Assembly: GCA_944324915.1 (NCBI GenBank)
Contig: CALUYD010000002.1
Span: forward strand, 1-64,000
From: Candidatus Gastranaerophilales bacterium
GTDB lineage: Bacteria > Cyanobacteriota > Vampirovibrionia > Gastranaerophilales > Gastranaerophilaceae
DNA: 64,000 nt
Reading direction: 5' to 3'
Positions 1 to 64,000 of the stretch are shown here, one piece after another. Made by a program: the position numbers and the translations under genes. A model generated the notes under the pieces. It worked only from the letters and a program-made list of their open reading frames with translations. It was not told where the DNA came from and made no database searches. How positions within the stretch are numbered: position 1 is the first letter of the stretch; each line of letters begins with the position of its first letter.

Positions 1-71
1 ATGACACTAAAAATAATCAATGCCACAACGATTTCGACAAGCGAAAACGCCAGATAGAAAATCTTTTTCAT
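1..71 (-). CDS. Prepilin-type N-terminus (partial, runs off window)
   Basis: Reading leftward from an ATG at 71, the 23 visible residues form a short basic leader (MKKIFYLA) followed by FSLVE and a hydrophobic stretch (IVVALIIF). This matches the class III signal of type IV pilins and pseudopilins: cleavage before F, a Glu at mature position 5, then an N-terminal helix. The residue before the cut is Ala where Gly is usual. A weak GGAT lies about 9 nt upstream. The rest of the gene is outside the window, so major pilin, minor pilin and type II secretion pseudopilin cannot be told apart. Confidence 0.6.
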   Translation of the reverse strand, partial: MKKIFYLAFSLVEIVVALIIFSV

Positions 72-192
72 ATTATTAATCCATTAGTTAACAATTTTGT
101 AACACTAATGTGTATATTTACACATTAATCATGATATTAGCACATAGCTTTTATTTTTGCAAATAGGTTGTATCCTAATACAAGGGGGAGAA

Positions 193-405
193 ATGTCGGT
201 TAGAGAAGATGTTAAACAGTTATTAGCTCGAGAAAATCGAACTATGACATGGCTTGCCGGTGAAATGACAAAATTGAGCGGTAAAAAATATTCAATGAAG
301 TCAATTTCAGATAAACTTGCTCGAAAAACTCTCCAATATGAAGAATTTGTTTTGATTATCAAAATTTTGGATTATGAAATGAAATTTGAAAAAATAAAAC
401 CTTAA
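193..405 (+). CDS. Small helix-turn-helix-like protein, 70 aa
   Basis: The product starts MSVREDVKQLL and is predicted to be all-helical. It contains a pattern TWLAGEMTKLSGKKYSMKSI followed by SDKLARKT and an ILDYEMKFE tail. This arrangement resembles small XRE/DUF6471-type DNA-binding proteins found in Firmicutes, where the second half selects promoters of its own operon. The ATG at 193 is preferred over the upstream in-frame start at 157, because a purine-rich GGGGGAG lies at 184-190 directly before it. It sits alone ahead of the biotin operon. A role in controlling that operon is possible but nothing in the sequence shows it. Confidence 0.55.
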   Translation: MSVREDVKQLLARENRTMTWLAGEMTKLSGKKYSMKSISDKLARKTLQYEEFVLIIKILDYEMKFEKIKP

Positions 406-423
406 AAATTATTTTTTCATTTA

Positions 424-432
424 TGTTATGAT
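424..432 (+). promoter_or_regulatory. Extended -10 element for leaderless bioF
   Basis: TGT precedes TATGAT at 427-432. The bioF ATG begins at 439, exactly where transcription would be expected to start, and there is no Shine-Dalgarno in the A/T-only stretch before it. No convincing -35 is visible, as is normal for an extended -10 promoter. Confidence 0.5.
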
Positions 433-438
433 TTTTTT

Positions 439-1566
439 ATGCGAAATTATGAAGAAAAACTTGAAATTTTAAAACAAGAGTCAAGTTTTAGGACTATTAA
501 AAATATTAAAAATAAAATTTCAAAATATATTATTGTTGATGATAAAAAAATGCTTAATTTATCATCTAACGATTATTTGAATTTAAGCACTGATAAAGAT
601 TTAAAATTTGAATTTATTGAAAAATATAAAACAAGCGATGAATTTTTATTTTCATCAGCGTCAGCTCGTCTTTTAACGGGGTCATCTAATTGCTATAAAA
701 AATTAGAATATAATTTTTCAAAACTTTTTAATAAAGAAAATGCACTTTTGTTTAATACGGGCTATCAAGCAAACCAAGGCGTTGTAAGCACCTTATTTCA
801 AAAAGGGGATTGTATTTTTTGCGATAAATTAAACCATGCAAGTATAATTTCAGGTTTAAAACTTTCTCAAGCAGAGCATTTTAGATATAAACACAATGAT
901 TATGATAATTTAGAAAAATTATTAAAAGAAAAAAGAAATCAATATAATAACGCTGTAATCATCTCTGAATCTGTTTTTTCAATGGATGGCGATATAGCGG
1001 ATATTAAAAAATTAATTGAATTAAAAAAGAAATATAATTGCTTGCTTATGATTGATGAAGCCCATGCATTTGGCGTTTTTGGGGATAAATTGCAAGGGGT
1101 ATCATCTAGAGAAAATTTATTAGATGAAGTTGATATTATAACTGTAACTTTGGGTAAATCATTGGCTTCAATGGGCGCTATTTGTATTTCAAATAATATT
1201 ATTATTAATTATCTTATAAATAAAGCGTCAAGTTTTATTTTTTCGACTGCGATAGCACCTGTAAATGTTATGTGGAGTAATTTTTTATTGGAAGAAAAAT
1301 TTGATTTATTAATTCAAAAAAAGGAAAAACTAAACTCTTTATTTAAAAAAGTCCATAAATTATACCCTACAATTAGCTCCTCTCAAATTATCCCTATGAT
1401 TTTAGGGGATGCAAAAACTACCGTTGATAAAGCACTAGAGCTTCAAAATAAGGGCTATTATGTTCTTCCTATTAATCCTCCGACTGTTCCAAAAGGTACT
1501 TCAAGGCTTAGAATTTCATTGTGCGCTGATATAGAATTTGAGGAAATATGCAATATTTTTGGTTAA
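439..1566 (+). CDS. bioF: 8-amino-7-oxononanoate synthase
   Basis: A PLP-dependent alpha-oxoamine synthase of 375 aa that condenses pimeloyl-ACP (or CoA) with alanine in biotin synthesis. Visible landmarks are the SASARLLTGSS substrate region near residue 73, the DEAHAFG cofactor motif with Asp206 and His209, and the Schiff-base lysine K240 in TVTLGKSLAS. Length is near the family norm. The 3' end overlaps the start of bioG by 19 nt, so the two are probably translationally coupled. 2-amino-3-ketobutyrate CoA ligase is the closest alternative, but the bioG and bioC neighbours decide for BioF. No ribosome binding site precedes the ATG. Confidence 0.93.
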   Translation: MRNYEEKLEILKQESSFRTIKNIKNKISKYIIVDDKKMLNLSSNDYLNLSTDKDLKFEFIEKYKTSDEFLFSSASARLLTGSSNCYKKLEYNFSKLFNKENALLFNTGYQANQGVVSTLFQKGDCIFCDKLNHASIISGLKLSQAEHFRYKHNDYDNLEKLLKEKRNQYNNAVIISESVFSMDGDIADIKKLIELKKKYNCLLMIDEAHAFGVFGDKLQGVSSRENLLDEVDIITVTLGKSLASMGAICISNNIIINYLINKASSFIFSTAIAPVNVMWSNFLLEEKFDLLIQKKEKLNSLFKKVHKLYPTISSSQIIPMILGDAKTTVDKALELQNKGYYVLPINPPTVPKGTSRLRISLCADIEFEEICNIFG

Positions 1567-2189
1567 ATAAAAAAAATGAAAATAAAAAATTAATATTATT
1601 TTTTAACGGTTGGGCTATGAATGAAACTCCCGTAAAACATCTTGATTGCGAGGGTTTTGATGTTTTGGTTTTATTTGATTATAGAAATATTGATTTTAAT
1701 TTATCTCAATTTGATTTTTCAAAATATGATGAAAAATATTTAATTTGCTGGTCTATGGGTGTATATGTAGCAAGTTTATTTAAAAAAGAATTATCGGATT
1801 TTAATAAAAAAATTGCAATAAATGGCACTACAAAAATTATTGATGATAATTTTGGAATACCTAAGAAAATCTATAAAGTAACCGTAAAATTATTAAATGA
1901 AGATTCTTGCGATAAATTTATTAAAAATATGTTTGATAATGGAAAATTAAATCCTAATATTACTATTACAAGGTCGCTAGAGGAATTAAAGGAAGAATTG
2001 ATTTCTATTCAAAATATTGAGTTATTAGATGAGATGAAATTTGATTGCGCTTATATTTCATCGAATGATAGAATTGTGCCTACAAAAAATCAAATCGCTT
2101 ATTGGTCTGATAGAGCGAAAATTAAGGAAATTAATTCAACTCATTGTCCTTTTGAAAAATTTAAAAGTTGGTTGGAGCTATTGTGTTAG
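1548..2189 (+). CDS. bioG: Pimeloyl-ACP methyl ester esterase, BioG type
   Basis: An alpha/beta-hydrolase of the DUF452/BioG family, 213 aa. It releases pimeloyl-ACP from its methyl ester so that BioF can use it. The N-terminus ILFFNGWAMNE and FDYR are typical of BioG. The nucleophile elbow is CWSMG (Ser69), and the likely acid and base are the Asp in SSNDRIVP and the His in STHCPF. The ATG lies inside the end of bioF and the stop overlaps the start of bioC, so the three genes form one tightly packed operon. BioH and other gate-keeper esterases are ruled out by the short length and the GWAM start. Confidence 0.88.
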   Translation: MQYFWLNKKNENKKLILFFNGWAMNETPVKHLDCEGFDVLVLFDYRNIDFNLSQFDFSKYDEKYLICWSMGVYVASLFKKELSDFNKKIAINGTTKIIDDNFGIPKKIYKVTVKLLNEDSCDKFIKNMFDNGKLNPNITITRSLEELKEELISIQNIELLDEMKFDCAYISSNDRIVPTKNQIAYWSDRAKIKEINSTHCPFEKFKSWLELLC

Positions 2190-2887
2190 ATAAAAATTTT
2201 ATAGCTAAAAAGTTTGAAAATAGTATAAATTTTTACGATGATAATGCGATAATTCAAGAATTAATGGCAAAAAAATTAATTTCTTTAATTGAGAAGAAAA
2301 AATTTAAAAATATTCTTGAAATTGGTTCTTATTCAGGACTTTTAACTAAAAAAGCAGTTGAAAAGTTTGATTTCGATAATTATTTAGCTTTAGATATTGT
2401 TGATAGCTTTGATAAAATCAAAAATTTAAGTCCTAAAATAACTTTTGAAAAAAATGATGTTGAAGAATTTAATACAAATCAAAAATTTGATTTAATAATT
2501 GCAAACGCAAGCCTGCAGTGGTGTTTGGATTTTGAGCATACAATAAAAAAATTAAAATCTTATTTGAGCGAGAGTGGAATTATTGCTGTGAGCATATTTG
2601 CGCTTGATAATTTTTATGAAATAAGAGATAGCTTTAATGTTAGCTTAAAATACAAAACAATTGATGAAATTGAAAAGGTTTTTTCTGAAAACGTGAAAAT
2701 AATTCAAGAAAGCCATACTTTGCAATTTAAAAATTCTAAGGATTTATTGAAACATATTAAATTAACAGGCGTTAACGCTATTTCAAAAGAAAATTTAAGT
2801 GTTGTTCAAATTAAAAATGCACTTAAAATTTTAGAAGAAAAATATCAAAATAAATTGACCTATAAGCCCGTATATATTATTGATTAG
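2183..2887 (+). CDS. bioC: Malonyl-ACP O-methyltransferase
   Basis: A class I SAM-dependent methyltransferase of 234 aa that methylates malonyl-ACP to prime pimelate synthesis. Motif I is LEIGSYSGLLT, preceded by the KKFENSINFYDDNA start that BioC proteins share, and NASLQWC is the characteristic motif after strand 4. I chose the GTG at 2183: GGAG lies at 2174-2177 with 5 nt spacing, and the N-terminus then reads MLDKNFIAKKF. The start overlaps the bioG stop by 7 nt. bioA, bioD and bioB are not next to it, so later steps must be elsewhere or absent. Confidence 0.9.
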   Translation: MLDKNFIAKKFENSINFYDDNAIIQELMAKKLISLIEKKKFKNILEIGSYSGLLTKKAVEKFDFDNYLALDIVDSFDKIKNLSPKITFEKNDVEEFNTNQKFDLIIANASLQWCLDFEHTIKKLKSYLSESGIIAVSIFALDNFYEIRDSFNVSLKYKTIDEIEKVFSENVKIIQESHTLQFKNSKDLLKHIKLTGVNAISKENLSVVQIKNALKILEEKYQNKLTYKPVYIID

Positions 2888-2954
2888 CTTTTTTTATTAA
2901 GAAATGTAACAAAAGAAATAAAATAAGCAATTTTTATTTGAATATATACTTTAT

Positions 2955-3099
2955 ATATATGTAAGACATAAATAACCTCCCCTTCCCCAAGAAAGTAGTT
3001 TTATTTCACACACAAAACACACTACTAACAACACACTAACCAAACACACGAGAATCAAGCAAAAAGATTTTCACCCTCTCAATCGAGAGGGCTTTTTTT
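2955..3099 (+). ncRNA. Candidate small RNA with C-rich anti-SD segment
   Basis: An AT-rich promoter-like stretch (TATACT at 2945-2950, TATATAT at 2954-2960) is followed by about 130 nt with no usable reading frame, ending at a strong intrinsic terminator (3074-3099). The segment at 2976-2988 reads CCTCCCCTTCCCC, able to pair with Shine-Dalgarno sequences. After it comes a long single-stranded-looking A/C-rich run. The terminator cannot belong to bioC alone, because nearly 190 nt separate them. The true 5' end is uncertain. It could also be only the 3' UTR of bioC. Confidence 0.4.
3074..3099 (+). terminator. Intrinsic terminator
   Basis: Seven-base-pair stem CCCTCTC/GAGAGGG with loop AATC, followed by C and seven T residues. 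It ends the candidate small RNA or the bio operon. Confidence 0.85.
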
Positions 3100-3132
3100 A
3101 TGTTAGGTGTAAATTGGTTTTGCGAGTCGGAT

Positions 3133-3456
3133 AGACCCTGAAACGAGTTCAGGGTGACGGGGTTAATATATTTTGTCATGCTGAACTTGTTTCAGCATCT
3201 TATTAGTTTTATGCGTGTACTTATCATTTTCAGACCCTGAAACGAGTTCAGGGTGACGGGTTTGTTATGTTTTGTCATGCTGAACTTGTTTCAGTATCTT
3301 ATTAGTTTTATGTGTGTACTTATCATTTTAAGACCCTGAAACGAGTTCAGGGTGACGGGATTGTTATATTTTGTCATGCTGAACTTGTTTCAGCATCTTA
3401 TTAGTTTTATGCGTGTACTTATCATTTTAAGACCCTGAAACGAGTTCAGGGTGACG
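3133..3456 (+). repeat. 99-bp tandem array of paired palindromes
   Basis: Copies start at 3133, 3232, 3331 and 3430, exactly 99 bp apart; the fourth is cut after its first palindrome. Each unit has a left palindrome (CCCTGAA...TTCAGGG) and, about 45 bp on, a right palindrome (TGCTGAA...TTCAGCA) in inverted orientation, then TCTTATTAGTTTTATG and a spacer. The two palindromes are inverted relatives of each other: CCC/GGG in one is replaced by TGC/GCA in the other, so pairing within each is kept. Units differ by only a few point changes (cagcatc/cagtatc, gcgtgt/tgtgtgt). This resembles non-autonomous, MITE-like or REP-like intergenic elements. No transposase is present. Confidence 0.85.
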
Positions 3457-3465
3457 TTTTAGATA

Positions 3466-3709
3466 AGACCCTGAAATACTCAAAGAGAACAGAAAATCAC
3501 GCTTGCGCTATTTTCTAGCTAGTTCAGGGTGACGAGTTTAAGTTCAGAGTGACGGGATTGTTATGTTTTGTCATGCTGAATTTATTTCAGCATCTTATTA
3601 GTTTAAGACCCTGAAACGCTCAAAGAGAACAGAAAATCACGCTTGCGCTATTTTCTAGCTAGTTCAGGGTGACGTTTTAGATAAGACCCTGAAATACTCA
3701 AAGATGACA
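3466..3709 (+). repeat. Palindromic repeats split by a second hairpin element
   Basis: Two copies of the left palindrome (3466-3534 and 3606-3674) are split at their centre by about 42 nt (CTCAAAGAGAACAG...TTTTCTAGCT), which itself folds: AGAAAAT at 3491-3497 pairs with ATTTTCT at 3510-3516, and CGC pairs with GCG inside. A third copy at 3684-3709 is cut short. Between them (3535-3605) lies a diverged right half of the 99-bp unit. The layout shows one element inserted into another, then copied. From 3710 to 3825 I see only AT-rich sequence. Confidence 0.8.
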
Positions 3710-3825
3710 AATTTAAAAAAAACTACATGTTGTATCATATTTTAGAATTTTATTCTAAAAAATCCGCCTAAATTATGAAGGTCGACAAATGGGTAAAAAT
3801 TTTTCTAATGGAATTTGTGGAGATA

Positions 3826-3834
3826 TGCTAGAAT
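3826..3834 (+). promoter_or_regulatory. Extended -10 promoter element
   Basis: TGCTAGAAT has the extended -10 form, with TAGAAT at 3829-3834. It would start transcription near 3841, giving a leader of about 28 nt with an AAAGG ribosome binding site for the gene at 3869. Confidence 0.4.
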
Positions 3835-3868
3835 ATAAAAAACCAAAACAAAATATAAAGGTCAGTAA

Positions 3869-4348
3869 ATGAATATTATAAAATTTTTTCTTAAATTTTT
3901 TCAAATTATTTTCAATTTATTAATTTCATCTATTATAATTTTATGGCTTACATATCTTGGAAGTTATATATCAAATTTTAAAATAATTGATTTTCAAATA
4001 GTTGTTCATTATATTTTAGCTATTATTTTAGTAGTTTCTTTATGGTGGAATTTGTTTAAAAAGATTAAATTGTATAAATTAATCATAGTAATTATTTTAT
4101 TCTTGTCTTCAGTTTTTTTACCAAGGATTACCGATTTATTAGATTTTTCAAATAGCTATGAAGATAAAAATCTTAGTTTAATTGAAATAAAAAAATTTAT
4201 TAATACCGACGTTTGTCTAGATAGCGGATTATGCGCCGAAAATTTAGAAATTAATACAGAATATGGTTTAATTAAAATTAATAAAGAAAATTGCCTAAAA
4301 TACAATTGGAAATGGGATGAAAAAAAGAAACACTGTAATTTAAACTAA
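3869..4348 (+). CDS. Unknown membrane protein, 159 aa
   Basis: I do not recognise a family. The first 90 residues hold about three hydrophobic segments (near residues 8-30, 44-60 and 68-86). A soluble tail follows with four cysteines: C117 and C122 in VCLDSGLCAENL, then ENCLKYNWKWDEKKKHC. The tail pattern of a small strand-rich segment ending KENCLKYNWKWD resembles short periplasmic add-ons that form disulfides. AAAGG at about 10 nt upstream supports the ATG. It stands alone after the repeat block, convergent with the next gene. Confidence 0.6.
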   Translation: MNIIKFFLKFFQIIFNLLISSIIILWLTYLGSYISNFKIIDFQIVVHYILAIILVVSLWWNLFKKIKLYKLIIVIILFLSSVFLPRITDLLDFSNSYEDKNLSLIEIKKFINTDVCLDSGLCAENLEINTEYGLIKINKENCLKYNWKWDEKKKHCNLN

Positions 4349-4391
4349 AATTAAACAACTTGATAAAAGCCAAAAATAATATTTTATACAA

Positions 4392-4967
4392 TTAATTATC
4401 AAAAGGTACAAAATTTAAACCGCTATCTAAAATGCCTTTTTCTTTAAATAATATCCATATTCCGCAAAAACCGCTTAGATTTTCAGCTCTATTTTTATAT
4501 GAATGATATTTATCGCCAACTGCAATTAAACAAGGTAGGTCAGGAGGACAATTTTTTTCATAAGTTTCATTTAAAAATTCGTCCTCTTTTTGCCTATATT
4601 TTTCCCATTCTTTTTGAGAATTTAATAGTAGATGATATTGTTTTTTAGAAATTAAATATTTTGCAGCTTCAAGCGACCTATTTATTTCGATTTTATATTT
4701 TTCAATTCCTTTAAGGCAACATTGCATCATATCATAATCAGTTTCATAATTGGTATCCAAGCATTCTTGAACATCTTTATCAATTTTTTTAAGCTCATCT
4801 TGAGAAGCAAAATCCGCCTTTGAAAAATCAATTTCAACCTGATATGGATATTTTAAATTTAAATAAATATTTTCAATTATTTCTTTAATTGAATTACGAA
4901 CTTGCGTAAATGATAATGGAACTATGTAAATAAGAGCAATAATTGTAATTATGATAAATTTTTTCAT
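4392..4967 (-). CDS. LprI-like (DUF1311) exported protein
   Basis: 191 aa with an N-terminal hydrophobic signal or anchor (IIITIIALIYIVPLSF). Residues 60-140 have the LprI/DUF1311 layout: spaced cysteines (VQECLD, QCCLKG), then a helical stretch with QKEWEKYRQKEDEF, the family's W-x-x-(Y/F)-R signature. Family members are periplasmic or surface helical proteins; some inhibit host lysozyme. Two further cysteines (NCPPDLPC) and one near the end (SGFCGIW) may form disulfides. The assignment rests on pattern, not close similarity. It is convergent with the gene at 3869. Confidence 0.6.
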   Translation of the reverse strand: MKKFIIITIIALIYIVPLSFTQVRNSIKEIIENIYLNLKYPYQVEIDFSKADFASQDELKKIDKDVQECLDTNYETDYDMMQCCLKGIEKYKIEINRSLEAAKYLISKKQYHLLLNSQKEWEKYRQKEDEFLNETYEKNCPPDLPCLIAVGDKYHSYKNRAENLSGFCGIWILFKEKGILDSGLNFVPFDN

Positions 4968-5008
4968 AGGATTATTATATTTAAAATTTAAGAATAAGTA
5001 AAAGTTTT

Positions 5009-5068
5009 TTACTTTCTATACCAAGGTTTAAATTCTTCAATTTCATCAAGTATTTTTTTGGTGAACAT
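5009..5068 (-). pseudogene. Remnant of a HAD phosphatase gene (C-terminal 19 codons)
   Basis: Reading leftward, the frame from an ATG at 5068 gives MFTKKILDEIEEFKPWYRK and a stop. The end matches the C-terminus of the intact HAD protein at 24752-25099 (LLEEIKNFKPWYRK), and the DNA around the stop (TACTTTCTATACCAAGGTTT) is identical in both. The rest of the gene is gone. AAAGG lies 8 nt before the ATG, so a 19-residue peptide could still be made, but I read this as a decayed copy. As with the intact copy, it lies next to and divergent from a short XRE gene. Confidence 0.7.
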
Positions 5069-5084
5069 AAGATTAACCTTTCTA

Positions 5085-5142
5085 TTTTTTGCACGCATGC
5101 AAAAAATAATCAAATAATAGCATTAAAATTGCATATATGCAA
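5085..5142 (+). promoter_or_regulatory. Two palindromic operators upstream of XRE gene
   Basis: TTGCACGCATGCAA (5089-5102, extended by flanking A/T runs to 5085-5106) and TTGCATATATGCAA (5129-5142) share the form TTGCA-N4-TGCAA. Their centres are 40 bp apart, close to four helical turns. The second is a perfect palindrome covering the ATG of the XRE gene at 5137. This is the arrangement expected for autorepression by a dimeric repressor with looping or cooperative binding. Confidence 0.65.
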
Positions 5143-5349
5143 AGCAATGAATTACAAAAACTAGGCAATCATATAAAGAAACTCCGAAAAGAAAGAAAGC
5201 TAACAATTAGCGCTTTATGCTATAAAAATGGGCTTGAACCTTCTACAATAAGCAGAATAGAAAAAGGTCAAATAGAACCTAAATATCTTACATTAATGAA
5301 TATTGCCAAAGTCTTTGATTTATCAATAGCTGAATTTTTAAATTTTTAA
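5137..5349 (+). CDS. XRE-family transcriptional regulator, 70 aa
   Basis: A stand-alone helix-turn-helix of the Cro/cI type with nothing after the DNA-binding domain. Helices read LGNHIKKLRKERK, ISALCYKNG and PSTISRIEKGQIEP, ending FDLSIAEFLNF. The ATG lies inside the second of two matching palindromes, and no Shine-Dalgarno is seen; TAAAAT at 5124-5129 would start the mRNA almost at the ATG. The last 48 nt are nearly identical to those of the XRE gene at 5700. It probably represses itself and perhaps the leftward remnant gene. Confidence 0.85.
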   Translation: MQSNELQKLGNHIKKLRKERKLTISALCYKNGLEPSTISRIEKGQIEPKYLTLMNIAKVFDLSIAEFLNF

Positions 5350-5508
5350 ATCATCACATTTCCTCAATTCAATTATAAAATTATTTCCGTTCATAATGTG
5401 TAATGAATTATAACATGAATATATTGCATTTTGCACTAAAAATTTAAGTGTATAAATAGGGTATATAAATAATCAAAAATTGCACTTAATATAAAGAGTG
5501 AGGTGAAT

Positions 5509-5670
5509 ATGTTTAAAGTCGAAAAAACGGAAATGACAAATAAAACATTCAGATTACCTTTAAAATTAGTGCAAGAATTACAAACAATAGCACAAAATAA
5601 AGGGGTATCTCTTAATAATTTAGTGCAACAATGTTGCGAATATGCCATTAAACATTTAGATAAAAATTAA
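5509..5670 (+). CDS. Ribbon-helix-helix (Arc/CopG-like) protein, 53 aa
   Basis: A small gene, MFKVEKTEMTNKTFRLPLKL onward. NKTFRLPLKLVQELQTIAQNKGVSLNNLVQQCCEYAI matches the Arc/MetJ fold: a short strand (KTFRLP) that dimerises and reads DNA, then two helices with the typical G-V-S-L-N-N-L-V turn. GAGG ends 5 nt before the ATG. Two TTGCACT boxes, each followed by an AGTG about 8-9 nt later, lie upstream (5431-5450 and 5480-5500) and may be its operators. It sits between two XRE genes. No toxin partner is adjacent, so an antitoxin role is not shown. Confidence 0.75.
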   Translation: MFKVEKTEMTNKTFRLPLKLVQELQTIAQNKGVSLNNLVQQCCEYAIKHLDKN

Positions 5671-5699
5671 TATATCGATAGTTTAACTACTAACAATTT

Positions 5700-5912
5700 A
5701 TGGATAAATTATTATTACAAAAATTAGCAAACCGTATAAAAGAGTTAAGAAAATTGCACAAATATACTCAAGACGATTTAGCTGATTTAGCCCAAATTGC
5801 ACGCTCAACCTTGGGTAATATTGAAACCGCACAAAACGATATAACATTCTCAAAATTAAATAAAATTGCCAAAGCCTTTAATTTATCACTAGCTGAATTT
5901 TTAAATTTTTAA
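5700..5912 (+). CDS. XRE-family transcriptional regulator, 70 aa
   Basis: A single Cro/cI helix-turn-helix: LANRIKELRKLHKYTQDDLADLAQIARSTLGNIETAQ, ending AFNLSLAEFLNF. It is the same size as the XRE protein at 5137 and shares its C-terminus nearly base for base (5865-5912 against 5302-5349, three differences), while the N-terminal halves are diverged. No clear ribosome binding site is present; the start follows TAACAATTT. Targets are unknown. Together with 5137 and 5509 it forms a small regulator cluster that looks acquired or duplicated. Confidence 0.85.
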   Translation: MDKLLLQKLANRIKELRKLHKYTQDDLADLAQIARSTLGNIETAQNDITFSKLNKIAKAFNLSLAEFLNF

Positions 5913-5937
5913 TAATTGATAAAATACTAATTTCCCT

Positions 5938-6010
5938 TGCGCCTAGGGGGATTTGAACCCCCATCTTTGCCTTCGGAGAGCAATGCTTTATCCAATTGAG
6001 CTATAAGCGC
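5938..6010 (-). tRNA. tRNA-Arg(CCG)
   Basis: Folds as a full cloverleaf on the minus strand. The acceptor GCGCTTA pairs with TAGGCGC (T-G wobble allowed), the discriminator is A, the anticodon stem TTGCT/GGCAA has loop CTCCGAA (anticodon CCG), and the T arm is GGGGG/CCCCC with TTCAAAT. CCA is not encoded. It reads the rare codon CGG. Confidence 0.93.
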
Positions 6011-6018
6011 TTTATTTT

Positions 6019-6027
6019 ATTTTACCA
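6019..6027 (-). promoter_or_regulatory. Extended -10 for tRNA-Arg
   Basis: On the minus strand TGG precedes TAAAAT (6024-6019), an extended -10. The predicted start, about 6012, is within 2 nt of the tRNA's first base, so the primary transcript would have almost no 5' leader for RNase P to remove. Confidence 0.45.
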
Positions 6028-6108
6028 AATAATATTTGCAATTTGAATTCAAAAAGACTAATTATTTTCGATATTGGATTTTTTAAAAATAATTATTAAA
6101 TTGTATCT

Positions 6109-7053
6109 ATGATAAAAAGCTATTATGATATTTTGAATGTTAAAGAAAACGCTACAAAGCAAGAGATAAAAAATCAATTTAAAAAATTGGTTAAAATGTA
6201 TCATCCTGATGTCAATTCTTCCTTGGAGGCTGAAGAAATTTTTAAAGAAATAAATAAAGCAGCAGAAATTCTATTGGATGATTTAAAAAGAAAAAATTAT
6301 GATAGTTTAAGAGCTATAAATAAGAATATATATAGAAAAAATAGCAATATTAATGCAAGCGAATATTCTTTTTATGATTTATTTAAAAAACCAAAAAAAG
6401 AAGAAAAAAAGCCTGAAATTAAACCTCAAAAAGGTCAAGATATAACTGTTAATGTTGAAATAGATTATACAGAGGCAATCTTAGGAACTCAAAGAAGTAT
6501 CAATATTTCTCGCTCATCAATTTGTCCAAAGTGCCAAGGTCATAAATTTGCAAATGGTCAAAAATGCGCTTATTGCGATGGCTTAGGAGAAAAAACAGTT
6601 AATAAAAAAATTACCGTAAAAATTCCAAAAGGCTTAAAAAACGGCACTAAATTAAGAATAAAAGGAGAAGGTCAAGAAGGCAGATTTGGCGGTCAAAACG
6701 GTAATTTGTATGTTGTTGTAAATGTTATAAAAAATGATGAATTAAATATAAAAGATGATATAGTTTATTATAATGCTTCAATATCGCCTTATACTGCGGT
6801 CTTGGGGGGTAATATTAATGTTCCTACTTTATGGGGTGAGGCTATTATTAAAATTCCTCCTTTGACAAAAGCTAATCAGAGTTTTAAACTAATTGATGTC
6901 GGTGTATTAAACGAAAAAACCGGCAAAAAAGGTGAACAAATAGTTAAAATTATAATTCAAATCCCAAAAGAGCTCTCAAGTCAAGAATTTGCACTTTATG
7001 AAAAATTAAGAGATTTGAATATGAAAAAGACAAATGCAAAAACAATCTACTAA
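6109..7053 (+). CDS. DnaJ-like co-chaperone with reduced zinc finger
   Basis: A J-domain protein of 314 aa. Residues 4-66 are the J domain with the HPD motif (KMYHPDVN), which stimulates DnaK ATPase. The zinc region near residue 140 keeps only CPKCQGHKFANGQKCAYC, one zinc site, where DnaJ has two and CbpA none. C-terminal substrate-binding beta domains follow (VKIPKGLKNGTKLRIKGEG; IIKIPPLTKANQSFKL). It is therefore intermediate between DnaJ and CbpA and shorter than DnaJ (about 375 aa). The 3' end overlaps queE by 20 nt. No clear ribosome binding site precedes the ATG. Confidence 0.85.
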   Translation: MIKSYYDILNVKENATKQEIKNQFKKLVKMYHPDVNSSLEAEEIFKEINKAAEILLDDLKRKNYDSLRAINKNIYRKNSNINASEYSFYDLFKKPKKEEKKPEIKPQKGQDITVNVEIDYTEAILGTQRSINISRSSICPKCQGHKFANGQKCAYCDGLGEKTVNKKITVKIPKGLKNGTKLRIKGEGQEGRFGGQNGNLYVVVNVIKNDELNIKDDIVYYNASISPYTAVLGGNINVPTLWGEAIIKIPPLTKANQSFKLIDVGVLNEKTGKKGEQIVKIIIQIPKELSSQEFALYEKLRDLNMKKTNAKTIY

Positions 7054-7702
7054 AATTCGAGAAATTTTTACATCAATCCAAGGCGAAGGTCCTTATGTCG
7101 GACAAAAACACATATTTGTCAGATTTTGCAAATGTAATTTAAATTGTGCATATTGCGATACGGATTTTAATTCTCAAAATGCTAAAGATTATAATATTGA
7201 TGATTTAGCCTTAAATCTAGCGGATAATGACGCTGAAGTTATTAGTTTTACAGGCGGAGAGCCTTTATTGGAGCTTGATTTTTTAAAAGAATTTTTAAGC
7301 GAATATAAATCAAAGTTGAATAAAAAAATATATCTTGAAACAAACGGAACACTTTATAAAAATTTGGCTCAAATTATTGATTATATTGATATAATCTCGA
7401 TGGATATTAAACTTGAAAGCGCAACAGGGCAGAAGAATTTGTTTTTTGAAAATGAAGAATTTTTAAAAATTGCACAAAAAAAAGAAACTTTTATAAAAGC
7501 TGTATTTGATGAAAATATTTCTGATGTTGAAATTGAAAAAACAACAACTTTAGCTAAAAAATACAATACTCTTTTAATTCTTCAGCCTAAAATGCCTATA
7601 AATAAAGGGCTTGATTTGGATAATATTTACAATAAATTCTATAAAAAATATAAAAATATCAGATTAATTCCTCAAGTTCATAAATATTTAAATCTTGCAT
7701 AA
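7034..7702 (+). CDS. queE: 7-carboxy-7-deazaguanine synthase (radical SAM)
   Basis: A 222-aa radical SAM enzyme of the queuosine (preQ0) pathway that converts 6-carboxytetrahydropterin to 7-carboxy-7-deazaguanine. It opens with the family signature REIFTSIQGEGPYVGQ, then the 4Fe-4S motif CNLNCAYC and FTGGEPLLE for SAM binding. Length fits QueE. It starts inside the dnaJ-like gene, so it is probably co-translated. Other queuosine genes are not adjacent. Confidence 0.9.
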   Translation: MQKQSTKIREIFTSIQGEGPYVGQKHIFVRFCKCNLNCAYCDTDFNSQNAKDYNIDDLALNLADNDAEVISFTGGEPLLELDFLKEFLSEYKSKLNKKIYLETNGTLYKNLAQIIDYIDIISMDIKLESATGQKNLFFENEEFLKIAQKKETFIKAVFDENISDVEIEKTTTLAKKYNTLLILQPKMPINKGLDLDNIYNKFYKKYKNIRLIPQVHKYLNLA

Positions 7703-7716
7703 TTAAATTTTTTTTA

Positions 7717-7725
7717 TGCAATAAT
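7717..7725 (+). promoter_or_regulatory. Extended -10 before decarboxylase gene
   Basis: TGC precedes AATAAT (7720-7725), placing the predicted transcription start 7 nt later at or next to the ATG at 7733. There is no Shine-Dalgarno, so this looks like a leaderless transcript. The hexamer is weaker than those at cysE or ffh. Confidence 0.35.
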
Positions 7726-7732
7726 ATTTTTT

Positions 7733-9187
7733 ATGACAGGTTTGCTTCAAAACAAAATATCTTTTTCATCAATTAAGGATAATTTGTGCGATATGTTTAA
7801 CTCTAACGCCAAAACTCCTTTAATTGATGCTATGCAAAATTATAAGAAAAACCCTATGACAGGTTTTCATATCCCGGGACACAACAGAGGAGCTGGTGTT
7901 CATCCGAAATTAATTGATTTAATCGGAAAAGACGCTCTAGCGCTTGATTGTACTGATGAATTTGATAATTTAGGTACACTTCATCCTGCAACAGGGGCAA
8001 TCAAACAAGCTCAAGAGCTTGCGGCTGCTACTTATGGCGCTAAAAGAACATTTTTTATTACAAGTGGTTCAACAAGCGCTAATTTAGCTCTTGCTTTTGC
8101 TCTTACAAGCCCATTTGATGAAGTTTTAATCGGAAGAAACTGTCATCGCTCTGTTTTAACAGGATTAATTATTTCAGGCGCTAAGGTTAATTGGGTTATT
8201 CCAAAAAAATTAAACGATTGGTCAATTTTTGGAAATATTGAAGCTCAAGCGATTGAGGAAAAATTAAAAAACAATAGAAATATTAAACTAGTTTGGATTA
8301 CAAACCCGACTTATGAGGGTGTTGTATCAGATATTAAAAAAATATCTGAAGTTTGTAAAAAATATAAAGCTGCATTGATTGTTGATGAAGCCCATGGGTC
8401 GTTATGGAATTATAATCAAAAACTTCCTACAACAGCCCTTGAGCTGGGCGCAGACGCTGTTGTGCATTCGCTTCATAAAACGGGTGGCGCTATGACACAG
8501 GCTTCTATGCTTCATTTGTCTAAAAATTCTAAATTCGAAGAAGAAAAAGTAATCCATGCTCTTAAGTTGCTTCATACGACAAGCCCAAGTTTATTATTAT
8601 TAGCTAGCTTAGATGCTGCAAGAGCAAATCTTTCAAGCTCAAGCGGTCAAAAAATGTTGAATAATGCAATTGAAAATGCGATTTATTTTAGAAAAGAAGC
8701 GAAAAAAATCGAAAATCTTTCAGTTCTTGAAAATAATGTTGAAATAGATATTACAAAATTATTTATCAAAATGAAAGGTTTATCAGGGCTTCAATTAGAA
8801 TATATCTTAGAGCATGATTATAAAATAGAGGTTGAATCAGCGTCTGATGCCGGTTTATTGATATTATCCAATATTGGAAATACAAGAGCTGAGTTTGAAT
8901 ATTTAATTAAATGTTTAAAAGAAATTTCGCAAAAGAAATATAAATTCGAGCATGAAAATATTAAAATTATGCCTTTAATTGACCCTGAAATAGTTATGAA
9001 TTTAAGAGAGGCATATTTTGCTCCAAAAGAATTGATTGATAAATTTGATGCAATAGGAAGAATTTCATCTCAAGTAGTTGCTTTATGTCCCCCTGGGATT
9101 TCAATACTTTTGCCGGGCGAGATAATTAAAAAAGAACATCTTCCATATTTGTTTACATACGATAAAATTGAAGTTATAAGAGAATAA
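7733..9187 (+). CDS. Orn/Lys/Arg decarboxylase, fold type I
   Basis: A 484-aa PLP-dependent decarboxylase of the Orn/Lys/Arg major-domain family (speA-like enzymes of Firmicutes and cyanobacteria). The TPLIDAM...FHIPGHNRG start is diagnostic. VDEAHG and HSLHKTGG carry the cofactor Asp and the Schiff-base lysine (K249). The ALCPPGISILLPGE motif near the C-terminus is also family-specific. It would make agmatine, cadaverine or putrescine; substrate cannot be read from sequence. Length is the short (non-inducible) class. The first 27 residues before TPLID may not be translated, as a second ATG lies at 7793. It ends at a terminator shared with flgE. Confidence 0.88.
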   Translation: MTGLLQNKISFSSIKDNLCDMFNSNAKTPLIDAMQNYKKNPMTGFHIPGHNRGAGVHPKLIDLIGKDALALDCTDEFDNLGTLHPATGAIKQAQELAAATYGAKRTFFITSGSTSANLALAFALTSPFDEVLIGRNCHRSVLTGLIISGAKVNWVIPKKLNDWSIFGNIEAQAIEEKLKNNRNIKLVWITNPTYEGVVSDIKKISEVCKKYKAALIVDEAHGSLWNYNQKLPTTALELGADAVVHSLHKTGGAMTQASMLHLSKNSKFEEEKVIHALKLLHTTSPSLLLLASLDAARANLSSSSGQKMLNNAIENAIYFRKEAKKIENLSVLENNVEIDITKLFIKMKGLSGLQLEYILEHDYKIEVESASDAGLLILSNIGNTRAEFEYLIKCLKEISQKKYKFEHENIKIMPLIDPEIVMNLREAYFAPKELIDKFDAIGRISSQVVALCPPGISILLPGEIIKKEHLPYLFTYDKIEVIRE

Positions 9188-9192
9188 AATAT

Positions 9193-9219
9193 AAAGGGTA
9201 TCAATTTGATACCCTTTTT
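9193..9219 (+). terminator. Bidirectional intrinsic terminator
   Basis: GGGTATC (9196-9202) and GATACCC (9208-9214) pair around AATTT, with AAA before and TTTTT after. It sits between convergent genes (decarboxylase and flgE). Confidence 0.85.
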
Positions 9220-9249
9220 AAATAAGACAATAAAGAGAAAAACCAGAGA

Positions 9250-10647
9250 TTATTGACCCAAATATACAAGTGTTTCAAGTAATTGGTTAGCTCCTGAGAA
9301 CACTTGTGAATTTGCTTGAACGAGTCTTTGAGCTAATATCATATTTGAGAATTGTTGAGCGAGGTCAACGTTTGATGATTCCAGAGCTCCTGAAATAACG
9401 CTTCCAACCCCATTAACGTTTGCTGCTGTGAAAAGTACATCACCGCAGTTTACGCCAATTTCGTATTGGTTATTTCCTGCTGCAACCAGACCGTTATCGT
9501 TTGTAACTTTTGCCATTTGTAGTTGCATGTTTGCTTTTTCTAAAACATTAGGATCAACATATAACGAAGCGTTTCCTGAGTTTTGAATATCATCATTGAT
9601 AATTATACCGTTTGCATCGATATATGAAAAATATGTAGATCCATCTTCATTTGATCTTACGGATAATTTTGAACCATCCTCGTAAGTTACTGTCATAAGA
9701 CCGTCTTTACCTACTGAAAAACTTTCATAGTTTTTGGTTGTGTCTGAAGTTATGTCATCAACTTCGCCGATTGAAGCTGAAACATTCATTAATTGAGTAG
9801 TGTATGCTCCATCTACCATTGGCATAGAAGCCAAGTTTGTTGCAGCTACAAAGTTTGAGCCTCCGTCTTTTTCATCAATAGTTTCAAATTTCATCGATGT
9901 AGTAGCACCTTGCGGTTCAAAGCTAATTGCGCCATCTACAACTGTTGCTGTGTATTTTCCGTTTGCAACAGCATTTATGGCAGCTACTATGTCATTTACG
10001 GTTTTATTTGTGGTATCTCCTAAATCAACTTCTATCGTAGAATCAGTTCCACCCTCGTTAACAATAATATTAAATTTTCCTCCTGTAATACCATTATGTG
10101 TGCTTCCAAGACCATTTAAATCTGTTAGAAACATATCACCAAATCTATCAGCAGGAGTTCCTTCTGAAGTTACTTTGATTGATGTTGGAATTTTAATGGG
10201 AGTAGTAGAGCGGTTTAAAGATAGATTTTGATCCATACCTAAAACTTTTGAGCCGTTTGCAGTACAAAGATATCCGTTTTCATCCAATGAAAAAGAGCCG
10301 TCACGAGTTAAAAGAACTTTTCCGTCTGAATCTAATACTGTAAACCAACCGTTTCCTGTAATAGCCATATCTTCAGCTCTACCTGTTGTGTTTGTGCTTG
10401 AAGCACTGAAATCTTTAGTAATTGCAGCACATTGTACACCAACACCTATTTGATATGGATTTGTGCCGCCTGAATTTTTTGTAGAACTTGTACCTGTTGT
10501 TTTAGTTGAATACCAGATATCTTGAAAATCTACACGTGATGTTTTGTATGCAGTTGTGTTCATATTAGCAACGTTATCAGATACTACTGTTAATTGTTGC
10601 GTGCCTGCATTAAGACCTGTCATTGACGTAAATAATGCTTGTGTCAT
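9250..10647 (-). CDS. flgE: Flagellar hook protein
   Basis: A 465-aa hook subunit. The N-terminus (LFTSMTGLNAGTQQLTVVSDNVANMNTTAYK) is the conserved rod/hook coiled-coil segment with the SDN-ANxNTxAYK motif. The C-terminus (SGALESSNVDLAQQFSNMILAQRLVQANSQVF...LLETLVYLGQ) is the matching D0 helix. Between them, GNGWFTVLDSDG...LTRDGSFSLDENGYL is the FlgE/F/G D1 motif. It polymerises outside the cell as the universal joint. AAAGGG precedes the ATG. It is the last gene of fliJ-fliK-flgD-flgE. Confidence 0.94.
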   Translation of the reverse strand: MTQALFTSMTGLNAGTQQLTVVSDNVANMNTTAYKTSRVDFQDIWYSTKTTGTSSTKNSGGTNPYQIGVGVQCAAITKDFSASSTNTTGRAEDMAITGNGWFTVLDSDGKVLLTRDGSFSLDENGYLCTANGSKVLGMDQNLSLNRSTTPIKIPTSIKVTSEGTPADRFGDMFLTDLNGLGSTHNGITGGKFNIIVNEGGTDSTIEVDLGDTTNKTVNDIVAAINAVANGKYTATVVDGAISFEPQGATTSMKFETIDEKDGGSNFVAATNLASMPMVDGAYTTQLMNVSASIGEVDDITSDTTKNYESFSVGKDGLMTVTYEDGSKLSVRSNEDGSTYFSYIDANGIIINDDIQNSGNASLYVDPNVLEKANMQLQMAKVTNDNGLVAAGNNQYEIGVNCGDVLFTAANVNGVGSVISGALESSNVDLAQQFSNMILAQRLVQANSQVFSGANQLLETLVYLGQ

Positions 10648-10688
10648 TTAGTTTTTTGCCCTTTCTTTATTGTCATTTATTAAATTAT

Positions 10689-11312
10689 TTATTTGATTTT
10701 ATCTACTGCTTCTTTTGCATATTCATATATTTTATCTACATTGCTTATTGCTGCGGTGTTAAACAATGCTTGTGCAGCTTGTGTTGTATTTTCAATAGTG
10801 CTATCGCTACTATTTTCTTCATTTTTATCATCTTCAACCGTTTCACCTTCTCCCTCGGTAGTTCCGTCATCCGGATTTGCTTCGGTAAGATAATAAACAT
10901 TTGTTATTGAAGATAAAGGATAGTATCTTTCTCCTACAAATACGCTTGCACCGCTGGAATCTGAAAAATCTACACCTTCAACAATTCCAACATAACCTTG
11001 ACCATCTACTTCAACACGAACACATTGACCAAGTAATGAATTTGCTTGATAAACATTAGAAAATTGTGAAAATGAACTTGTTAGTGCTTCCATTTGCTCT
11101 AATGTCGCAAATTGAGCTTCTTGAGCCAACATTTCAGAGTTATCCATAGGATTCATAGGATCTTGATATTGCAATTGTTGAGTTAAAAGATATAAGAAAT
11201 CTTGAGAACTTACTGATGAATTTGATTTTGTTTCAGTGTTTGTTTGATTTGCTCTTGTTTGAGCTGTAATATTTGAATTTTGTATGATTTGACTTGATAC
11301 GCTTGAAGCCAT
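10689..11312 (-). CDS. flgD: Flagellar hook-capping protein
   Basis: A 207-aa hook assembly scaffold that caps the growing hook. The N-terminal signature DFLYLLTQQLQYQDPMNPMDNSEMLAQ...FATLEQM is highly characteristic, and GQCVRVEVDGQGYVGIVEGVDFS follows. The usual C-terminal Tudor and Fn-III region is replaced by an acidic, low-complexity stretch (TTEGEGETVEDDKNEEN), so the protein is a reduced form. AAGGAA stands before the ATG. It lies between fliK and flgE, the usual order. Confidence 0.93.
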   Translation of the reverse strand: MASSVSSQIIQNSNITAQTRANQTNTETKSNSSVSSQDFLYLLTQQLQYQDPMNPMDNSEMLAQEAQFATLEQMEALTSSFSQFSNVYQANSLLGQCVRVEVDGQGYVGIVEGVDFSDSSGASVFVGERYYPLSSITNVYYLTEANPDDGTTEGEGETVEDDKNEENSSDSTIENTTQAAQALFNTAAISNVDKIYEYAKEAVDKIK

Positions 11313-11325
11313 AATTTTTTCCTTA

Positions 11326-13872
11326 TTAGTTTAAACTGTAACTTATGGATTTATTCAATACACTTGAAAAATCCTTTGCAAAAGACATATCGTAGTTAGA
11401 TATTGAAGCTAATATGTCTTTTGATTCTTTATTGTCATTTTGTCTTTGTTGATTATTATTTTTATTTTCATTATTTTGTTGATTTTGATTATCTTCGTAA
11501 TTTTTAGCAAGGTTTTGATTACCCTCGTAGTTGGTTGAACCTTCTTGACCTTGTGTTTTAATTTGAATATTATTAACATTTACGCCGGCGTCTGTTAATT
11601 GTTGGCGAAGTGAATTAATATTTTTTTCAATATATGCTCTAACATCATCATTTTGAGCCATTATTTGAGTTGTTAAGCCGTCTTGATTTGATATTAATTC
11701 AATAGAAAGCCTTCCTAAATCATTAGGTCTTAAAACCATGGTTAATTTTTGTGTTGCGCCATCTTTTAGTTGCGTAATTTTATTTGTAACTTGATTTAAA
11801 ATATCTTCCATAGATGGTGCTGATGTGTTTTGAGTTGTTGTTGTTTTGACCAACGCAGCAGCGTTTTTAATTACTGCATTAATTCCTGTGGCATCATAGG
11901 TTATGCTTCCATGGATTGATGTGTTTGATGTTAGCGAATTTACTTCACCCATTGCAAGTTTTGCAATTTCATCTGATACAGATAATGCTCCAGAATTTGA
12001 CGGTATATTTTTAATATCGACTTCAACCATCATTTCATCAAGCATATTTTCTATTGCAACTGTTTTTTGAAGATTTTGCTCAATAATATCAATGTTTGTA
12101 TCTTGCTCAATTTTTCCTTTAAGTTTCACTTCGCTAAAATCAAAATCAGCATCGATTGTATTATCTTTATTGTTTTGAGATAATTTTAGGTCTTGTATTG
12201 TAGTATCTTCTTGTCTTGTATTTTGATTATTTTGTTCTTGTGTGAAATTTTCATTATTTGAGAATTTTTTAAATTCATCAACTAAATCAATAGTGTTTGT
12301 TGATTGATTTAGTGTTGTTTCATTATTTTGTTTTGGAATATTTGTTTCAATTTCACTAGATAAATCTTTAATGGTTTGATTTAATTCATCCGGTGAAATT
12401 TCTTGAGTATTAATTTTTTCAATTAGACTTTCGATTTGTTCTTTTATTTCTTTGGTAGAATTTTCGCTTTTTAGCTCATCATTAAGATTATCAAGCAAAT
12501 TTATAATTTCTTTTTTTGTATTTTCATCTTTAATATCGATATTTTCTAAGTCTTTATTGTTTAACTTGTCTAATGTTTCAAAAATATCTTGATTATTTGT
12601 ATTTGTATTATTTTCAGCAGCTGTAAATTCAATATCTGAATTTATTGAATTATCAAGTGTTGTTTTTAGATTTTTAACGGTTTCTTTTAAGTTTTCGAGC
12701 GGTTTTATGATATTTTCGCTAAAGTTTGAATTTTCTACATCCTCGCTTGAAGTTGTTTTTATGTTTTCTATGAGTTTATCAAGATTTTCTTTTATTGAGT
12801 CCAGCTTTTCGCTATTAGAATTATTCTTTAATTCTTCTATATCTTTTGAAATTTCTTCAATTAATTTTGTTGCTTCTTGTATTGTTTCATTATCTTTGTT
12901 ATCAACTGAAATTGTATTATCTGTTGGTTTTTCAATTTCAAGTTTTATTTCAGATAATTCATTTTCATTGTTAATTTCTATATTTGTATCATTTTTAATT
13001 GATGTATTATTGAATAATTCATCAATTTTATTTTTTAATTCTGCTAATTCATTGCTAAAGTTTTGAGCATCGATTTTTGAATTTTCGTTTGATTCAACAA
13101 TTTCTTTAAGTTCAGATAAAATATCTGAAAGCTCATTTTTTTGCTCTTGGTTTAGTGTTGAATTGTTTAATTCTGATGATACATTTTCAATGATTTTTGG
13201 TAACTCATCAATATTTTCAATATTTTTAAGCAAATCTTTCAAATTTGTATCTGTTTTTTGAATTTCATTTGTAGAAGAAGTGCTGTTAATAACAGGAAGA
13301 ACATTTATTAATTCTTGAATATTTTTATCTATTTTATCAAGACTATTTTCAATTTCGCTATCAACATTATTTTCTGCTTTAGTAGCTTCATTTGTTTCAT
13401 CTGAAGAAAAAACCGGTGATGTCATTACAGGTGAGCTATTATTTATGTCTGACAATTCTTCAGATTTTATTTCTTTTTTGTCTTCTTTTTTTGATATTGT
13501 TTTATTTTCTTCTTTAATTTCAATTTCTGAATTATTTTCCTGAATATCTTTTGTTTCTTTTTTGTATGCTTGAGTTTGAGTATCGTTATTTAGTTCATTT
13601 TCATCGGTATTTTTTTGTATTTTTTTATTTGATACAACTTCTTTTGTATCAAGCGCTTTTTTGTTTATTGAGCTTGTGTTAGTAACTTTTGCTTTTTTAT
13701 CAAAATCGCTTTGAGCTTTTTGTGTTCTTGCGTCTAATTTGCTCATTAAATTAGAAAAACCTGATTGCTCTTGAGTTTTATTTTGTGATGAAGTATTAAA
13801 TGATTGCATCATTAAATCGATTGCATCATTATTTTTATTTTGTTCTATATTTTGAACTAGTGAATTTGTCAT
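11326..13872 (-). CDS. fliK: Flagellar hook-length control protein, very long
   Basis: 848 aa, about twice the usual FliK size. The C-terminal Flg_hook domain (about residues 650-770) reads QKLTMVLRPNDLGRLSIELISNQDGLTTQIMAQNDDVRAYI...LRQQLTDAGVNV and is the switch part that talks to FlhB. Residues 60-600 are highly charged, rich in E, N, K, I and S, with leucine-spaced helices suggesting coiled coil; this is the ruler part. A long ruler would predict a long hook. The last 80 residues are Q/N-rich. AAGGAC precedes the ATG. Confidence 0.9.
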   Translation of the reverse strand: MTNSLVQNIEQNKNNDAIDLMMQSFNTSSQNKTQEQSGFSNLMSKLDARTQKAQSDFDKKAKVTNTSSINKKALDTKEVVSNKKIQKNTDENELNNDTQTQAYKKETKDIQENNSEIEIKEENKTISKKEDKKEIKSEELSDINNSSPVMTSPVFSSDETNEATKAENNVDSEIENSLDKIDKNIQELINVLPVINSTSSTNEIQKTDTNLKDLLKNIENIDELPKIIENVSSELNNSTLNQEQKNELSDILSELKEIVESNENSKIDAQNFSNELAELKNKIDELFNNTSIKNDTNIEINNENELSEIKLEIEKPTDNTISVDNKDNETIQEATKLIEEISKDIEELKNNSNSEKLDSIKENLDKLIENIKTTSSEDVENSNFSENIIKPLENLKETVKNLKTTLDNSINSDIEFTAAENNTNTNNQDIFETLDKLNNKDLENIDIKDENTKKEIINLLDNLNDELKSENSTKEIKEQIESLIEKINTQEISPDELNQTIKDLSSEIETNIPKQNNETTLNQSTNTIDLVDEFKKFSNNENFTQEQNNQNTRQEDTTIQDLKLSQNNKDNTIDADFDFSEVKLKGKIEQDTNIDIIEQNLQKTVAIENMLDEMMVEVDIKNIPSNSGALSVSDEIAKLAMGEVNSLTSNTSIHGSITYDATGINAVIKNAAALVKTTTTQNTSAPSMEDILNQVTNKITQLKDGATQKLTMVLRPNDLGRLSIELISNQDGLTTQIMAQNDDVRAYIEKNINSLRQQLTDAGVNVNNIQIKTQGQEGSTNYEGNQNLAKNYEDNQNQQNNENKNNNQQRQNDNKESKDILASISNYDMSFAKDFSSVLNKSISYSLN

Positions 13873-13888
13873 CTTTTCTTTATTGTCC

Positions 13889-14332
13889 TTAGGCTATTGT
13901 TCTTCTCGAATTTACAATATCATCTATTAATTTAAATTCTTCTTGAAGAACTTCTCTATCGTATTGAGCTTTTTGTTTTTCTTTTAATTTTTCAAGCGAT
14001 TTTACTTGTATATAAGCGTTTTTTGTTATTTCTTGTTGTTTTGCTAAGTCTAATTTTGTTCGCTCTATTATTAATTTTTGAGATGTAATATCTTGAGTGA
14101 TTTTATTAGAAAAAGCGCCGTAATTTGACACCATACAAGGATTGAATGTCTCTTGTAAGAGATATTTTTCAGAGTCATTTCTAATATTTTCAAGCGCTTG
14201 TTGCATTTCTTTTAAAACAAGTTGCTGTTGGTTATAAATATTAGTAATGCTCGCAAGTCTTATTCTCGCATCTTCAAGTGCTTTCTTGCGTACGGTTAAA
14301 ACACTCTCAAGAGTGAACTTAAACCTCCTCAA
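13889..14332 (-). CDS. fliJ: Flagellar export chaperone
   Basis: 147 aa, nearly all coiled coil; the general chaperone of the flagellar type III export gate that binds FliI. The N-terminus MRRFKFTLESVLTVRKKALEDAR follows the FliJ rule (F-x-F-x-L-x-x-V-L-x-x-R). This fixes the start at a TTG (14332-14330) that overlaps a GAGGAGG sequence; GGGGA 9 nt upstream of the TTG is the more sensible ribosome binding site. First gene of the operon, divergent from the GNAT gene. fliI is not adjacent. Confidence 0.85.
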   Translation of the reverse strand: MRRFKFTLESVLTVRKKALEDARIRLASITNIYNQQQLVLKEMQQALENIRNDSEKYLLQETFNPCMVSNYGAFSNKITQDITSQKLIIERTKLDLAKQQEITKNAYIQVKSLEKLKEKQKAQYDREVLQEEFKLIDDIVNSRRTIA

Positions 14333-14524
14333 TTAATTCTATCCCCATATAATTTCTATTTACATGGAAATGTTACTTAATATATCGATATTAATCATCA
14401 TCTATTTTGTTGAAAAAACTTTAGTGAGTTTAGCAAAAAATAATACATACGTATTAGATGTTTTTTTGAAATTCAATAAAGGTAGTCTTTTTGGGATTTT
14501 GTTAATAAAACTCAACACAAAATT

Positions 14525-14554
14525 TGAAAAACAAATTCCCTCCATGATACAATT
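14525..14554 (+). promoter_or_regulatory. Promoter for GNAT-serA transcript
   Basis: TTGAAA (14525-14530) and TACAAT (14549-14554) are 18 bp apart, with TGA before the -10. Transcription would start near 14561, leaving a leader with AAGGAAG at 14566-14572. Confidence 0.65.
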
Positions 14555-14581
14555 AACAAAAATCAAGGAAGTATTGCTAGT

Positions 14582-15556
14582 ATGTATCAAATCGCTAATT
14601 TAGAAGAAAAATATTTTAGAGTGTTCCAAGGCGCATATAATGATTTTCGCCTTAAAGCCAGAATGGATTATAAATTTGAAATTGACCCTTTGTTATATGA
14701 AGATTTTATTGATTCTTTTTCTAAAGGTTTAATTTCTTGTATTATTTTATTGGAAGATTCAATTCCAACAGGCTTTTTGGCATATACAACGGTTCAATCT
14801 GATGTTATTGAATTATTTGTAATTCATTGTTTAGGAACCGAAGATATAAATGAAAAAAGAAGATGTTTGTTTGAAAAATTTATGGAACAAACAAAAAATC
14901 AAAGAAAACATGCGGTTGTAAGCTATGCTATGCTTGGCGTGCAAGAAAGTTTTAGAAAAGAAGTAGCAGAATTTAATTTTAATTTTATCGATACAGGCGT
15001 TGTTGTTTTTGATATTAAAAATAAACAATTAATAAAAGAATTATCACAATTTAATTTTATGGAGTTGCCAATCGGCTATAAATTAACTCCTTATCGCGAT
15101 ATTTATTTTGAAGAATTAGCTGAAGTTATTCATAATTCTTTTAAAGACTCATCAGATGTTAATTTTGATGTTAGATTTTCATCCATTGAAGGTTGCAGAG
15201 ATATTACTCAAAAAATTACAACTTCAATTTATGGAAGATTTTTACCTCAGGCAAGTAAAATTTTATTATATGAAAATAAATTAGTTGGTTTTTGTTTAGC
15301 TAATATTACAGGTGATGGTATTGCTAATTTACCATTAATCGGAATATTAGAAGAACACAGAGGTCAAAAATTATCTAAGTCATTGATTAAATCTTCTGTA
15401 TTAGATGTTGTTAAATTACATCAAGGCGGTATAATTGAATTAAACGAATTGAATGCAAGTTTGGATTTAAGTTTGCAAAGTGCAGTTAAAATGTACGAAT
15501 CGGCAGGCTTTGTCCAAGCATACAGATATTCGCAAGCGTACTTACCAAGAGGATAG
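14582..15556 (+). CDS. Protein with two GNAT acetyltransferase domains
   Basis: 324 aa. The second half is a recognisable GNAT domain: ILLYENKLVGFCLANI (strands 3-4), LPLIGILEEHRGQKLSKSLIKSSV (acetyl-CoA motif A with R-G-x-x-x-S) and NELNASLDLSLQSAVKMYESAGFVQAYRY (motif B). The first 150 residues also show a GNAT-like order (SIPTGFLAYTTVQSDVIELFVI) but with a degraded CoA motif. The substrate is unknown. It is 19 nt upstream of serA and probably co-transcribed with it. AAGGAAG lies 9 nt before the ATG. Confidence 0.75.
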   Translation: MYQIANLEEKYFRVFQGAYNDFRLKARMDYKFEIDPLLYEDFIDSFSKGLISCIILLEDSIPTGFLAYTTVQSDVIELFVIHCLGTEDINEKRRCLFEKFMEQTKNQRKHAVVSYAMLGVQESFRKEVAEFNFNFIDTGVVVFDIKNKQLIKELSQFNFMELPIGYKLTPYRDIYFEELAEVIHNSFKDSSDVNFDVRFSSIEGCRDITQKITTSIYGRFLPQASKILLYENKLVGFCLANITGDGIANLPLIGILEEHRGQKLSKSLIKSSVLDVVKLHQGGIIELNELNASLDLSLQSAVKMYESAGFVQAYRYSQAYLPRG

Positions 15557-15575
15557 TTAAATCAAGGAGTAAACA

Positions 15576-17153
15576 ATGGCAAAAGTTTTAATCACGGATA
15601 AAATCAATGATTTAGCCGTTAAAATTGTGCAACGTGTCGCACAGGTTGATAATCTTCCCACTATGGATGAAGATAAATTATGTGAAATAATTGGCGAATA
15701 TGACGCTCTTTTGGTACGCTCGCAAACAAAAGTTACTTCAAAAATTATAGAAGCAGGAAAAAATCTTAAAATAATAGGTAGAGCCGGCGTTGGCGTTGAT
15801 AATATTGATGTTAATTCAGCAACTCAAAAAGGTATAATTGTTGTAAATTCGCCTGACGGAAATACACATGCTGCAGCAGAACATACCATTGCTATGATGA
15901 TGGCAATGTCAAGAAATATACCTTGTGCTGATGCTTCAGTTAAACAAGGACTTTGGGAACGCTCTAAATTTACAGGCGTTGAAGTATATAATAAAACCCT
16001 TGGTGTAATTGGGCTTGGAAAAATCGGAGCTCATGTAGCTAATGTTGCTATGGCATTAGGTATGAATGTTGTTGTATATGACCCTTATGCAAATAAAGAA
16101 GTTGTTGAAAAAATGGGTGCAAAATATATTGAGCATCTTGATGACTTTTGGGGATTGTTTGATTATTTAACAATCCACACTCCAAAAACAAAAGAAACAA
16201 CAGGTCTGATTAATACTAATACTTTAAATCGTATGAAAAAAGGTGTTAGAATTATTAACTGTGCTCGTGGTGGAATTATTGACGAATGCGCTCTTGCGCA
16301 AGCTGTTGAATCGGGTCAAGTAGCACAATGTGCCATTGATGTTTATGAAGATGAGAAAAATATTGATAAATCTCCACTATTAAAACTTGGAAAATCAGCA
16401 ATTTTAACTCCTCATTTAGGAGCAAGCACTGATGAAGCACAAATTAATGTTGCGCTTGATGTTGCAAATCAAGTTGTTGAAGTATTATCAGGAAGAAATG
16501 CAACAAGCGCTATTAATATTCCTGCACTGAAACCTCAAAAATTAGAAGCTGTTAAAGAATATATGGAACTTGCTGAAAATATTGCAAAAATGGCTTCTCA
16601 ATTATCAAAAGGAGCAATAAAAGAACTTGATGTTTCTGTTGGAGGTAAATTATCAACTTTGGATGTTTCACCATTAGAAATAGCTATATTAAAAGGAATT
16701 TTAAGCGCAAATATCGATGGTGTTAATTATGTTAATGCGCCTGTTATTGCAAAACAAAGAGGAATTGATGTTAAAACTACAAAAACAAATGAAGTTAATG
16801 ACACAATTTGCGTAAAAATTAAAACTTCAGATAATGAAACAACAGTAAAAGGTGCGCTTATTGCCAAAGGAATTAGAAGAATTACTCAAATAAATAATTA
16901 TTTTGCAAGTATTGAGCCTAAAGAACACATGTTGATTGTTCCTCATATTAATAAACCTAATATGGTAGCGCAGGTTGCAAGCGTTTTAGGTAAGGATATG
17001 GTTAATATTTCAGGTATGCAAGTAGCTCAAAGTGCTGATAATTGCGAAAAATCAATTATGATTATAAGTACAGATTCAATAGTTGAGAAAGAAACACTTG
17101 ATAAAATAGCTCAAATTGACGGTATAGATGAATCTAAGTTTATAAGTTTATAA
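15576..17153 (+). CDS. serA: D-3-phosphoglycerate dehydrogenase
   Basis: 525 aa, the long type with ASB and ACT domains. It oxidises 3-phosphoglycerate in the first step of serine synthesis. Residues 1-300 hold the catalytic and NAD domains: LLVRSQTKV, GRAGVGVDNIDV, GLGKIGAHVA (Rossmann) and INCARGGIIDE, with the catalytic His in TPHLGAST. Then comes the ASB insert. The C-terminal ACT domain (MLIVPHINKPNMVAQVASVLG...MIISTDS) allows feedback by serine. AAGGAG stands before the ATG. An intrinsic terminator follows. Confidence 0.95.
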   Translation: MAKVLITDKINDLAVKIVQRVAQVDNLPTMDEDKLCEIIGEYDALLVRSQTKVTSKIIEAGKNLKIIGRAGVGVDNIDVNSATQKGIIVVNSPDGNTHAAAEHTIAMMMAMSRNIPCADASVKQGLWERSKFTGVEVYNKTLGVIGLGKIGAHVANVAMALGMNVVVYDPYANKEVVEKMGAKYIEHLDDFWGLFDYLTIHTPKTKETTGLINTNTLNRMKKGVRIINCARGGIIDECALAQAVESGQVAQCAIDVYEDEKNIDKSPLLKLGKSAILTPHLGASTDEAQINVALDVANQVVEVLSGRNATSAINIPALKPQKLEAVKEYMELAENIAKMASQLSKGAIKELDVSVGGKLSTLDVSPLEIAILKGILSANIDGVNYVNAPVIAKQRGIDVKTTKTNEVNDTICVKIKTSDNETTVKGALIAKGIRRITQINNYFASIEPKEHMLIVPHINKPNMVAQVASVLGKDMVNISGMQVAQSADNCEKSIMIISTDSIVEKETLDKIAQIDGIDESKFISL

Positions 17154-17167
17154 TTAGAATTTGTATT

Positions 17168-17199
17168 AAAAAAGCCTCTTAAAATAAGAGGCTTTTTTG
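17168..17199 (+). terminator. Intrinsic terminator after serA
   Basis: GCCTCTT (17174-17180) pairs with AAGAGGC (17186-17192) around AAAAT, followed by six T residues and preceded by A's. Confidence 0.88.
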
Positions 17200-17258
17200 T
17201 TTGTCGTCCATTTAGGCTAATTCTTTATTGTAAATGGTTTAAAATTTCTTTTTTCATA

Positions 17259-17264
17259 TAAAAT
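17259..17264 (+). promoter_or_regulatory. -10 element for leaderless mlaE
   Basis: TAAAAT ends 6 nt before the mlaE ATG at 17271, so the expected transcript begins at the start codon. The preceding 40 nt have no Shine-Dalgarno and no clear -35. Confidence 0.45.
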
Positions 17265-17270
17265 AATAAT

Positions 17271-18068
17271 ATGTTCGAACTAAATAAAACACTCACTTGG
17301 CAGGGCTTTTTATTGCTTTGGAGTCAAATAAGGGAGTTTTTGAGCACCTTGGGCAACATTGGGTGTGATTTTTCGAGTGTTTTAGTCCACATTTTGAAGT
17401 TAAAAATTAACTTTAGAGAAGTTATTGAGCAATCAAAAAGATTTGCTTTTGATAGTTTGCCCATAAGTTTAACTATTGTTGGAATGACTGCTTCAATTAT
17501 TGCAATGCAATTAGCGCCTGAGCTTGCAAAGCAAGGTGGCGCAGATTATACAGGCATGTTATCTGCTCTTGTTATGGTTAGAGAGCTTGCTGTTGTAATG
17601 AGTGGTTTTGCAATTATTTCAATGGTGGGTTCATCCTTTGCTTCAGAAATTGCTTCAATGTCTGTAACAGAACAAATTAATGCCATGAGGGTATTAAAAG
17701 TTGATCCTGTTGCATATCTTATTGTTCCAAGGTTTTTAGCAGGCGTTATTTTTATGCCTGTGGTATTTATTTTATCTGCATTTTTTGGCTTAGTTTGCGC
17801 AGGACTTGTTTCTCACACTTGTGCAGATTTGAGTTTATTGAACTATGTAACTTCTATGTGGCATGGGTTGTATGTAAGAGATATTTTTATTGCTATGCTT
17901 AAAAGTTCATTTTTCGGTGGAACAATAGCGCTTATAAGTTGTTCATGCGGATATGCCACAAGAGGCGGTGCTAAAGAGGTCGGTTTAGCTACTACAAAAG
18001 CGGTTGTGTGGTCATTTTTGGCTATTGCAATGTGGGATTTTATTTTTGCTGCTGTCTTTTATCTGTAA
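17271..18068 (+). CDS. mlaE: MCE-system permease, MlaE/YrbE family
   Basis: 265 aa with about five membrane segments, the inner-membrane permease of an ATP-driven phospholipid transporter. Signatures are MLSALVMVRELAVVMSGFAIISMVGSSFASEIASM and INAMRVLKVDPVAYLIVPRF (the coupling helix), plus GGTIALISCSCGY near the end. It is followed at 8 nt by the ATPase and then by the MCE protein, the standard MlaE-F-D set that moves lipids between inner and outer membranes. TGD1-type cyanobacterial and plastid homologues share this organisation. The direction of transport is not decided by sequence. Confidence 0.92.
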   Translation: MFELNKTLTWQGFLLLWSQIREFLSTLGNIGCDFSSVLVHILKLKINFREVIEQSKRFAFDSLPISLTIVGMTASIIAMQLAPELAKQGGADYTGMLSALVMVRELAVVMSGFAIISMVGSSFASEIASMSVTEQINAMRVLKVDPVAYLIVPRFLAGVIFMPVVFILSAFFGLVCAGLVSHTCADLSLLNYVTSMWHGLYVRDIFIAMLKSSFFGGTIALISCSCGYATRGGAKEVGLATTKAVVWSFLAIAMWDFIFAAVFYL

Positions 18069-18076
18069 GGTAGGTT

Positions 18077-18802
18077 ATGTCATTAGAAATTAAAAATTTA
18101 GTTAAAACTTTTGATAATAAAAAAATATTAAATGACATTTCTTTTAAAGTTGAAAACGGTCAAACGCTCGGAGTTATCGGCTTTTCAGGAAGCGGAAAAT
18201 CAACCTTATTAAAAATTATAGCAGGAATTTTATACGAAGATTCAGGTGAGATAATTTATCCAAAAAATTCAGAAATTGCTATGGCGTTTCAATATAGCGC
18301 TTTATTCGATTTTTTAAATGTTTATGATAATATCGCTTTTCCTTTGGTTGAGCGAAAAGAGTTTCGAGGAAAATATACCCAAGATGAAATTTCTCAAATA
18401 GTTTCAGAAAAACTTAAAATGGTTGGTTTAGAAGGAATTGAGGAAAAATATCCTTCTGAATTATCAGGCGGTATGCAAAAAAGGGTAGGTTTTGCTCGTG
18501 CTATTGTAACTAATCCTAATATAATTTTATATGATGAACCGACAGCAGGACTTGATCCTGTTACATCAACTATGATTGAAGATTATATTGTTCATCTTAA
18601 AAAAGAATTAAATGCGTCATGCATTGTTGTAACTCATCAATTATCAACAATTAAGCGTGCTGTTGATAATGTTATTATGCTATATCAAGGAAACATCGTG
18701 TTTTCAGGCTCTGTTCAAGAGCTTTTATACGGAAATAATCCTTATGCAAATCAATTTGTTTCCGCTTCGATACACGGACCTATGAATATAGCAACAAGAT
18801 AG
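18077..18802 (+). CDS. mlaF: MCE-system ATP-binding protein
   Basis: 241-aa ABC ATPase: Walker A GFSGSGKST, Q-loop MAFQYSALFDFLNVYDN, signature LSGGMQKR, Walker B IILYDEPTAGLDP, switch VTHQL. The QYSALFD and SGGMQKRVGFARA forms are those of MlaF/Mkl proteins. It energises the MlaE permease. TAAGGTAGG precedes the ATG. Confidence 0.94.
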   Translation: MSLEIKNLVKTFDNKKILNDISFKVENGQTLGVIGFSGSGKSTLLKIIAGILYEDSGEIIYPKNSEIAMAFQYSALFDFLNVYDNIAFPLVERKEFRGKYTQDEISQIVSEKLKMVGLEGIEEKYPSELSGGMQKRVGFARAIVTNPNIILYDEPTAGLDPVTSTMIEDYIVHLKKELNASCIVVTHQLSTIKRAVDNVIMLYQGNIVFSGSVQELLYGNNPYANQFVSASIHGPMNIATR

Positions 18803-18823
18803 CTTTAAAATAGAGGAAATGAA

Positions 18824-20188
18824 ATGAATAAAAAGAAAAAATATGCTTCATCATTAAAAGTCGGGATTTTAACCCTTAGTGCAATATCAATTTTGATTTT
18901 TACCGTGCTTTGGATTAAAGGAAGAAGTTTATCAGGCGGAGAGCGCATTGATTTAGCGTTTAAAGATGTTAACGGTATGCGCCCCGGGTCTGCTGTTCAA
19001 ATGATGGGTTTAAGAATAGGGCAAGTTGAAGAAATTACTCCTGTAATACAAGGTGAAGATAGCTATGTAAAACTTCGTTTTGTAATAACAGAAAAAGGAG
19101 TAAAAATCCCTTATGCTTCATTGATTTCCATTCAGCAATCAGGAATTATCGGAGAACAATTTTTAGAAGTTACTCCTCCTAAAAATGAATTTATTTTTAG
19201 TGAAACAAACCGTCCGATAACTTCAATTCAAAAAGACGCACCAATTTATATGACTTTATCTGACGGAGAAAAAGAAATAGGCAAGGTTGTAGAAGCTCAA
19301 GTGGTTAGAAAATCTCAAATTCCTTTTGAATTCAGACAAAAAATATCAACAAAAAATGTTTTAAAATTAACATATTTTATTGATTTACCGGGGCTAATTT
19401 TAGATAGAAATTCAATCGGTATGAAAATTAAAAATAATAAGATTATTTTCTACTTGTTAGATGGAGAAATTTTACAAACTCCAAAAGAAGATTTGAAATA
19501 TACCGTAATTGAACCTATGAGATTATCAGATTTCATGGATTTAGGCTTTAGAGCAACTCGTGCAATGCTTGAAACAAACGATAAAATAACAGAAATTTTA
19601 TCTGATGATTTTATAGGCGGAATTAAAACTTCTGTTGAAAATATTAGTATATTAACTCAAAGCGCTAATACAACATTAGATAAAGCAGCGCTATTGATTG
19701 ATTCTAGTAAAGAAGAACTTGAAGAATTGACAAATCAATCGCAAGATTTGATTAAAAACTTAAATAAATTAACTTGCAATTTAAATGAGATAGTGTCTGA
19801 TGAAACATTGAAAAATGATGTAGTATCAAGCATTAAATCAGTTGGAAGAATGTCAGAAAATATAAATAGAATTCTGGAAGATGAACAAAGTGAAGAAATA
19901 ATGAACAATATCAATGAAACAACAAGAAACTTGGCTGATATTTCATTATATATAAACGAATACACTAAAGATGAAAAATTAAAAGAAGATATTACAACGA
20001 CTGTATCTAATTTATCATCAATTACAACAAACATAGCTAAAGTTATGGATGATTATAATAAATTAGATGATGAAGATAAGTTGAAATTAAAATCTACTGT
20101 AAAAGATGTTTTAGTTATTACAAAGAATGTTAAAAAATTCTCTGAAAAGCTAAATAAGAGATTTTTACTGTTTAGATTAATGTTCTAG
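18824..20188 (+). CDS. mlaD: MCE-domain lipid-binding protein
   Basis: 454 aa. One N-terminal membrane helix (VGILTLSAISILIFTVLWI), then an MCE domain (about residues 38-115: IDLAFKDVNGMRPGSAVQMMGLRIGQVEEI...GIIGEQFLEV). The second half is a long helical region with regularly spaced asparagine and threonine (IKTSVENISILTQSANTTLDKAA), probably a coiled coil forming the periplasmic bridge, as in longer MCE proteins. Anchored in the inner membrane facing the periplasm. AGAGGAAAT lies before the ATG; the stop is 6 nt from lpxK. Confidence 0.9.
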   Translation: MNKKKKYASSLKVGILTLSAISILIFTVLWIKGRSLSGGERIDLAFKDVNGMRPGSAVQMMGLRIGQVEEITPVIQGEDSYVKLRFVITEKGVKIPYASLISIQQSGIIGEQFLEVTPPKNEFIFSETNRPITSIQKDAPIYMTLSDGEKEIGKVVEAQVVRKSQIPFEFRQKISTKNVLKLTYFIDLPGLILDRNSIGMKIKNNKIIFYLLDGEILQTPKEDLKYTVIEPMRLSDFMDLGFRATRAMLETNDKITEILSDDFIGGIKTSVENISILTQSANTTLDKAALLIDSSKEELEELTNQSQDLIKNLNKLTCNLNEIVSDETLKNDVVSSIKSVGRMSENINRILEDEQSEEIMNNINETTRNLADISLYINEYTKDEKLKEDITTTVSNLSSITTNIAKVMDDYNKLDDEDKLKLKSTVKDVLVITKNVKKFSEKLNKRFLLFRLMF

Positions 20189-20194
20189 GAATTT

Positions 20195-21241
20195 ATGGCG
20201 GAAACTTTAAAAACATATTTTCAAGAAATTCACTATTCAAGAAAAAAACCAAATTTTTGTTTGGTGATTTTCTTGAGTATTGTTGAATTTTTGTATAAGA
20301 CTGTAATTAATTTTAAAAATCTTTTATATAGAATTAATGTTTTAAAAGAGAAAAAAACAAATGTTTTTGTTATTTGTGTTGGCAACTTAACAACGGGTGG
20401 AGTAGGCAAAACCCCTATTGTTATTGATTTAGCAAATAAATTATCTAAAGAAAAAAAAGTTGCAATTATCTCAAGAGGCTATGGCGCTAAAATTTCAAAT
20501 AAAAATCCTAATGTCATTAAAGATTACAACGGTTTAAAATATGAAAATGGTCTTTTGTGTGCGGATGAGCCTTTTCAAATAGCAAAAAAAGTTAATAATA
20601 ATGTTGTTGTGATAACTTGCAAAGATAGAAAAAAAGCAATTGATTTTGCGCATATTAAATATGGAATTGATACTGTTATTTTAGATGATGGTTTTTCAAA
20701 TCGTAAAATCAAAAAAGACAAAACAATACTAGCGATTGATTCTAAAATGCGTTTTGGAAACAATCATCTTCTTCCTTTTGGACCTTTAAGAGAACCAATA
20801 TCTGAACTAAAAAGAGCAGATGAATTGATTTTGGTAAATAAAGGCGATGAAAATCTTGATGAAGCAATAACTTGGGTCAAAAAATTTAGAAAATCTGCAA
20901 AGTTATGCCAAATGAAACCTAAGAGAATATATAATCTTCAAACAGGGGCTGATGTTAAAATAAATGAAAAAACAGCTATTGCATTTTGTGCAATAGGTCA
21001 ACCAATGCAATTTTTTGATTTTGCAAAAGAATTTTATCAAGTTAAACCTTTGGTTTTTGAAGATCATCATAAATATACAAAATCTGATATTGATAGATTA
21101 ATTAAATTAGCCAAAGATAACGATTGCTCTACATTTATCACAACACAAAAAGATGAAACAAAATTAATCGAATTGATTAAAAATGTGAACGGTTATTCTT
21201 TTAATGTTTTAGAGCTTGATGTTGAAATTAAAGAAATTTAA
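20195..21241 (+). CDS. lpxK: Tetraacyldisaccharide 4'-kinase
   Basis: 348 aa. Phosphorylates the lipid A disaccharide at the 4' position at the inner membrane. The P-loop is GNLTTGGVGKTP, followed by ISRGYG, DEPFQIAKK, VILDDGFSNRKIKKD and LLPFGPLREP, all LpxK markers, and EDHHKYTKSDI near the end. The N-terminus has a hydrophobic membrane-associated helix. It is the fourth gene of the mla operon, which ties lipid A synthesis to lipid transport and shows the cell has an LPS outer membrane. Convergent with the regulator at 21244, only 2 nt apart. Confidence 0.95.
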   Translation: MAETLKTYFQEIHYSRKKPNFCLVIFLSIVEFLYKTVINFKNLLYRINVLKEKKTNVFVICVGNLTTGGVGKTPIVIDLANKLSKEKKVAIISRGYGAKISNKNPNVIKDYNGLKYENGLLCADEPFQIAKKVNNNVVVITCKDRKKAIDFAHIKYGIDTVILDDGFSNRKIKKDKTILAIDSKMRFGNNHLLPFGPLREPISELKRADELILVNKGDENLDEAITWVKKFRKSAKLCQMKPKRIYNLQTGADVKINEKTAIAFCAIGQPMQFFDFAKEFYQVKPLVFEDHHKYTKSDIDRLIKLAKDNDCSTFITTQKDETKLIELIKNVNGYSFNVLELDVEIKEI

Positions 21242-21243
21242 AT

Positions 21244-22161
21244 TTAAAAAGCAAAATTATTCATTTCAATATATTCAACTGCTTCTTCAACAGTGTTAAA
21301 TATTTGAATAGCGTCAGTTAAAAATACGTAATCAAGCGCTTTTATAACATCTTCGCAAGGCTTGATTAGTATCAAAGAACCGTCTTTTGAACTTATTGTT
21401 TTATAGCTTTCAGAGAATAAATTTGCATAAGTGTCAGAGAAAATTTTAATATGTTCCATATTAAAGATGATATTTCTCTTGCCTGTTAAAACATTAGCAT
21501 TTACTTCTTTTACAATTTTATCAACGTATTTTTCATTGTTTACTTTGTATAATGTTAGCGAGCAAATTGTATCGTTAATGTAGAATTTTGTGTATTCTTC
21601 GTTTGTTACTTTGTTTGTAGAATTAGAAATAAATTTCAAAATTTGTTCGTGCCATTGCGGTGCTTTTGGAATAAACTCATCAATTTCAAGTTTGTAGGCT
21701 TCTTGAATAATTTGAGGGTTGTCTGTTCCTGATATTGCAATTACTTTGAAGTCTTTATTTTCTTCATTTCTTATTCTGTTTGCTTCTTTAATTAATTCAA
21801 AACCGTCTTTATAATCAGGCATATATAAGTCGATTACAAGGAAATCAAAGTTTTTCTTTTTAAATTCAGCGTATGCTTCTTCTTTGTTTCTTGCAACATA
21901 TACATTCATGCCGATTTTTTCAAGCATAACGGATAATTGGAAAATTGATAATTCCGTATCATCAACAATTAAAACATTTGTAACTTCAGCAGTAAAGAAA
22001 CTCAAAGGAGCATTAAAATAATTTAATCTGCGCTCTATCGCGATTAATGCTCTTGAGATAACTTCCTGTGCATTTTCTTGTGTATCTACTGCTATTTCAA
22101 TATTTGAGAGCTTTAAAAGATTATCAAATTGCTCTTGTGTTAATTTGTATCCGTTTTCCAT
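21244..22161 (-). CDS. Response regulator with C-terminal STAS-like domain
   Basis: 305 aa from the ATG at 22161. Residues 60-175 are a receiver domain: VDD (Asp67, Asp68), phospho-acceptor Asp111 in VIDLYMPD, Ser/Thr in AISGTD and Lys166 in FIPKAP. Residues 190-305 resemble an anti-sigma-factor antagonist (STAS) domain: RNIIFNMEHIKIFSDTYANLF...GSLILIKPCEDVIKALDYVFLTDAIQIFNTVEEAVEYIE, but the phosphorylated serine position is not obvious. The first 55 residues are helical and unassigned. It has no DNA-binding domain, so it likely signals by protein contact, perhaps to a sigma-control pathway. No ribosome binding site is present. Confidence 0.78.
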   Translation of the reverse strand: MENGYKLTQEQFDNLLKLSNIEIAVDTQENAQEVISRALIAIERRLNYFNAPLSFFTAEVTNVLIVDDTELSIFQLSVMLEKIGMNVYVARNKEEAYAEFKKKNFDFLVIDLYMPDYKDGFELIKEANRIRNEENKDFKVIAISGTDNPQIIQEAYKLEIDEFIPKAPQWHEQILKFISNSTNKVTNEEYTKFYINDTICSLTLYKVNNEKYVDKIVKEVNANVLTGKRNIIFNMEHIKIFSDTYANLFSESYKTISSKDGSLILIKPCEDVIKALDYVFLTDAIQIFNTVEEAVEYIEMNNFAF

Positions 22162-22167
22162 ATTTGA

Positions 22168-22173
22168 ATTATA
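22168..22173 (-). promoter_or_regulatory. -10 element for leaderless regulator gene
   Basis: TATAAT on the minus strand (22173-22168) leaves 6 nt before the ATG at 22161, so the mRNA should begin at the start codon. No -35 is convincing and there is no Shine-Dalgarno. Confidence 0.5.
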
Positions 22174-22253
22174 CAATTAAACCTATAAAAATGCTATAAA
22201 CAAATTTTTATAATATAATAAAATCAATAAAAAAGATGATATAAGGAGATTTT

Positions 22254-23756
22254 ATGGATAACAAAATTAATACTAAGGCTTTCGGTAAAAACGACATTAG
22301 AGGCATTTTTCCAAGTGAAGTTAATTCTGAAATCTTCTTTTGTGCAGCTAAAGGTTATGTTGCATTTGCTCTTGATGAACTTAAAAAAATGGGGCAAGAA
22401 AAACAAGCTCGTGATTTATTGTTCAGTGTTTGTATGGATGCAAGAGTTCATTCTCCGGAATTAAAAAGAGCGGTTATCCAAGGGGTTATTTCAATGGGGG
22501 CAAATGTTTTAGATTTAGGTTTAGCGCCTACTCCTTTGGGATATTTTAGTGAATTTGCAAAGATTGATTCTGATATTACAGAAGATAAAAAAGTCATGGG
22601 TGCATTGATTATTACTGCTTCTCACAATCCAAGCGAATATAACGGTTTAAAAATGACATTTAATAAAAAAAGTTTAAGCGAAGAACAAATTAAAGAAGTA
22701 AAAAGATTAACAATAGAACTTCAAGAAAAAAGTACAGGATATAGACAAATAATTAACGGTTTTTGTCATGAATATGATATTATCTCAAATTATCAACAAA
22801 AAATATCAGATATGTTTGGAAAAATAGGTAAAGGTATTAAAATTGTTGTAGATAGTGCAAATGCAACAGGAGGGCTTGTTGCTCCTCAACTATATCGTGA
22901 TTTAGGTTGCGAAGTTGTTGAATTATATTCTGAACCCGACGGAAGTTTTCCAAATCATCATCCAAACCCTTCAGATATTAAGACTTTGGATGATATTAGA
23001 AAAAAAGTTCAAGAAGTTAATGCCGATTTTGGTATAGCTTTTGACGGTGATTCAGATAGAATAGGTGCAATAGGATCAAATGGGGAAATAATTTCAGGTG
23101 ATAAATTATTATTAATTTATGCTCAAGATTTAATTGAAACATTGAAAATACATGGCGAAAAACCTATTGTAGTATCTGAAGTTAAATGTTCTCAAGTTTT
23201 ATACGATGAAATTGAGCGCCTAGGCGGTGTTGCGGTTATGACAAAAACAGGTCATGGCTATATAAAATCAAAAATGAGAGAAAAAAGCGCACTTTTAGCA
23301 GGTGAAATGTCTGGTCATACATTTTTTAAAGATAGATATTATGGCTATGATGATGCAATTTATGCCGGATGCAGGTTAATTGAAATTGTTGCAAAAAATA
23401 AGTTGAAAAATCCTAATTTTAAATTAATTGATTTATTAGATGCATTTAATAAAGTTCATTTATCTGACGAAGTAAGATTAAAATGTCCTAATGAATATAA
23501 AAAAGACGTTTTAGCAAAACTTGAAAAAATGGTAAATGAAGACTTATTTAATTCAAAAATTAAAGAAATAATTACAATTGACGGTTTGAGAATTATTTTT
23601 GAAGACGGTTTTGCTCTTATTCGCCAAAGTAATACAGAACCTGTATTCACTTTAAGATTTGAAGCTAAAACAAAGGAAAAATGTGAAAATTACAAGGAAA
23701 CATTGGTTAATTTAACTTGTTCTTTAGTAGAAGAATTTATGGCTCAAAAGGTATAA
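22254..23756 (+). CDS. Phosphomannomutase/phosphoglucomutase
   Basis: 500-aa alpha-D-phosphohexomutase. DIRGIFP at the N-terminus, the phosphoserine loop ITASHNPSEYNGLK, the metal loop FDGDSDRIGAIG, the sugar-binding GEMSGH and the phosphate-binding RQSNTEPVFTLRFEA are all present in order. It interconverts hexose 1- and 6-phosphates, feeding nucleotide sugars for LPS and the polysaccharide locus. ManB/AlgC-type and glucose-specific activity cannot be separated here. AAGGAG stands 5 nt before the ATG. Confidence 0.9.
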   Translation: MDNKINTKAFGKNDIRGIFPSEVNSEIFFCAAKGYVAFALDELKKMGQEKQARDLLFSVCMDARVHSPELKRAVIQGVISMGANVLDLGLAPTPLGYFSEFAKIDSDITEDKKVMGALIITASHNPSEYNGLKMTFNKKSLSEEQIKEVKRLTIELQEKSTGYRQIINGFCHEYDIISNYQQKISDMFGKIGKGIKIVVDSANATGGLVAPQLYRDLGCEVVELYSEPDGSFPNHHPNPSDIKTLDDIRKKVQEVNADFGIAFDGDSDRIGAIGSNGEIISGDKLLLIYAQDLIETLKIHGEKPIVVSEVKCSQVLYDEIERLGGVAVMTKTGHGYIKSKMREKSALLAGEMSGHTFFKDRYYGYDDAIYAGCRLIEIVAKNKLKNPNFKLIDLLDAFNKVHLSDEVRLKCPNEYKKDVLAKLEKMVNEDLFNSKIKEIITIDGLRIIFEDGFALIRQSNTEPVFTLRFEAKTKEKCENYKETLVNLTCSLVEEFMAQKV

Positions 23757-23797
23757 GTGTAATAATACAAAGCTCTAAGAAAAAAATATTAAAGTGC

Positions 23798-23806
23798 TGA
23801 TATAAT
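23798..23806 (+). promoter_or_regulatory. Extended -10, leaderless transcript
   Basis: TGATATAAT is a perfect extended -10 (TATAAT 23801-23806), 7 nt before the ATG at 23814. There is no Shine-Dalgarno. Confidence 0.6.
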
Positions 23807-23813
23807 ATTTATT

Positions 23814-24671
23814 ATGAAAATATCAAAAAATAGCATTAAAATTTTAATAATATCATTGTTTTTGAATATGGGTTTGTGTTCATTTGCAAATAATGCCATT
23901 GACTCTCAAATTTCAAAAATGGAACAATCAATCTGGGGCTTTGAATATACTCAAGACGACACTCAAAAAAGATTATCCAGAATTGAAAATAACGTTTTTG
24001 GCTCAATAAATTCAAAAGCTAATGTTGAAGATAGAATTAAAAAATTAAATACAGCGCTTGGTTTAGAATCTTTTGAAGAAAGTCAAAAACAAGCCTATGA
24101 AATCGAACAAGCGGAAGTTGCGGGAATTAACTATCCTCAAATTGATACGCTTGAATATCAAATGTTTTTAACGACTTATGAAAAAGAAAACATCTATAAA
24201 AGACTAGATAGACTAGAAAAGAAAATCTTTGGTTCAGCTCAAGAAGGCGATTTGGCTTCCAGGACCGATAGATTAAAGGCATATATCAGAAAAGATACGG
24301 TTGCGCAAAATCCAAATTATCATATTGAACAGCCATATAGGCAAACTGATGATATTTCAAAATATATGGGCTCTCAAAATAAATATGAAAATTCAGATAT
24401 TTTCATTCAATTAGCAGGTCTTGAAACAACTTTATTTTCAAAGACATATTCTCAAGATCCTGTTGGTTTAAGATTAAATCGCTTGGAGCGAAAAATATTT
24501 CAACGTGATTTTTCATCAGATGATGATTATTTGAGGCTTCAAAGGCTTCAGGCCGCCGCAAGTGCTCAGCAAACAGCAAAGATATATGAAGCAAATAAAA
24601 TTCAAAAATTAACATCAACAGGTTTGCAGATAGGTTCAATTTTATTGATGATTTTAGCATTAATTTTATAG
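23814..24671 (+). CDS. Exported repeat protein, 285 aa, unknown function
   Basis: An N-terminal signal segment (ILIISLFLNMGLCSFA) and a C-terminal hydrophobic helix (LQIGSILLMILALIL) frame four imperfect repeats of about 40 residues. Each has the plan aromatic-x-x-Y...D...RL-x-R(L/I)E-x-x-(I/V)FG. Examples are SIWGFEYTQDDTQKRLSRIENNVFGS, YEKENIYKRLDRLEKKIFGS and FSKTYSQDPVGLRLNRLERKIFQ. The repeat resembles exported helical repeats seen in cyanobacteria-related proteins, but I cannot name a family. The stop codon lies in the stem of a terminator. It is a single-gene unit. Confidence 0.7.
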   Translation: MKISKNSIKILIISLFLNMGLCSFANNAIDSQISKMEQSIWGFEYTQDDTQKRLSRIENNVFGSINSKANVEDRIKKLNTALGLESFEESQKQAYEIEQAEVAGINYPQIDTLEYQMFLTTYEKENIYKRLDRLEKKIFGSAQEGDLASRTDRLKAYIRKDTVAQNPNYHIEQPYRQTDDISKYMGSQNKYENSDIFIQLAGLETTLFSKTYSQDPVGLRLNRLERKIFQRDFSSDDDYLRLQRLQAAASAQQTAKIYEANKIQKLTSTGLQIGSILLMILALIL

Positions 24672-24695
24672 CTCGATAATAATCGAGCTATTTTT
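24669..24695 (+). terminator. Intrinsic terminator
   Basis: TAGCTCGAT (24669-24677) pairs with ATCGAGCTA (24682-24690) around AATA, followed by five T residues. The TAG stop of the upstream gene is part of the stem. Confidence 0.88.
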
Positions 24696-24751
24696 GTGCT
24701 TTTATTTCTAGTCTATTAAAATCAATAGAAGTATATGAGAAATTAAAAAAT

Positions 24752-25099
24752 TTACTTTCTATACCAAGGTTTAAAATTTTTAATTTCTTCAAGCAAATTA
24801 TTATAATCTCCGCAAAAATTTATGCATCTATCATCAACAAACAAATAGCATAATTCTTTTCTGTCTGTAACATCGATTATAATATCATCGAGTTTTTCTT
24901 TTATAATCCATCTTGAAGCAAGGATTTTATTTCTCGTTGTAAAAAGTTTGATATTAAAATTTTTTGATAGTTCATATAGAAATTCCTTTGCACCACCTTT
25001 GATTGAGGGAATTTCATTGATATTAAAATCACCTTTGTAATTGTTTAATACACCATCGAGGTCTATTAGTATTGTTTTTTTGTTTAAAGTATTTGTCAA
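24752..25099 (-). CDS. HAD-superfamily phosphatase-like protein, 115 aa
   Basis: ILIDLDGVLNN is HAD motif I (DxDxV) and KLFTTRN is motif II (T). The Lys of motif III is not obvious, and LFVDDRCIN is motif IV (DD). The protein is short, without a cap domain, and ends FKPWYRK, a tail seen in small HAD proteins of phages and Firmicutes. No ATG precedes motif I. The TTG at 25099 (MTNTLNKKTILI) is the shortest sensible start; the frame stays open to 25141. It is divergent from an XRE gene with tandem operator-like repeats between. A decayed second copy lies at 5009-5068. Confidence 0.75.
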   Translation of the reverse strand: MTNTLNKKTILIDLDGVLNNYKGDFNINEIPSIKGGAKEFLYELSKNFNIKLFTTRNKILASRWIIKEKLDDIIIDVTDRKELCYLFVDDRCINFCGDYNNLLEEIKNFKPWYRK

Positions 25100-25120
25100 A
25101 CCTATAATTAACCACCCTAA

Positions 25121-25163
25121 TAAGCGTGTCAGTCTATACAAATTATAAGCGTATCAGTCTATA
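25121..25163 (+). promoter_or_regulatory. Direct-repeat operators between HAD and XRE genes
   Basis: An 18-nt sequence occurs twice, TAAGCGTGTCAGTCTATA at 25121-25138 and the same with A for G at position 8 at 25146-25163, 25 bp apart. They fill the divergent intergenic region, so the XRE protein probably binds both and controls both genes. Confidence 0.6.
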
Positions 25164-25172
25164 TTGTCAAAT

Positions 25173-25391
25173 ATGAGCACAAGATTTTTAGCAAAACTTG
25201 GTTTAAATTTGAAAAAATACAGACTTGAAAAAGGTCTGACACAGGAAAATTTAGCTGAAAAAGTCGGAATTCATCCAACTTATGTCGGTAAATTGGAAGG
25301 TGGAAAAAATAATCCGTCAACAAAAATGCTCTATAAAATAACACGTGCTTTGGGAATTAAATTATCTGATTTATTCGATTTTGATAAATAA
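25173..25391 (+). CDS. XRE-family transcriptional regulator, 72 aa
   Basis: A single Cro/cI helix-turn-helix (LGLNLKKYRLEKGLTQENLAEKVGIHPTYVGKLEGGKNNPST) ending GIKLSDLFDFDK. The ATG at 25173 is preferred over an in-frame TTG at 25164. It is divergent from the HAD gene, with two direct repeats between them, which suggests autoregulation and control of the HAD gene. A terminator follows, shared with metG. Confidence 0.87.
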   Translation: MSTRFLAKLGLNLKKYRLEKGLTQENLAEKVGIHPTYVGKLEGGKNNPSTKMLYKITRALGIKLSDLFDFDK

Positions 25392-25421
25392 AAAGCAGAT
25401 TAGATAAGCTAATCCGCTTTT
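25391..25421 (+). terminator. Bidirectional intrinsic terminator
   Basis: AAAAGC-A-GATTAG (25391-25403) pairs with CTAATC-C-GCTTTT (25409-25421) around ATAAG. One mismatch, A-rich before and T-rich after. It lies between convergent genes. Confidence 0.75.
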
Positions 25422-25440
25422 AAGTATATTTTGTATTTTC

Positions 25441-26997
25441 TTATTTCTTGCCCTTATCTGCAAGCTCTGAATCTAATCTTAAAAATACAGGCACAATTTC
25501 TTCTTTTGAGATTAATTTTCCAACTTTGATATTATTTGTTTTAATATCGTCAAGTTTTGTATTAATATCATATTTTAATTGTTTTGCCATTTTTTGAGCA
25601 ATATTAGGGCAATATGGATAAATTAAAGAAGCAACGACACACATAATTTCTAAGACCGTATATAAAACCTCTCCACATTGTGTCATTTTTTCTTCTTTAG
25701 CTAATGTCCAAGGAGTATTATCTGTTACATATTTATTTGTTTTATCAACAAGCTCTACTATTTTTTGGCTTGCTTCAGCCACTTCAAAATAATTAAAATG
25801 ATGTTTAACTTCTTCGATTGTTTTTTTGCAATCTTCAAAAAGCTCTGAATTAACAATAAATTCTTCTTTTATTTCTCCGTCAAAATATTTAACAAGCATT
25901 GATAATGTTCTATTTAAAAGGTTGCCCATTGAATTTGCTAAATGTGCATTAACTTTTTCTTTAAAATCATTATCTGAATAATTGCCGTCTTTTCCGATTG
26001 GGGCTGCTGTTGCCATGTAATATCTTAAAGCGTCAGGTTCTTTCATATCAAATGCTTCCATAACGCTTGATGGAGAAACAACATTTCCTAATGATTTTGA
26101 CATTTTTGTTTCATCAATAGTTATCCAGCCATGAGCTAAGATATGTTTTGGAAGAGGTAATTCCAGCGCCATTAAAATTGCTATCCAATAAATTGAATGG
26201 AATTTTAAGATGTCTTTTCCGATAACTTGAACGTCAGCAGGCCAATATTTTTTAAATTTATCTGATGGATTTTCGCTATCATAACCAAGAGCGGTTATAT
26301 AATTTGATAGCGCGTCAATCCAAACATAAATTACTTGATTATCATCATCAAGAACAGGAATTCCCCAGCTTACGTTATTTTTAACACGTGAAACAGAAAT
26401 ATCTTCAATATTTTCTAATTGATTTAAAACTTCATTTGCTCTAAAAGCAGGAACAATGAAATTAGGGTTTTGTTTAATGTGTGAAATAATTGCGTCTTTG
26501 TATTTTGTTAATTTAAAGAAATAATTTTCTTCTTCAACTATTTCAGGTTTCTTTTTGTGATTTGGGCAACATCCGTCTTCATCTAAATCTTTTTCTGATA
26601 AAAACGCTTCGCAACCTGAGCAATATAAGCCTTTGTAGGAATGTTTATATATGTCGCCTTTTTCAACTAATTTTTTAAATATTTTTTGTACTGTTTTTTT
26701 ATGATAATCATCTGTTGTTCTAATGAATTGAGAATAATCTATGTCTAATAATTTCCAAGCGTCAATGAATTTTTGAGCGTTCATATCGCAGAATGCTTTT
26801 GGTTCAATTCCTTTTTCTTGGGATGTTTTTTGAATTTTTATACCGTGTTCGTCTGTGCCTGTTAACATATAAGCGTCATCTGTTCTTTGCGAAAAATGTC
26901 TTTTAATAACATCAGTTAAAATCTTTTCATAAGCATGACCTATATGAGGCGCGCCGTTAACATAATCAATTGCTGTTGTGGTATAAAATTTTTTCAT
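25441..26997 (-). CDS. metG: Methionyl-tRNA synthetase
   Basis: 518 aa class I synthetase. NGAPHIGHAYEKI carries the HIGH motif, the knuckle region has CSGCEAF...DGCCPNHKK for zinc, and DETKMSKSLGNVV is the KMSKS loop. The anticodon-binding helices follow (about 350-500). The C-terminal tRNA-binding domain found in longer MetG is absent, as in many small bacterial forms. AGGAG lies before the ATG. The gene stands alone. Confidence 0.95.
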   Translation of the reverse strand: MKKFYTTTAIDYVNGAPHIGHAYEKILTDVIKRHFSQRTDDAYMLTGTDEHGIKIQKTSQEKGIEPKAFCDMNAQKFIDAWKLLDIDYSQFIRTTDDYHKKTVQKIFKKLVEKGDIYKHSYKGLYCSGCEAFLSEKDLDEDGCCPNHKKKPEIVEEENYFFKLTKYKDAIISHIKQNPNFIVPAFRANEVLNQLENIEDISVSRVKNNVSWGIPVLDDDNQVIYVWIDALSNYITALGYDSENPSDKFKKYWPADVQVIGKDILKFHSIYWIAILMALELPLPKHILAHGWITIDETKMSKSLGNVVSPSSVMEAFDMKEPDALRYYMATAAPIGKDGNYSDNDFKEKVNAHLANSMGNLLNRTLSMLVKYFDGEIKEEFIVNSELFEDCKKTIEEVKHHFNYFEVAEASQKIVELVDKTNKYVTDNTPWTLAKEEKMTQCGEVLYTVLEIMCVVASLIYPYCPNIAQKMAKQLKYDINTKLDDIKTNNIKVGKLISKEEIVPVFLRLDSELADKGKK

Positions 26998-27091
26998 ATT
27001 TAATTCTCCTAAAACAAAATGATTATATCATAAACCAAAATTTAGTTCTTAAAATATAACTTGTGTTGATTAATTTAGAAACTTTATGTAA

Positions 27092-27097
27092 TATAAT
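27092..27097 (+). promoter_or_regulatory. -10 element for leaderless cysE
   Basis: A consensus TATAAT with exactly 6 nt before the ATG at 27104. No Shine-Dalgarno is visible in the 30 nt before the start. Confidence 0.6.
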
Positions 27098-27103
27098 TAA
27101 TCT

Positions 27104-27754
27104 ATGGGCGTTATTTCTTGGATAAAAACAATTTCTGAAGATATAAATACAATCAAAGAAAAAGACGTTGCAGCTCGCAGTGTCTTAGAGGTTATCTTTT
27201 TATATCAAGGTTTTCATGTGCTTTTAGCATACAGAGTTGCCCATAAACTTTTAAAATGGAAAATTCCTTTTATACCAAGGATGATTTCTCAAATAGCAAG
27301 ATTTTTGACAGGGATTGAAATTCACCCGGGAGCAAAAATAGGAAAAAGATTTTTTATAGATCATGGCATGGGCGTTGTAATTGGCGAAACTACAATAATC
27401 GGCGACGATGTTTTGATTTATCAAGGAGTTACATTAGGCGGTACAGGAAAAGACTTAGGCAAACGTCATCCTACAATAGGCAATTTTGTTACTTTAGGAG
27501 CTGGTGCAAAAGTATTGGGAAATATTGAAATAGGCGATTATTCATCAATTGGGGCAGGCTCTGTTGTAATCGATAATGTCCCTGAACATTGCACAGTTGT
27601 TGGAATTCCTGGAAGAATTGTAAAACAAAAGAAATATATCGAAGGTCAACTTCAACACAATAGAATTCCTGATCCTATTGCTTGTGAATTAAATCGTTTA
27701 AAATATGAAGTTTTAGATTTACAAGAAAAAATTATAGAATTGACTCAAAAATAA
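27104..27754 (+). CDS. cysE: Serine O-acetyltransferase
   Basis: 216-aa acyltransferase with a left-handed beta-helix: [57 protein letters not shown] shows the hexapeptide repeats and the catalytic His/Asp (DHGMG). It makes O-acetylserine, the precursor of cysteine. The short N-terminus is the EpsC/SAT type. Convergent with the HlyD-like gene, 1 nt apart. Confidence 0.94.
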
Positions 27755-27755
27755 A

Positions 27756-28727
27756 TTATTTTACTTTTACTCTTGCGTATGCCTTAGCGCCTGTTTTAAT
27801 GTTATATTTTTGAACATTATCGTTGATTTTTATTTTTACAGGTATATAATTTGAATTTTCGTCTAATACTTCAACTACTTCGCCGTTTAATTTTGAAAAA
27901 CCTATCGAATATATTTTAACTGTTGCTTTTTGACCTGTTTTAAAAGTGTTGTTTGCTTGTTTTTTAAAGTTTGCTATAACAAAACATTCTTCCGGTTTGA
28001 TTGTGAATAAAACTTCTTCAGTATTTGCAATATCTCCGATTTTTACGTTTAGATTAATTATTTTGCCGTTTTTTGGAGCAATTACGGTTGCGTCTGATAA
28101 TTTGTATTTTGTTTCTTCTAATATTTCAAAAATTTCTCTTGTTTCGTCAGTTTGAGAGTTTTTCTTAATCATTATTTCTTGCAGTTTTCTGCTTGTTGAT
28201 TTAAGCTCGTTTTGGGCATTTTGATATTGTTCTTGAGCTATTTTAAGGTTTTCAATTGCGTTATTTAAATCTTTTTTGGTAACTGTTCCGTCTTTATATT
28301 CATTTTTGTATCTGACATAATCATAATTAGCATTTTCAAGATTAACTTTTGCTTTTTCCATCATATCTTTGTTTTTGTTTGCTTTTAGATTAATTTCTTT
28401 AATTTCTTTATCAGCATTATTAAGTTCATTTTGAAGATGATTAAATTTGTCTTCAAGTTCTTTGATTTTTTGAGTATATTCGCTTCCGTCTAGTTCTGCT
28501 AAAATTTCTCCTTTTTTAACATCAGAGTTATTTTCAATATTTAATTCCATAATTTTAGATGAAATTTTAGGATAAATTTTAACTAAATAATCATCTACAT
28601 AAGCATTTGTTGTGGTTTGATATAGTGAAGAATGAAATGCGCCAAATACGCTTAAAATTACAAATGCAAGGATAATTGCAAAAGGAAATAAAAATCTTTT
28701 TTTCTGATAAAATTTGCGTTTTGCCAT
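27756..28727 (-). CDS. HlyD/EmrA-family membrane fusion protein
   Basis: 323 aa: a basic N-terminus, one membrane helix (FLFPFAIILAFVILSVFGAF), then a biotinyl-lipoyl half (NNSDVKKGEILAELDG), a long coiled-coil hairpin (about 80-190), a second lipoyl half (APKNGKIINLNVKIGDIA) and a beta-barrel. YQTTTNAYVDDYLVKIYPKISSKI is typical of EmrA. These proteins link an inner-membrane pump to an outer-membrane channel. No pump gene lies beside it, so its partner is elsewhere. AAGGAG precedes the ATG. Confidence 0.88.
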   Translation of the reverse strand: MAKRKFYQKKRFLFPFAIILAFVILSVFGAFHSSLYQTTTNAYVDDYLVKIYPKISSKIMELNIENNSDVKKGEILAELDGSEYTQKIKELEDKFNHLQNELNNADKEIKEINLKANKNKDMMEKAKVNLENANYDYVRYKNEYKDGTVTKKDLNNAIENLKIAQEQYQNAQNELKSTSRKLQEIMIKKNSQTDETREIFEILEETKYKLSDATVIAPKNGKIINLNVKIGDIANTEEVLFTIKPEECFVIANFKKQANNTFKTGQKATVKIYSIGFSKLNGEVVEVLDENSNYIPVKIKINDNVQKYNIKTGAKAYARVKVK

Positions 28728-28870
28728 TGTTTTCTCCTTATAAAAACCCTTATTTATTTTACCATAAATTTTGCTAGAGTTACATTTTGTTTCAAGAGCT
28801 AAATTTTTTGTAGCGGTTAATCTTGTAGATGATAAAATATAGCTAGGGTTTAGCTAAAAGGAAGAATATT

Positions 28871-30163
28871 TTGGAAATTTTATCAAGATTAACAGGGCTT
28901 TTAGGGATAGTTGTTATTTTAGGCATTTGTTATTTAATGTCGAATAATAAAAAAAGAATTAATTTAAAAACAGTGGGTGTCGGCTTGTTATTACAGTTTT
29001 TGCTCGCTGTTTTTATTATGAAAACCCCCATTGGAGCTCAAATATTTGGATTTTTGGCCGAAATTATAAATAAAATTTTAGAAGCATCAATATCAGGTTC
29101 TAATTTTGTATTTGGATGGTTGACTAATTCACCTGATAAAATTGAAGAATTGTTCCCCGGAAAAAGTTTTATCTTTGCTCTTATTATGATGTCAACAATG
29201 ATTTTAATTCTTGTAATGGTTAATATTCTTTATTATTACGGAATTATGCAAAGAGTTATTTATTTCTTGGGAAAAATAATGAATAAAATATTGGGAGTTA
29301 GCGGTGCTGAAGCATTATCTAACTGCGCAAGCCCTTTTGTTGGAAATGTTGCTGCTCAATCAATGATAAAACATTATCTTCCAAATCTTACACGCTCTGA
29401 GCTTTTAGCTTCAATGACAGGTTCAACTGCTTGTATTAGTGCAAGCTGTATTGCAATGTATACAGGTTTTGGAATAAGTACTGAATATCTGCTTGCAGCT
29501 TCTGTTATGGCAATACCGGGGTCATTTGTTGTTTCAAAGATAGTTTATCCTGAAACAATGGAGCCTGAAACAAAAAAAGATTTTAAAATATCAAACAAAA
29601 GACACGATGTTAATATTCTGGCTGCAATTTCAAAAGGTGCTTCTGAAGGTATGAGAGTATCAATAAATGTTATAGCGGTATTATTGGCTCTTGTTGCTTT
29701 AATTACTTTCTGTAATGAAATAATAGGTCATATAGGTTTATTTTTATATAATTTCTGTCATATTGATTTATCTAAAATCGGTATTGATATGCAACATCTT
29801 ACAATTGAGATGATTGTAGGAAAGATATTTGCTTCTTTTGCAGCACTTATTGGTGCAACTTGGGGAAATATTGAAATGGTGGGAAGATTAATCGGCGAAA
29901 AATTAATTTTAAATGAAACAATAGCTTATGTTGATTTAGTAAAATATATGGATGCCAGTGCTTTATCTGAAAAAAGTATAGCAGTTGCTACTTTTGCATG
30001 CTGCGGTTTTGCTAATTTTTCAACTATTGCTATTCAAATAAGCGGTATAGGTGAACTTGCTCCAAATCAAAGAAAAAACCTTGCAAAATTAGGTATAAAG
30101 GCTTTAATTTGCGGAACATTGGTTAGCTATATTTCAGCTGCTATGGCAGGAATATTGTTATAA
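28871..30163 (+). CDS. nupC: Concentrative nucleoside transporter
   Basis: 430 aa, about ten membrane segments. N-terminal, gate and core domains of the NupC/CNT family are visible: LLLQFLLAVFIMKTPIG, SGAEALSNCASPFVGN (substrate/ion site), SMTGSTACISASCIAMYTGFGI, and CCGFANFSTIAIQISGIGELAPNQR. It takes up nucleosides with sodium or protons. The start is TTG at 28871, with AAGGAAG about 6 nt before it. Its stop overlaps the ATG of the next small gene. Confidence 0.93.
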   Translation: MEILSRLTGLLGIVVILGICYLMSNNKKRINLKTVGVGLLLQFLLAVFIMKTPIGAQIFGFLAEIINKILEASISGSNFVFGWLTNSPDKIEELFPGKSFIFALIMMSTMILILVMVNILYYYGIMQRVIYFLGKIMNKILGVSGAEALSNCASPFVGNVAAQSMIKHYLPNLTRSELLASMTGSTACISASCIAMYTGFGISTEYLLAASVMAIPGSFVVSKIVYPETMEPETKKDFKISNKRHDVNILAAISKGASEGMRVSINVIAVLLALVALITFCNEIIGHIGLFLYNFCHIDLSKIGIDMQHLTIEMIVGKIFASFAALIGATWGNIEMVGRLIGEKLILNETIAYVDLVKYMDASALSEKSIAVATFACCGFANFSTIAIQISGIGELAPNQRKNLAKLGIKALICGTLVSYISAAMAGILL

Positions 30164-30336
30164 TGAGTGAAATAATTTCAAAAACAATTAAAATAATTAT
30201 AGATAAAATGCCTCCAAGTGTTGATTTTATCGAAAAAGAAATAATTAAAAATAAAATAGAGCCCTTAAGATGGGCAATAGTTGATGTTAAGGATAATGAG
30301 CTTAAATTATCTGTTTCAGGGAGAGAATTAAAATAA
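30163..30336 (+). CDS. Small protein, 57 aa, coupled between nupC and tatD
   Basis: MSEIISKTIKIIIDKMPP onward, ending in KLSVSGRELK. No family is recognised. The start ATG overlaps the nupC stop (TAATG), and its own stop overlaps the tatD start in the same TAATG way, which is strong evidence that it is translated. It is acidic-basic mixed, with a probable helix then strands (LRWAIVDVKDNELKLSV) and no signal peptide. GGGAGAG near its 3' end also serves tatD. Confidence 0.65.
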   Translation: MSEIISKTIKIIIDKMPPSVDFIEKEIIKNKIEPLRWAIVDVKDNELKLSVSGRELK

Positions 30337-31088
30337 TGCTTATAGATACCCACGCACATATTGATATGCTTGAAAACCCGGAGCTTGCAATAAAAGAAGC
30401 AAAAGATGCAGGCGTAAAAGAAATTATAATACCAAGCGCAAGCGAAGATAGTTTTGATAAAATTTTAGAATTATGTCATAAATATAATGATATTTATGCT
30501 CTTTTAGGTGTACATCCTGAAGATTGCGAGAAATTCAGCGATTCCACCGCTAAAAAAATTATAGAATTGGCAAAAGATAAAAAAGTAGTGGGAATTGGCG
30601 AAATTGGTCTTGATTACCACTATACAAAAGAAAATAAGGACATTCAAAAAAGAGTTTTTAATATTCAAATAGAAATAGCAAAAATCCTTGATTTACCTAT
30701 TGTTGTGCATGATAGAGAAGCACATGGGGATGTTTTAAATATTTTAAAAGAGCAAAAAGTAAAAAAAGTTTTACTTCATTGCTATTCCGGAAGTGTTGAA
30801 TTTATGAGAGAATGCACTTCTTTAGGATACAAAATAGCTTTAGGCGGAGTAGTAACATTTAAAAATGCGAAAGAACCCAAAGAGGTTGCTCGTGAAGTTA
30901 ATTTGTCTGATTTAATGCTTGAAACAGACTGTCCTTATCTTGCACCTCATCCTTTTAGAGGTAGTGAAAATTCGCCTAAATATATCGGTTTTGTTGCTAA
31001 AGAAATTGCTAATTTAAAAAATATATCTTATGATAGTGTTGTGATTGAAACAACAAAAAATGCGAAAGAATTTTTTAATTTAAAATAA
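30336..31088 (+). CDS. tatD: TatD-family metal-dependent DNase
   Basis: 250-aa TIM-barrel hydrolase with LIDTHAHIDM (HxH metal site), GVHPEDCEKF, GEIGLDYHYTKEN (bridging Glu), VVHDREAHGDV, LLHCYSGSVE and LETDCPYLAPHPFRGSENSP. All metal ligands of TatD are present. It trims DNA 3' ends in repair and nucleoid turnover. Coupled to the 57-residue gene upstream. Confidence 0.93.
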   Translation: MLIDTHAHIDMLENPELAIKEAKDAGVKEIIIPSASEDSFDKILELCHKYNDIYALLGVHPEDCEKFSDSTAKKIIELAKDKKVVGIGEIGLDYHYTKENKDIQKRVFNIQIEIAKILDLPIVVHDREAHGDVLNILKEQKVKKVLLHCYSGSVEFMRECTSLGYKIALGGVVTFKNAKEPKEVAREVNLSDLMLETDCPYLAPHPFRGSENSPKYIGFVAKEIANLKNISYDSVVIETTKNAKEFFNLK

Positions 31089-31100
31089 AGAGGAGTTAAA

Positions 31101-31358
31101 ATGAGTCAACAACAAATGCAAGGTAAAATTGCAACAAGAACAGCAGTTTTAGTTTTTTGTAAAGATATGGCAAGCCCTATGGTTTTATATTTTGATAATG
31201 CTCAAAAAATATATGATGACTTAAGAGCTTTAGTTAATTCAACAGAAGTTAAATTGGTTGAATTTGAACCCATAGGACCTATTAAAAAAGCAACAATATT
31301 ATCCGATAGAATAGTTGGTGTTGCGCTTCAAGAAGAAAGATACATTGTTCAAGAGTAG
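31101..31358 (+). CDS. Conserved-looking small protein, 85 aa
   Basis: No family is recognised. After a polar start (MSQQQMQGKIATR), the core alternates strands and a helix: TAVLVFCKDMASPMVLYFDN, AQKIYDDLRALVNST, VKLVEFEPIGPIKKATILSDRIVGVALQEERYIVQE. This strand-helix-strand plan, with hydrophobic residues spaced by two, suggests a small compact alpha/beta protein. AGAGGAG precedes the ATG. Lying between tatD and tlyA it is part of a housekeeping transcript. Confidence 0.6.
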   Translation: MSQQQMQGKIATRTAVLVFCKDMASPMVLYFDNAQKIYDDLRALVNSTEVKLVEFEPIGPIKKATILSDRIVGVALQEERYIVQE

Positions 31359-31364
31359 AATTAA

Positions 31365-32147
31365 ATGACAAAAAAGCGTTTGGATTTAATTTTATTTGAA
31401 AGAGGTTATTTTGAAACAAAAAGCGCTGCAAGCGCGAATATTTTGGCGCATAACGTTAAAATAAACGGTAATATTGTTTCAAAAGCAGGTGAAATGTTTG
31501 ATGAAAACGTTTTGTTTGATGAAAAAAAACCTGCAATAATTGAGGTTGATTCAATTCCTTATGTATCAAGAGGCGGATTGAAATTAGAACATGCACTTGA
31601 TGAATTTGATATAGATTTAAAAGATAAAATCTGTATCGATATGGGTGCTTCAACAGGCGGTTTTTGTGATTGTATGTTGCAAAGAGGCGCAAAATATGTC
31701 TATGCGCTTGATTGCGGATATAACCAACTTGCTTGGAAATTAAGAAATGATGATAGAATTAAATCTATTGAAAAAATAAATGTTAAAAATTGTACTTTTG
31801 AAGATGTTTATGGGAAAAATTCTCTAAAACAAGAAGATTTACCCGAGTTTATGAGTATGGATTTATCATTTATTTCCATTAAAAAAGTTCTTGAAAATTG
31901 CAAAAAATTAATAAGAGATGATGCAAGTTGCGTATTATTAATTAAGCCTCAATTTGAAGCAGATAGGTCTGATATAGAAAAAGGCGGAGTTGTAAAAGAT
32001 GAAAATGTAAGGCAAAAAATTATTGAAGATATTCAAGAATTTTGCGCCTCAATTGGTTTTATGACTTTAGGGATAACAAAAAGTCCTATTCAAGGGGCTA
32101 AAAGTAAAAATACAGAATATTTGATTTATTTAAAGAGGGAAAACTAA
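31365..32147 (+). CDS. tlyA: TlyA-family rRNA 2'-O-methyltransferase
   Basis: 260 aa with an N-terminal S4 RNA-binding domain (RLDLILFERGYFETKSAASANILAHNVKINGNIVSKAG) and an FtsJ-like SAM methyltransferase (YVSRGGLKLEHAL, CIDMGASTGGFCDCMLQRGA, YALDCGYNQLAWKLR, SMDLSFISIKKVL, LLIKPQFEA). The family methylates ribose in 16S/23S rRNA; some members act as hemolysins when expressed in other hosts. The stop is adjacent to the next ATG. Confidence 0.92.
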   Translation: MTKKRLDLILFERGYFETKSAASANILAHNVKINGNIVSKAGEMFDENVLFDEKKPAIIEVDSIPYVSRGGLKLEHALDEFDIDLKDKICIDMGASTGGFCDCMLQRGAKYVYALDCGYNQLAWKLRNDDRIKSIEKINVKNCTFEDVYGKNSLKQEDLPEFMSMDLSFISIKKVLENCKKLIRDDASCVLLIKPQFEADRSDIEKGGVVKDENVRQKIIEDIQEFCASIGFMTLGITKSPIQGAKSKNTEYLIYLKREN

Positions 32148-33404
32148 ATGCCGAGCGTAGTGGATAGTTTAAATTTAATAAGCAAGACAATGGAGAGTAT
32201 TTTGGATTTTGTTGCAAAAGATGAAACATTGTCTGATGATTTTAGGCAATATCTTGAAATAAACAATATAGAAATAGAAACAGAGCGTGAATTTAACAAT
32301 ATCATTATTCAATATATGCTCGATATGAAAATGCAAAACGGTTTAAGAGTTTTAGAATATTACAGAAGAAATAACCATACTTATGATGAAATTATTTCTG
32401 CTCTTGAAAATTCAATTTGTTCTGTTTTTAAAATTGAAAAGATTTTATCAAATGCATATAGTGCGACTTGTTTAACATCAAATGTTAAGGTTGATTTAAT
32501 ACCTATGGTTAAAATGAGCCATCTAAAGCAAATTGGTAAATTTGACTATATTTGCGCAAGAATAATTGAGCTTGATAATGTTCAATATATTCTTGAAATT
32601 TATGATGTAATATCAGAATTTGATGTCTATAAAGCTACAATTGAAGCTATAAAATACATGCTTCAAAATCCTAAAATTGCATATTATAAAAATGAGCAAA
32701 AAAGAGCCGAATTAGAAAAAAGTGCTACTGAATTTTATGAAAAATTCAATGAGTTATTTAAAGCTCAATATGTTGTTACTACAAATAAAAAAGTTGATAA
32801 TTTAATTGAATTTTTCAATAATTATAGGCTTGATGGAATTAAGAAAGATTATTCGGACTTAATTGAACATGCTCCTAAAAATGCTTATATAAAAATTGAT
32901 GAATTGAATTGTTCTGATGCAACATTTATGCAAACAGCCTCAGGCGGTTTTTCTACTCATAAAGAGATTTATGATGTTGCACTTTGGAGCGATAAAACAA
33001 GAGGATTATATATAATTCCTTTTTTTGAAACATTTATGAAATGTTTTAGTGAAGATATAGAAAATAAAGCAGATTGTATTAAAGAATTTTTAACAAGCGA
33101 TAAAATACCGCCAAGCGTTATTAAATATGCTCTTGAAAAGAATGACAATTTCTTTGAAGTGATAAATAAAACTCTTAATGTTAATTTTTCAAATTTAGAA
33201 GAAATTTTATTTAATACAAAGGCTGTTTATGTTGATAGCGGTGTATTTTCGCCTGTTACGGTTTTGTTTAATTCAGAATTATTTTCAACAATTCTTCATA
33301 TTGAAGAACGTCAAAATGATAAAAAAGAAATAGAACCCAAAAGAAATGAGCTTTGCCCATGCGGTTCAGGGCTAAAATATAAAAAATGCTGTGGAAAAAA
33401 TTAG
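32148..33404 (+). CDS. SEC-C motif protein, 418 aa
   Basis: The last 22 residues form a SEC-C zinc motif (RNELCPCGSGLKYKKCCGKN), the same as the SecA C-terminus, used to bind SecB or ribosome. The remaining 390 residues are a helical domain without a family I can name, with LVDFI-like repeats and an acidic-basic mix. It lies directly after tlyA (32147/32148), with GAGGG 9 nt before the ATG. Export or ribosome-associated quality control is a guess from the motif alone. Confidence 0.7.
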   Translation: MPSVVDSLNLISKTMESILDFVAKDETLSDDFRQYLEINNIEIETEREFNNIIIQYMLDMKMQNGLRVLEYYRRNNHTYDEIISALENSICSVFKIEKILSNAYSATCLTSNVKVDLIPMVKMSHLKQIGKFDYICARIIELDNVQYILEIYDVISEFDVYKATIEAIKYMLQNPKIAYYKNEQKRAELEKSATEFYEKFNELFKAQYVVTTNKKVDNLIEFFNNYRLDGIKKDYSDLIEHAPKNAYIKIDELNCSDATFMQTASGGFSTHKEIYDVALWSDKTRGLYIIPFFETFMKCFSEDIENKADCIKEFLTSDKIPPSVIKYALEKNDNFFEVINKTLNVNFSNLEEILFNTKAVYVDSGVFSPVTVLFNSELFSTILHIEERQNDKKEIEPKRNELCPCGSGLKYKKCCGKN

Positions 33405-33447
33405 AAATTTGTGCTATAAGAAAATATAAATAAAAAAGGAGTTTAAA

Positions 33448-33966
33448 ATGTCAGAAGAAGCAAATCAACCAAAAGAAAAACACTGCTGTAAAAAACTTTT
33501 AGTTTTAGTTATTTTATCATTGCTTATTTCAATTGGTGCTTTAGTTACTTCAATTTACGCTCTTGTTGGTAATTCTTCAACAGGCGGAAGTGAAAAAGCG
33601 GTTGTTATTTCAAAACAATACGATAAAGGAAAAAGTTATGATAAAGCAAAAGAATCCGCTAAACCAATGATTATTTATTTCTACACTGATTGGTGCGGAT
33701 ATAGCCAAAAATTTGTTCCTTTCTTCCACAAATTATCTAAAGATAGAGAAGCTAAAAAATTATTCTCTATGGTTTATGTAAATTGTGAAAAACAAGAAAA
33801 TGCAAAATTAATGGAAGAATTTAAAGTTCAAGGTTTCCCATCAGTATATGTTGTTGATAAAAAAGGAAATCATACACATTTAGATAATCAACTTTTCTTT
33901 GCTGAAGATCCTGTTGAAGCTATTAAAGAAGCTGCTGAAAAATTCATCGAAGAAAAAGAAGACTAA
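33448..33966 (+). CDS. Membrane-anchored thioredoxin-fold protein, CxxS type
   Basis: 172 aa. A cytoplasmic start with two cysteines (HCCKK), one membrane helix (about 17-40) and a periplasmic thioredoxin fold: PMIIYFYTDWCGYSQKFVPFF, FSMVYVNCEKQENAKLMEEFKVQGFPSVYVVDKKG. The active site is C83-G-Y-S86, so the resolving cysteine is replaced by serine, while the cis-proline (FPSVYV) is kept. A monothiol site favours trapping mixed disulfides or isomerase-like action over plain reduction. AAGGAG lies before the ATG. Overlaps the end of the opposite gene by 4 nt. Confidence 0.82.
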   Translation: MSEEANQPKEKHCCKKLLVLVILSLLISIGALVTSIYALVGNSSTGGSEKAVVISKQYDKGKSYDKAKESAKPMIIYFYTDWCGYSQKFVPFFHKLSKDREAKKLFSMVYVNCEKQENAKLMEEFKVQGFPSVYVVDKKGNHTHLDNQLFFAEDPVEAIKEAAEKFIEEKED

Positions 33967-35363
33967 TTAATTTTAATTTTAATTTCAAATGACCTGTTCC
34001 ATGGAAGTGAATAGGTCATTTTGTTTGGATAAAAATTCAAAAATTTGTTTGCTTTTTGAGCAATTTTATTTATTTCTTCTTCTTTTTGAATGAGTACTTC
34101 ATTAAAATAAGGCTCAGCTTCTCTAACTGATTTTCTAATTATTGCTTGATAAATCCAATCATCGATTAGTCTTATTAATTGAAATTTTAAAAAAGCGTTT
34201 TCATTATATGAGTTATTTTTTTGAGCCAAAAATTTAACTATGGCGCAAAAAATAGCACATCCTATGGTGTTTGCGCTGGTGTTATAAGCGCAATAGCCTA
34301 GAAAATTAGACGTTTTTTGCTCTAAAAGCTGTTTTATAAGATTATCATCAGCACCGTTTGCATTGTTAACATCAGCGATAAAATACGGTTCATTTGGAAA
34401 ATCAATTTTAATTGATGTGTTGTTAATTCTATCTCCTAAAACCAAATCTCCTTGTTCATTTTTAAAATTATTTATAATCATTTTTATATCGTAATTTTGA
34501 TTATCGCATTTTATTTTTGCAAGTTCGATTTGAGCCAAGACACAATTTTTAATTGAAATATCTTCATATTTTGAAATTAGGTTTGTTGAATTTTCTTCTA
34601 AAAATATGGGATTAATTTTGATATTTTCATTTTCGCACAATGCTCTTGAAATTAATGATAGTGGTATTTCATCCGCTCCTGTTTTAATTTTGGCTGATGT
34701 AATATTTTCAGATTTTATAATTTTTTCAAGTTCTTGAGCTTCTTTAACATTTAATCCAAATTGAGCACAATCGTCTTTTGAGAAAATCAATGTATCAAAA
34801 AAGCCTTCTTTTGCCCATTTAAGATATATTCTGTTTATTTTAAAATTTCTTTTTCTTGTTTTTAGATAATCTTCTAAAATTTCTGATGGAATCATATTAT
34901 GGACACAATTATAACTTTGCTCCATTTCTGATTTATGAAGGTAATATGACCAATCAAAAATCCTTTTTCCCCATTGTGACCAATATTCTTTTTCTTCTTC
35001 ATTGATGTTATTATTTGAAATTCTCATTATAGAAGAAAAAGCAAGGATTTTTTTTGCTTTTTTTGAAGCAATGTTTTTAAATTTTTCGATTCTTTCTTTT
35101 ATTTCATCAATTGTATCATTACATCTTCTTGATGGAATTAATCCGCCATAGGCAAGTGTATCCATTGAAACGATAAGATAATCAACATAATCCAGATTTT
35201 CGATAAATTCAAATATTTTTTCTCTATCGGATTGTTTAACTAAATCTCCAAGATATTCAATTTTTGGCATAAAAAGCTCAATATCTTTATTTATAGCTAA
35301 AACATCTTCTATTAAATCGTAACAAATCGGACGATTGTCTATCGGTATAACTGCAATTTTCAT
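33963..35363 (-). CDS. DUF4127 family protein, 466 aa
   Basis: The N-terminus IAVIPIDNRPICYDLIEDVLAINKDIELFMP is the DUF4127 signature; SMDTLAYGGLIPSRRC and RISNNNINEEEKEYWSQWGKRIFDWSYYLHK follow. The family is found in Firmicutes and cyanobacteria-related lineages and has no established activity; the fold near D8-N9-R10-P and DTLAYGG looks enzyme-like. No signal peptide. It has a strong leaderless-type promoter and is divergent from typA. Confidence 0.85.
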   Translation of the reverse strand: MKIAVIPIDNRPICYDLIEDVLAINKDIELFMPKIEYLGDLVKQSDREKIFEFIENLDYVDYLIVSMDTLAYGGLIPSRRCNDTIDEIKERIEKFKNIASKKAKKILAFSSIMRISNNNINEEEKEYWSQWGKRIFDWSYYLHKSEMEQSYNCVHNMIPSEILEDYLKTRKRNFKINRIYLKWAKEGFFDTLIFSKDDCAQFGLNVKEAQELEKIIKSENITSAKIKTGADEIPLSLISRALCENENIKINPIFLEENSTNLISKYEDISIKNCVLAQIELAKIKCDNQNYDIKMIINNFKNEQGDLVLGDRINNTSIKIDFPNEPYFIADVNNANGADDNLIKQLLEQKTSNFLGYCAYNTSANTIGCAIFCAIVKFLAQKNNSYNENAFLKFQLIRLIDDWIYQAIIRKSVREAEPYFNEVLIQKEEEINKIAQKANKFLNFYPNKMTYSLPWNRSFEIKIKIN

Positions 35364-35369
35364 AAAATA

Positions 35370-35398
35370 ATTTTAAATGATTTTATTTTTATTGTAAA
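35370..35398 (-). promoter_or_regulatory. Promoter of leaderless DUF4127 gene
   Basis: On the minus strand TTTACA (35398-35393) and TAAAAT (35375-35370) are 17 bp apart, and the ATG follows the -10 after 6 nt. This is the best full promoter among the leaderless cases. Confidence 0.65.
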
Positions 35399-35459
35399 AT
35401 TTTTTTGTTACGAGCGTTATATGTAATGTTACAGTTAAAAATTAGGAAGATTAACAACA

Positions 35460-37247
35460 ATGAAAAATAAAAAATTAAGAAATATAGCAATTATTGCTCA
35501 CGTTGACCATGGTAAAACTACTATGGTTGATTGTATTTTAGATCAAACAGGAGTTTTTAAAGAGCATCAAGAAATGGGAACTTGTGTTTTAGATAATAAC
35601 GATATTGAGCGTGAAAGAGGAATTACAATATTATCTAAAAACGTTGCTGTTGAATATAAAGGGGTAAAAATTAATATCGTAGATACCCCCGGTCACGCTG
35701 ATTTTGGTGGCGAAGTAGAGCGCGTATTAGGCATGGTGGATGGCGCTTTATTAATCGTTGATGCTCAAGAAGGACCTATGCCTCAAACAAGATTTGTTTT
35801 GCAAAAGGCTCTTCAATTGGGAATTAGAATTATTGTTGTAATTAATAAAATTGATAAAGTTGGCGCTGATCCTGATGCGACTTTAGATAAAGTATTTGAT
35901 TTATTTACAGAATTAACCGATAGAGATGATTTAATTGATTTTCCTGTAATTTATGCAAGTTCGCTAAATAGATATGCAAAAGTTAATTTAGAAGATGAAA
36001 ATGTTAATATGCTTCCTTTATTGGATTGCATTTTAGAAAATATTGAAGGTCCGGAAGCTGATGTTGATTTACCTTTGCAATTGCAAATTACAACGCTTGA
36101 TTACAATGAATATGTTGGAAGAATTGCAATCGGAAGAATTAAAAACGGTTCAATTAAATCTCAAGAACAAGTAACTTTATTAAAAGCCGATGGAACAATC
36201 CAAAAAGGTAAAGTGGTTAAACTTTTTGGCTTTAAAGATTTAGGAAGGGTAGAAGTTCAAGAAGCATTTGCAGGCGATATAGTTGGTGTTGCAGGTTTTT
36301 GCGATATTCAAATAGGCGAAACAATTTCTTGTCTTGTAAATCCTGTGGCATTGCCTTTGATAAAAATTGATGAACCTACACTGCAAATGAATTTTTCAAT
36401 CAATGATTCACCATTTGCAGGAACCGAAGGAAAATATGTTACATCAAGACAATTAAGAAAAAGATTGTATCTTGAATTGGAAAAAAATGTTTCACTAAGA
36501 GTTGAAGATACTGATTCTACTGATGTTTTTAAAGTTTCAGGCAGAGGCGAATTGCATTTAGGTATTTTAATTGAAACAATGAGAAGAGAAGGTTATGAAT
36601 TCCAAGTTTCAAAACCTGAAGTAATTATGAAAGAAGAAGATGGCGTTAAACTTGAACCTTATGAAAATTTAATTGTTGATGTTCCTGAAGAATTTGTGGG
36701 TTCTGTTATTGAAAGATTGTCTTCAAGAAAAGCGCAAATGCTTAATATGGAAGCAGGTCCAAAAAGAACAAATATTGATTTTATAATTCCTGCTCGTGGT
36801 TTAATTGGTTTTCGTTCTGAATTTGTCAGAATGACAAAAGGTGAAGGTATTATGTATCATACTTTTGCTCAATATGATGAATACGCAGGTGATATTCCTC
36901 GTCAAAGAACAGGCTCTTTAATAGCTCATGAAGAAGGCGAAGCTGTTGCTTATGCGCTTCATCAATTTGAAGATAGAGGAGTGTTCTTTATTACTCCAAA
37001 AACAAAAGTGTATAGAGGTATGATAGTAGGCGAACACAACCGACCTCAAGATATTGCGGTTAATGTTTGCAAAACTAAAAAAATGACCAATATGAGATCT
37101 GCTACTGCTGATGTTATGGTTACTTTGCAAGCACCTAAAATTATGGGTTTAGAAGATGCGCTAGAGTATATTCAAGATGATGAATTGGTTGAAATAACTC
37201 CTCAAAGCGTTAGAATAAGAAAAGCGGATTTAGTAAAATTAAGATAA
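35460..37247 (+). CDS. typA: Ribosome-associated GTPase TypA/BipA
   Basis: 595 aa translational GTPase. G1 AHVDHGKTT, switch ERERGITILSKN, G3 DTPGHADFGGEVERV and NKIDK (G4) are in place. The EF-G-like domains II, III and V follow, and the BipA C-terminal domain ends VRIRKADL. It assists ribosome assembly and stress growth. AGGAAGA is 9 nt before the ATG. A terminator follows. Confidence 0.96.
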   Translation: MKNKKLRNIAIIAHVDHGKTTMVDCILDQTGVFKEHQEMGTCVLDNNDIERERGITILSKNVAVEYKGVKINIVDTPGHADFGGEVERVLGMVDGALLIVDAQEGPMPQTRFVLQKALQLGIRIIVVINKIDKVGADPDATLDKVFDLFTELTDRDDLIDFPVIYASSLNRYAKVNLEDENVNMLPLLDCILENIEGPEADVDLPLQLQITTLDYNEYVGRIAIGRIKNGSIKSQEQVTLLKADGTIQKGKVVKLFGFKDLGRVEVQEAFAGDIVGVAGFCDIQIGETISCLVNPVALPLIKIDEPTLQMNFSINDSPFAGTEGKYVTSRQLRKRLYLELEKNVSLRVEDTDSTDVFKVSGRGELHLGILIETMRREGYEFQVSKPEVIMKEEDGVKLEPYENLIVDVPEEFVGSVIERLSSRKAQMLNMEAGPKRTNIDFIIPARGLIGFRSEFVRMTKGEGIMYHTFAQYDEYAGDIPRQRTGSLIAHEEGEAVAYALHQFEDRGVFFITPKTKVYRGMIVGEHNRPQDIAVNVCKTKKMTNMRSATADVMVTLQAPKIMGLEDALEYIQDDELVEITPQSVRIRKADLVKLR

Positions 37248-37273
37248 AAAAAGAGGGCAAATGCCCTCTTTTT
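37246..37273 (+). terminator. Bidirectional intrinsic terminator
   Basis: GAGGGC (37253-37258) pairs with GCCCTC (37263-37268) around AAAT, flanked by A's on the left and five T's on the right. It separates typA from the convergent gene; it overlaps both stops. Confidence 0.87.
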
Positions 37274-38723
37274 ATTCATCCATTTCTTTTAGTATGCCCA
37301 TTGCAGCTAACTGTTTATTTGTTAATGTTATGCCATCTGGGATTACATTTTTGCCGAATGTCAGCGGTTCATCCAGAAATCTGTTGAAGTTTTGATAATC
37401 AATTGAAGTATCCATTTGCATTTGTCTTTGTTGAGAGGTGGTTAAATCTTCATAAAATTCACCGCTTTCGCCATTCATGTATTTTGTTTTTTCGCCTTTT
37501 CTTTGTATTACAGTGTCGCCTGTTTTTGTGTTCATTTGAGTTTTGCCGTCATTATAATATGTTGTTTCTAAATCACCTGATTTTTTTACAGTTGTTTTAG
37601 ATGAAACTTTACCACTTGCGTCATATTGGATTGTTTCTGTTGTTTTAGTTCCGTTTTGAGTTGTTTCTGTTACTACTTTTTTACCTTTGCTTGTAACGGT
37701 TGTAGTTTCTGTTACGGTTTTTCCATTCTTTGTGTACGTTGTGGTTTTTGTAGTATCGCCAACATTTGCACCTTGTGATATGTTTGTTTCGCTTAGTTTA
37801 TAGCCTTTTGAGCTATATTCTGTTGTAACTCCGTTTTCTGTTTTGTAATATTTTCCGTTTTGTTTTACTACACCGGAATTTGGATTTTTTGCAGCTTCTT
37901 GAAGTTCTGTAAGTTTTTCTTTTGCTATTTTTTGAGCATCAATTTTTTCGCCGATTTTTCTTCCTATTCCTTCTGTTTTAGCTACTACTTTGTCTGTCAA
38001 TTTTGTCCATTGACCTTTAGCATAGTTTGTAAGACCTTCTTGTTTTATACCGTCATATATTTCTTTTCCTTTTCTAAATGGTGCACCAAAGACAGTTTTC
38101 ATATTTGCCATTGTTTGTTTACCCATGGCTTCTCCAACTGCACCCATTTTGCTTGCAGCGGTTTCGCCTGCACTATTATATATTTCTTTTAAGTTTGTAT
38201 ATTGTTTTTTCATTAAGCCTGCGCTACCTTTTATAGCTACTGCTGATAGAGCTGCTCCAGCTGCACCTGAGCCTATGTTTTCAAATGCTGCTTTAGCTTC
38301 AGCGTCTGTTGTTGCACTATTTGCAACTTCAAGAGCTGTACCGATTTGTTTTACGCTATTGTATACGCCATAACAACCAAGACCTATACCTATTGCAGGA
38401 CCAACAACAGGAATACAGCATGCTGCCATTGTTATTGCTGTTTTGAATGGGTGTTTAATTGCGCCTTTTACCATATTTACGCCCATTCCTAAAACGCCTT
38501 CGCAAATATTTAAAAATTTTGATACGCCGCTAATTTGACCATCATCAGATCCATCAGTACAGGTGTTTGCAAATAGACCGCTATCGCTTATACCACTTGC
38601 GTATTGGCCATTAGGGCTGGTTGTCGGTATTTGCGTTGTGCTAATAGCTTGAGCATTTGCGTATCGATATCGGTATCTGTTGACAAAATCGTCGTGAGCA
38701 CCTAAGTATTCCGAATAACTCAT
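37272..38723 (-). CDS. Large protein with charged repeat region, unknown
   Basis: 483 aa. After a polar start, residues 75-150 are hydrophobic with Gly and Ala (FKTAITMAACCIPVVGPAIGIGLGCYGVYNSVKQIG), suggesting a membrane hairpin; a second Gly/Ala-rich stretch follows (GSGAAGAALSAVAI). Residues 290-430 are beta-type repeats of 15-20 residues rich in Thr and Lys (KTTTYTKNGKTVTETTTVTS, KVVTETTQNGTKTTETIQYD, YDASGKVSSKTTV), like YD/RHS or antigen-repeat ladders. No signal peptide is evident. Base composition is less AT-rich than neighbours. I cannot name a function. Confidence 0.65.
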   Translation of the reverse strand: MSYSEYLGAHDDFVNRYRYRYANAQAISTTQIPTTSPNGQYASGISDSGLFANTCTDGSDDGQISGVSKFLNICEGVLGMGVNMVKGAIKHPFKTAITMAACCIPVVGPAIGIGLGCYGVYNSVKQIGTALEVANSATTDAEAKAAFENIGSGAAGAALSAVAIKGSAGLMKKQYTNLKEIYNSAGETAASKMGAVGEAMGKQTMANMKTVFGAPFRKGKEIYDGIKQEGLTNYAKGQWTKLTDKVVAKTEGIGRKIGEKIDAQKIAKEKLTELQEAAKNPNSGVVKQNGKYYKTENGVTTEYSSKGYKLSETNISQGANVGDTTKTTTYTKNGKTVTETTTVTSKGKKVVTETTQNGTKTTETIQYDASGKVSSKTTVKKSGDLETTYYNDGKTQMNTKTGDTVIQRKGEKTKYMNGESGEFYEDLTTSQQRQMQMDTSIDYQNFNRFLDEPLTFGKNVIPDGITLTNKQLAAMGILKEMDE

Positions 38724-38886
38724 CCATTCCCCCTATAATATAAATCCCCTATATAAAGATAAAAATTTTTTTGATTTTAAAATTGCCTTTTTTTGATATT
38801 ATGTAAATTTTTGTAAACTTGAATTAATACATTTGTGCATTATTTTTTATAAAAAATCCTATTAAATTAATCAAAAAGGAGGAAAA

Positions 38887-39027
38887 ATGAAAAAATATTT
38901 ATGCGTAGTTTGCGGGTATATATATGACCCAAAAGAGAATAATGACGTAGCTTTTGAAGATTTAGCAGATGATTGGGTTTGCCCATTATGTCATGCAGGT
39001 AAAGATGAATTTAGAGAAGTTTTATAA
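38887..39027 (+). CDS. Rubredoxin
   Basis: A 46-residue protein. [20 protein letters not shown] and [14 protein letters not shown] give the two CxxC knuckles that bind one iron, with the YDP and W-V-C-P landmarks. Rubredoxins carry electrons in anaerobes, often to reduce oxygen or peroxide through rubrerythrin or flavoprotein partners, which fits an anaerobic lifestyle. AGGAGG stands before the ATG. It is short of the typical 52 residues because a loop before F/W is trimmed. Confidence 0.93.
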
Positions 39028-39078
39028 AAACTTGGAAAAAAATATTTTTTTGAGATAATGTTCTATGGTGACAAAGCT

Positions 39079-39714
39079 ATGCAAGTAGAAAATAATCCAT
39101 ATAGCATTTTTAAATTTTACAATAGGCAAAACAATAAACCTGTTGAAGATTCAAAAAAAAGCATGCCACGCCAAATTATACCTTACATCGGTTCTACCGC
39201 AGGGGTTGGGGCGGCTATGCTTTTATCTAAAAAAATGCCTAAAGTTAAAAATAAAACTTTAAATGAAGTAGCACAAATGCTTTTAATGGCAGGAAGTGCC
39301 AATCTTTGTGGTGTATTGGCGGGTTCAGTTAATAAAACATCTGAGCAAAAACAAAAAAAATGGCGTGAAGCAGGTTTTCAAGTTATGAATATTGCAATTC
39401 CTATGCTTATGGTTACTGCAGCACTAGAGCTTTGCAGAAAGTCAAAAGTTTTAGATAAAACAGTTCCTAAGATAATAGGTTCAATTATTGGTATGACATC
39501 AGGAGCTGCAATTGCAACAGGAATAACTAACTTAACTAAAGAAGAAGATGAACCGTATAGAAAATATACCATAAAGGATTCTGTATCTAATTTTGATGAT
39601 ATAGTTGCAACTATAAAACTTGGTTTTGATAAAATCTTAAAATATATTCCTGTCGATAAAATTTTGCCTTTTATTTATATATATTCAGGCGCAAGAGCAG
39701 GGTCTAAAGAATAA
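39079..39714 (+). CDS. Unknown membrane protein, 211 aa
   Basis: Several hydrophobic segments lie in the middle: IIPYIGSTAGVGAAMLL, MLLMAGSANLCGVLAGS, VMNIAIPMLMVTAALEL and IIGSIIGMTSGAAIATGI. The tail is soluble. The frame is open from an ATG at 39058. I prefer the ATG at 39079 because a TGAGATAAT element (39051-39059) would start transcription near 39066, with GGTG before it. The protein resembles none I know. It is followed by a terminator shared with the gene at 39728. Confidence 0.6.
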   Translation: MQVENNPYSIFKFYNRQNNKPVEDSKKSMPRQIIPYIGSTAGVGAAMLLSKKMPKVKNKTLNEVAQMLLMAGSANLCGVLAGSVNKTSEQKQKKWREAGFQVMNIAIPMLMVTAALELCRKSKVLDKTVPKIIGSIIGMTSGAAIATGITNLTKEEDEPYRKYTIKDSVSNFDDIVATIKLGFDKILKYIPVDKILPFIYIYSGARAGSKE

Positions 39715-39741
39715 AAAAACCGCTTAATTAAGCGGTTTTTT
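39714..39741 (+). terminator. Bidirectional intrinsic terminator
   Basis: A perfect palindrome, CCGCTTAATTAAGCGG (39720-39735), between six A's and six T's. It serves both convergent genes. Confidence 0.92.
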
Positions 39742-40078
39742 CTATTTTAACTTTATCTATTACAACGCTAAATAGTGATAATATTATTGAACCGAATAAT
39801 CCGCTTAAAAATCCTTCGACTTCAAAACCCGGGGCAATCCAGCCTGCAAGCATTAATAAAAGCGCATTAAGAACAAGAGAAAAAATTCCCAAAGAAATAA
39901 CGTTAATTGGTAGTGTAATTATTTCTAAGAACGGTTTAATAAAAACATTGATTAAGGATAAAATTACACAAACAAACATCGCACTTGTGAAATTTTCTAC
40001 TCTTATCCCCGGAATAATCCAAGCGGTAGCAGTTATTGCAAGCGCAAATAAAATCCATTTTAAAATTCCTTCTAACAT
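39728..40078 (-). CDS. Phage-holin-4 family membrane protein
   Basis: 116 aa with four membrane segments and the pattern WIIPGIRVENFTSAMFVCVILSLINVFIKPFLEIITLPINVISLGIFSLVLNALLLMLAGW, typical of the holin superfamily IV (Phage_holin_4_2), a common chromosomal membrane protein. Despite the name there is no sign of a prophage here. AAGGAGATT precedes the ATG. Its true role is unknown. The gene overlaps the terminator stem at its 3' end. Confidence 0.82.
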   Translation of the reverse strand: MLEGILKWILFALAITATAWIIPGIRVENFTSAMFVCVILSLINVFIKPFLEIITLPINVISLGIFSLVLNALLLMLAGWIAPGFEVEGFLSGLFGSIILSLFSVVIDKVKIEKTA

Positions 40079-40213
40079 ATTAATCTCCTTTTTTTTATAT
40101 AATGTAATTAAATGTTAAAAAATACATTCTCTTTTTTATTAATTTTTTAATAATATGGCAATTTTTGAGTTTGACTTGTTTTGTTATATTGCAGGCGTGT
40201 TAAGGGTGTATTT

Positions 40214-42208
40214 ATGAATATTAACGGTATAAGTAAAACTTTTTCATTGAGCTTTGGTGACGCTCTTTCAACAAAACAAGAGCAAAGATATCTGTCTTTG
40301 TTAAATGAACTAAAACACGCACAAGGTTATGATGATGGGATAAGAGTTGTAAAAATATACACGCCTGCCATTCCTTCTGATGAAAAAACAGATACAGGCA
40401 TAGGAAAACCCTCATCATCTCAAGCTATAAGAATGTATGAACTAGCAAGAATATATGGCGGAGCTAGCGCAATAAAATTTATGCCGATAGGTCAATTAAC
40501 CGATAAAACAGGATATTCTCAAGGATACGCTGGAGCATATCAAAGAAGCGCATTATCAATTGGTGAAGATTTAATTGATTTATCATCATTAACGACTGAT
40601 AAATATGGTTTTATTTTAGATAAAGCTGATTTTGAAAATTTTGTAAATAAACATAAATCACACAGCGATAATCAAAAATTGGTTGATTTTGAAACAACTT
40701 TAGGCTGGAAAAATCAAGAAAGTTATCCGATAAATGATATTTTAAAAAAGGCTTTTGATAATTTTAAAAATAACCCTGCACCAAATGAACAATTAAGAGC
40801 ATTAAGGGCCGAATTTGAAGAGTTTAAAAATCAAAAAGAGCCTGTTGATTATGATGATATATATACAAGACTTGCGCTATTTCCATACATTAAAGATTAT
40901 GGTACAGCAAGGGCGGATTTTTTTGTAGGCTTTGATTCCAATCCTGAAATAAGAGCAAAGAAAATACCTCAATATGAAGCGTTGAAAGAAAAATACAAAG
41001 ATGAAATTGAATTTTTCAAGTTTAAACAATTTTTGGCTCATCAAAATCTTAAAGAAGCTAAAAAATCAGTAAATTCATTAGGTATGGATTTAATGAGTGA
41101 TTGTGGCGTTGCTTTTTCTTGGGCAGAGGAGCAAGTTTTTCCTGATGCATTTTTGAAAGATGAATGGAATAGAAGTGCTCAAATAGGCTGGGGAATTAAT
41201 GTTTTAAATTATGATGATTTGGCAAATAATCCAAATAGTCCTGCTCGAAAATTGTTTAGGGCAAAATTAATTCATAATTTAATAAACTTTGATTCTATAA
41301 GATTTGATGTTGGCTGGGCTTATATGAATCCTTCTTATCATTTTGGTGATAATAGAATGATTAGATTTGATGTCGGTACTAAAATTACTGATTTCATTGA
41401 ACAAACAGCAAGAGAAATAAAAGGCGAAGATTTCGATCAAAGAAAATTAATGTATGAGTGTGACGCAAGTGGCGATGATTTTAATTTATGGACTAATAAA
41501 GAAAAGTTAGACAAAGTTAAAGGGCTTGCAATTTTATCAACAGAAGAAGAAAAAAATGATGACGCTAATATTGGCTGGGGAAATATAGATTTTATCAGAA
41601 CTAACATTGGTCTTGGTGATGATGATTTTATGTTAGGTACAAATAATCACGATAAAGAAGGCGTCTTAAGATGTTCAACAAATATAGATACAGCAAATAG
41701 ACAAGTTGGAGCTTTGCAAAGAGTATTTAAAAAAAGAACTCAAGACGGATACCCCCAAGGTTGGCAATTATTTAAAGATGATTATGATAAAAATGAGCAT
41801 ATCAAAAAATATATAAAAGGAAGATTTGCAGAAATTGATTTAGCGAAAAATTCATTTATTTTATATACTGATATGCTGGGTAGATATGAAAAAGTAGACT
41901 ATCACGGTCAAAATCCGGAGCTTGATTATAAAACAAGACTTGAGCGAGATTATGAACAAAATTTCCATAGAGCTCTTCAATCAGATAGAGGCTATAATGC
42001 TGCTGATGTTAAAAGTTTTAGAATGGAGCTTGAAGGGGTAGCCCCAAAATATCAATATCTATATGATGCAGCTAAAAAATATGCTGCATATTTGAAACAT
42101 CAAGGCGGAATTTATACTCGTGAGCAGGCAGATAATTCTAAAAGGGCAGATTTAGTTATAGATAAAATGTCTTTAGATGAAATAAATTCTTTGGATACAG
42201 TTGTTTAA
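40214..42208 (+). CDS. Probable 4-alpha-glucanotransferase (GH77-like)
   Basis: 664 aa. Diverged MalQ-type features are visible: DYARA-like PYIKDYGTARADFF, EFFKFKQFLAHQNLKEAKKSVNSLGMDLMSDCGVAFSWA (the MalQ FxQ...A...G-x-x-x-x-D motif), FDSIRFDVGWAY with the likely nucleophile Asp, LMYECDASGDD, and TNNHDKEGVLR for the third acid. It would remodel glycogen or maltodextrin. The frame is open upstream from 40181, but AAGGGTG (40202-40208) supports the ATG at 40214. The protein is longer than MalQ (about 500 aa). GH13 relatives are the main alternative. Confidence 0.65.
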   Translation: MNINGISKTFSLSFGDALSTKQEQRYLSLLNELKHAQGYDDGIRVVKIYTPAIPSDEKTDTGIGKPSSSQAIRMYELARIYGGASAIKFMPIGQLTDKTGYSQGYAGAYQRSALSIGEDLIDLSSLTTDKYGFILDKADFENFVNKHKSHSDNQKLVDFETTLGWKNQESYPINDILKKAFDNFKNNPAPNEQLRALRAEFEEFKNQKEPVDYDDIYTRLALFPYIKDYGTARADFFVGFDSNPEIRAKKIPQYEALKEKYKDEIEFFKFKQFLAHQNLKEAKKSVNSLGMDLMSDCGVAFSWAEEQVFPDAFLKDEWNRSAQIGWGINVLNYDDLANNPNSPARKLFRAKLIHNLINFDSIRFDVGWAYMNPSYHFGDNRMIRFDVGTKITDFIEQTAREIKGEDFDQRKLMYECDASGDDFNLWTNKEKLDKVKGLAILSTEEEKNDDANIGWGNIDFIRTNIGLGDDDFMLGTNNHDKEGVLRCSTNIDTANRQVGALQRVFKKRTQDGYPQGWQLFKDDYDKNEHIKKYIKGRFAEIDLAKNSFILYTDMLGRYEKVDYHGQNPELDYKTRLERDYEQNFHRALQSDRGYNAADVKSFRMELEGVAPKYQYLYDAAKKYAAYLKHQGGIYTREQADNSKRADLVIDKMSLDEINSLDTVV

Positions 42209-42228
42209 TATGTTAAAATTATTCTGTT

Positions 42229-42582
42229 ATGAATAAAAAAGATGTTAAACTTGACGGGCAAAGAGTACGCTTTTCAAAGAAGATAAAAAGAAAAATCTTG
42301 CTTGAATTTGCAAAAGGAAAAAAACCTCATGATATTTTTTTAGAGTGCGCTTTTGATTCTTTGGATGAAATTACAAAAGATAAAAAATATGCTGCAAAGC
42401 TCATATATAAGTGGCGTCAAGAATTGTATCATAATAAAGAAATTCTTAATCTTTTAAATCATAAGATTGATGATGAGATGATTGAAGAAGAAATTGAAAA
42501 CATTGGCGATGATAATGAAAAAGATTACGTAATGAATGGAGCAGTTGAAGAATTAAAGACAAATTTCTTAAAAGTTTTGTAG
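42229..42582 (+). CDS. Small HTH-like protein, 117 aa
   Basis: RFSKKIKRKILLEFAKGKKPHDIFLECAFDSLDEITKDKKYAAKLIYKWRQELYHN has the layout of an HTH in the transposase-orphan group (K-x-x-I-L-x-x-(F/Y)-x-x-G-K...YKWRxEL). The C-terminus is acidic. No ribosome binding site: an extended -10 (TGT TAAAAT, 42211-42219) would start the message 7 nt on, near 42226, leaving about 3 nt before the ATG. The role is unknown; DNA binding is inferred. Confidence 0.6.
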   Translation: MNKKDVKLDGQRVRFSKKIKRKILLEFAKGKKPHDIFLECAFDSLDEITKDKKYAAKLIYKWRQELYHNKEILNLLNHKIDDEMIEEEIENIGDDNEKDYVMNGAVEELKTNFLKVL

Positions 42583-42649
42583 TATTCTTTATAAATAGTA
42601 AAGAAAACACTCAATATTAATTTATTTTAAGAAAATTTAAAAAATGAGT

Positions 42650-42679
42650 TTGACAAAAATATTTTTTTTTGGTTACATA
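42650..42679 (+). promoter_or_regulatory. Sigma-70-type promoter
   Basis: TTGACA (42650-42655) is a perfect -35; TTACAT (42673-42678) or TACATA (42674-42679) sits 17-18 bp on. It drives the 199-residue gene and probably tRNA-Glu. Confidence 0.65.
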
Positions 42680-42720
42680 TATATACAGAGTCGGTCGAGG
42701 CAAAATAGAAGGAGTTGCGA

Positions 42721-43320
42721 ATGCAAGAAAACGAATTACCAAAAAATATGGGTAAAAAAATAGTTGATGCGCTAAAGCAACAAGATTTTGAAGAAACCGA
42801 CGAATTGCACAATGAAACAACAATGGATGAATTTGTTGATTCAGATGAAATTTCACTAGATTCATTGGGCGATACCAGCGAAGCAGATGCTTTTGATTTT
42901 GGTTCAAATTCAAAAGAATATACTCCGGTGTTTTCTGTAAATGAAGAAGAAATTTCACCAAATCCTGAAATGAAGTTATCAATTGAAAATGATGAAGATG
43001 TTGAAGAATTTGAAATGCCAAACAACATCAATGTTTTGAAAAGATTGATATCACAACTTCCAACAGGTGTACCAAGACAAACAGGTGCTCAAATTATCAG
43101 ACAAACAATTGAAGCTCTTGGTATTCCGATGAAGACAGTTCTTCAAGATGCTCAAAGAGTTAGAGATTGCTTAAATAGCTCTATAAAAGATTGTAATTAT
43201 ACAATTCAAGAATATAAAAGCAATATCAGAACTCTTGAAAAACAAGCAGCTAGTTATCAAAAACAATTAAATAAATTGAATGATATAATCGGTTTGTTTG
43301 TTTACTCAGAAAAGAAATAA
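42721..43320 (+). CDS. Acidic protein with C-terminal coiled coil, 199 aa
   Basis: The first 110 residues are acidic and low-complexity (FEETDELHNETTMDEFVDSDEISL). The second half is ordered: NNINVLKRLISQLPTGVPRQTGAQIIRQTIEALGIPMKTVLQDAQRVRDCLN, then a coiled coil (TIQEYKSNIRTLEKQAASYQKQLNKLNDIIGLF). No family is recognised. The PTGVPRQTGAQIIRQT segment is distinctive and may be a cyanobacteria-related marker. GAAGGAG (42708-42714) with 6 nt spacing supports the ATG at 42721. tRNA-Glu starts 6 nt after the stop. Confidence 0.72.
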   Translation: MQENELPKNMGKKIVDALKQQDFEETDELHNETTMDEFVDSDEISLDSLGDTSEADAFDFGSNSKEYTPVFSVNEEEISPNPEMKLSIENDEDVEEFEMPNNINVLKRLISQLPTGVPRQTGAQIIRQTIEALGIPMKTVLQDAQRVRDCLNSSIKDCNYTIQEYKSNIRTLEKQAASYQKQLNKLNDIIGLFVYSEKK

Positions 43321-43325
43321 ATTAA

Positions 43326-43401
43326 GCCCCCATCGTCTAGAGGCCTAGGACAACACCCTTTCACGGTGTAGACAGCGATTCGAATTCGCTTGGGGGTACC
43401 A
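43326..43401 (+). tRNA. tRNA-Glu(TTC)
   Basis: Full cloverleaf with acceptor GCCCCCA/TGGGGGT (G-T at 1-72), D arm with TCTAGAGGCCTAGGA, anticodon loop CTTTCAC (anticodon TTC), T arm with TTCGAAT. CCA is encoded (43399-43401), unlike tRNA-Arg. A terminator follows at once. Confidence 0.95.
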
Positions 43402-43412
43402 TATATAAATAT

Positions 43413-43435
43413 AGGAGCCATAAGGCTCCTTTTTT
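43413..43435 (+). terminator. Intrinsic terminator after tRNA-Glu
   Basis: AGGAGCC (43413-43419) pairs with GGCTCCT (43424-43430) around ATAA, followed by five more T's. Confidence 0.9.
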
Positions 43436-43454
43436 AATTCTTAGTTTTTTAAAA

Positions 43455-43667
43455 TTAATCAAAAAAGCTCTTAATATCAATTTCAAAAAATTTAGCCAAA
43501 TTATAGAGTGTTTCTGTATTAGCTAAGTTTTTTCCTCTTTCAATGCAAGAGATATGTTCTCTTGACATATTAACATATTCGGCAAGTTTTTCTTGACTTA
43601 AGCCCTTTTCAAGTCTTAGAGATTTTAATTTCTTACCTATGTTGTTTTTTAGCTTGCGAATGCCCAT
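43455..43667 (-). CDS. XRE-family transcriptional regulator, 70 aa
   Basis: A single Cro/cI helix-turn-helix: IGKKLKSLRLEKGLSQEKLAEYVNMSREHISCIERGKNLANTETLYNLAKFFEIDIKSFFD. Two 16-bp palindromes of the form GTAATAT-N2-ATATTAC lie 17 bp apart just upstream of its ATG, so it almost surely represses itself. It borders the polysaccharide locus on the left and reads away from it. The operator pair lies between it and the first glycosyltransferase gene, so it could also affect that locus, though 213 nt separate the operator from 43930. Confidence 0.88.
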   Translation of the reverse strand: MGIRKLKNNIGKKLKSLRLEKGLSQEKLAEYVNMSREHISCIERGKNLANTETLYNLAKFFEIDIKSFFD

Positions 43668-43683
43668 ATATCCATATTTGCAT

Positions 43684-43716
43684 GTAATATAAATATTACA
43701 GTAATATTGATATTAC
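43684..43716 (-). promoter_or_regulatory. Tandem palindromic operators
   Basis: GTAATATAAATATTAC (43684-43699) and GTAATATTGATATTAC (43701-43716), each a near-perfect 16-bp palindrome with a 2-bp centre, start-to-start 17 bp. They are placed 17-49 bp upstream of the XRE start codon (43667). Confidence 0.75.
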
Positions 43717-43929
43717 AAAATATGGTCTTTTTCTAGTAAAAATCTACTTTACATCATTCTAATTCTATGTTAACATTATCTTGTTTTAAGTTATGTAAAA
43801 ATAAAATAGTAAGGCTACAATAATTGTGCTATAAATTTTTATTTGATACATAATGTTTTTATTAGATAGTTTTTGGTTTATTTTTTGTGCACGTATTTGT
43901 GTATAAAAGATGTCGGAATTAAGAATTAT

Positions 43930-44886
43930 ATGGGAATACGTGCAGATAAGATTCGAGATATAGAAAAAGAGTTAAGAAAGCTTTCAGTAAGTCAAGCATC
44001 TGATAATATTAAGGTTTCTGTAATTGTTCCTACATATAATGATGAACTATATTTGCCAAGGTGTCTTTTTTCTCTTGTAAAGCAAACTTTAAAAGATATT
44101 GAGATTATCGTTGTAAATGATGGATCAACTGACGATACAGCATGTATTTTAGATTTATTTGTAAAATATGATAAAAGATTTAAAATTATAAACCAATCAA
44201 ATTTAAAACAGGGTATTGCAAGAAACAGAGGCATGGAAAATGCCCTTGGTGAATATATAGGCTATGTTGATTCTGATGATTGGATTGATTTAGATTATTT
44301 TGAAAAATTGTATAATTCTGCTAAAAAATATGACGCAGATATCGCTCTTGCAACAAATATTAGAACTGGAAATGGAAAAACTAAAAAACGTTTACATATC
44401 GAAAATGAAGTTCTGGTTTCAACTTTGCAAGGAAAAATTGATATTTCAAATCAATCTAAAAATCCATGTCCAACCAATAAAATTTATAGAAAAAAAATGC
44501 TTCTTGAAAATTTAATTACTTGGCCGGAGGGTGTTTATTGCGAGGATAAGATATATACAATAAAAGCTTTGTATTATGCTAATTCATTAGTTGCTGTTCC
44601 TAGTGTATTTTATTATTATTTTAGAAATCCAAATTCTACTGTTAATAATAAAAATGTTCAGCGCCGAGCTAAAGCAAAAATAGACAAAATAAATGCAAAT
44701 AGAGCTGTTTTGAATTTTTTGAAAGAGAAAAACGCAGATATTAGAGATAAAGAATTTTGGGCTTTAAAAACTGAAAAGAAATTGTTGGGCATTACTTTGT
44801 ATAAGATATTTGAAAGTATAAAAACTGAAAAAATTTTGCTTTTTGGCTTCATTCCTTTTGTAAGGAGGTCAAATGAAATTGTTTAA
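43930..44886 (+). CDS. GT2-family glycosyltransferase
   Basis: About 318 aa. KVSVIVPTYNDELYLPRCLFSLVKQTLKDIEIIVVNDGSTDDT is the GT-A donor-binding domain with the first DxD-like motif (NDGS), and YIGYVDSDDWID contains the metal-binding DSDD. It adds a sugar, often to a lipid carrier, for surface glycans. The frame is open from 43873; the ATG at 43930 gives MGIRADKIRDIEKEL, a sensible helix, but there is no good ribosome binding site. First gene of the polysaccharide locus. Its 3' end overlaps the next gene by 14 nt. Confidence 0.85.
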   Translation: MGIRADKIRDIEKELRKLSVSQASDNIKVSVIVPTYNDELYLPRCLFSLVKQTLKDIEIIVVNDGSTDDTACILDLFVKYDKRFKIINQSNLKQGIARNRGMENALGEYIGYVDSDDWIDLDYFEKLYNSAKKYDADIALATNIRTGNGKTKKRLHIENEVLVSTLQGKIDISNQSKNPCPTNKIYRKKMLLENLITWPEGVYCEDKIYTIKALYYANSLVAVPSVFYYYFRNPNSTVNNKNVQRRAKAKIDKINANRAVLNFLKEKNADIRDKEFWALKTEKKLLGITLYKIFESIKTEKILLFGFIPFVRRSNEIV

Positions 44887-46093
44887 AAATATAATAAATT
44901 TTTTAAATGCCCAAAAATGCGAAAAAAATTACATAAAAAAGTTAAGTGATATTAGAAATAGAAGCAATCGACCTATTAAAGTCTGCTTTTTGATTAGAGA
45001 AAATCAAAAATGGAGCTATCAGTCTTTATATGAAGCTTTAGAAAAGAGTGATGAATTCGAACCTGTTGTTTTGGTTAGTTTGTTGTGGTTGTCGCATATT
45101 GGAAAAGATAAAACAAGGAATAACCTTGAAGAAAATTATAATTTCTTTAAAAACAAAGGGATTAAAGTTGATTATGCTTATAAAGACGGCAAATATATTA
45201 ATTTAAAAGAATTTAGTCCTGATATCGTATTTTATGATCAACCGTGGGATTTGCCTAAAATTCATACACCTGTTATAGTTTCAGAATTTGCGCTAACCTG
45301 TTATGTGCCTTATGGTGTTCCAATTTTAGATTTTAAGCAAGATTACACAAAAGAATTTCATAAATTATTATATAAGTTTTTTATTGCAAATAAATTTGAT
45401 TTAGAAAGATTTGAAAATTATTCAAAAGATAATTCAAAAAATTGTGTTTATTTTGGTTTTTCAAAGCTAGATGAATATTTTAAAAATAATGAATGCAATA
45501 AATGGAAAGACGAGAATAAAACAAAAATTATTTATGCTCCGCATCATTCTTTTGACAAAAAAGGACTCTGCATTGCTACATTTAAAGAAAACGGCAATTT
45601 TATTTTGGAAAATGCGAAAAAACATCCTGAAACAACTTGGATATTTAAGCCTCATCCAAGATTTAAGTATTCGCTTTTAAGAAATAAAATTATGACATTG
45701 CAAGAAATTGAAGATTATTATTCAAAGTGGCAAGAGATTGGAAGCATATACGAAAAAGGCGACTATTTTGATATTTTTAAAACTTCCGATTTGTTGATTA
45801 CTGATTGCTGCTCTTTTTTGGGTGAATATATACCTGCAAATAAGCCTATAATAAGATTGATTGGAAACCAAAAGGTTAATTTTAATAAATTTGGGAAAAT
45901 GATAATAAATTCTTGTTATGAGGCAAGTAATAATTCAGAAATAGAAAAATATTTTGATATTTTGTTAAAGGATAAAAATGATTATAAGGCCTCTTTAAGG
46001 AAAGAAATTATCAAGGAATTGGTTGATGTCGATAAAATGGTATCAATAAAGATTGTAGATTATATTAAAAAACTTGGGGGGATTAATGTCTAA
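44873..46093 (+). CDS. CDP-glycerol glycerophosphotransferase-like protein
   Basis: 406 aa, GT-B fold of the TagB/TagF family by overall pattern: RPIKVCFLIRENQKWSYQSLYEALEKSDEF, YAPHHSF, TTWIFKPHPRFKYSLLR and FKTSDLLITDCCSFLGEYIPANKPIIRL. The two histidines (HH and KPHPR) are the expected catalytic and phosphate ligands. In teichoic acid synthesis such enzymes transfer alditol phosphate. It is the most diverged of the three such proteins here. AAGGAGG lies 3 nt before the ATG. A glycosyltransferase of another GT-B family is the alternative. Confidence 0.7.
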   Translation: MKLFKNIINFLNAQKCEKNYIKKLSDIRNRSNRPIKVCFLIRENQKWSYQSLYEALEKSDEFEPVVLVSLLWLSHIGKDKTRNNLEENYNFFKNKGIKVDYAYKDGKYINLKEFSPDIVFYDQPWDLPKIHTPVIVSEFALTCYVPYGVPILDFKQDYTKEFHKLLYKFFIANKFDLERFENYSKDNSKNCVYFGFSKLDEYFKNNECNKWKDENKTKIIYAPHHSFDKKGLCIATFKENGNFILENAKKHPETTWIFKPHPRFKYSLLRNKIMTLQEIEDYYSKWQEIGSIYEKGDYFDIFKTSDLLITDCCSFLGEYIPANKPIIRLIGNQKVNFNKFGKMIINSCYEASNNSEIEKYFDILLKDKNDYKASLRKEIIKELVDVDKMVSIKIVDYIKKLGGINV

Positions 46094-46823
46094 TATTGCC
46101 ATTATATTTGCGGGAGGCGTTGGACAGCGTTTAAATAATAAAGACAATATTCCTAAGCAATTTTTAAATGTAAACGGCAAACCTATTATAATTCATACGC
46201 TTGAATTATTCGAAAAACATAATGAAATAGATAAAATTTATATCGCAATTCATAAAGATTATCAAGATTATATGAAAGATCTTGTGAAACATTTTTATAT
46301 AACAAAAGTGTCAGGTATCGTTGTGGGAGGGGCTACAAGCCAAGATTCTATTTATAATGCCTTGAAATTAGCTAGTGCGGAAAATAGTGATGATTCAATT
46401 GTTCTTGTGCATGATGGCGTGAGACCAAATGTGGCTTCTGAAGTTATTTCAAAAAATATTAAATGCGCAAAAGAAAATGGAAATGCTATTACATGCACCT
46501 CTTGTCAAGAAACAATTTTAGTTAGCAAAGATGGAATAAATCCTGAACATGTTCCATATAGAAAAGAAACTTATGCAGCTCAAGCACCGCAAACTTTTAA
46601 ATTAAAAGATATTTTAAATGCGCATGACAAAATGAGGAAAATTAATCCAAATTACACTGATATTGTTGATGCTTGTACTTTGTATAAAACTTTAAACTTA
46701 CCTGTTTGTATGGTGGAAGGAAATAGAGGAAATATTAAAATTACAACAATTGAAGATATGTATATTTTACGTGCATTGATTAGATATAAGGAAGATATGG
46801 TAATATTGGGGTTGATAGATTAG
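46086..46823 (+). CDS. IspD/TarI-family cytidylyltransferase
   Basis: About 245 aa. IIFAGGVGQRLNNKDNIPKQFLNVNGKPIIIHTLE carries the CTP-binding G-x-G-x-R...P-K-Q motif; VLVHDGVRPNV and AQAPQTFKLKDI are typical. The reaction is CMP transfer to MEP (isoprenoids) or to ribitol/glycerol phosphate (TarI). Placed among CDP-alditol transferases in a polysaccharide locus, the TarI-type role is likelier, but this is inference. GGGGGG at 46076-46081 places the start at the ATG at 46086 (MSNIAIIF); the frame is open from 46074. Confidence 0.8.
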   Translation: MSNIAIIFAGGVGQRLNNKDNIPKQFLNVNGKPIIIHTLELFEKHNEIDKIYIAIHKDYQDYMKDLVKHFYITKVSGIVVGGATSQDSIYNALKLASAENSDDSIVLVHDGVRPNVASEVISKNIKCAKENGNAITCTSCQETILVSKDGINPEHVPYRKETYAAQAPQTFKLKDILNAHDKMRKINPNYTDIVDACTLYKTLNLPVCMVEGNRGNIKITTIEDMYILRALIRYKEDMVILGLID

Positions 46824-46825
46824 TT

Positions 46826-49168
46826 ATGATGAATAAAATAATTGCTATGGATATAAGAGAGGTTGTAGCTTCCAAATATATTGATTGGAATTATTACAGG
46901 AATTCAAAAATTCTAATAACTGGTGCAAACGGTTTAATAGGTTCGCAAATTATCAAAGTACTTTTACATGCTGATTTAGAATTTAATTTGGGTATTGAGA
47001 TTTTGGCTTTAGTTAGAAATAAGAAAAAGATTGATGAGGTTCTTCCGAAAGCTGGAAAAAAGATAAAAGTTATTGTTCAAGATATAACAAAAAGAATTAA
47101 ATATAAAGGAGATATTGATTTTATTATACATGCGGCAAGTGTAACTTCTTCTAAGGATATAACAGAAAAGCCGGTTGAGACAATAAATTCTATTGTTTTG
47201 GGCACGGAAAATGTACTTGAGTTTGCAAAGGAAAAAAATGTAAAAAGCATCGTCTATTTGTCTTCTATGGAGGTTTATGGTTCGGTACCTTTTTCAAGAA
47301 AAGAACCTATAAAAGAAAAAGATTTTGGTTATATTGATATTTTTAAATCACGCAGCTCTTATCCCGAGGGGAAACGTATGGCAGAAGCGTTGTGTGCCGC
47401 ATATTGGAATGAATATAAACTGCCTGTTAAAATTGCACGATTGGCGCAAACAATAGGTGCTTCTCTTGATTATTATAATCAAAAGGTGTTTGCCGAATTT
47501 GCAAGGTCTGTTGTTGAAGAAAAAAATATTGTTTTAAAAACACAAGGTGAATCAATAAGAAGCTACATATATATAACTGATGTTATTGTGGCATTATTGA
47601 TAATGTTGAAAAATGGAGAAAATGGAGAAGAATATAATATTGCAAACACAGTGACAACTTGTTCAATTAAAGATGTCGCAAAAATGTTATGTGATAAATA
47701 TGTTAAAACTAATTTGGTTGTAGAAATTGATGATAAATATTATCCAGAACCTTCAAAGTATGAACTAGACACATTAAAGTTTCAGAATATAACTGGTTGG
47801 GAGCCAAATGTTTCTTTGGAAGAAATGTTTTCAAGACTTGTGTCTAGTTTTTGTTATCAAAAAATTTCAATGAATGACGTTCAAAAAAATACATCCAACA
47901 TAAAGAAATTTATACAAAGAATTTTTTCTATTAGAAATTCTAAAACTTCTAAAATTATAACTTTTTTGGGTATTAAATTTACATTAAATAAAACAAAAAT
48001 ATATAAGAAATTATATCAAAATTCTTCTGTTAAAAATAATAGGATAATTTTTAATAATTTTAATGGAAAGGGTTATGGTTGTCATCCTAAATACATAGCA
48101 GAAGAAATAATTAGGAGAAAGCTTCCTTATGATATGTATTGGCTATGCGAAAATGAAGATATATTAAATAATGGAGATATTCCGACAAACATAAAAAAAG
48201 TTATCTATAAGAGTAAAGAAGCAATTAGATTGTTATATTCAGCAAAGGTTCTAGTTAGTAATGTAAGGTGTGTAAAATTATTAAAAAGAGGATGGGAAAA
48301 AACAGATAATCAAGTTTATATTCAAACCTGGCATGGTTCGTTGGGAATAAAAAAAATAGGGCATTCTATTGAAGCTAAGACTTTTTCTGCAACTGTCGAG
48401 CATGGAGATAGTAGTTATGATGAAGAATTGACAAAATGGGATTTTTTGATTTCGAATTCAGAATTTGAAAACAATGTATATAAAGAAGCATTAAAATGGG
48501 ACAAAGAAACATTGATGTTTGGGCATCCAAGAAATGATATATTTTTTGTTGATGAATGCAAAAAAAAGCAAATTAGAAATAAGATTTTATCTTTTTATGG
48601 GTTGGATACTAATAGCAAGATAATTTTATATGCCCCATCATACAGATATAATAATAATATACAGTCATACCAGCTTGATTATGAGAATGTGCTTAAAAAT
48701 TTAAAGAATAGATTTCAAGGAAAATGGGTTGCTATGTTAAGACTGCATCCACGACTTGTTAAGTCAAATTTGGCGAAACAATTTTTACTTAGCTTAACAG
48801 ATGTTGTTGATGCTAGTTGTTATCCAGATATGCAAGAATTGATGGTTTCTGCGGATGCTTTAATAACAGACTATTCGTCATGTATTTTTGATTTTATGTT
48901 ATCGGAAAAACCAGCTTTTATTTTTGCTACCGATATAAATGAATATAACAACGAAAGAGGTTTTTATTATCCTTTGGAAACAACTCCTTTTCCTATCGCT
49001 AAAACAAATGATGAGTTAGCTCAGAATATTTTAAAATTTGATATGGATAGATATTCTTTAGAAGTTGAACAATTTTTAAAAGATAAAGGTTGTATGGAAG
49101 ATGGTCTAGCGTCTAAAAGAGTTGTTGATTTGATTGAAAAGATTATGAGGAATGGCAATGAAAACTAA
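46826..49168 (+). CDS. Fusion of NAD-dependent epimerase/dehydratase and TagF-like transferase
   Basis: 780 aa in two parts. Residues 1-340 are an extended SDR: ILITGANGLIGSQ (GxxGxxG), IHAASV, LSSMEVYG and the active-site YPEGK. Residues 390-770 are a CDP-glycerol glycerophosphotransferase: QVYIQTWHGSLGIKKIGH (the WHG motif), HPRNDIFF, LYAPSYR, LRLHPRL and SADALITDYSSCIFDFML. A link of about 50 residues joins them. The SDR part may make or modify a nucleotide-activated polyol or sugar used by the same polypeptide. The last 86 bp are nearly identical to those of the gene at 50335. Confidence 0.88.
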   Translation: MMNKIIAMDIREVVASKYIDWNYYRNSKILITGANGLIGSQIIKVLLHADLEFNLGIEILALVRNKKKIDEVLPKAGKKIKVIVQDITKRIKYKGDIDFIIHAASVTSSKDITEKPVETINSIVLGTENVLEFAKEKNVKSIVYLSSMEVYGSVPFSRKEPIKEKDFGYIDIFKSRSSYPEGKRMAEALCAAYWNEYKLPVKIARLAQTIGASLDYYNQKVFAEFARSVVEEKNIVLKTQGESIRSYIYITDVIVALLIMLKNGENGEEYNIANTVTTCSIKDVAKMLCDKYVKTNLVVEIDDKYYPEPSKYELDTLKFQNITGWEPNVSLEEMFSRLVSSFCYQKISMNDVQKNTSNIKKFIQRIFSIRNSKTSKIITFLGIKFTLNKTKIYKKLYQNSSVKNNRIIFNNFNGKGYGCHPKYIAEEIIRRKLPYDMYWLCENEDILNNGDIPTNIKKVIYKSKEAIRLLYSAKVLVSNVRCVKLLKRGWEKTDNQVYIQTWHGSLGIKKIGHSIEAKTFSATVEHGDSSYDEELTKWDFLISNSEFENNVYKEALKWDKETLMFGHPRNDIFFVDECKKKQIRNKILSFYGLDTNSKIILYAPSYRYNNNIQSYQLDYENVLKNLKNRFQGKWVAMLRLHPRLVKSNLAKQFLLSLTDVVDASCYPDMQELMVSADALITDYSSCIFDFMLSEKPAFIFATDINEYNNERGFYYPLETTPFPIAKTNDELAQNILKFDMDRYSLEVEQFLKDKGCMEDGLASKRVVDLIEKIMRNGNEN
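49061..49146 (+). repeat. Direct repeat, copy 1 (86 bp)
   Basis: Matches 51490-51575 with five differences. Encodes the conserved tail EVEQFLKDKGCMEDG-ASKRVV of two TagF-like proteins. The flanking parts of both genes are far more diverged. Confidence 0.85.
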
Positions 49169-50342
49169 ACAAATAGATATTTTTGCATTTATAGAAGATG
49201 GAAATTTGGGTGATCCTATTATTGGTGAGACTTCCAGATATTTAATAGAAAATGTGTGTGAGAAAAATAACATTAAAGCAAATGTTAGATTGCATAGCTT
49301 GTTTCCTTCAAACGCAAAAACTGATTTTCCATTTGTAAAAAGATTAAGAAGAAAATGCGGAAGACCGAAGTCTAATATTAAAAGAATGTATATTTATTTT
49401 TTGTTTAGGCTTTATTATATGTTAAATTGGAAATTTAGAAAATATTATAGTGATATTTTAAAAGATTCTGATTTGGTGGTTTTTGGTGGTGGCGGGATGC
49501 TTAAATATCATTCACAAGCTTTTTGGGCATCTGATTGGTGTATATTGAATTGCTGTCGTAAAAAGAATATTCCAATATATTTTAATGCGGTAGGAATAGA
49601 AGGATATGATGATAATAATTTTACCTCAAGATTAATAAAAAAAATGTTGAGAAATAGTAATATTGTAGGCATAACAACAAGAGATGATATAGATGCTTTA
49701 AATAAATTTTTGCCTAATAATCAAAATAAAGTTGTTGGTGACCCTGCTTTATTTTCAAAAGAATTGTATGGCTCGGCAGATAAAAAGGATGTTGTTGGAA
49801 TTAATACTATTCGTGCTGGTATTTTTAATGTCAATGGTTTTGATACAAGCGAAGACGATGTAATTAATTTTTATTGCGCAATGATAGAAAGATTGAATAA
49901 AGATAATATAAAGTGGCAACTTTTCACAAATGGGGTAAGGTCTGATTATAAATTAGCTGAAGCTATATTGAGAAAAATGAATATAGAGAAAACTGACGAA
50001 GTGTTGGTGCCAAGACCGGAACAAATAACAGAATTGATTAAAACAATTTCCGGATATAGTGGTGTTATAGCGGGAAGAATGCACGCTATGATTATTGCAA
50101 CTTCATATGGTATTCCAACAATAGGGCAAATATGGAACGAAAAAATTAAATGGTTTTCAAAACACATTGGTGCTGAATCACGTTTTTTCTATCCTGATGA
50201 TATGAAAAATTATGATGCGGTTTATGAAACTTTTAAAAAAGCATTGTTGGATGGTAATGATAATTTAAATACCGATAGCTTGAAAGATGAAGCTTTTGCA
50301 GAATTAGAATGTTGTATTAAAAAAGTGCTGTTGTATGATTAA
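49158..50342 (+). CDS. Polysaccharide pyruvyl transferase family protein
   Basis: 394 aa. DSDLVVFGGGGMLKYHS and the later GVIAGRMHAMIIATSYGIPTIGQIW are the two signatures of the pyruvyl transferase (CsaB/WcaK-like) fold. The family adds ketal pyruvate to sugars from PEP, giving acidic residues; in S-layer bacteria pyruvylated glycans anchor SLH domains, and this window does encode an SLH protein. The ATG at 49158 has GAGGA 6 nt before it; another ATG at 49152 is possible. It overlaps the fusion gene's end and the start of the next gene. Confidence 0.88.
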   Translation: MKTKQIDIFAFIEDGNLGDPIIGETSRYLIENVCEKNNIKANVRLHSLFPSNAKTDFPFVKRLRRKCGRPKSNIKRMYIYFLFRLYYMLNWKFRKYYSDILKDSDLVVFGGGGMLKYHSQAFWASDWCILNCCRKKNIPIYFNAVGIEGYDDNNFTSRLIKKMLRNSNIVGITTRDDIDALNKFLPNNQNKVVGDPALFSKELYGSADKKDVVGINTIRAGIFNVNGFDTSEDDVINFYCAMIERLNKDNIKWQLFTNGVRSDYKLAEAILRKMNIEKTDEVLVPRPEQITELIKTISGYSGVIAGRMHAMIIATSYGIPTIGQIWNEKIKWFSKHIGAESRFFYPDDMKNYDAVYETFKKALLDGNDNLNTDSLKDEAFAELECCIKKVLLYD

Positions 50343-51582
50343 TTTTAAAAAAAATAAAAAAACTGTTCAAAAAATATTTTCAATAGTTAATACGTGGGAT
50401 TGCAAGGTTGTAACTTTCTTGGGTTTTAAAATAAAAATACCATTTAAGTATTTTTATGGATTAATAGCAAATGGATTAAGAAAAATACTTGGAATAGTAA
50501 ATAATAAGATTGTATTTTCTAATTACATGGGAGAAAGTTATGGAGGAAATTCGAAATATATAACAGAAGAAATTTTAAATAGAAAGTTACCGTTTGAGCT
50601 AGTTTGGCTTTTAAAGGATACAAAAAATAATAATGTACCAAAAGGCGTTAAGCCTGTTAAATATGGTTCTTTGAAGGCATTTTTTGAGTTGGTAACGGCT
50701 AAGATATGGATAGATAATTACCATAAGATAGATTATATAAAAAAAGGCTTGGATAAAAATTCGCAACAGATATATATACAAACTTGGCATGGTTCTTTAG
50801 GCATAAAAAAAATAGAAAAATCTGTATTTAACTTAACAAGCGATTCGATGTGGGAAAAATATGCTATTGAAAACTCAAAAATGACAAACTTTTGGATTTC
50901 AAATAGTTTATTTGAAACAAATGTATATAAAAATAGTTTCTGGGATGTAAAAAATATTAAAGAATTTGGTCATCCTCAAAATGATATTTTTTTTAAAACC
51001 CATGAAGGACTAAAAGACAATATATGTCGTACATACAATATTTCTACTGATAAAAAAATATTATTATATGCCCCTACATTTAGAGATAGCTTATCTTTTG
51101 ACCCTTATGATATAAACTTTGAAATTTTAGAAGATGCTTTAAAGCGAAAATTTGATGGAAATTGGTGTATTATGGTTCGTTTTCATAACAGATTAAGAAA
51201 GCGAATGAAAAATTCTTATCAAAATAATAGGGTTATAAATGTATCAAATTATCATGACATGCAAGAGTTGTTATATGTGGCGGATATTTTGATATCAGAC
51301 TATTCGTCTTGTATGTTTGATTTTATGTTAACAAAAAAACCTGTGTTTATATTTGCTGTTGATATAGAAAAATACTCAGAAGAAAGAGGATTTTATTACC
51401 CTTTAGAAACCACTCCATTTTCAATAGCAAGAAACAATAAAGAATTAATTACTAATGTTAACAATTTTGATATTGTAAAGTATAAAAGCGAGGTCGAACA
51501 ATTTTTAAAAGATAAAGGTTGTATGGAAGATGGTCAAGCATCTAAAAGAGTTGTTGATTTGATTGAGAAGATTATAGGGTAA
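50335..51582 (+). CDS. CDP-glycerol glycerophosphotransferase family protein
   Basis: 415 aa, with the same domain as the C-terminal half of the gene at 46826: NRIVFSNYMGESYGGNSKYITEEIL-type start, QQIYIQTWHGSLGIKKIEKS, GHPQNDIFF, LLYAPTFRDSL, MVRFHNRLR and VADILISDYSSCMFDFML. The two histidines are present. It is a peripheral membrane protein by analogy to TagF. The 3' end carries the second copy of the 86-bp repeat. It overlaps the pyruvyl transferase stop by 8 nt. Confidence 0.88.
   Translation: MINFKKNKKTVQKIFSIVNTWDCKVVTFLGFKIKIPFKYFYGLIANGLRKILGIVNNKIVFSNYMGESYGGNSKYITEEILNRKLPFELVWLLKDTKNNNVPKGVKPVKYGSLKAFFELVTAKIWIDNYHKIDYIKKGLDKNSQQIYIQTWHGSLGIKKIEKSVFNLTSDSMWEKYAIENSKMTNFWISNSLFETNVYKNSFWDVKNIKEFGHPQNDIFFKTHEGLKDNICRTYNISTDKKILLYAPTFRDSLSFDPYDINFEILEDALKRKFDGNWCIMVRFHNRLRKRMKNSYQNNRVINVSNYHDMQELLYVADILISDYSSCMFDFMLTKKPVFIFAVDIEKYSEERGFYYPLETTPFSIARNNKELITNVNNFDIVKYKSEVEQFLKDKGCMEDGQASKRVVDLIEKIIG
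51490..51575 (+). repeat. Direct repeat, copy 2 (86 bp)
   Basis: Partner of 49061-49146, same orientation, 2429 bp apart. Recombination between them would remove the pyruvyl transferase gene and most of the gene at 50335 while leaving an intact fusion gene tail. Confidence 0.85.
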
Positions 51583-51760
51583 GTTTAAATTGCTTATATT
51601 GTAAAAATAAATTGAGTATAAATACGGAAAAGACTTTATTGCGGAATAATTAAATATAATAATTGGTTTTAAAATAAGGAAGCCTAAATAAGTTTATTTT
51701 ATTTGTATAACTGTGTTATGGTTAAATAAGAAACAGATTAAGACAATGAGGATAAAAATT

Positions 51761-52873
51761 ATGCAAAAAATTAAAAACATTGAATTTTTAAGAGTAATAG
51801 GTTGCATTGCTATTGTTCTTTTGCACTTGTTTTCATGTCTTAAGGGGTATGATAGTGATTTATTTCGCCATTTAAGATACATGACAAGTGATGGGCAAAA
51901 GGCGGTTGATTTATTTTTCATGTTGTCGGGATTTTTCTTTGTTTTAACACTCAATTCGAAACAAACTGTTTTAGATTTTGTAAAGAAAAAAATTATAAGA
52001 TTCTACCCTGTTTTAATCTTTGTAATGCTTTTATATTTCCTTGTTTCTTTGACAGGAGCATTTGATTTTGCTTATTATGATAATATCTTTTGTTTATTAC
52101 TTTTGGATGGAACAAGTCTTGTAACTAAATCTGGAAACGTAGGTGTTTTTTGGTATGTTTCAGCTATGTTTTGGGTTTTACTTGCACTATTTTATTCTTT
52201 GAAAGTATTTAAAAAAGAACAAGTAAACCTATTCTTAGCTTTTGCAATACTTTTTTGCTATTCATTTTTAATTCATGCAAAAGGTGGTAAGATAAATAAT
52301 CATTTGCTAATACTATGTTTTGTTTTTAGTGTTAAAATGTTAAGAGCGGTAGGTGGTATTGGAATAGGCTATTTTATAGGCGAGTGGTATAAGAATAATA
52401 TTGAAAAAATAAAAAATTACACTTTTAATATTTATCAAAAAATATTTTTATCAGTTATCGAATTTATGTGCATTTATTTTACTATCAATAATTTGATGTT
52501 GCATAGAATAAAATTTAAAAATGATATGATTTTTATTATAACTTTTGCAATATTAATTATCTGTTTTCTTTTAAAAGGAGGATTTTTCTCAAGACTTTTG
52601 GATAATGATTTTTGGGGTAAAATTTCAAAATATACTTATTCTATTTATATGACACATACGTTGATTATTTTTACTTTTAAAGGTTTACTTTGGAAACCGT
52701 ATACAGATTATCTTTTAGGGCATGAATTATTAAATATTTTTGCTCCGATAATTCTTGCATTAATTTTAGGCGTTTTCACATATCATTTTGTTGAAAAACC
52801 TTGTGCGCAGTATTTTAAAGAAAGGGCTAAAAGCCTTGTGGCAGTAAGAGAGAGAGAGAGAGAGAGAGAGTAA
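51761..52873 (+). CDS. Acyltransferase-3 family membrane protein
   Basis: 370 aa with about ten membrane segments. IEFLRVIGCIAIVLLHLFS has the R/E and H of the family's N-terminal motif, DLFFMLSGFFFVLTL follows, and MTHTLIIF near the end matches. It O-acylates surface sugars. GAGGA with 9 nt spacing supports the ATG at 51761; the frame is open to 51713. The C-terminus AVREREREREs is encoded by (AG)12 just before the stop, so changes in repeat number would add 10-14 different residues. Confidence 0.85.
   Translation: MQKIKNIEFLRVIGCIAIVLLHLFSCLKGYDSDLFRHLRYMTSDGQKAVDLFFMLSGFFFVLTLNSKQTVLDFVKKKIIRFYPVLIFVMLLYFLVSLTGAFDFAYYDNIFCLLLLDGTSLVTKSGNVGVFWYVSAMFWVLLALFYSLKVFKKEQVNLFLAFAILFCYSFLIHAKGGKINNHLLILCFVFSVKMLRAVGGIGIGYFIGEWYKNNIEKIKNYTFNIYQKIFLSVIEFMCIYFTINNLMLHRIKFKNDMIFIITFAILIICFLLKGGFFSRLLDNDFWGKISKYTYSIYMTHTLIIFTFKGLLWKPYTDYLLGHELLNIFAPIILALILGVFTYHFVEKPCAQYFKERAKSLVAVRERERERE
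52847..52870 (+). repeat. (AG)12 dinucleotide tract at gene end
   Basis: Twelve AG units, in frame with the acyltransferase and followed at once by its TAA. Loss of one unit shifts the frame to end in VIPLVALRFA; gain of one ends SNTSSSSKICIKE, whose stop is 1 nt before the next ATG. Such tracts slip during replication. Confidence 0.9.
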
Positions 52874-52911
52874 TACCTCTAGTAGCTCTAAGATTTGCAT
52901 AAAGGAATAAA

Positions 52912-54660
52912 ATGAATTTATTAAACAATGAAACAATAAACGCATATAAAAAAATCTTACCATTTATAAAACCATATTGGAAAAGAGCAGTTATTGCCCT
53001 TGGGCTTGCAATACCGATAGGGTGTTTGGATGCTGTTATTGCGCTATCTTTAAAACCATACATGGATGTTGTAATGGTTGAAGAAACTATGCAATCTCCT
53101 TGGTATATTCCTTTATTAATCATATTATTCACTTCGGTGCAAGGTTTATTGAATTATCTTTCAACATATATGAATGATTGGGTTATTTTTAAAGTAACAA
53201 ATGATTTAAAACGTGCCTTGTATGATAAATTAATGCATAAAAGTTCTACATATTTTGATACTAAAACTTCAGGCGACTCCCTAAAAAGATTTAACAATGA
53301 CGCAGATAAAGTCTGCAAAGGTATTTTAGGAGGCATTAAATTAATCATATCAAGAGTTTTTTCATCTATATCTTTAGTTTGTGTGTTGATTTATAACTCT
53401 TGGCAACTATCAATTGTAGCTATTTTAATGCTTATTCTTGCGATTGTTCCGCTTACAAAGATGAAATCTAAAATTAAATCAGTTACAAATAAATCAGAAT
53501 CAGGAAATGCGGTTGTAATAACTTCATATAATGAAGCATATAACGGAAATAAGGTAATAAAAGCATTTAATTTGTATAAATTGCAAAATGCAAAATTTTC
53601 AAAACAATTGGATAATTTATTTAAATTTAAAATAAAAATCACTCAAAAAACAGGGAGTGTGTCGCCTCTGATGCATGTTATTGTTTCTGTGGGTATTGGT
53701 TTTGCAATTGGTTATGGTAGCCATTTGATACAAACAGGACAAATAACGAGCGGTAATTTTGTTTCTTTTATTACTGCTCTAATTATGCTATATACTCCGA
53801 TTAAAGGCTTGGGCAATAATGCAAAGAGCATGCAAACGGCTCTTTTGGCGCTTGAGCGTGTGGTTAAAAATTTGGAAGCTCCAGAGTACATCCTAGATAT
53901 AGAAAATGCTATAGAGTTTAAAAATTTAAACGATGGTTTAAAGTTTGAAAATGTGACTTTTGAATATAAAAAAGATAAACCTGTTTTAAACAATATTTCT
54001 TTTGAAGTTAAAAAAGGTGAAACCATTGCCCTTGTTGGAAATTCGGGCGGTGGAAAATCTACAATAGTAAATTTAATTCCAAGATTTTATAAACTTAAAA
54101 AAGGTGCAATTAAAATTGATGATGTTAATATAGCGGATTATAAAATAGAATCTTTAAGAAATAATATTGCAATTGTTTTGCAAGATAATTTTTTATTTGC
54201 AGGTACTATTGAAGAAAATATTTTAATGGGCAAACCAAATGCAACAAAAGACGAATTAAAAGAAGCAATAACAAGTGCTTGTCTAGATGAATTTATAAAT
54301 GAATTGGATCTGGGTTTAAAAACTTACATCGGAGAAAGGGGCGTTTTGCTCTCTGGAGGTCAAAAACAAAGAATAGCAATCGCAAGAGCGTTTATAAAAA
54401 ATGCTCCGATAGTTATTTTAGATGAAGCAACTTCTGCTTTAGATAATCAATCAGAAGCAATTGTTCAAAAAGCAATTGATAATTTAATGAAAGATAAAAC
54501 TGTTTTTGTTATAGCTCATAGGTTATCAACAATACAAAATGCTGATAAAATTGCTGTAATTAATGAAGGAAAACTTGTAGAACTCGGAAAACATGAAGAA
54601 TTATTGCATATAGAAGATGGATATTATAAAAAATTGTATGAGATGCAATTTAAAAATTAA
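52912..54660 (+). CDS. MsbA-like ABC exporter (fused permease and ATPase)
   Basis: 582 aa half-transporter. Six membrane helices (1-320), with the coupling region LMHKSSTYFDTKTSGDSLKRFNNDADKV. The ATPase has Walker A ALVGNSGGGKST, Q-loop VLQDNFLFAGTIEENILMGK, signature LLSGGQKQR, Walker B IVILDEATSALD and H-loop IAHRLST. MsbA-type proteins flip lipid A-core or lipid-linked glycans across the inner membrane. As the last gene of the polysaccharide locus, the locus glycan is an alternative cargo. AAAGGAA lies 3-4 nt before the ATG. Confidence 0.9.
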   Translation: MNLLNNETINAYKKILPFIKPYWKRAVIALGLAIPIGCLDAVIALSLKPYMDVVMVEETMQSPWYIPLLIILFTSVQGLLNYLSTYMNDWVIFKVTNDLKRALYDKLMHKSSTYFDTKTSGDSLKRFNNDADKVCKGILGGIKLIISRVFSSISLVCVLIYNSWQLSIVAILMLILAIVPLTKMKSKIKSVTNKSESGNAVVITSYNEAYNGNKVIKAFNLYKLQNAKFSKQLDNLFKFKIKITQKTGSVSPLMHVIVSVGIGFAIGYGSHLIQTGQITSGNFVSFITALIMLYTPIKGLGNNAKSMQTALLALERVVKNLEAPEYILDIENAIEFKNLNDGLKFENVTFEYKKDKPVLNNISFEVKKGETIALVGNSGGGKSTIVNLIPRFYKLKKGAIKIDDVNIADYKIESLRNNIAIVLQDNFLFAGTIEENILMGKPNATKDELKEAITSACLDEFINELDLGLKTYIGERGVLLSGGQKQRIAIARAFIKNAPIVILDEATSALDNQSEAIVQKAIDNLMKDKTVFVIAHRLSTIQNADKIAVINEGKLVELGKHEELLHIEDGYYKKLYEMQFKN

Positions 54661-54662
54661 CC

Positions 54663-55646
54663 TTACCCCCAAACAGCAAAATCCGGTTCTTCCATTGTCA
54701 TACAATGAATGCCGCCGCCTCTATAATTAAGCTCATCCATCATATAATTGCTTGCTTCGGTATAATATTCTTTTTTGCCATGGACAAAATAGATATTTTC
54801 TAAATTGGGTATTTTTTTTCTTAATTGTTCTTCAAATTGCTTTTCAAGCGAAGATACATAAGGGCTATCGCAATCAGTTGAATTTGTTATATAAGAAATA
54901 GAGCCATTTTTATGTTGATTTACAATTGCATTCATAAAATTAATTCCTAAGCCAAACACGCCTCCTATTTCAATAGGCACAAAGCCTGCTTTTTCCAGCG
55001 CTTTTATTGTGTCCTTATATGAGGAATAATGCGAAGCTCTTTCTTGTTCAAAATATTTAAAATTTTTGTTTATATTCACATAATCCATAGGAGAAAGTTT
55101 TATATTGGAATTTGAGAGCATTTTTGCACTTAATTTTGGATTATCAACAAGAATATAAGGGTATCCGATAGGGCGCATAAACATATCAAGATGATAATTT
55201 TGTTGAGGAATTGCAAAAATATTTTCAATATCTATACCGTATTTTTCTGATAAATATTGAAAATCTTTTGTTTTAAGTTCACTTTCTCCTATTAACATCC
55301 ATTTTTTGCCATTAGGATATTTTCCAATAAAGCTATTTCCACCTGTTGCAATAAAATCAAGGCTTTCGCTTGTTATTCCGTATGTTTTTTGGATATTTTC
55401 TAAACTTCCTAAATCCACCCTGTTATTTGCAACAACATGGGGCTTTCCTTGTTTTTCTATAATCATTTTAAAATCTTGTGTCCATTTGTCATAGTCATCC
55501 CATTTTCTGATTTCAAAACCTTCATTTTGGGCAATGGAATTCATTTCATCTATTATGGGTTCTGACGTTGTTTGTTCAAGATGAATAGCCTTTAAGGGAG
55601 CTACATCATAGCCTTTAAAATTTTGAGATAAAAAATTTAATTTCAT
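54663..55646 (-). CDS. Guanidine-modifying-enzyme-fold protein (deiminase-like)
   Basis: 327 aa. The pattern fits the arginine/agmatine deiminase and amidinotransferase superfamily: TGGNSFIGKY (about 102-110), H152-x-D154 in QQNYHLDMF, and the nucleophile candidate C315 in GGGIHCMTMEEP at the C-terminus. The specific substrate cannot be read. It begins at an ATG with AGAG nearby. Convergent with the MsbA-like gene, only 2 nt apart. A link to the decarboxylase at 7733 (agmatine) is possible but not supported by linkage. Confidence 0.7.
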   Translation of the reverse strand: MKLNFLSQNFKGYDVAPLKAIHLEQTTSEPIIDEMNSIAQNEGFEIRKWDDYDKWTQDFKMIIEKQGKPHVVANNRVDLGSLENIQKTYGITSESLDFIATGGNSFIGKYPNGKKWMLIGESELKTKDFQYLSEKYGIDIENIFAIPQQNYHLDMFMRPIGYPYILVDNPKLSAKMLSNSNIKLSPMDYVNINKNFKYFEQERASHYSSYKDTIKALEKAGFVPIEIGGVFGLGINFMNAIVNQHKNGSISYITNSTDCDSPYVSSLEKQFEEQLRKKIPNLENIYFVHGKKEYYTEASNYMMDELNYRGGGIHCMTMEEPDFAVWG

Positions 55647-55691
55647 AGCTCTATAAAACCTATGAAGTTAAAAAATTGACTAAAATACTTT

Positions 55692-55910
55692 TTATTCAAA
55701 GAAGCTTTTTACGGGTACATTAAAATATTGTGCTAGTTCAATTAATTTTTTTAGGCTAATATATCTTTCAAATCTTTCAACATGCCCTATAAATTTGCTA
55801 TTGGTATTTAATATTTCTGACAATTTTTCTTGCGAAATGTTGTGCGCAAGTCTTAATTTTCTTACATTTTTGCCAATAGTTATATAAGTTTCATCTTGAA
55901 TGCTTGACAT
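55692..55910 (-). CDS. XRE-family transcriptional regulator, 72 aa
   Basis: A single Cro/cI helix-turn-helix: IGKNVRKLRLAHNISQEKLSEILNTNSKFIGHVERFERYISLKKLIELAQYFNVPVKSFFE. Unusually the recognition end reads GHVERFERYIS, with an aromatic residue where most members have G or K. It stands between the deiminase-like gene and the aldolase, all on the minus strand. No clear operator palindrome is visible upstream, only TTATAA repeated 12 nt apart. Confidence 0.85.
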   Translation of the reverse strand: MSSIQDETYITIGKNVRKLRLAHNISQEKLSEILNTNSKFIGHVERFERYISLKKLIELAQYFNVPVKSFFE

Positions 55911-55966
55911 AATATATTATTTTGATTTTAGTATACTTTATAAGCACTATTATAAAAGTTTTTATT

Positions 55967-55993
55967 AAAAAAACAAGCGGAGCTAACTCCGCT
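55967..55993 (-). terminator. Intrinsic terminator after KDPG aldolase
   Basis: AGCGGAG (55976-55982) pairs with CTCCGCT (55987-55993); reading leftward a TG then a run of T's (plus-strand A's at 55967-55973) follows. Confidence 0.82.
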
Positions 55994-56005
55994 GTTGACC
56001 TAAAA

Positions 56006-56602
56006 TTATCTAACCATTTCCACGATATTTTTTGCAGTTTCTACAATTTCTTTGTAATCTTTTTTTGAATATAAGGCTCTACCTACTCCGACTGCTTGAG
56101 CTCCTGCTTTTAGGTAATCGTTTATTTCTTCAATTTTTACAAAACCGCAAGGCAATAAACTCAAAAATGGCATTGGCTTAACCATTTCTCTTATATATTC
56201 AACACCGCCCATTTCTGCTACCGGATAGATTTTAATTAATGACATTCTTGCTTGCCAAGCATTATACGCTTCATTTGGTGTTGTAACAGACGGAATTAAA
56301 AATGTATTATAGCAAGATGCAAATCTTATTAAATTTGTTTGAAATATTGGACTTGCAATGATTTGAGCACCCGCTAAAAGTGCATTGTGTGCTTGTTGAG
56401 TTGTAATTATACCGCCTTGAGCTATCAAAATATCTTTGTGTTCGTCTGAGATTTTTCTTGTAACCTCAAGAGGGCAATTCATTTCTAAAACTTTTATTCC
56501 GCCTTCTATTGACGCTTTGGCATGTTCGTATGCAATTTCTTTATCATCTTCTCTTATAATGCCGTAAATTTTTTCTTGTTTAATTTTTTCTAAAATTTTC
56601 AT
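56006..56602 (-). CDS. eda: KDPG/KHG aldolase family protein
   Basis: 198-aa class I aldolase of the Eda family. YGIIREDDKEIAYEHAKASIEGGIKVLEMNCPLEVTRKISDEH, IIASPIFQTNLI, and MSLIKIYPVAEMGG (Schiff-base lysine by analogy with K133 of E. coli Eda) are the expected elements, then FLSLLPCGFVKIEEINDYLKAGAQAVGVGRAL. It would cleave 2-keto-3-deoxy-6-phosphogluconate or 4-hydroxy-2-oxoglutarate. The start ATG overlaps the stop of the gene at 56599, so both are one transcript. Confidence 0.85.
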   Translation of the reverse strand: MKILEKIKQEKIYGIIREDDKEIAYEHAKASIEGGIKVLEMNCPLEVTRKISDEHKDILIAQGGIITTQQAHNALLAGAQIIASPIFQTNLIRFASCYNTFLIPSVTTPNEAYNAWQARMSLIKIYPVAEMGGVEYIREMVKPMPFLSLLPCGFVKIEEINDYLKAGAQAVGVGRALYSKKDYKEIVETAKNIVEMVR

Positions 56603-56913
56603 GATGCAAGAACAACTTTCTTTTCTTGTGTTTGGTTTTTAACTTGTTGTTCAACGTTTTTTAAGCGTAGAATTGATATAGCTCTTTTTGTTTCTTCGTC
56701 TTTCACAAGCCAGCAGAGTTTCTTTTTAAAGTTTTTAATAAAACAATAGGTTGAGCAGAAAATCGCTGTTTTTGTGGCATTGATAATATTCATATTGCTA
56801 ATATCTATGATATATTTATCAATTTCATCTTTATAATTTAGTTTTAATGAGGATTTTTCCAATTCGATAATAAAATTATCTTGGGATAATCGTATATTTT
56901 TAATGTTATTCAT
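56599..56913 (-). CDS. STAS-like small protein, 104 aa
   Basis: KYIIDISNMNIINATKTAIFCSTYCFIKNFKKKLCWLVKDEETKRAISILRLKNVEQQ has the strand-helix-strand-helix order of anti-anti-sigma (STAS) domains, with KTAIF in the place of the usual D-S-S/T-G. The serine phosphorylated in SpoIIAA is not kept, so regulation would differ. Three cysteines cluster in the core. It overlaps the aldolase gene by 4 nt. The assignment is by pattern only. Confidence 0.5.
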   Translation of the reverse strand: MNNIKNIRLSQDNFIIELEKSSLKLNYKDEIDKYIIDISNMNIINATKTAIFCSTYCFIKNFKKKLCWLVKDEETKRAISILRLKNVEQQVKNQTQEKKVVLAS

Positions 56914-57039
56914 AATTTTTCTTATTAATTCTTACTTTTTAAATGACGGCTTGTTTAATCAAAATTTGAAACATGTTTTTAAAAACTAGTATTTTTGATG
57001 TAGAATAAAATTGTATATAAGTAATTTGTGTGGTGGAAA

Positions 57040-57576
57040 ATGAATAATAATCTTGAATTAAAAGAAATAGCAAAAAATATAAAATTAGTTGCTTTTGATG
57101 TAGATGGTGTTATGACTGACGGTTCTTTAACATTTTTAGAAGACGGCAGAGAAATTAAGACCTATAACGCAAAAGACGGTCTTGGAGTTGTAATGCTATC
57201 AAAAGCAGGAATTATAACATCAATTATTACAGCAAGAAATAATAACGTTGTAAAAATAAGAGCGCAACAAATAGATATTCAAGAATTATATATGGGGCAA
57301 AAAAATAAAACTTTAGCTTTAATGGAATTGTGTGAAAAGCATAATATTAAGCCTTCTGAAATTGCTTATATGGGAGATGATATGCCTGATATATGTGTAT
57401 TAAAGGAAGTTGGCTTAAAGTGTTGTCCTAATGATGCAGTAAAACCTGTTAAGGAAGTTTGTAATTATATTTCAAATCTTGGTGGTGGAAAAGGTGCAGT
57501 AAGAGAACTATGTGACTTTATTTTAAGTGCAAAAGATATCACTTACGATAAATTACAAAATTCTTCACAACAATAA
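57040..57576 (+). CDS. kdsC: 3-deoxy-D-manno-octulosonate 8-phosphate phosphatase
   Basis: 178-aa HAD phosphatase. LVAFDVDGVMTDGSLTFLEDGREIKTYNAKDGLGVVML is the KdsC signature (motif I with the DGR/DG substrate loop), ITARNN is motif II, GDDMPDICVL motif IV. It makes free KDO for the LPS inner core. The frame is open from 57028; GGTGGA 4 nt before the ATG at 57040 supports MNNNLELKEI. It agrees with lpxK that this cell makes LPS. Confidence 0.92.
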   Translation: MNNNLELKEIAKNIKLVAFDVDGVMTDGSLTFLEDGREIKTYNAKDGLGVVMLSKAGIITSIITARNNNVVKIRAQQIDIQELYMGQKNKTLALMELCEKHNIKPSEIAYMGDDMPDICVLKEVGLKCCPNDAVKPVKEVCNYISNLGGGKGAVRELCDFILSAKDITYDKLQNSSQQ

Positions 57577-57671
57577 TTTTAATATCCGTATAAAGATTGT
57601 ATAAGGAAATCCGATTTTTCAATTTTTTTTGTATATACTAATAATGCAATTAAAAGAAAAAGAGGAAAATT

Positions 57672-57974
57672 ATGCAAGCTGTTGTTAATTCTAATATAAT
57701 AAAACAAGATAATATATCTGAAAAACTTGATTATTTATTAGCTGATGTAGATAATTCAACTAAAAACGATGTTGAAAATACAATTGTTTCAATGGGCGCT
57801 AAGGTTGTAAATGCTCTTGTTGAAAAATTAAGAACTTTAAAAGGCTTGCAAAGAGGAGTTGTAGCAATGAGCTTAATTAGAATAGGCGAAAGCTCAATTG
57901 CACCATTGAAAGCATTAGCAGTAGAAGATAGAGAATATCAATGGATGGCAGATTATTTGCTATCTGAAATATAA
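57672..57974 (+). CDS. HEAT-like small helical protein, 100 aa
   Basis: Helical repeat pattern: NDVENTIVSMGAKVVNALVEKLRTLKGLQRGVVAMSLIRIGESSIAPLKALAVEDREYQWMADYLLSEI. Helix pairs split by short loops with I-G-E-S-S-I-A-P-L are the HEAT form; G-x-x-x-V...L...L. Such small HEAT proteins are common in cyanobacteria and their relatives as protein-binding adaptors. AAGAGGAAAATT precedes the ATG. No partner is suggested by neighbours. Confidence 0.65.
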   Translation: MQAVVNSNIIKQDNISEKLDYLLADVDNSTKNDVENTIVSMGAKVVNALVEKLRTLKGLQRGVVAMSLIRIGESSIAPLKALAVEDREYQWMADYLLSEI

Positions 57975-57983
57975 TTAATAGCA

Positions 57984-58033
57984 CAAAAGGTTTATTGATA
58001 ACTAAAAATAATTAGCATTTTAGATAACCTTTT
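57984..58033 (+). promoter_or_regulatory. Hairpin between HEAT-like gene and SLH gene
   Basis: AAAAGGTT (57984-57991) pairs with AACCTTTT (58026-58033), enclosing a second stem CTAAAA/TTTTAG (58001-58006 and 58017-58022). It may be a weak terminator for the gene before it. Confidence 0.4.
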
Positions 58034-58056
58034 ATGGTAATGAATACAATTTAAAT

Positions 58057-58092
58057 AAAACGCATAATTTTAACATAAAATTGTGCGTTTTT
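58057..58092 (+). terminator. Long perfect hairpin with T tract in SLH leader
   Basis: A 16-bp stem (58057-58072 with 58076-58091, one T-G pair) closes on a three-base loop ACA and ends in a T tract. It is either a terminator or an mRNA-stabilising hairpin 40 nt before the start of the SLH gene. Confidence 0.55.
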
Positions 58093-58133
58093 AATTTAGG
58101 AAACAAATTAACAAAACCATAAAAGGAGGAAAA

Positions 58134-60167
58134 ATGACTATTAAAAGAAAATTAGTATTAGGTGCAACTACTACATTTTGCGCTTTGGCGTTAACTGTAC
58201 CTATGACATTTGCGGCATGCCCCGTTAATTCGGATTGTGCAAACCAACAAGCAACTCCAATTGTAACTCCGGATAATGCTACATGCGAAAAATGCCATAA
58301 ATCACCATGCGCATGTCAAAAGAAAAGTTTCTTCGGCAATATGTTTAACAAAAAAGATGATTGCGGATGTCAAACAGGCGCTGCTGCTCCATGCGGTTGC
58401 GAAGAAAAGAAACCTGATTGCGGTTGCGAAGAAGTAAAACCTGATTGCGGTTGTGAACAAAAAAAGGATGATTGCGGTTGCACAACAGGTGCTGCTGCTC
58501 CATGTATTGAAACAAAACCATTAAATCAACAAACTTATGCTTACCCAAATGCAATTTATTCTCAAGCAAACCAAGCACAAGTGGGGGAGGCATTGAATGG
58601 CGCTGAAATTAGCGATTCACTTTTAGTTCCTAATCACAGAGGACAAAGTGCAAATTGTGCTTGTACAGGTGCTGCCGCTCCTGTAAATATGGGTGTCCCT
58701 GTTGAATGTGATTGCCCAACAGGCGGTGCTGCTCCTGTAATTAATTCAAATGACTTACCAAAATACAATTGTGAAGCTGCTCCAAATGTATACTCAACAA
58801 ATACAATGGATGTTATCAGTGTTTCAAAAGAACCATTTGCATGCTTTGGTTTAGGTATGACAGGTGCTGCTGCTGATGTTGCTTCTCAACAATATCCTGA
58901 TGTTTATAACAGCTATTGGGCTTCAGGCGATATTAACCGCTTAACTGAACAATGCGTACTTGAAGGCTATCCTGATGGTATGTTTAAACCAAACAGAAAA
59001 GTATCTCGTGCTGAAATGGCAACAATGGTTGTTAAAGGATATAATTTAGATACTACATCTAATGCTCAGGCTTTAACATTTAAAGACGTTCCTAAAAATC
59101 ATTGGGCGCATGATTATATTTCAATCGGTGCTGCTGAAAACATGATTGCAGGCATGTCAAATAATAAATTCTGTCCAAATAAAAATATTACAAGAACAGA
59201 AGCATTATCTATCGTATCTAAAGGTATAAACTGCCCAATGGATGACGCTAAAGCAGATGAAATCTTATCTCAATATAAAGACGGTTCAACTGTACCTTGC
59301 TGGGCAAAACAACACGTTGCTAAAGCAATACAAAATGGTGCTTTGAAAAACGATAAAAATAAAGACTATATCCGTCCAAACGATACAACAACTCGTGCTG
59401 AAGCAAGTTCAATGTTACAAGGTATTCGTGTAGCAGGTGGTTACGATAAATCAACAAAAACAGCTACTCAAGACCTAGGCGGAAAAACATTCATTGAAAG
59501 AGAAACAAAAGTTACAGTTCCGACTCTAACTTTAACAATGAACGATGTAATCAACGCAAAACATGCTAATGTTGGCGAACAATTCAGCGCTACAACACAA
59601 AATGAAATCACTATCAATGGTCAAACATTCCCATGTGGTTCTATTGTTAGAGGTAAAGTTGTTGAAGTTACAAGACCAAGCAAAAACTGCAAAGGTAATT
59701 TAAGATTGTCATTCAATCAAATTATCAATGACGGTTGCAAAATGGATCTTCCACAACAAATCTTAACAGCTCAAGTACAACGTAAAAAAGAAATTAACGG
59801 CTTGTTAAGATTAGTTCAAATGCCATTTACTTGGACAGGTTCTTTAATTGGTACTGCAGGTAGAACAGTTGGTGGTGCTGCTATTGGTTTAGCTAACGCT
59901 ACTGAAGCATTGTTTGATCAAGCAGGTGTTGGTACATCAGAACTTCTTGGCGGTCAATTCAAAGCTGCCGGAAGAAGCTATCAAGATGGTATCAAAACAA
60001 TTGTTAAAGCTCCAATTGATTTAACAAGAACTGCAATATCAGGTACAATGGGTCTATTCCAAACAACAGGCGACGAAATAGCATATTTAGTTGACCCATC
60101 AGGTAATCCTATTTCTAAGGTAAATCCTAAAGAATGTGTAACTATTGCTTTTGGTTATAAAAAATAA
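58134..60167 (+). CDS. SLH-domain S-layer-type protein with Cys-rich head
   Basis: 677 aa with a signal peptide (cleaved after VPMTFA). Residues 28-220 are rich in cysteine, with repeated DCGCE and TGAAAP units (CQTGAAAPCGCEEKK, DCGCTTGAAAP, CACTGAAAPVN, CPTGGAAPV). Three SLH motifs follow (about 250-440): YPDGMFKPNRKVSRAEMATM, FKDVPKNHWAHDYI...PNKNITRTEALSIV and IRPNDTTTRAEASSML. A beta domain (CGSIVRGKVVEVTRP) and an amphipathic tail end it. SLH domains usually bind pyruvylated wall glycans; a locus with a pyruvyl transferase lies 5 kb away. AAAGGAGG lies before the ATG. Confidence 0.85.
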   Translation: MTIKRKLVLGATTTFCALALTVPMTFAACPVNSDCANQQATPIVTPDNATCEKCHKSPCACQKKSFFGNMFNKKDDCGCQTGAAAPCGCEEKKPDCGCEEVKPDCGCEQKKDDCGCTTGAAAPCIETKPLNQQTYAYPNAIYSQANQAQVGEALNGAEISDSLLVPNHRGQSANCACTGAAAPVNMGVPVECDCPTGGAAPVINSNDLPKYNCEAAPNVYSTNTMDVISVSKEPFACFGLGMTGAAADVASQQYPDVYNSYWASGDINRLTEQCVLEGYPDGMFKPNRKVSRAEMATMVVKGYNLDTTSNAQALTFKDVPKNHWAHDYISIGAAENMIAGMSNNKFCPNKNITRTEALSIVSKGINCPMDDAKADEILSQYKDGSTVPCWAKQHVAKAIQNGALKNDKNKDYIRPNDTTTRAEASSMLQGIRVAGGYDKSTKTATQDLGGKTFIERETKVTVPTLTLTMNDVINAKHANVGEQFSATTQNEITINGQTFPCGSIVRGKVVEVTRPSKNCKGNLRLSFNQIINDGCKMDLPQQILTAQVQRKKEINGLLRLVQMPFTWTGSLIGTAGRTVGGAAIGLANATEALFDQAGVGTSELLGGQFKAAGRSYQDGIKTIVKAPIDLTRTAISGTMGLFQTTGDEIAYLVDPSGNPISKVNPKECVTIAFGYKK

Positions 60168-60187
60168 TTGTTTGTATCATGCAAACA

Positions 60188-60222
60188 AGAAAATGGCGAA
60201 AGTTAATTCTTTCGCCATTTTT
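60188..60222 (+). terminator. Bidirectional intrinsic terminator
   Basis: ATGGCGAAAG (60193-60202) pairs with CTTTCGCCAT (60209-60218) around TTAATT, with A's before and TTTTT after. Shared by the SLH gene and dnaB. Confidence 0.9.
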
Positions 60223-61590
60223 CTATGCTTCTATAACAGGTTTCATTTTGTTTTTAAATTTAGTGGTTGAGCCAAAGAATAATAAATCTATATTTCCGAC
60301 AGGACCGTTACGTTGTTTTGCGATTATAATAGAGGCTTTATTTTTTAGCTCGGGATTTTCTTTATCATAGTATTCTTCCCTATGCACAAACATAACAACG
60401 TCGGCGTCTTGTTCGATTGCGCCTGATTCTCTTAAGTCTGATAACATCGGACGTTTATCTGTTCTATCTTCAACTTTACGTGATAATTGTGATAGAGCAA
60501 TAATTGGTACATTTAATTCACGAGCTAGTGATTTCAAGCCTCTTGAAATACCTGATATCGCTTGGTTTCTATCCATAATTGTTTTATCTTCAATTAATTG
60601 AAGATAGTCAATAACAATAAGTCCTAAATCAGGATATTTTGTTTTAACTCTTCTTGCTTTAGCTCTGATGTCAGATAATGTAACACCTGATGAATCATCT
60701 ATTAGAATTGGTGCTTCATGGAGTTTATTCATAACATCGGCGATTTTTTCCCATTCAGAAGCATTTAAATCCCCTGTTCTTGCTCTTTGAGCATCAATTT
60801 CAGCTTCTGAACATAAAATACGTTGCGTTAATTGAGCAGCTGACATTTCAAGAGAAAATATCATAACAGGGATTTTTTGCTCAACTCCTATATTTTGCGC
60901 TATATTAAGAGCAAATGCGGTTTTTCCCATAGAAGGACGAGCCGCTAAGATAATTAAATCTGATTTTTGAAAGCCTGCAAGCATAGCATCAAGGTCATAA
61001 TATCCGCTTGGAACGCCTGTATATGAGCCTTTATTGTTAAATCTAAATTCTAGTTGCTCAACTGTTTCCATTAATAGATTTGAAATAACTTGTACATCTT
61101 GAGATGATTTTTGTTGAGCTATTTCAAAGATTGTTTTTTCTGCAATTTCAAGAGAAACGTTTGCTTCGGGGTTTTTAAATACTTCTTCAATGATTATTGA
61201 GCCGGCATTGATTAATTTTCTTTTTAGAGCATTTTCTTTGATAATTTCAGCATAAAATTCAACATTTGACGATAAAACAGTGTCTAGCCCTAATTCGCCC
61301 AGATATTCAATACCGCCTATTTCGTCTAATTTATTTCTCGATTTAAAATATTCAGCCAATGAAAGACCGTCATAGGGCTTATTTTGGTTGTATAAATTAA
61401 AAATTGCTTCATAAATGAGCTTATTTTGCGGTGAATAAAAGTGTTGAGGTTCTAATATTTCAACAACCTTATTCATACTATCTGAATTTATTAATATAGA
61501 ACCCAAAACCGCTGATTCTGCTTCCAGATTATGTGGAGGTATGTGTTTAATTGGGCTCGTAGTTTTTGCTGTTGGTGCTTTGAATGCCAT
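60223..61590 (-). CDS. dnaB: Replicative DNA helicase
   Basis: 455 aa. IPPHNLEAESAVLGSILIN is the N-terminal (primase-binding) signature. The C-terminal RecA-like core has ARPSMGKTAFAL (Walker A), VMIFSLEMSAAQLTQRIL, LIVIDYLQLIED (Walker B) and LSQLSRKVEDRTDKRPMLSDLRESGAIEQDADVVMF. It forms the hexamer that opens the replication fork. No intein. AGGAAGG is about 5 nt before the ATG. Confidence 0.96.
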   Translation of the reverse strand: MAFKAPTAKTTSPIKHIPPHNLEAESAVLGSILINSDSMNKVVEILEPQHFYSPQNKLIYEAIFNLYNQNKPYDGLSLAEYFKSRNKLDEIGGIEYLGELGLDTVLSSNVEFYAEIIKENALKRKLINAGSIIIEEVFKNPEANVSLEIAEKTIFEIAQQKSSQDVQVISNLLMETVEQLEFRFNNKGSYTGVPSGYYDLDAMLAGFQKSDLIILAARPSMGKTAFALNIAQNIGVEQKIPVMIFSLEMSAAQLTQRILCSEAEIDAQRARTGDLNASEWEKIADVMNKLHEAPILIDDSSGVTLSDIRAKARRVKTKYPDLGLIVIDYLQLIEDKTIMDRNQAISGISRGLKSLARELNVPIIALSQLSRKVEDRTDKRPMLSDLRESGAIEQDADVVMFVHREEYYDKENPELKNKASIIIAKQRNGPVGNIDLLFFGSTTKFKNKMKPVIEA

Positions 61591-61660
61591 AACCTTCCTC
61601 TTTTAAAAATAATATTATCACAAAAAATTATACTTTGGTTATAGAAACTACAAACTTATT

Positions 61661-61666
61661 TATAAT
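61661..61666 (+). promoter_or_regulatory. -10 element of flagellin transcript
   Basis: TATAAT is the best -10 upstream of flagellin; TTGGTT at 61635-61640 is a poor -35 (20 bp). I could not find a sigma-28 promoter (TAAA...GCCGATAA) with right spacing, although GCGATAG occurs at 61762-61768. Confidence 0.35.
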
Positions 61667-61775
61667 TCTTTATGCTTTTTAAAACAGTTATTATGACTAT
61701 GTCAGAGGGCAAATGAAGCCCAAGGTTAGATTATAAATTGCCATTATTAATTTAATCATCAGCGATAGGTTAGTT

Positions 61776-61811
61776 GGTTTCTATGGATGGAAACCTAAAA
61801 AAGTAAAGGAG
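61776..61811 (+). promoter_or_regulatory. Flagellin leader hairpin with GGA loop (CsrA-like site)
   Basis: GGTTTC (61776-61781) pairs with GAAACC (61790-61795), leaving loop TATGGATG. A second GGA lies in the ribosome binding site AAAGGAG (61805-61811), 20 nt on. GGA in a loop plus GGA in the Shine-Dalgarno is the classical CsrA repression pattern, known for hag and flaA. Confidence 0.5.
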
Positions 61812-61818
61812 TATTGTC

Positions 61819-62787
61819 ATGGCAGTAGTAATTAACACAAACGTAGATTCTATTAGAATCAGAAACATTTTAAACAGTACAACAACAAGTATGTCTGAAA
61901 CTATGCAAAGAATGTCATCAGGCATGCAAATCCTTTCTGCAAAGGATGACGCAGCAGGTACAGTAATTGCAGCACGTATGGAAGTTCAATTGAACGGTAA
62001 CCAAATTGCTCAAAAGAACGTACAAAATGCAAGCGCTTTATTATCAACAGCAGAAGGTAACCTAGATGTAATTGAAGACAACATTCAAAGAATTCGTGAT
62101 TTAACATTACAAGCAAAAAATGGTACTTATTCAGCAGAAGAAATTCAAGCAATGCAAGATGAGGTAGCTGAAAGAATGGCTGAAATCGACCGTATTAATT
62201 CATCTGCATCACATTCATCACTTCGTTTATTTGGCGATCAAGATGACGGTGGCGACCCTCAAGGTTTAGCAGTAGATGGTGCAACATTTCAAGTAGGTCC
62301 TAATGATGGTGTTGATAACACTATTAAAGCAGGCGAAGAATTGTTCCAATCAGTTGAATTTTCTGCTCTAACAGGTGCTACAAACTTTAATCTTGTAACA
62401 ATCTATGAAAAACAATTAGGTGGTACTCCAGCTAAAGATGTAACTTATGGTGTGCCTGCTTCAGGTCTACCTGGAACAGAAGCAGCGGGTGCTGTTGAGG
62501 CAGGTGAATCACAATATGACCAAGCAATTAGAGCACTTGATCTTGCAATAGATAATATTACACAAAGAAAATCTATAATAGGTTCCGCAGGAAACCGTAT
62601 GGATTCAGCGCTAAATTCTCTAACAACTCAATATGAAAACTTATCAAGTGCTAAATCAATTATTACTGATGCTGATATTGCAGAACAAGCCTCTAAATTT
62701 ACTCAAGAATCAATTCTGCAACAAGTATCAACATCTCTATTAGCTCAAGCAAATCAAGCACCGTCAATAGCATTAAGTTTAGTATAA
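61819..62787 (+). CDS. fliC: Flagellin
   Basis: 322 aa. N-terminal D0/D1: VINTNVDSIRIRNILNSTTTSMSETMQRMSSGMQILSAKDDAAGTVIAARM. C-terminal: DADIAEQASKFTQESILQQVSTSLLAQANQAPSIALSLV. The middle is short with two variable stretches, one of which (DDGGDPQGLAVDGATFQVGPNDG) is the usual domain D1 beta fold. It is exported by the flagellar system and forms the filament. AAAGGAG stands 7 nt before the ATG. A strong terminator follows. Confidence 0.95.
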   Translation: MAVVINTNVDSIRIRNILNSTTTSMSETMQRMSSGMQILSAKDDAAGTVIAARMEVQLNGNQIAQKNVQNASALLSTAEGNLDVIEDNIQRIRDLTLQAKNGTYSAEEIQAMQDEVAERMAEIDRINSSASHSSLRLFGDQDDGGDPQGLAVDGATFQVGPNDGVDNTIKAGEELFQSVEFSALTGATNFNLVTIYEKQLGGTPAKDVTYGVPASGLPGTEAAGAVEAGESQYDQAIRALDLAIDNITQRKSIIGSAGNRMDSALNSLTTQYENLSSAKSIITDADIAEQASKFTQESILQQVSTSLLAQANQAPSIALSLV

Positions 62788-62824
62788 TAGGTAAAAAATA
62801 TCTAACTGGTGATGGCAATACAGT

Positions 62825-62852
62825 GGGTCGAATAACTTCGACCCTTTTTTTT
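62825..62852 (+). terminator. Intrinsic terminator after flagellin
   Basis: GGGTCGA (62825-62831) pairs with TCGACCC (62838-62844) around ATAACT, followed by eight T's. Confidence 0.92.
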
Positions 62853-62864
62853 ATTTTAATTAAT

Positions 62865-62892
62865 TTGTCTTGTTTGTTGTTTATTGTATAAT
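62865..62892 (+). promoter_or_regulatory. Promoter of leaderless ffh
   Basis: TATAAT (62887-62892) with 6 nt to the ATG at 62899; TTGTCT at 62865-62870 is a possible -35 (16 bp). No Shine-Dalgarno. Confidence 0.6.
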
Positions 62893-62898
62893 TCTTGT

Positions 62899-64000
62899 AT
62901 GTTTGATAGTTTATCTGAAAAATTACAGGAAATAATCGCAAAAACAAGAGGTCAAGCTCAATTAAGCGAAGAAAATATTCAAGATGCACTAAGAGAAATT
63001 AGAAGAGCATTATTAGGTGCTGATGTTTCTTTGAGTGTTGTAAAATCTTTTATTTCTTCAATAAAAGATAAAGCAATAGGTGAAGATGTCGTAAAATCAA
63101 CTAATCCTTCTCAAACATTAATTAAAATTGTTAATGATGAATTAATTAAACTTTTAGGAAATGATAATTCTCCGTTAAAACTTGATACAAACCCTTCAAT
63201 AATTATGATGTTGGGTTTGCAAGGTTCAGGTAAAACAACAAGTGCGGCAAAATTAGCTCTAAAATTAAAAAAAGAAGGCAAAAAACCGCTTTTAGTCGGA
63301 CTTGATACATATAGACCGGCTGCAATTTTACAATTAAAGACGTTAGCTAATGATAATAATATAGATTTTTTCAGTTTAGATGATGAAAAAGATGTTGTAA
63401 AAATAGCTAAAGCATCATTGAATTATGCAAAAGAAAATAATAATACGGTTTTAATATTTGATACAGCCGGAAGATTGCAGATTGATTCTGATATGATGGC
63501 TGAATTAATGCTAATTAATCATAGTTTTCAAATAAATGAAAAACTTTTAGTTGTTGATTCTATGATTGGTCAAAGCGCTATTGATGTTGCTCTTAATTTT
63601 AATGAACAATTAGGAATAGATGGTGTTATTTTAACTAAATTAGACGGCGATACAAAAGGCGGTTGTGCGCTAAGTATTGTTCAATCTATTAATAAGCCGA
63701 TTAAATTAATCGCAACAGGTGAAAACATTACTCCTTTAGAAGAATTTCATCCTGATAGAATGGCAAATCGCATTTTAGGTATGGGCGATATTGTGACATT
63801 GGTTGAAAGAGCTCAAAAAAATATCGATATAAAAGAAGCTAAAGCCCTTGAAGAAAAAATGCTAAAGGATGAATTTAGTTTTGAGGATTTCTTAAAAATT
63901 CAAAAACAAATTAAGGCCCTTGGTTCATTTGGCGGTATTTTATCAATGTTGCCTTTAGGAATTTCTAAAGATGATACGGATAAAATTTCACATGAAGGCG
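62899..64000 (+). CDS. ffh: Signal recognition particle protein (partial)
   Basis: 367 codons are visible; the gene runs off the window. N domain: MFDSLSEKLQEIIAKTRGQAQLSEENIQDALREIRRALLGADVS. The G domain has GLQGSGKTTSAAKLA (G1), DTYRPAAILQL (G2), DTAGRLQ (G3), TKLDGDTKGG (G4) and IATGENITPLEEFHPDRMANRILGMGD (closing). The M domain begins near 330 (SFEDFLKIQKQIKALGSFGGILSMLP). It binds 4.5S RNA and signal sequences and delivers ribosomes to the membrane. No ribosome binding site. Confidence 0.96.
   Translation, partial: MFDSLSEKLQEIIAKTRGQAQLSEENIQDALREIRRALLGADVSLSVVKSFISSIKDKAIGEDVVKSTNPSQTLIKIVNDELIKLLGNDNSPLKLDTNPSIIMMLGLQGSGKTTSAAKLALKLKKEGKKPLLVGLDTYRPAAILQLKTLANDNNIDFFSLDDEKDVVKIAKASLNYAKENNNTVLIFDTAGRLQIDSDMMAELMLINHSFQINEKLLVVDSMIGQSAIDVALNFNEQLGIDGVILTKLDGDTKGGCALSIVQSINKPIKLIATGENITPLEEFHPDRMANRILGMGDIVTLVERAQKNIDIKEAKALEEKMLKDEFSFEDFLKIQKQIKALGSFGGILSMLPLGISKDDTDKISHEG

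Follow-up and report, generated by a model that had tools for sequence, protein, structure and literature searches.

Within a 64,000-nucleotide stretch of a Candidatus Gastranaerophilales genome (hereafter, the window), a gene for a short XRE-family regulator stands divergently from a reading frame of only 19 codons, related to a complete gene for a small HAD protein located elsewhere in the same stretch. The question that this locus raises is what kind of genetic unit loses its enzyme gene in this way, and what the regulator left behind may be doing. Our best explanation, which we consider probable though well short of certain, is that the site at 5009 is a decayed copy of a module dispersed in Gastranaerophilales, consisting of two divergent genes, one for a HAD phosphatase and one for a short repressor, in which the HAD would be costly when unrepressed. 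This supports the preliminary description of the window overall, and the pattern proved larger than the window showed. All data are sequences from assembled, mostly metagenomic genomes, and it is at this level that the anatomy of the module, its conserved catalytic residues, its linkage, empty sites, repressor exchange and one-sided decay are documented below.

Two copies in the window and two elsewhere in the genome

As the preliminary description had noted, the divergent HAD/XRE pair occurs twice in the window, at 5009-5349 and 24752-25391. The features of the first site and its neighbours are as follows.

5009..5068, minus strand: HAD remnant, a complete 19-codon ORF (MFTKKILDEIEEFKPWYRK) with an in-frame internal deletion, retaining codons 1-7 and the last 12
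5089..5102, no strand: candidate operator 1, TTGCACGCATGCAA, of the form TTGCA-N4-TGCAA, conserved in the MQSNELQKLG XRE subfamily
5114..5143, minus strand: promoter-like site toward the HAD remnant, TTTGCA-18-TATTAT, 9/12; weak, such sites being about as numerous as expected from shuffles
5129..5142, no strand: candidate operator 2, TTGCATATATGCAA, shared in part with the -35-like hexamer and with the start of the XRE gene
5137..5349, plus strand: XRE-family HTH protein of 70 aa, MQSNELQKLG subfamily (HTH_3 E 2.6e-11), the retained putative repressor
5503..5670, plus strand: small RHH/Arc-like protein, between two XRE genes; same cluster in G011
5700..5912, plus strand: second XRE-family protein of 70 aa, MDKLLLQ subfamily; its HAD partner is missing here and intact in G010

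The remnant is a 60-nt ORF, MFTKKIL followed by DEIEEFKPWYRK, which has kept its own ATG and stop, and whose in-frame internal deletion was revealed by comparison with an intact copy at C1:232457 of the same genome. Thus, the 19-codon remnant reported previously is real, but it does not represent the last 19 codons of the HAD gene; rather, it joins the first seven to the last 12. Its 3' end is 90% identical to the intact HAD of the window over 42 bp (E 7e-10) and 98% identical to the C1 HAD over 44 bp, and its best alignment remains with this HAD family rather than with another one. Palindromes of the form TTGCA-N4-TGCAA have two matches in the 64 kb, namely, the two candidate operators. The adjoining XRE gene shows a dN of 0.006 and a dS of 0.13 against its G013 orthologue.

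Beside the HAD remnant lies a gene for an LprI-like secreted protein (4392-4967), and genes with a start related to it come after the HAD in C1 and in G010, possibly as travelling cargo. Further upstream, the window has an orphan gene for a DUF6471-like small protein (193-405, a weak match), a kind of protein that, in other genomes, faces the HAD in place of the XRE; its 1-200 flank showed no HAD remnant.

The second site has the same arrangement with a full-length HAD gene.

24752..25099, minus strand: intact putative HAD phosphatase of 115 aa, probable TTG start, with catalytic Asp, Asp, Thr, Lys and Asp-Asp present
25121..25138, no strand: candidate operator repeat 1, TAAGCGTGTCAGTCTATA
25146..25163, no strand: candidate operator repeat 2, TAAGCGTATCAGTCTATA
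25142..25170, minus strand: consensus sigma-70 promoter toward the HAD, TTGACA-17-TATAAT, overlapping operator repeat 2
25173..25391, plus strand: XRE-family HTH protein of 72 aa from an ATG (start inferred), MSTRFLAKLG subfamily (HTH_3 E 9.4e-18), putative cognate repressor

The promoter is the sole perfect TTGACA-17-TATAAT match in the window (0.11 expected), and the TTG at 25099, from which the HAD probably starts, lies downstream of it. The spacer carries two TAAGCGTRTCAGTCTATA repeats, 25 bp apart, which are the two matches to this motif in the 64 kb, where none is expected. Membership of the XRE/Cro-type HTH family is given by HTH_3 scores of 43.8, 56.1 and 64.4 bits, all above the cut-off of 23. 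Two further XRE genes of the window, at 43461-43643 and 55698-55877, have no adjoining HAD.

Searches of the genome itself (G000) raised the number of HAD sites from the two first described to four: intact genes in the window (24752) and at C1:232457, and 19-codon remnants in the window (5009) and at C21:1414. A 21-bp tail, CTTTCTATACCAAGGTTTAAA, is found in this genome at these four HAD sites only. The C1 copy (L002) has its own divergent XRE, and the C21 remnant (L008, C21:1414-1471), with the same 19-codon product as that of the window, adjoins a different XRE of 105 aa.

The HAD enzyme and its divergent regulator

Alignment of 20 diverse members of the HAD family showed that D7, D9, T48, K75, D83 and D84 are invariant, in agreement with the DxD, T/S, K and DD motifs of HAD superfamily phosphatases in a Rossmann-like core; all Pfam matches of the protein fall below cut-off. 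Its dN/dS ranges from 0 to about 0.26. An AF2 model (pLDDT 94.6) has HAD phosphatases as its top PDB matches, the best Foldseek matches being KDO8P/KDN9P-type sugar-phosphate phosphatases, SCP-type phosphatases and T4 Pnkp, with no PDB match below E 1e-3; viral Foldseek matches include proteins named 5'-nucleotidase. A sequence search of the PDB with the HAD profile returned chance matches and a weak match to 1xpj only. Judging from these motifs and models, the HAD appears to be a small, cap-less and catalytically complete phosphatase. It resembles the cap-less phosphatases KDO8P/KDN9P, SCP/CTD and the T4 Pnkp 3'-phosphatase in its HAD core, its Asp nucleophile and the lack of a large cap, with weak Foldseek matches, but it differs from them in being about 110 aa long and in having no solved-structure match below the E value above. 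A nucleotide or nucleic-acid phosphate is our best guess for its substrate. Export of the enzyme was set aside, as a signal-like leader was present in only 5 out of 134 distinct ORFs. The DD motif of two full-length HADs (L260 and L323) has a natural Asp-to-Asn substitution, and these two are probably inactive.

The family is present in 24 of the 28 genomes of the genus, and in 172 of 286 genomes and 35 of 50 genera of the order, with up to 12 copies per genome; across the sampled phylum it is almost confined to the family Gastranaerophilaceae. A divergent XRE gene was found within 500 bp of 36 of the 40 intact HADs of the genus, beside 69 of 80 HADs in named contigs and beside 51 out of 58 HADs of an additional sample, the three samples overlapping, whereas about 1% would be expected from the local density of XRE genes in the loci around HADs. 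HAD homologues mostly lacking such a neighbour, which would have spoken against the unit, are thus not what was found. Among the four exceptions in the genus, two are SNase-HAD operons with a divergent XRE, a third has a small AbrB-like gene, judged by eye from its sequence and with no Pfam match, and the last (1 of the 40) has nothing recognisable as a regulator beside the HAD. Five loci of the wider set have, instead of the XRE, a small divergent protein of the DUF6471-like or ParG-like type. DUF6471-like partners, with matches below the Pfam cut-off, were seen in two loci and a similar protein in a third; a ParG-like RHH protein is a further partner. A few HADs are placed after a peroxiredoxin gene, without an XRE; that these persist indicates that the HAD is not always harmful when unrepressed.

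It is conceivable, albeit unlikely, that the HAD is simply an accessory enzyme under local repression, in nucleotide salvage for example, and that nothing more than genome flux lies behind the scatter and decay. The SNase-HAD operon with a divergent XRE in G012, the peroxiredoxin-linked HADs and the few signal-peptide-like leaders fit such a role, which does not account for up to 12 copies per genome, for exchange among unrelated repressors or for one-sided loss of the HAD. The operon in question, an XRE gene divergent to genes for a secreted SNase-like nuclease and a HAD (L090 and L091, 4034-5476), occurs twice in that one genome, and SNase-HAD operons hint at nucleic-acid phosphate as the substrate.

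The type of repressor is freely exchanged from copy to copy. First, among 69 HAD pairs at least 85% identical, the XREs were less than 50% identical in 43. Second, the HADs of G000, G010 and G018, which are identical as proteins, stand opposite XREs only 26-40% identical. Third, two modules lie in tandem on one contig (L097); their HADs are identical, and their XREs share 35% identity. Spacers vary along with the XRE, and in many XRE subgroups the spacer contains a repeated or palindromic motif of its own, that is, candidate operators. The combination of identical HADs with unrelated XREs speaks for a regulator acting on DNA and not through binding of the HAD, and we infer from these sequences that the XRE would be a repressor of this kind.

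The same observations bear on a type II toxin-antitoxin system, in which the HAD would be a toxin neutralised by direct binding of an XRE that also autoregulates. XRE-antitoxin modules such as RelE-Xre, DUF397-Xre and GNAT-Xre (PMC2701414) are likewise multi-copy, patchily distributed units of two small genes with an XRE-type regulator, mobile without a transposase of their own and with exchanged regulator families; XRE-, RHH- and AbrB-type partners also serve as antitoxins there. However, the HAD and XRE genes are divergent in the large majority of loci, and therefore neither form a single operon nor are co-transcribed; the XREs, of about 70 aa, are mostly just the HTH domain; and specific protein neutralisation, in which toxin and antitoxin co-evolve as binding partners, would not readily allow identical HADs to pair with XREs 26-40% identical or even with other DNA-binding folds. 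We thus regard this alternative as quite improbable. The words 'haloacid' and 'phosphatase' are absent from the text of that survey (PMC2701414), and our literature searches found no description of a HAD-XRE module. Abundant as it is in a little-studied gut lineage within the cyanobacterial phylum, the module is apparently undescribed. If our reading is true, enzyme neutralisation and transcriptional repression, which are combined in toxin-antitoxin modules, are separated here.

The strongest rival, which we deem possible but not the likely answer, is anti-phage defence, with the XRE, or a partner protein, releasing the HAD on infection and the phosphatase blocking phage growth. HAD phosphatases occur in validated systems such as DS-9, where their role is unknown (PMC13092281), and like the HAD of DS-9 and of other HAD-containing defence systems, the one described here belongs to a mobile accessory locus; the module is also patchy and tightly linked to a regulator. 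DS-9 differs in pairing its HAD with a metallophosphatase, no XRE partner being mentioned in the text (PMC13092281). Against a defence role, the HAD has no match in PADLOC, which gives generic HTH matches only for the XRE, and the modules stand alone between housekeeping genes, with no trigger sensor visible; NCBIfam likewise has no match for the HAD.

Mobility of the module

The preliminary description had proposed a small mobile or selfish module, and its mobility is supported by empty sites, by multiple scattered copies and by a block shared between two species. G014 and G016 lack the module (about 720 bp) at a DUF1957 site, and G015 lacks 743 bp at a U32 peptidase site, its flanks there being directly joined. 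In G019, the XRE-HAD pair occurs by itself at another site, with 90% identity. Moreover, contig C21 of this genome and C2 of G018, from two species, share a 3.8-kb block that is 95-100% identical over nearly all its length and has sharp ends, which at the sequence level is a recent transfer. The main difference inside this block is a deletion of about 275 bp in the HAD of G000; since the block is otherwise near-identical, the loss of the C21 HAD must be recent. That the module is also selfish is plausible.

The module loci yielded no integrase, transposase or terminal repeat, and no terminal inverted repeats with a short target duplication were seen by eye at two empty sites. A direct repeat of about 64 bp flanks the C21 module upstream of sulP (L008:1350-1413 and 1960-2024) and is also present in G018; found so far at that site only, it may be a trace of insertion.

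These loci also bear on a further suggestion of the preliminary description, that the pair could be a phage-derived lysogeny fragment, and on the related reading of a fragment from a conjugative element. The XREs resemble phage repressors, the second XRE gene (5700..5912) is followed after 26 bp by a tRNA-Arg gene, and weak phage relatives of the HAD exist. Nevertheless, the retrieved modules are located between ordinary chromosomal genes, with no other phage gene noticed; the empty sites indicate that only about 0.7 kb was inserted; and matches were confined to three phage records and two viral contigs, the latter at about 50% identity, with none in the plasmid collection. The suggestion thus found little support, and we hold it to be very unlikely.

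Proposed mode of action and loss of the HAD gene

On the reading of a dispersed HAD phosphatase-repressor module, the XRE would bind the paired candidate sites around the HAD promoter and keep the HAD off. The enzyme, costly when unrepressed, would act chiefly upon arrival of the module in a cell that lacks the repressor in question, or once repression is lifted. A change of repressor would then favour spread of the module, since an incoming module with a new repressor would not be silenced by the resident ones, and HAD-less copies would leave an XRE able to silence incoming modules of the same type. Phage immunity regions show a comparable logic of a divergent repressor, paired operators and exchangeable specificity, with many specificities per gene set. 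The module shares with them the divergent repressor, the candidate paired operators and the many specificities, but it lacks phage functions and would control a single enzyme. It is tempting to speculate, and we offer this tentatively as a doubtful extension, that the module is a selfish or immunity-like element, a lone phosphatase spreading by repressor change, whose HAD-less, repressor-only copies silence arrivals of the same specificity, with repressor groups coexisting in each lineage. If our main reading, that of a repressor-controlled phosphatase module, is true, one enzyme with many repressors and many gutted copies constitutes a natural series for tracing, among close relatives, how repressors become incompatible and how a costly gene is lost.

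Gutted copies are frequent. In the 28 genomes we found 12 HAD remnants away from contig ends, namely, the window and C21 in G000, G001:C3, G008:C7, G009:C6 and C8, G010:C1, G011:C13, G013:C57, G017:C45, and G027:C28 and C14; partial HADs at contig ends (G005:C82, G011:C44, G027:C17, G027:C1, G016:C22, G007 and G027:C12) were left out as assembly breaks. An intact divergent XRE is kept at 11 of these 12, as anticipated by the earlier proposal that the module can lose its enzyme and yet retain the repressor; at the remaining one (G008:C7) the XRE is truncated as well. Since XRE genes decay slowly and recent remnants would keep their XRE anyway, this asymmetry is suggestive only.

Most remnants are internal deletions in which both HAD ends are kept, and one deletion junction is common to G010 and G013, at different sites. 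Alternatively, the 19-codon ORF would be a functional peptide and not a remnant: this genome encodes the same product twice, in different flanking contexts, and of the seven distinct junctions five preserve the reading frame (p = 0.045). Yet this count was made post hoc, versions that are out of frame persist as well (G010, G013 and G008), and one event copied between loci would account for the pair. The in-frame excess is too weak to claim a peptide function for the remnants, an alternative that we judge highly improbable. The two G000 remnants differ at the junction, which reads ACTCTT at C21 and ATACTT in the window, the former carrying the local C of the G018 allele.

In G027 (L191:2438-2960), a HAD gene is broken after its first codons by a repeat with a palindrome-like TTCAGGATGAC/TGCTGAACTTG sequence, and sequences of this type are also present near other modules (L008 and L106).
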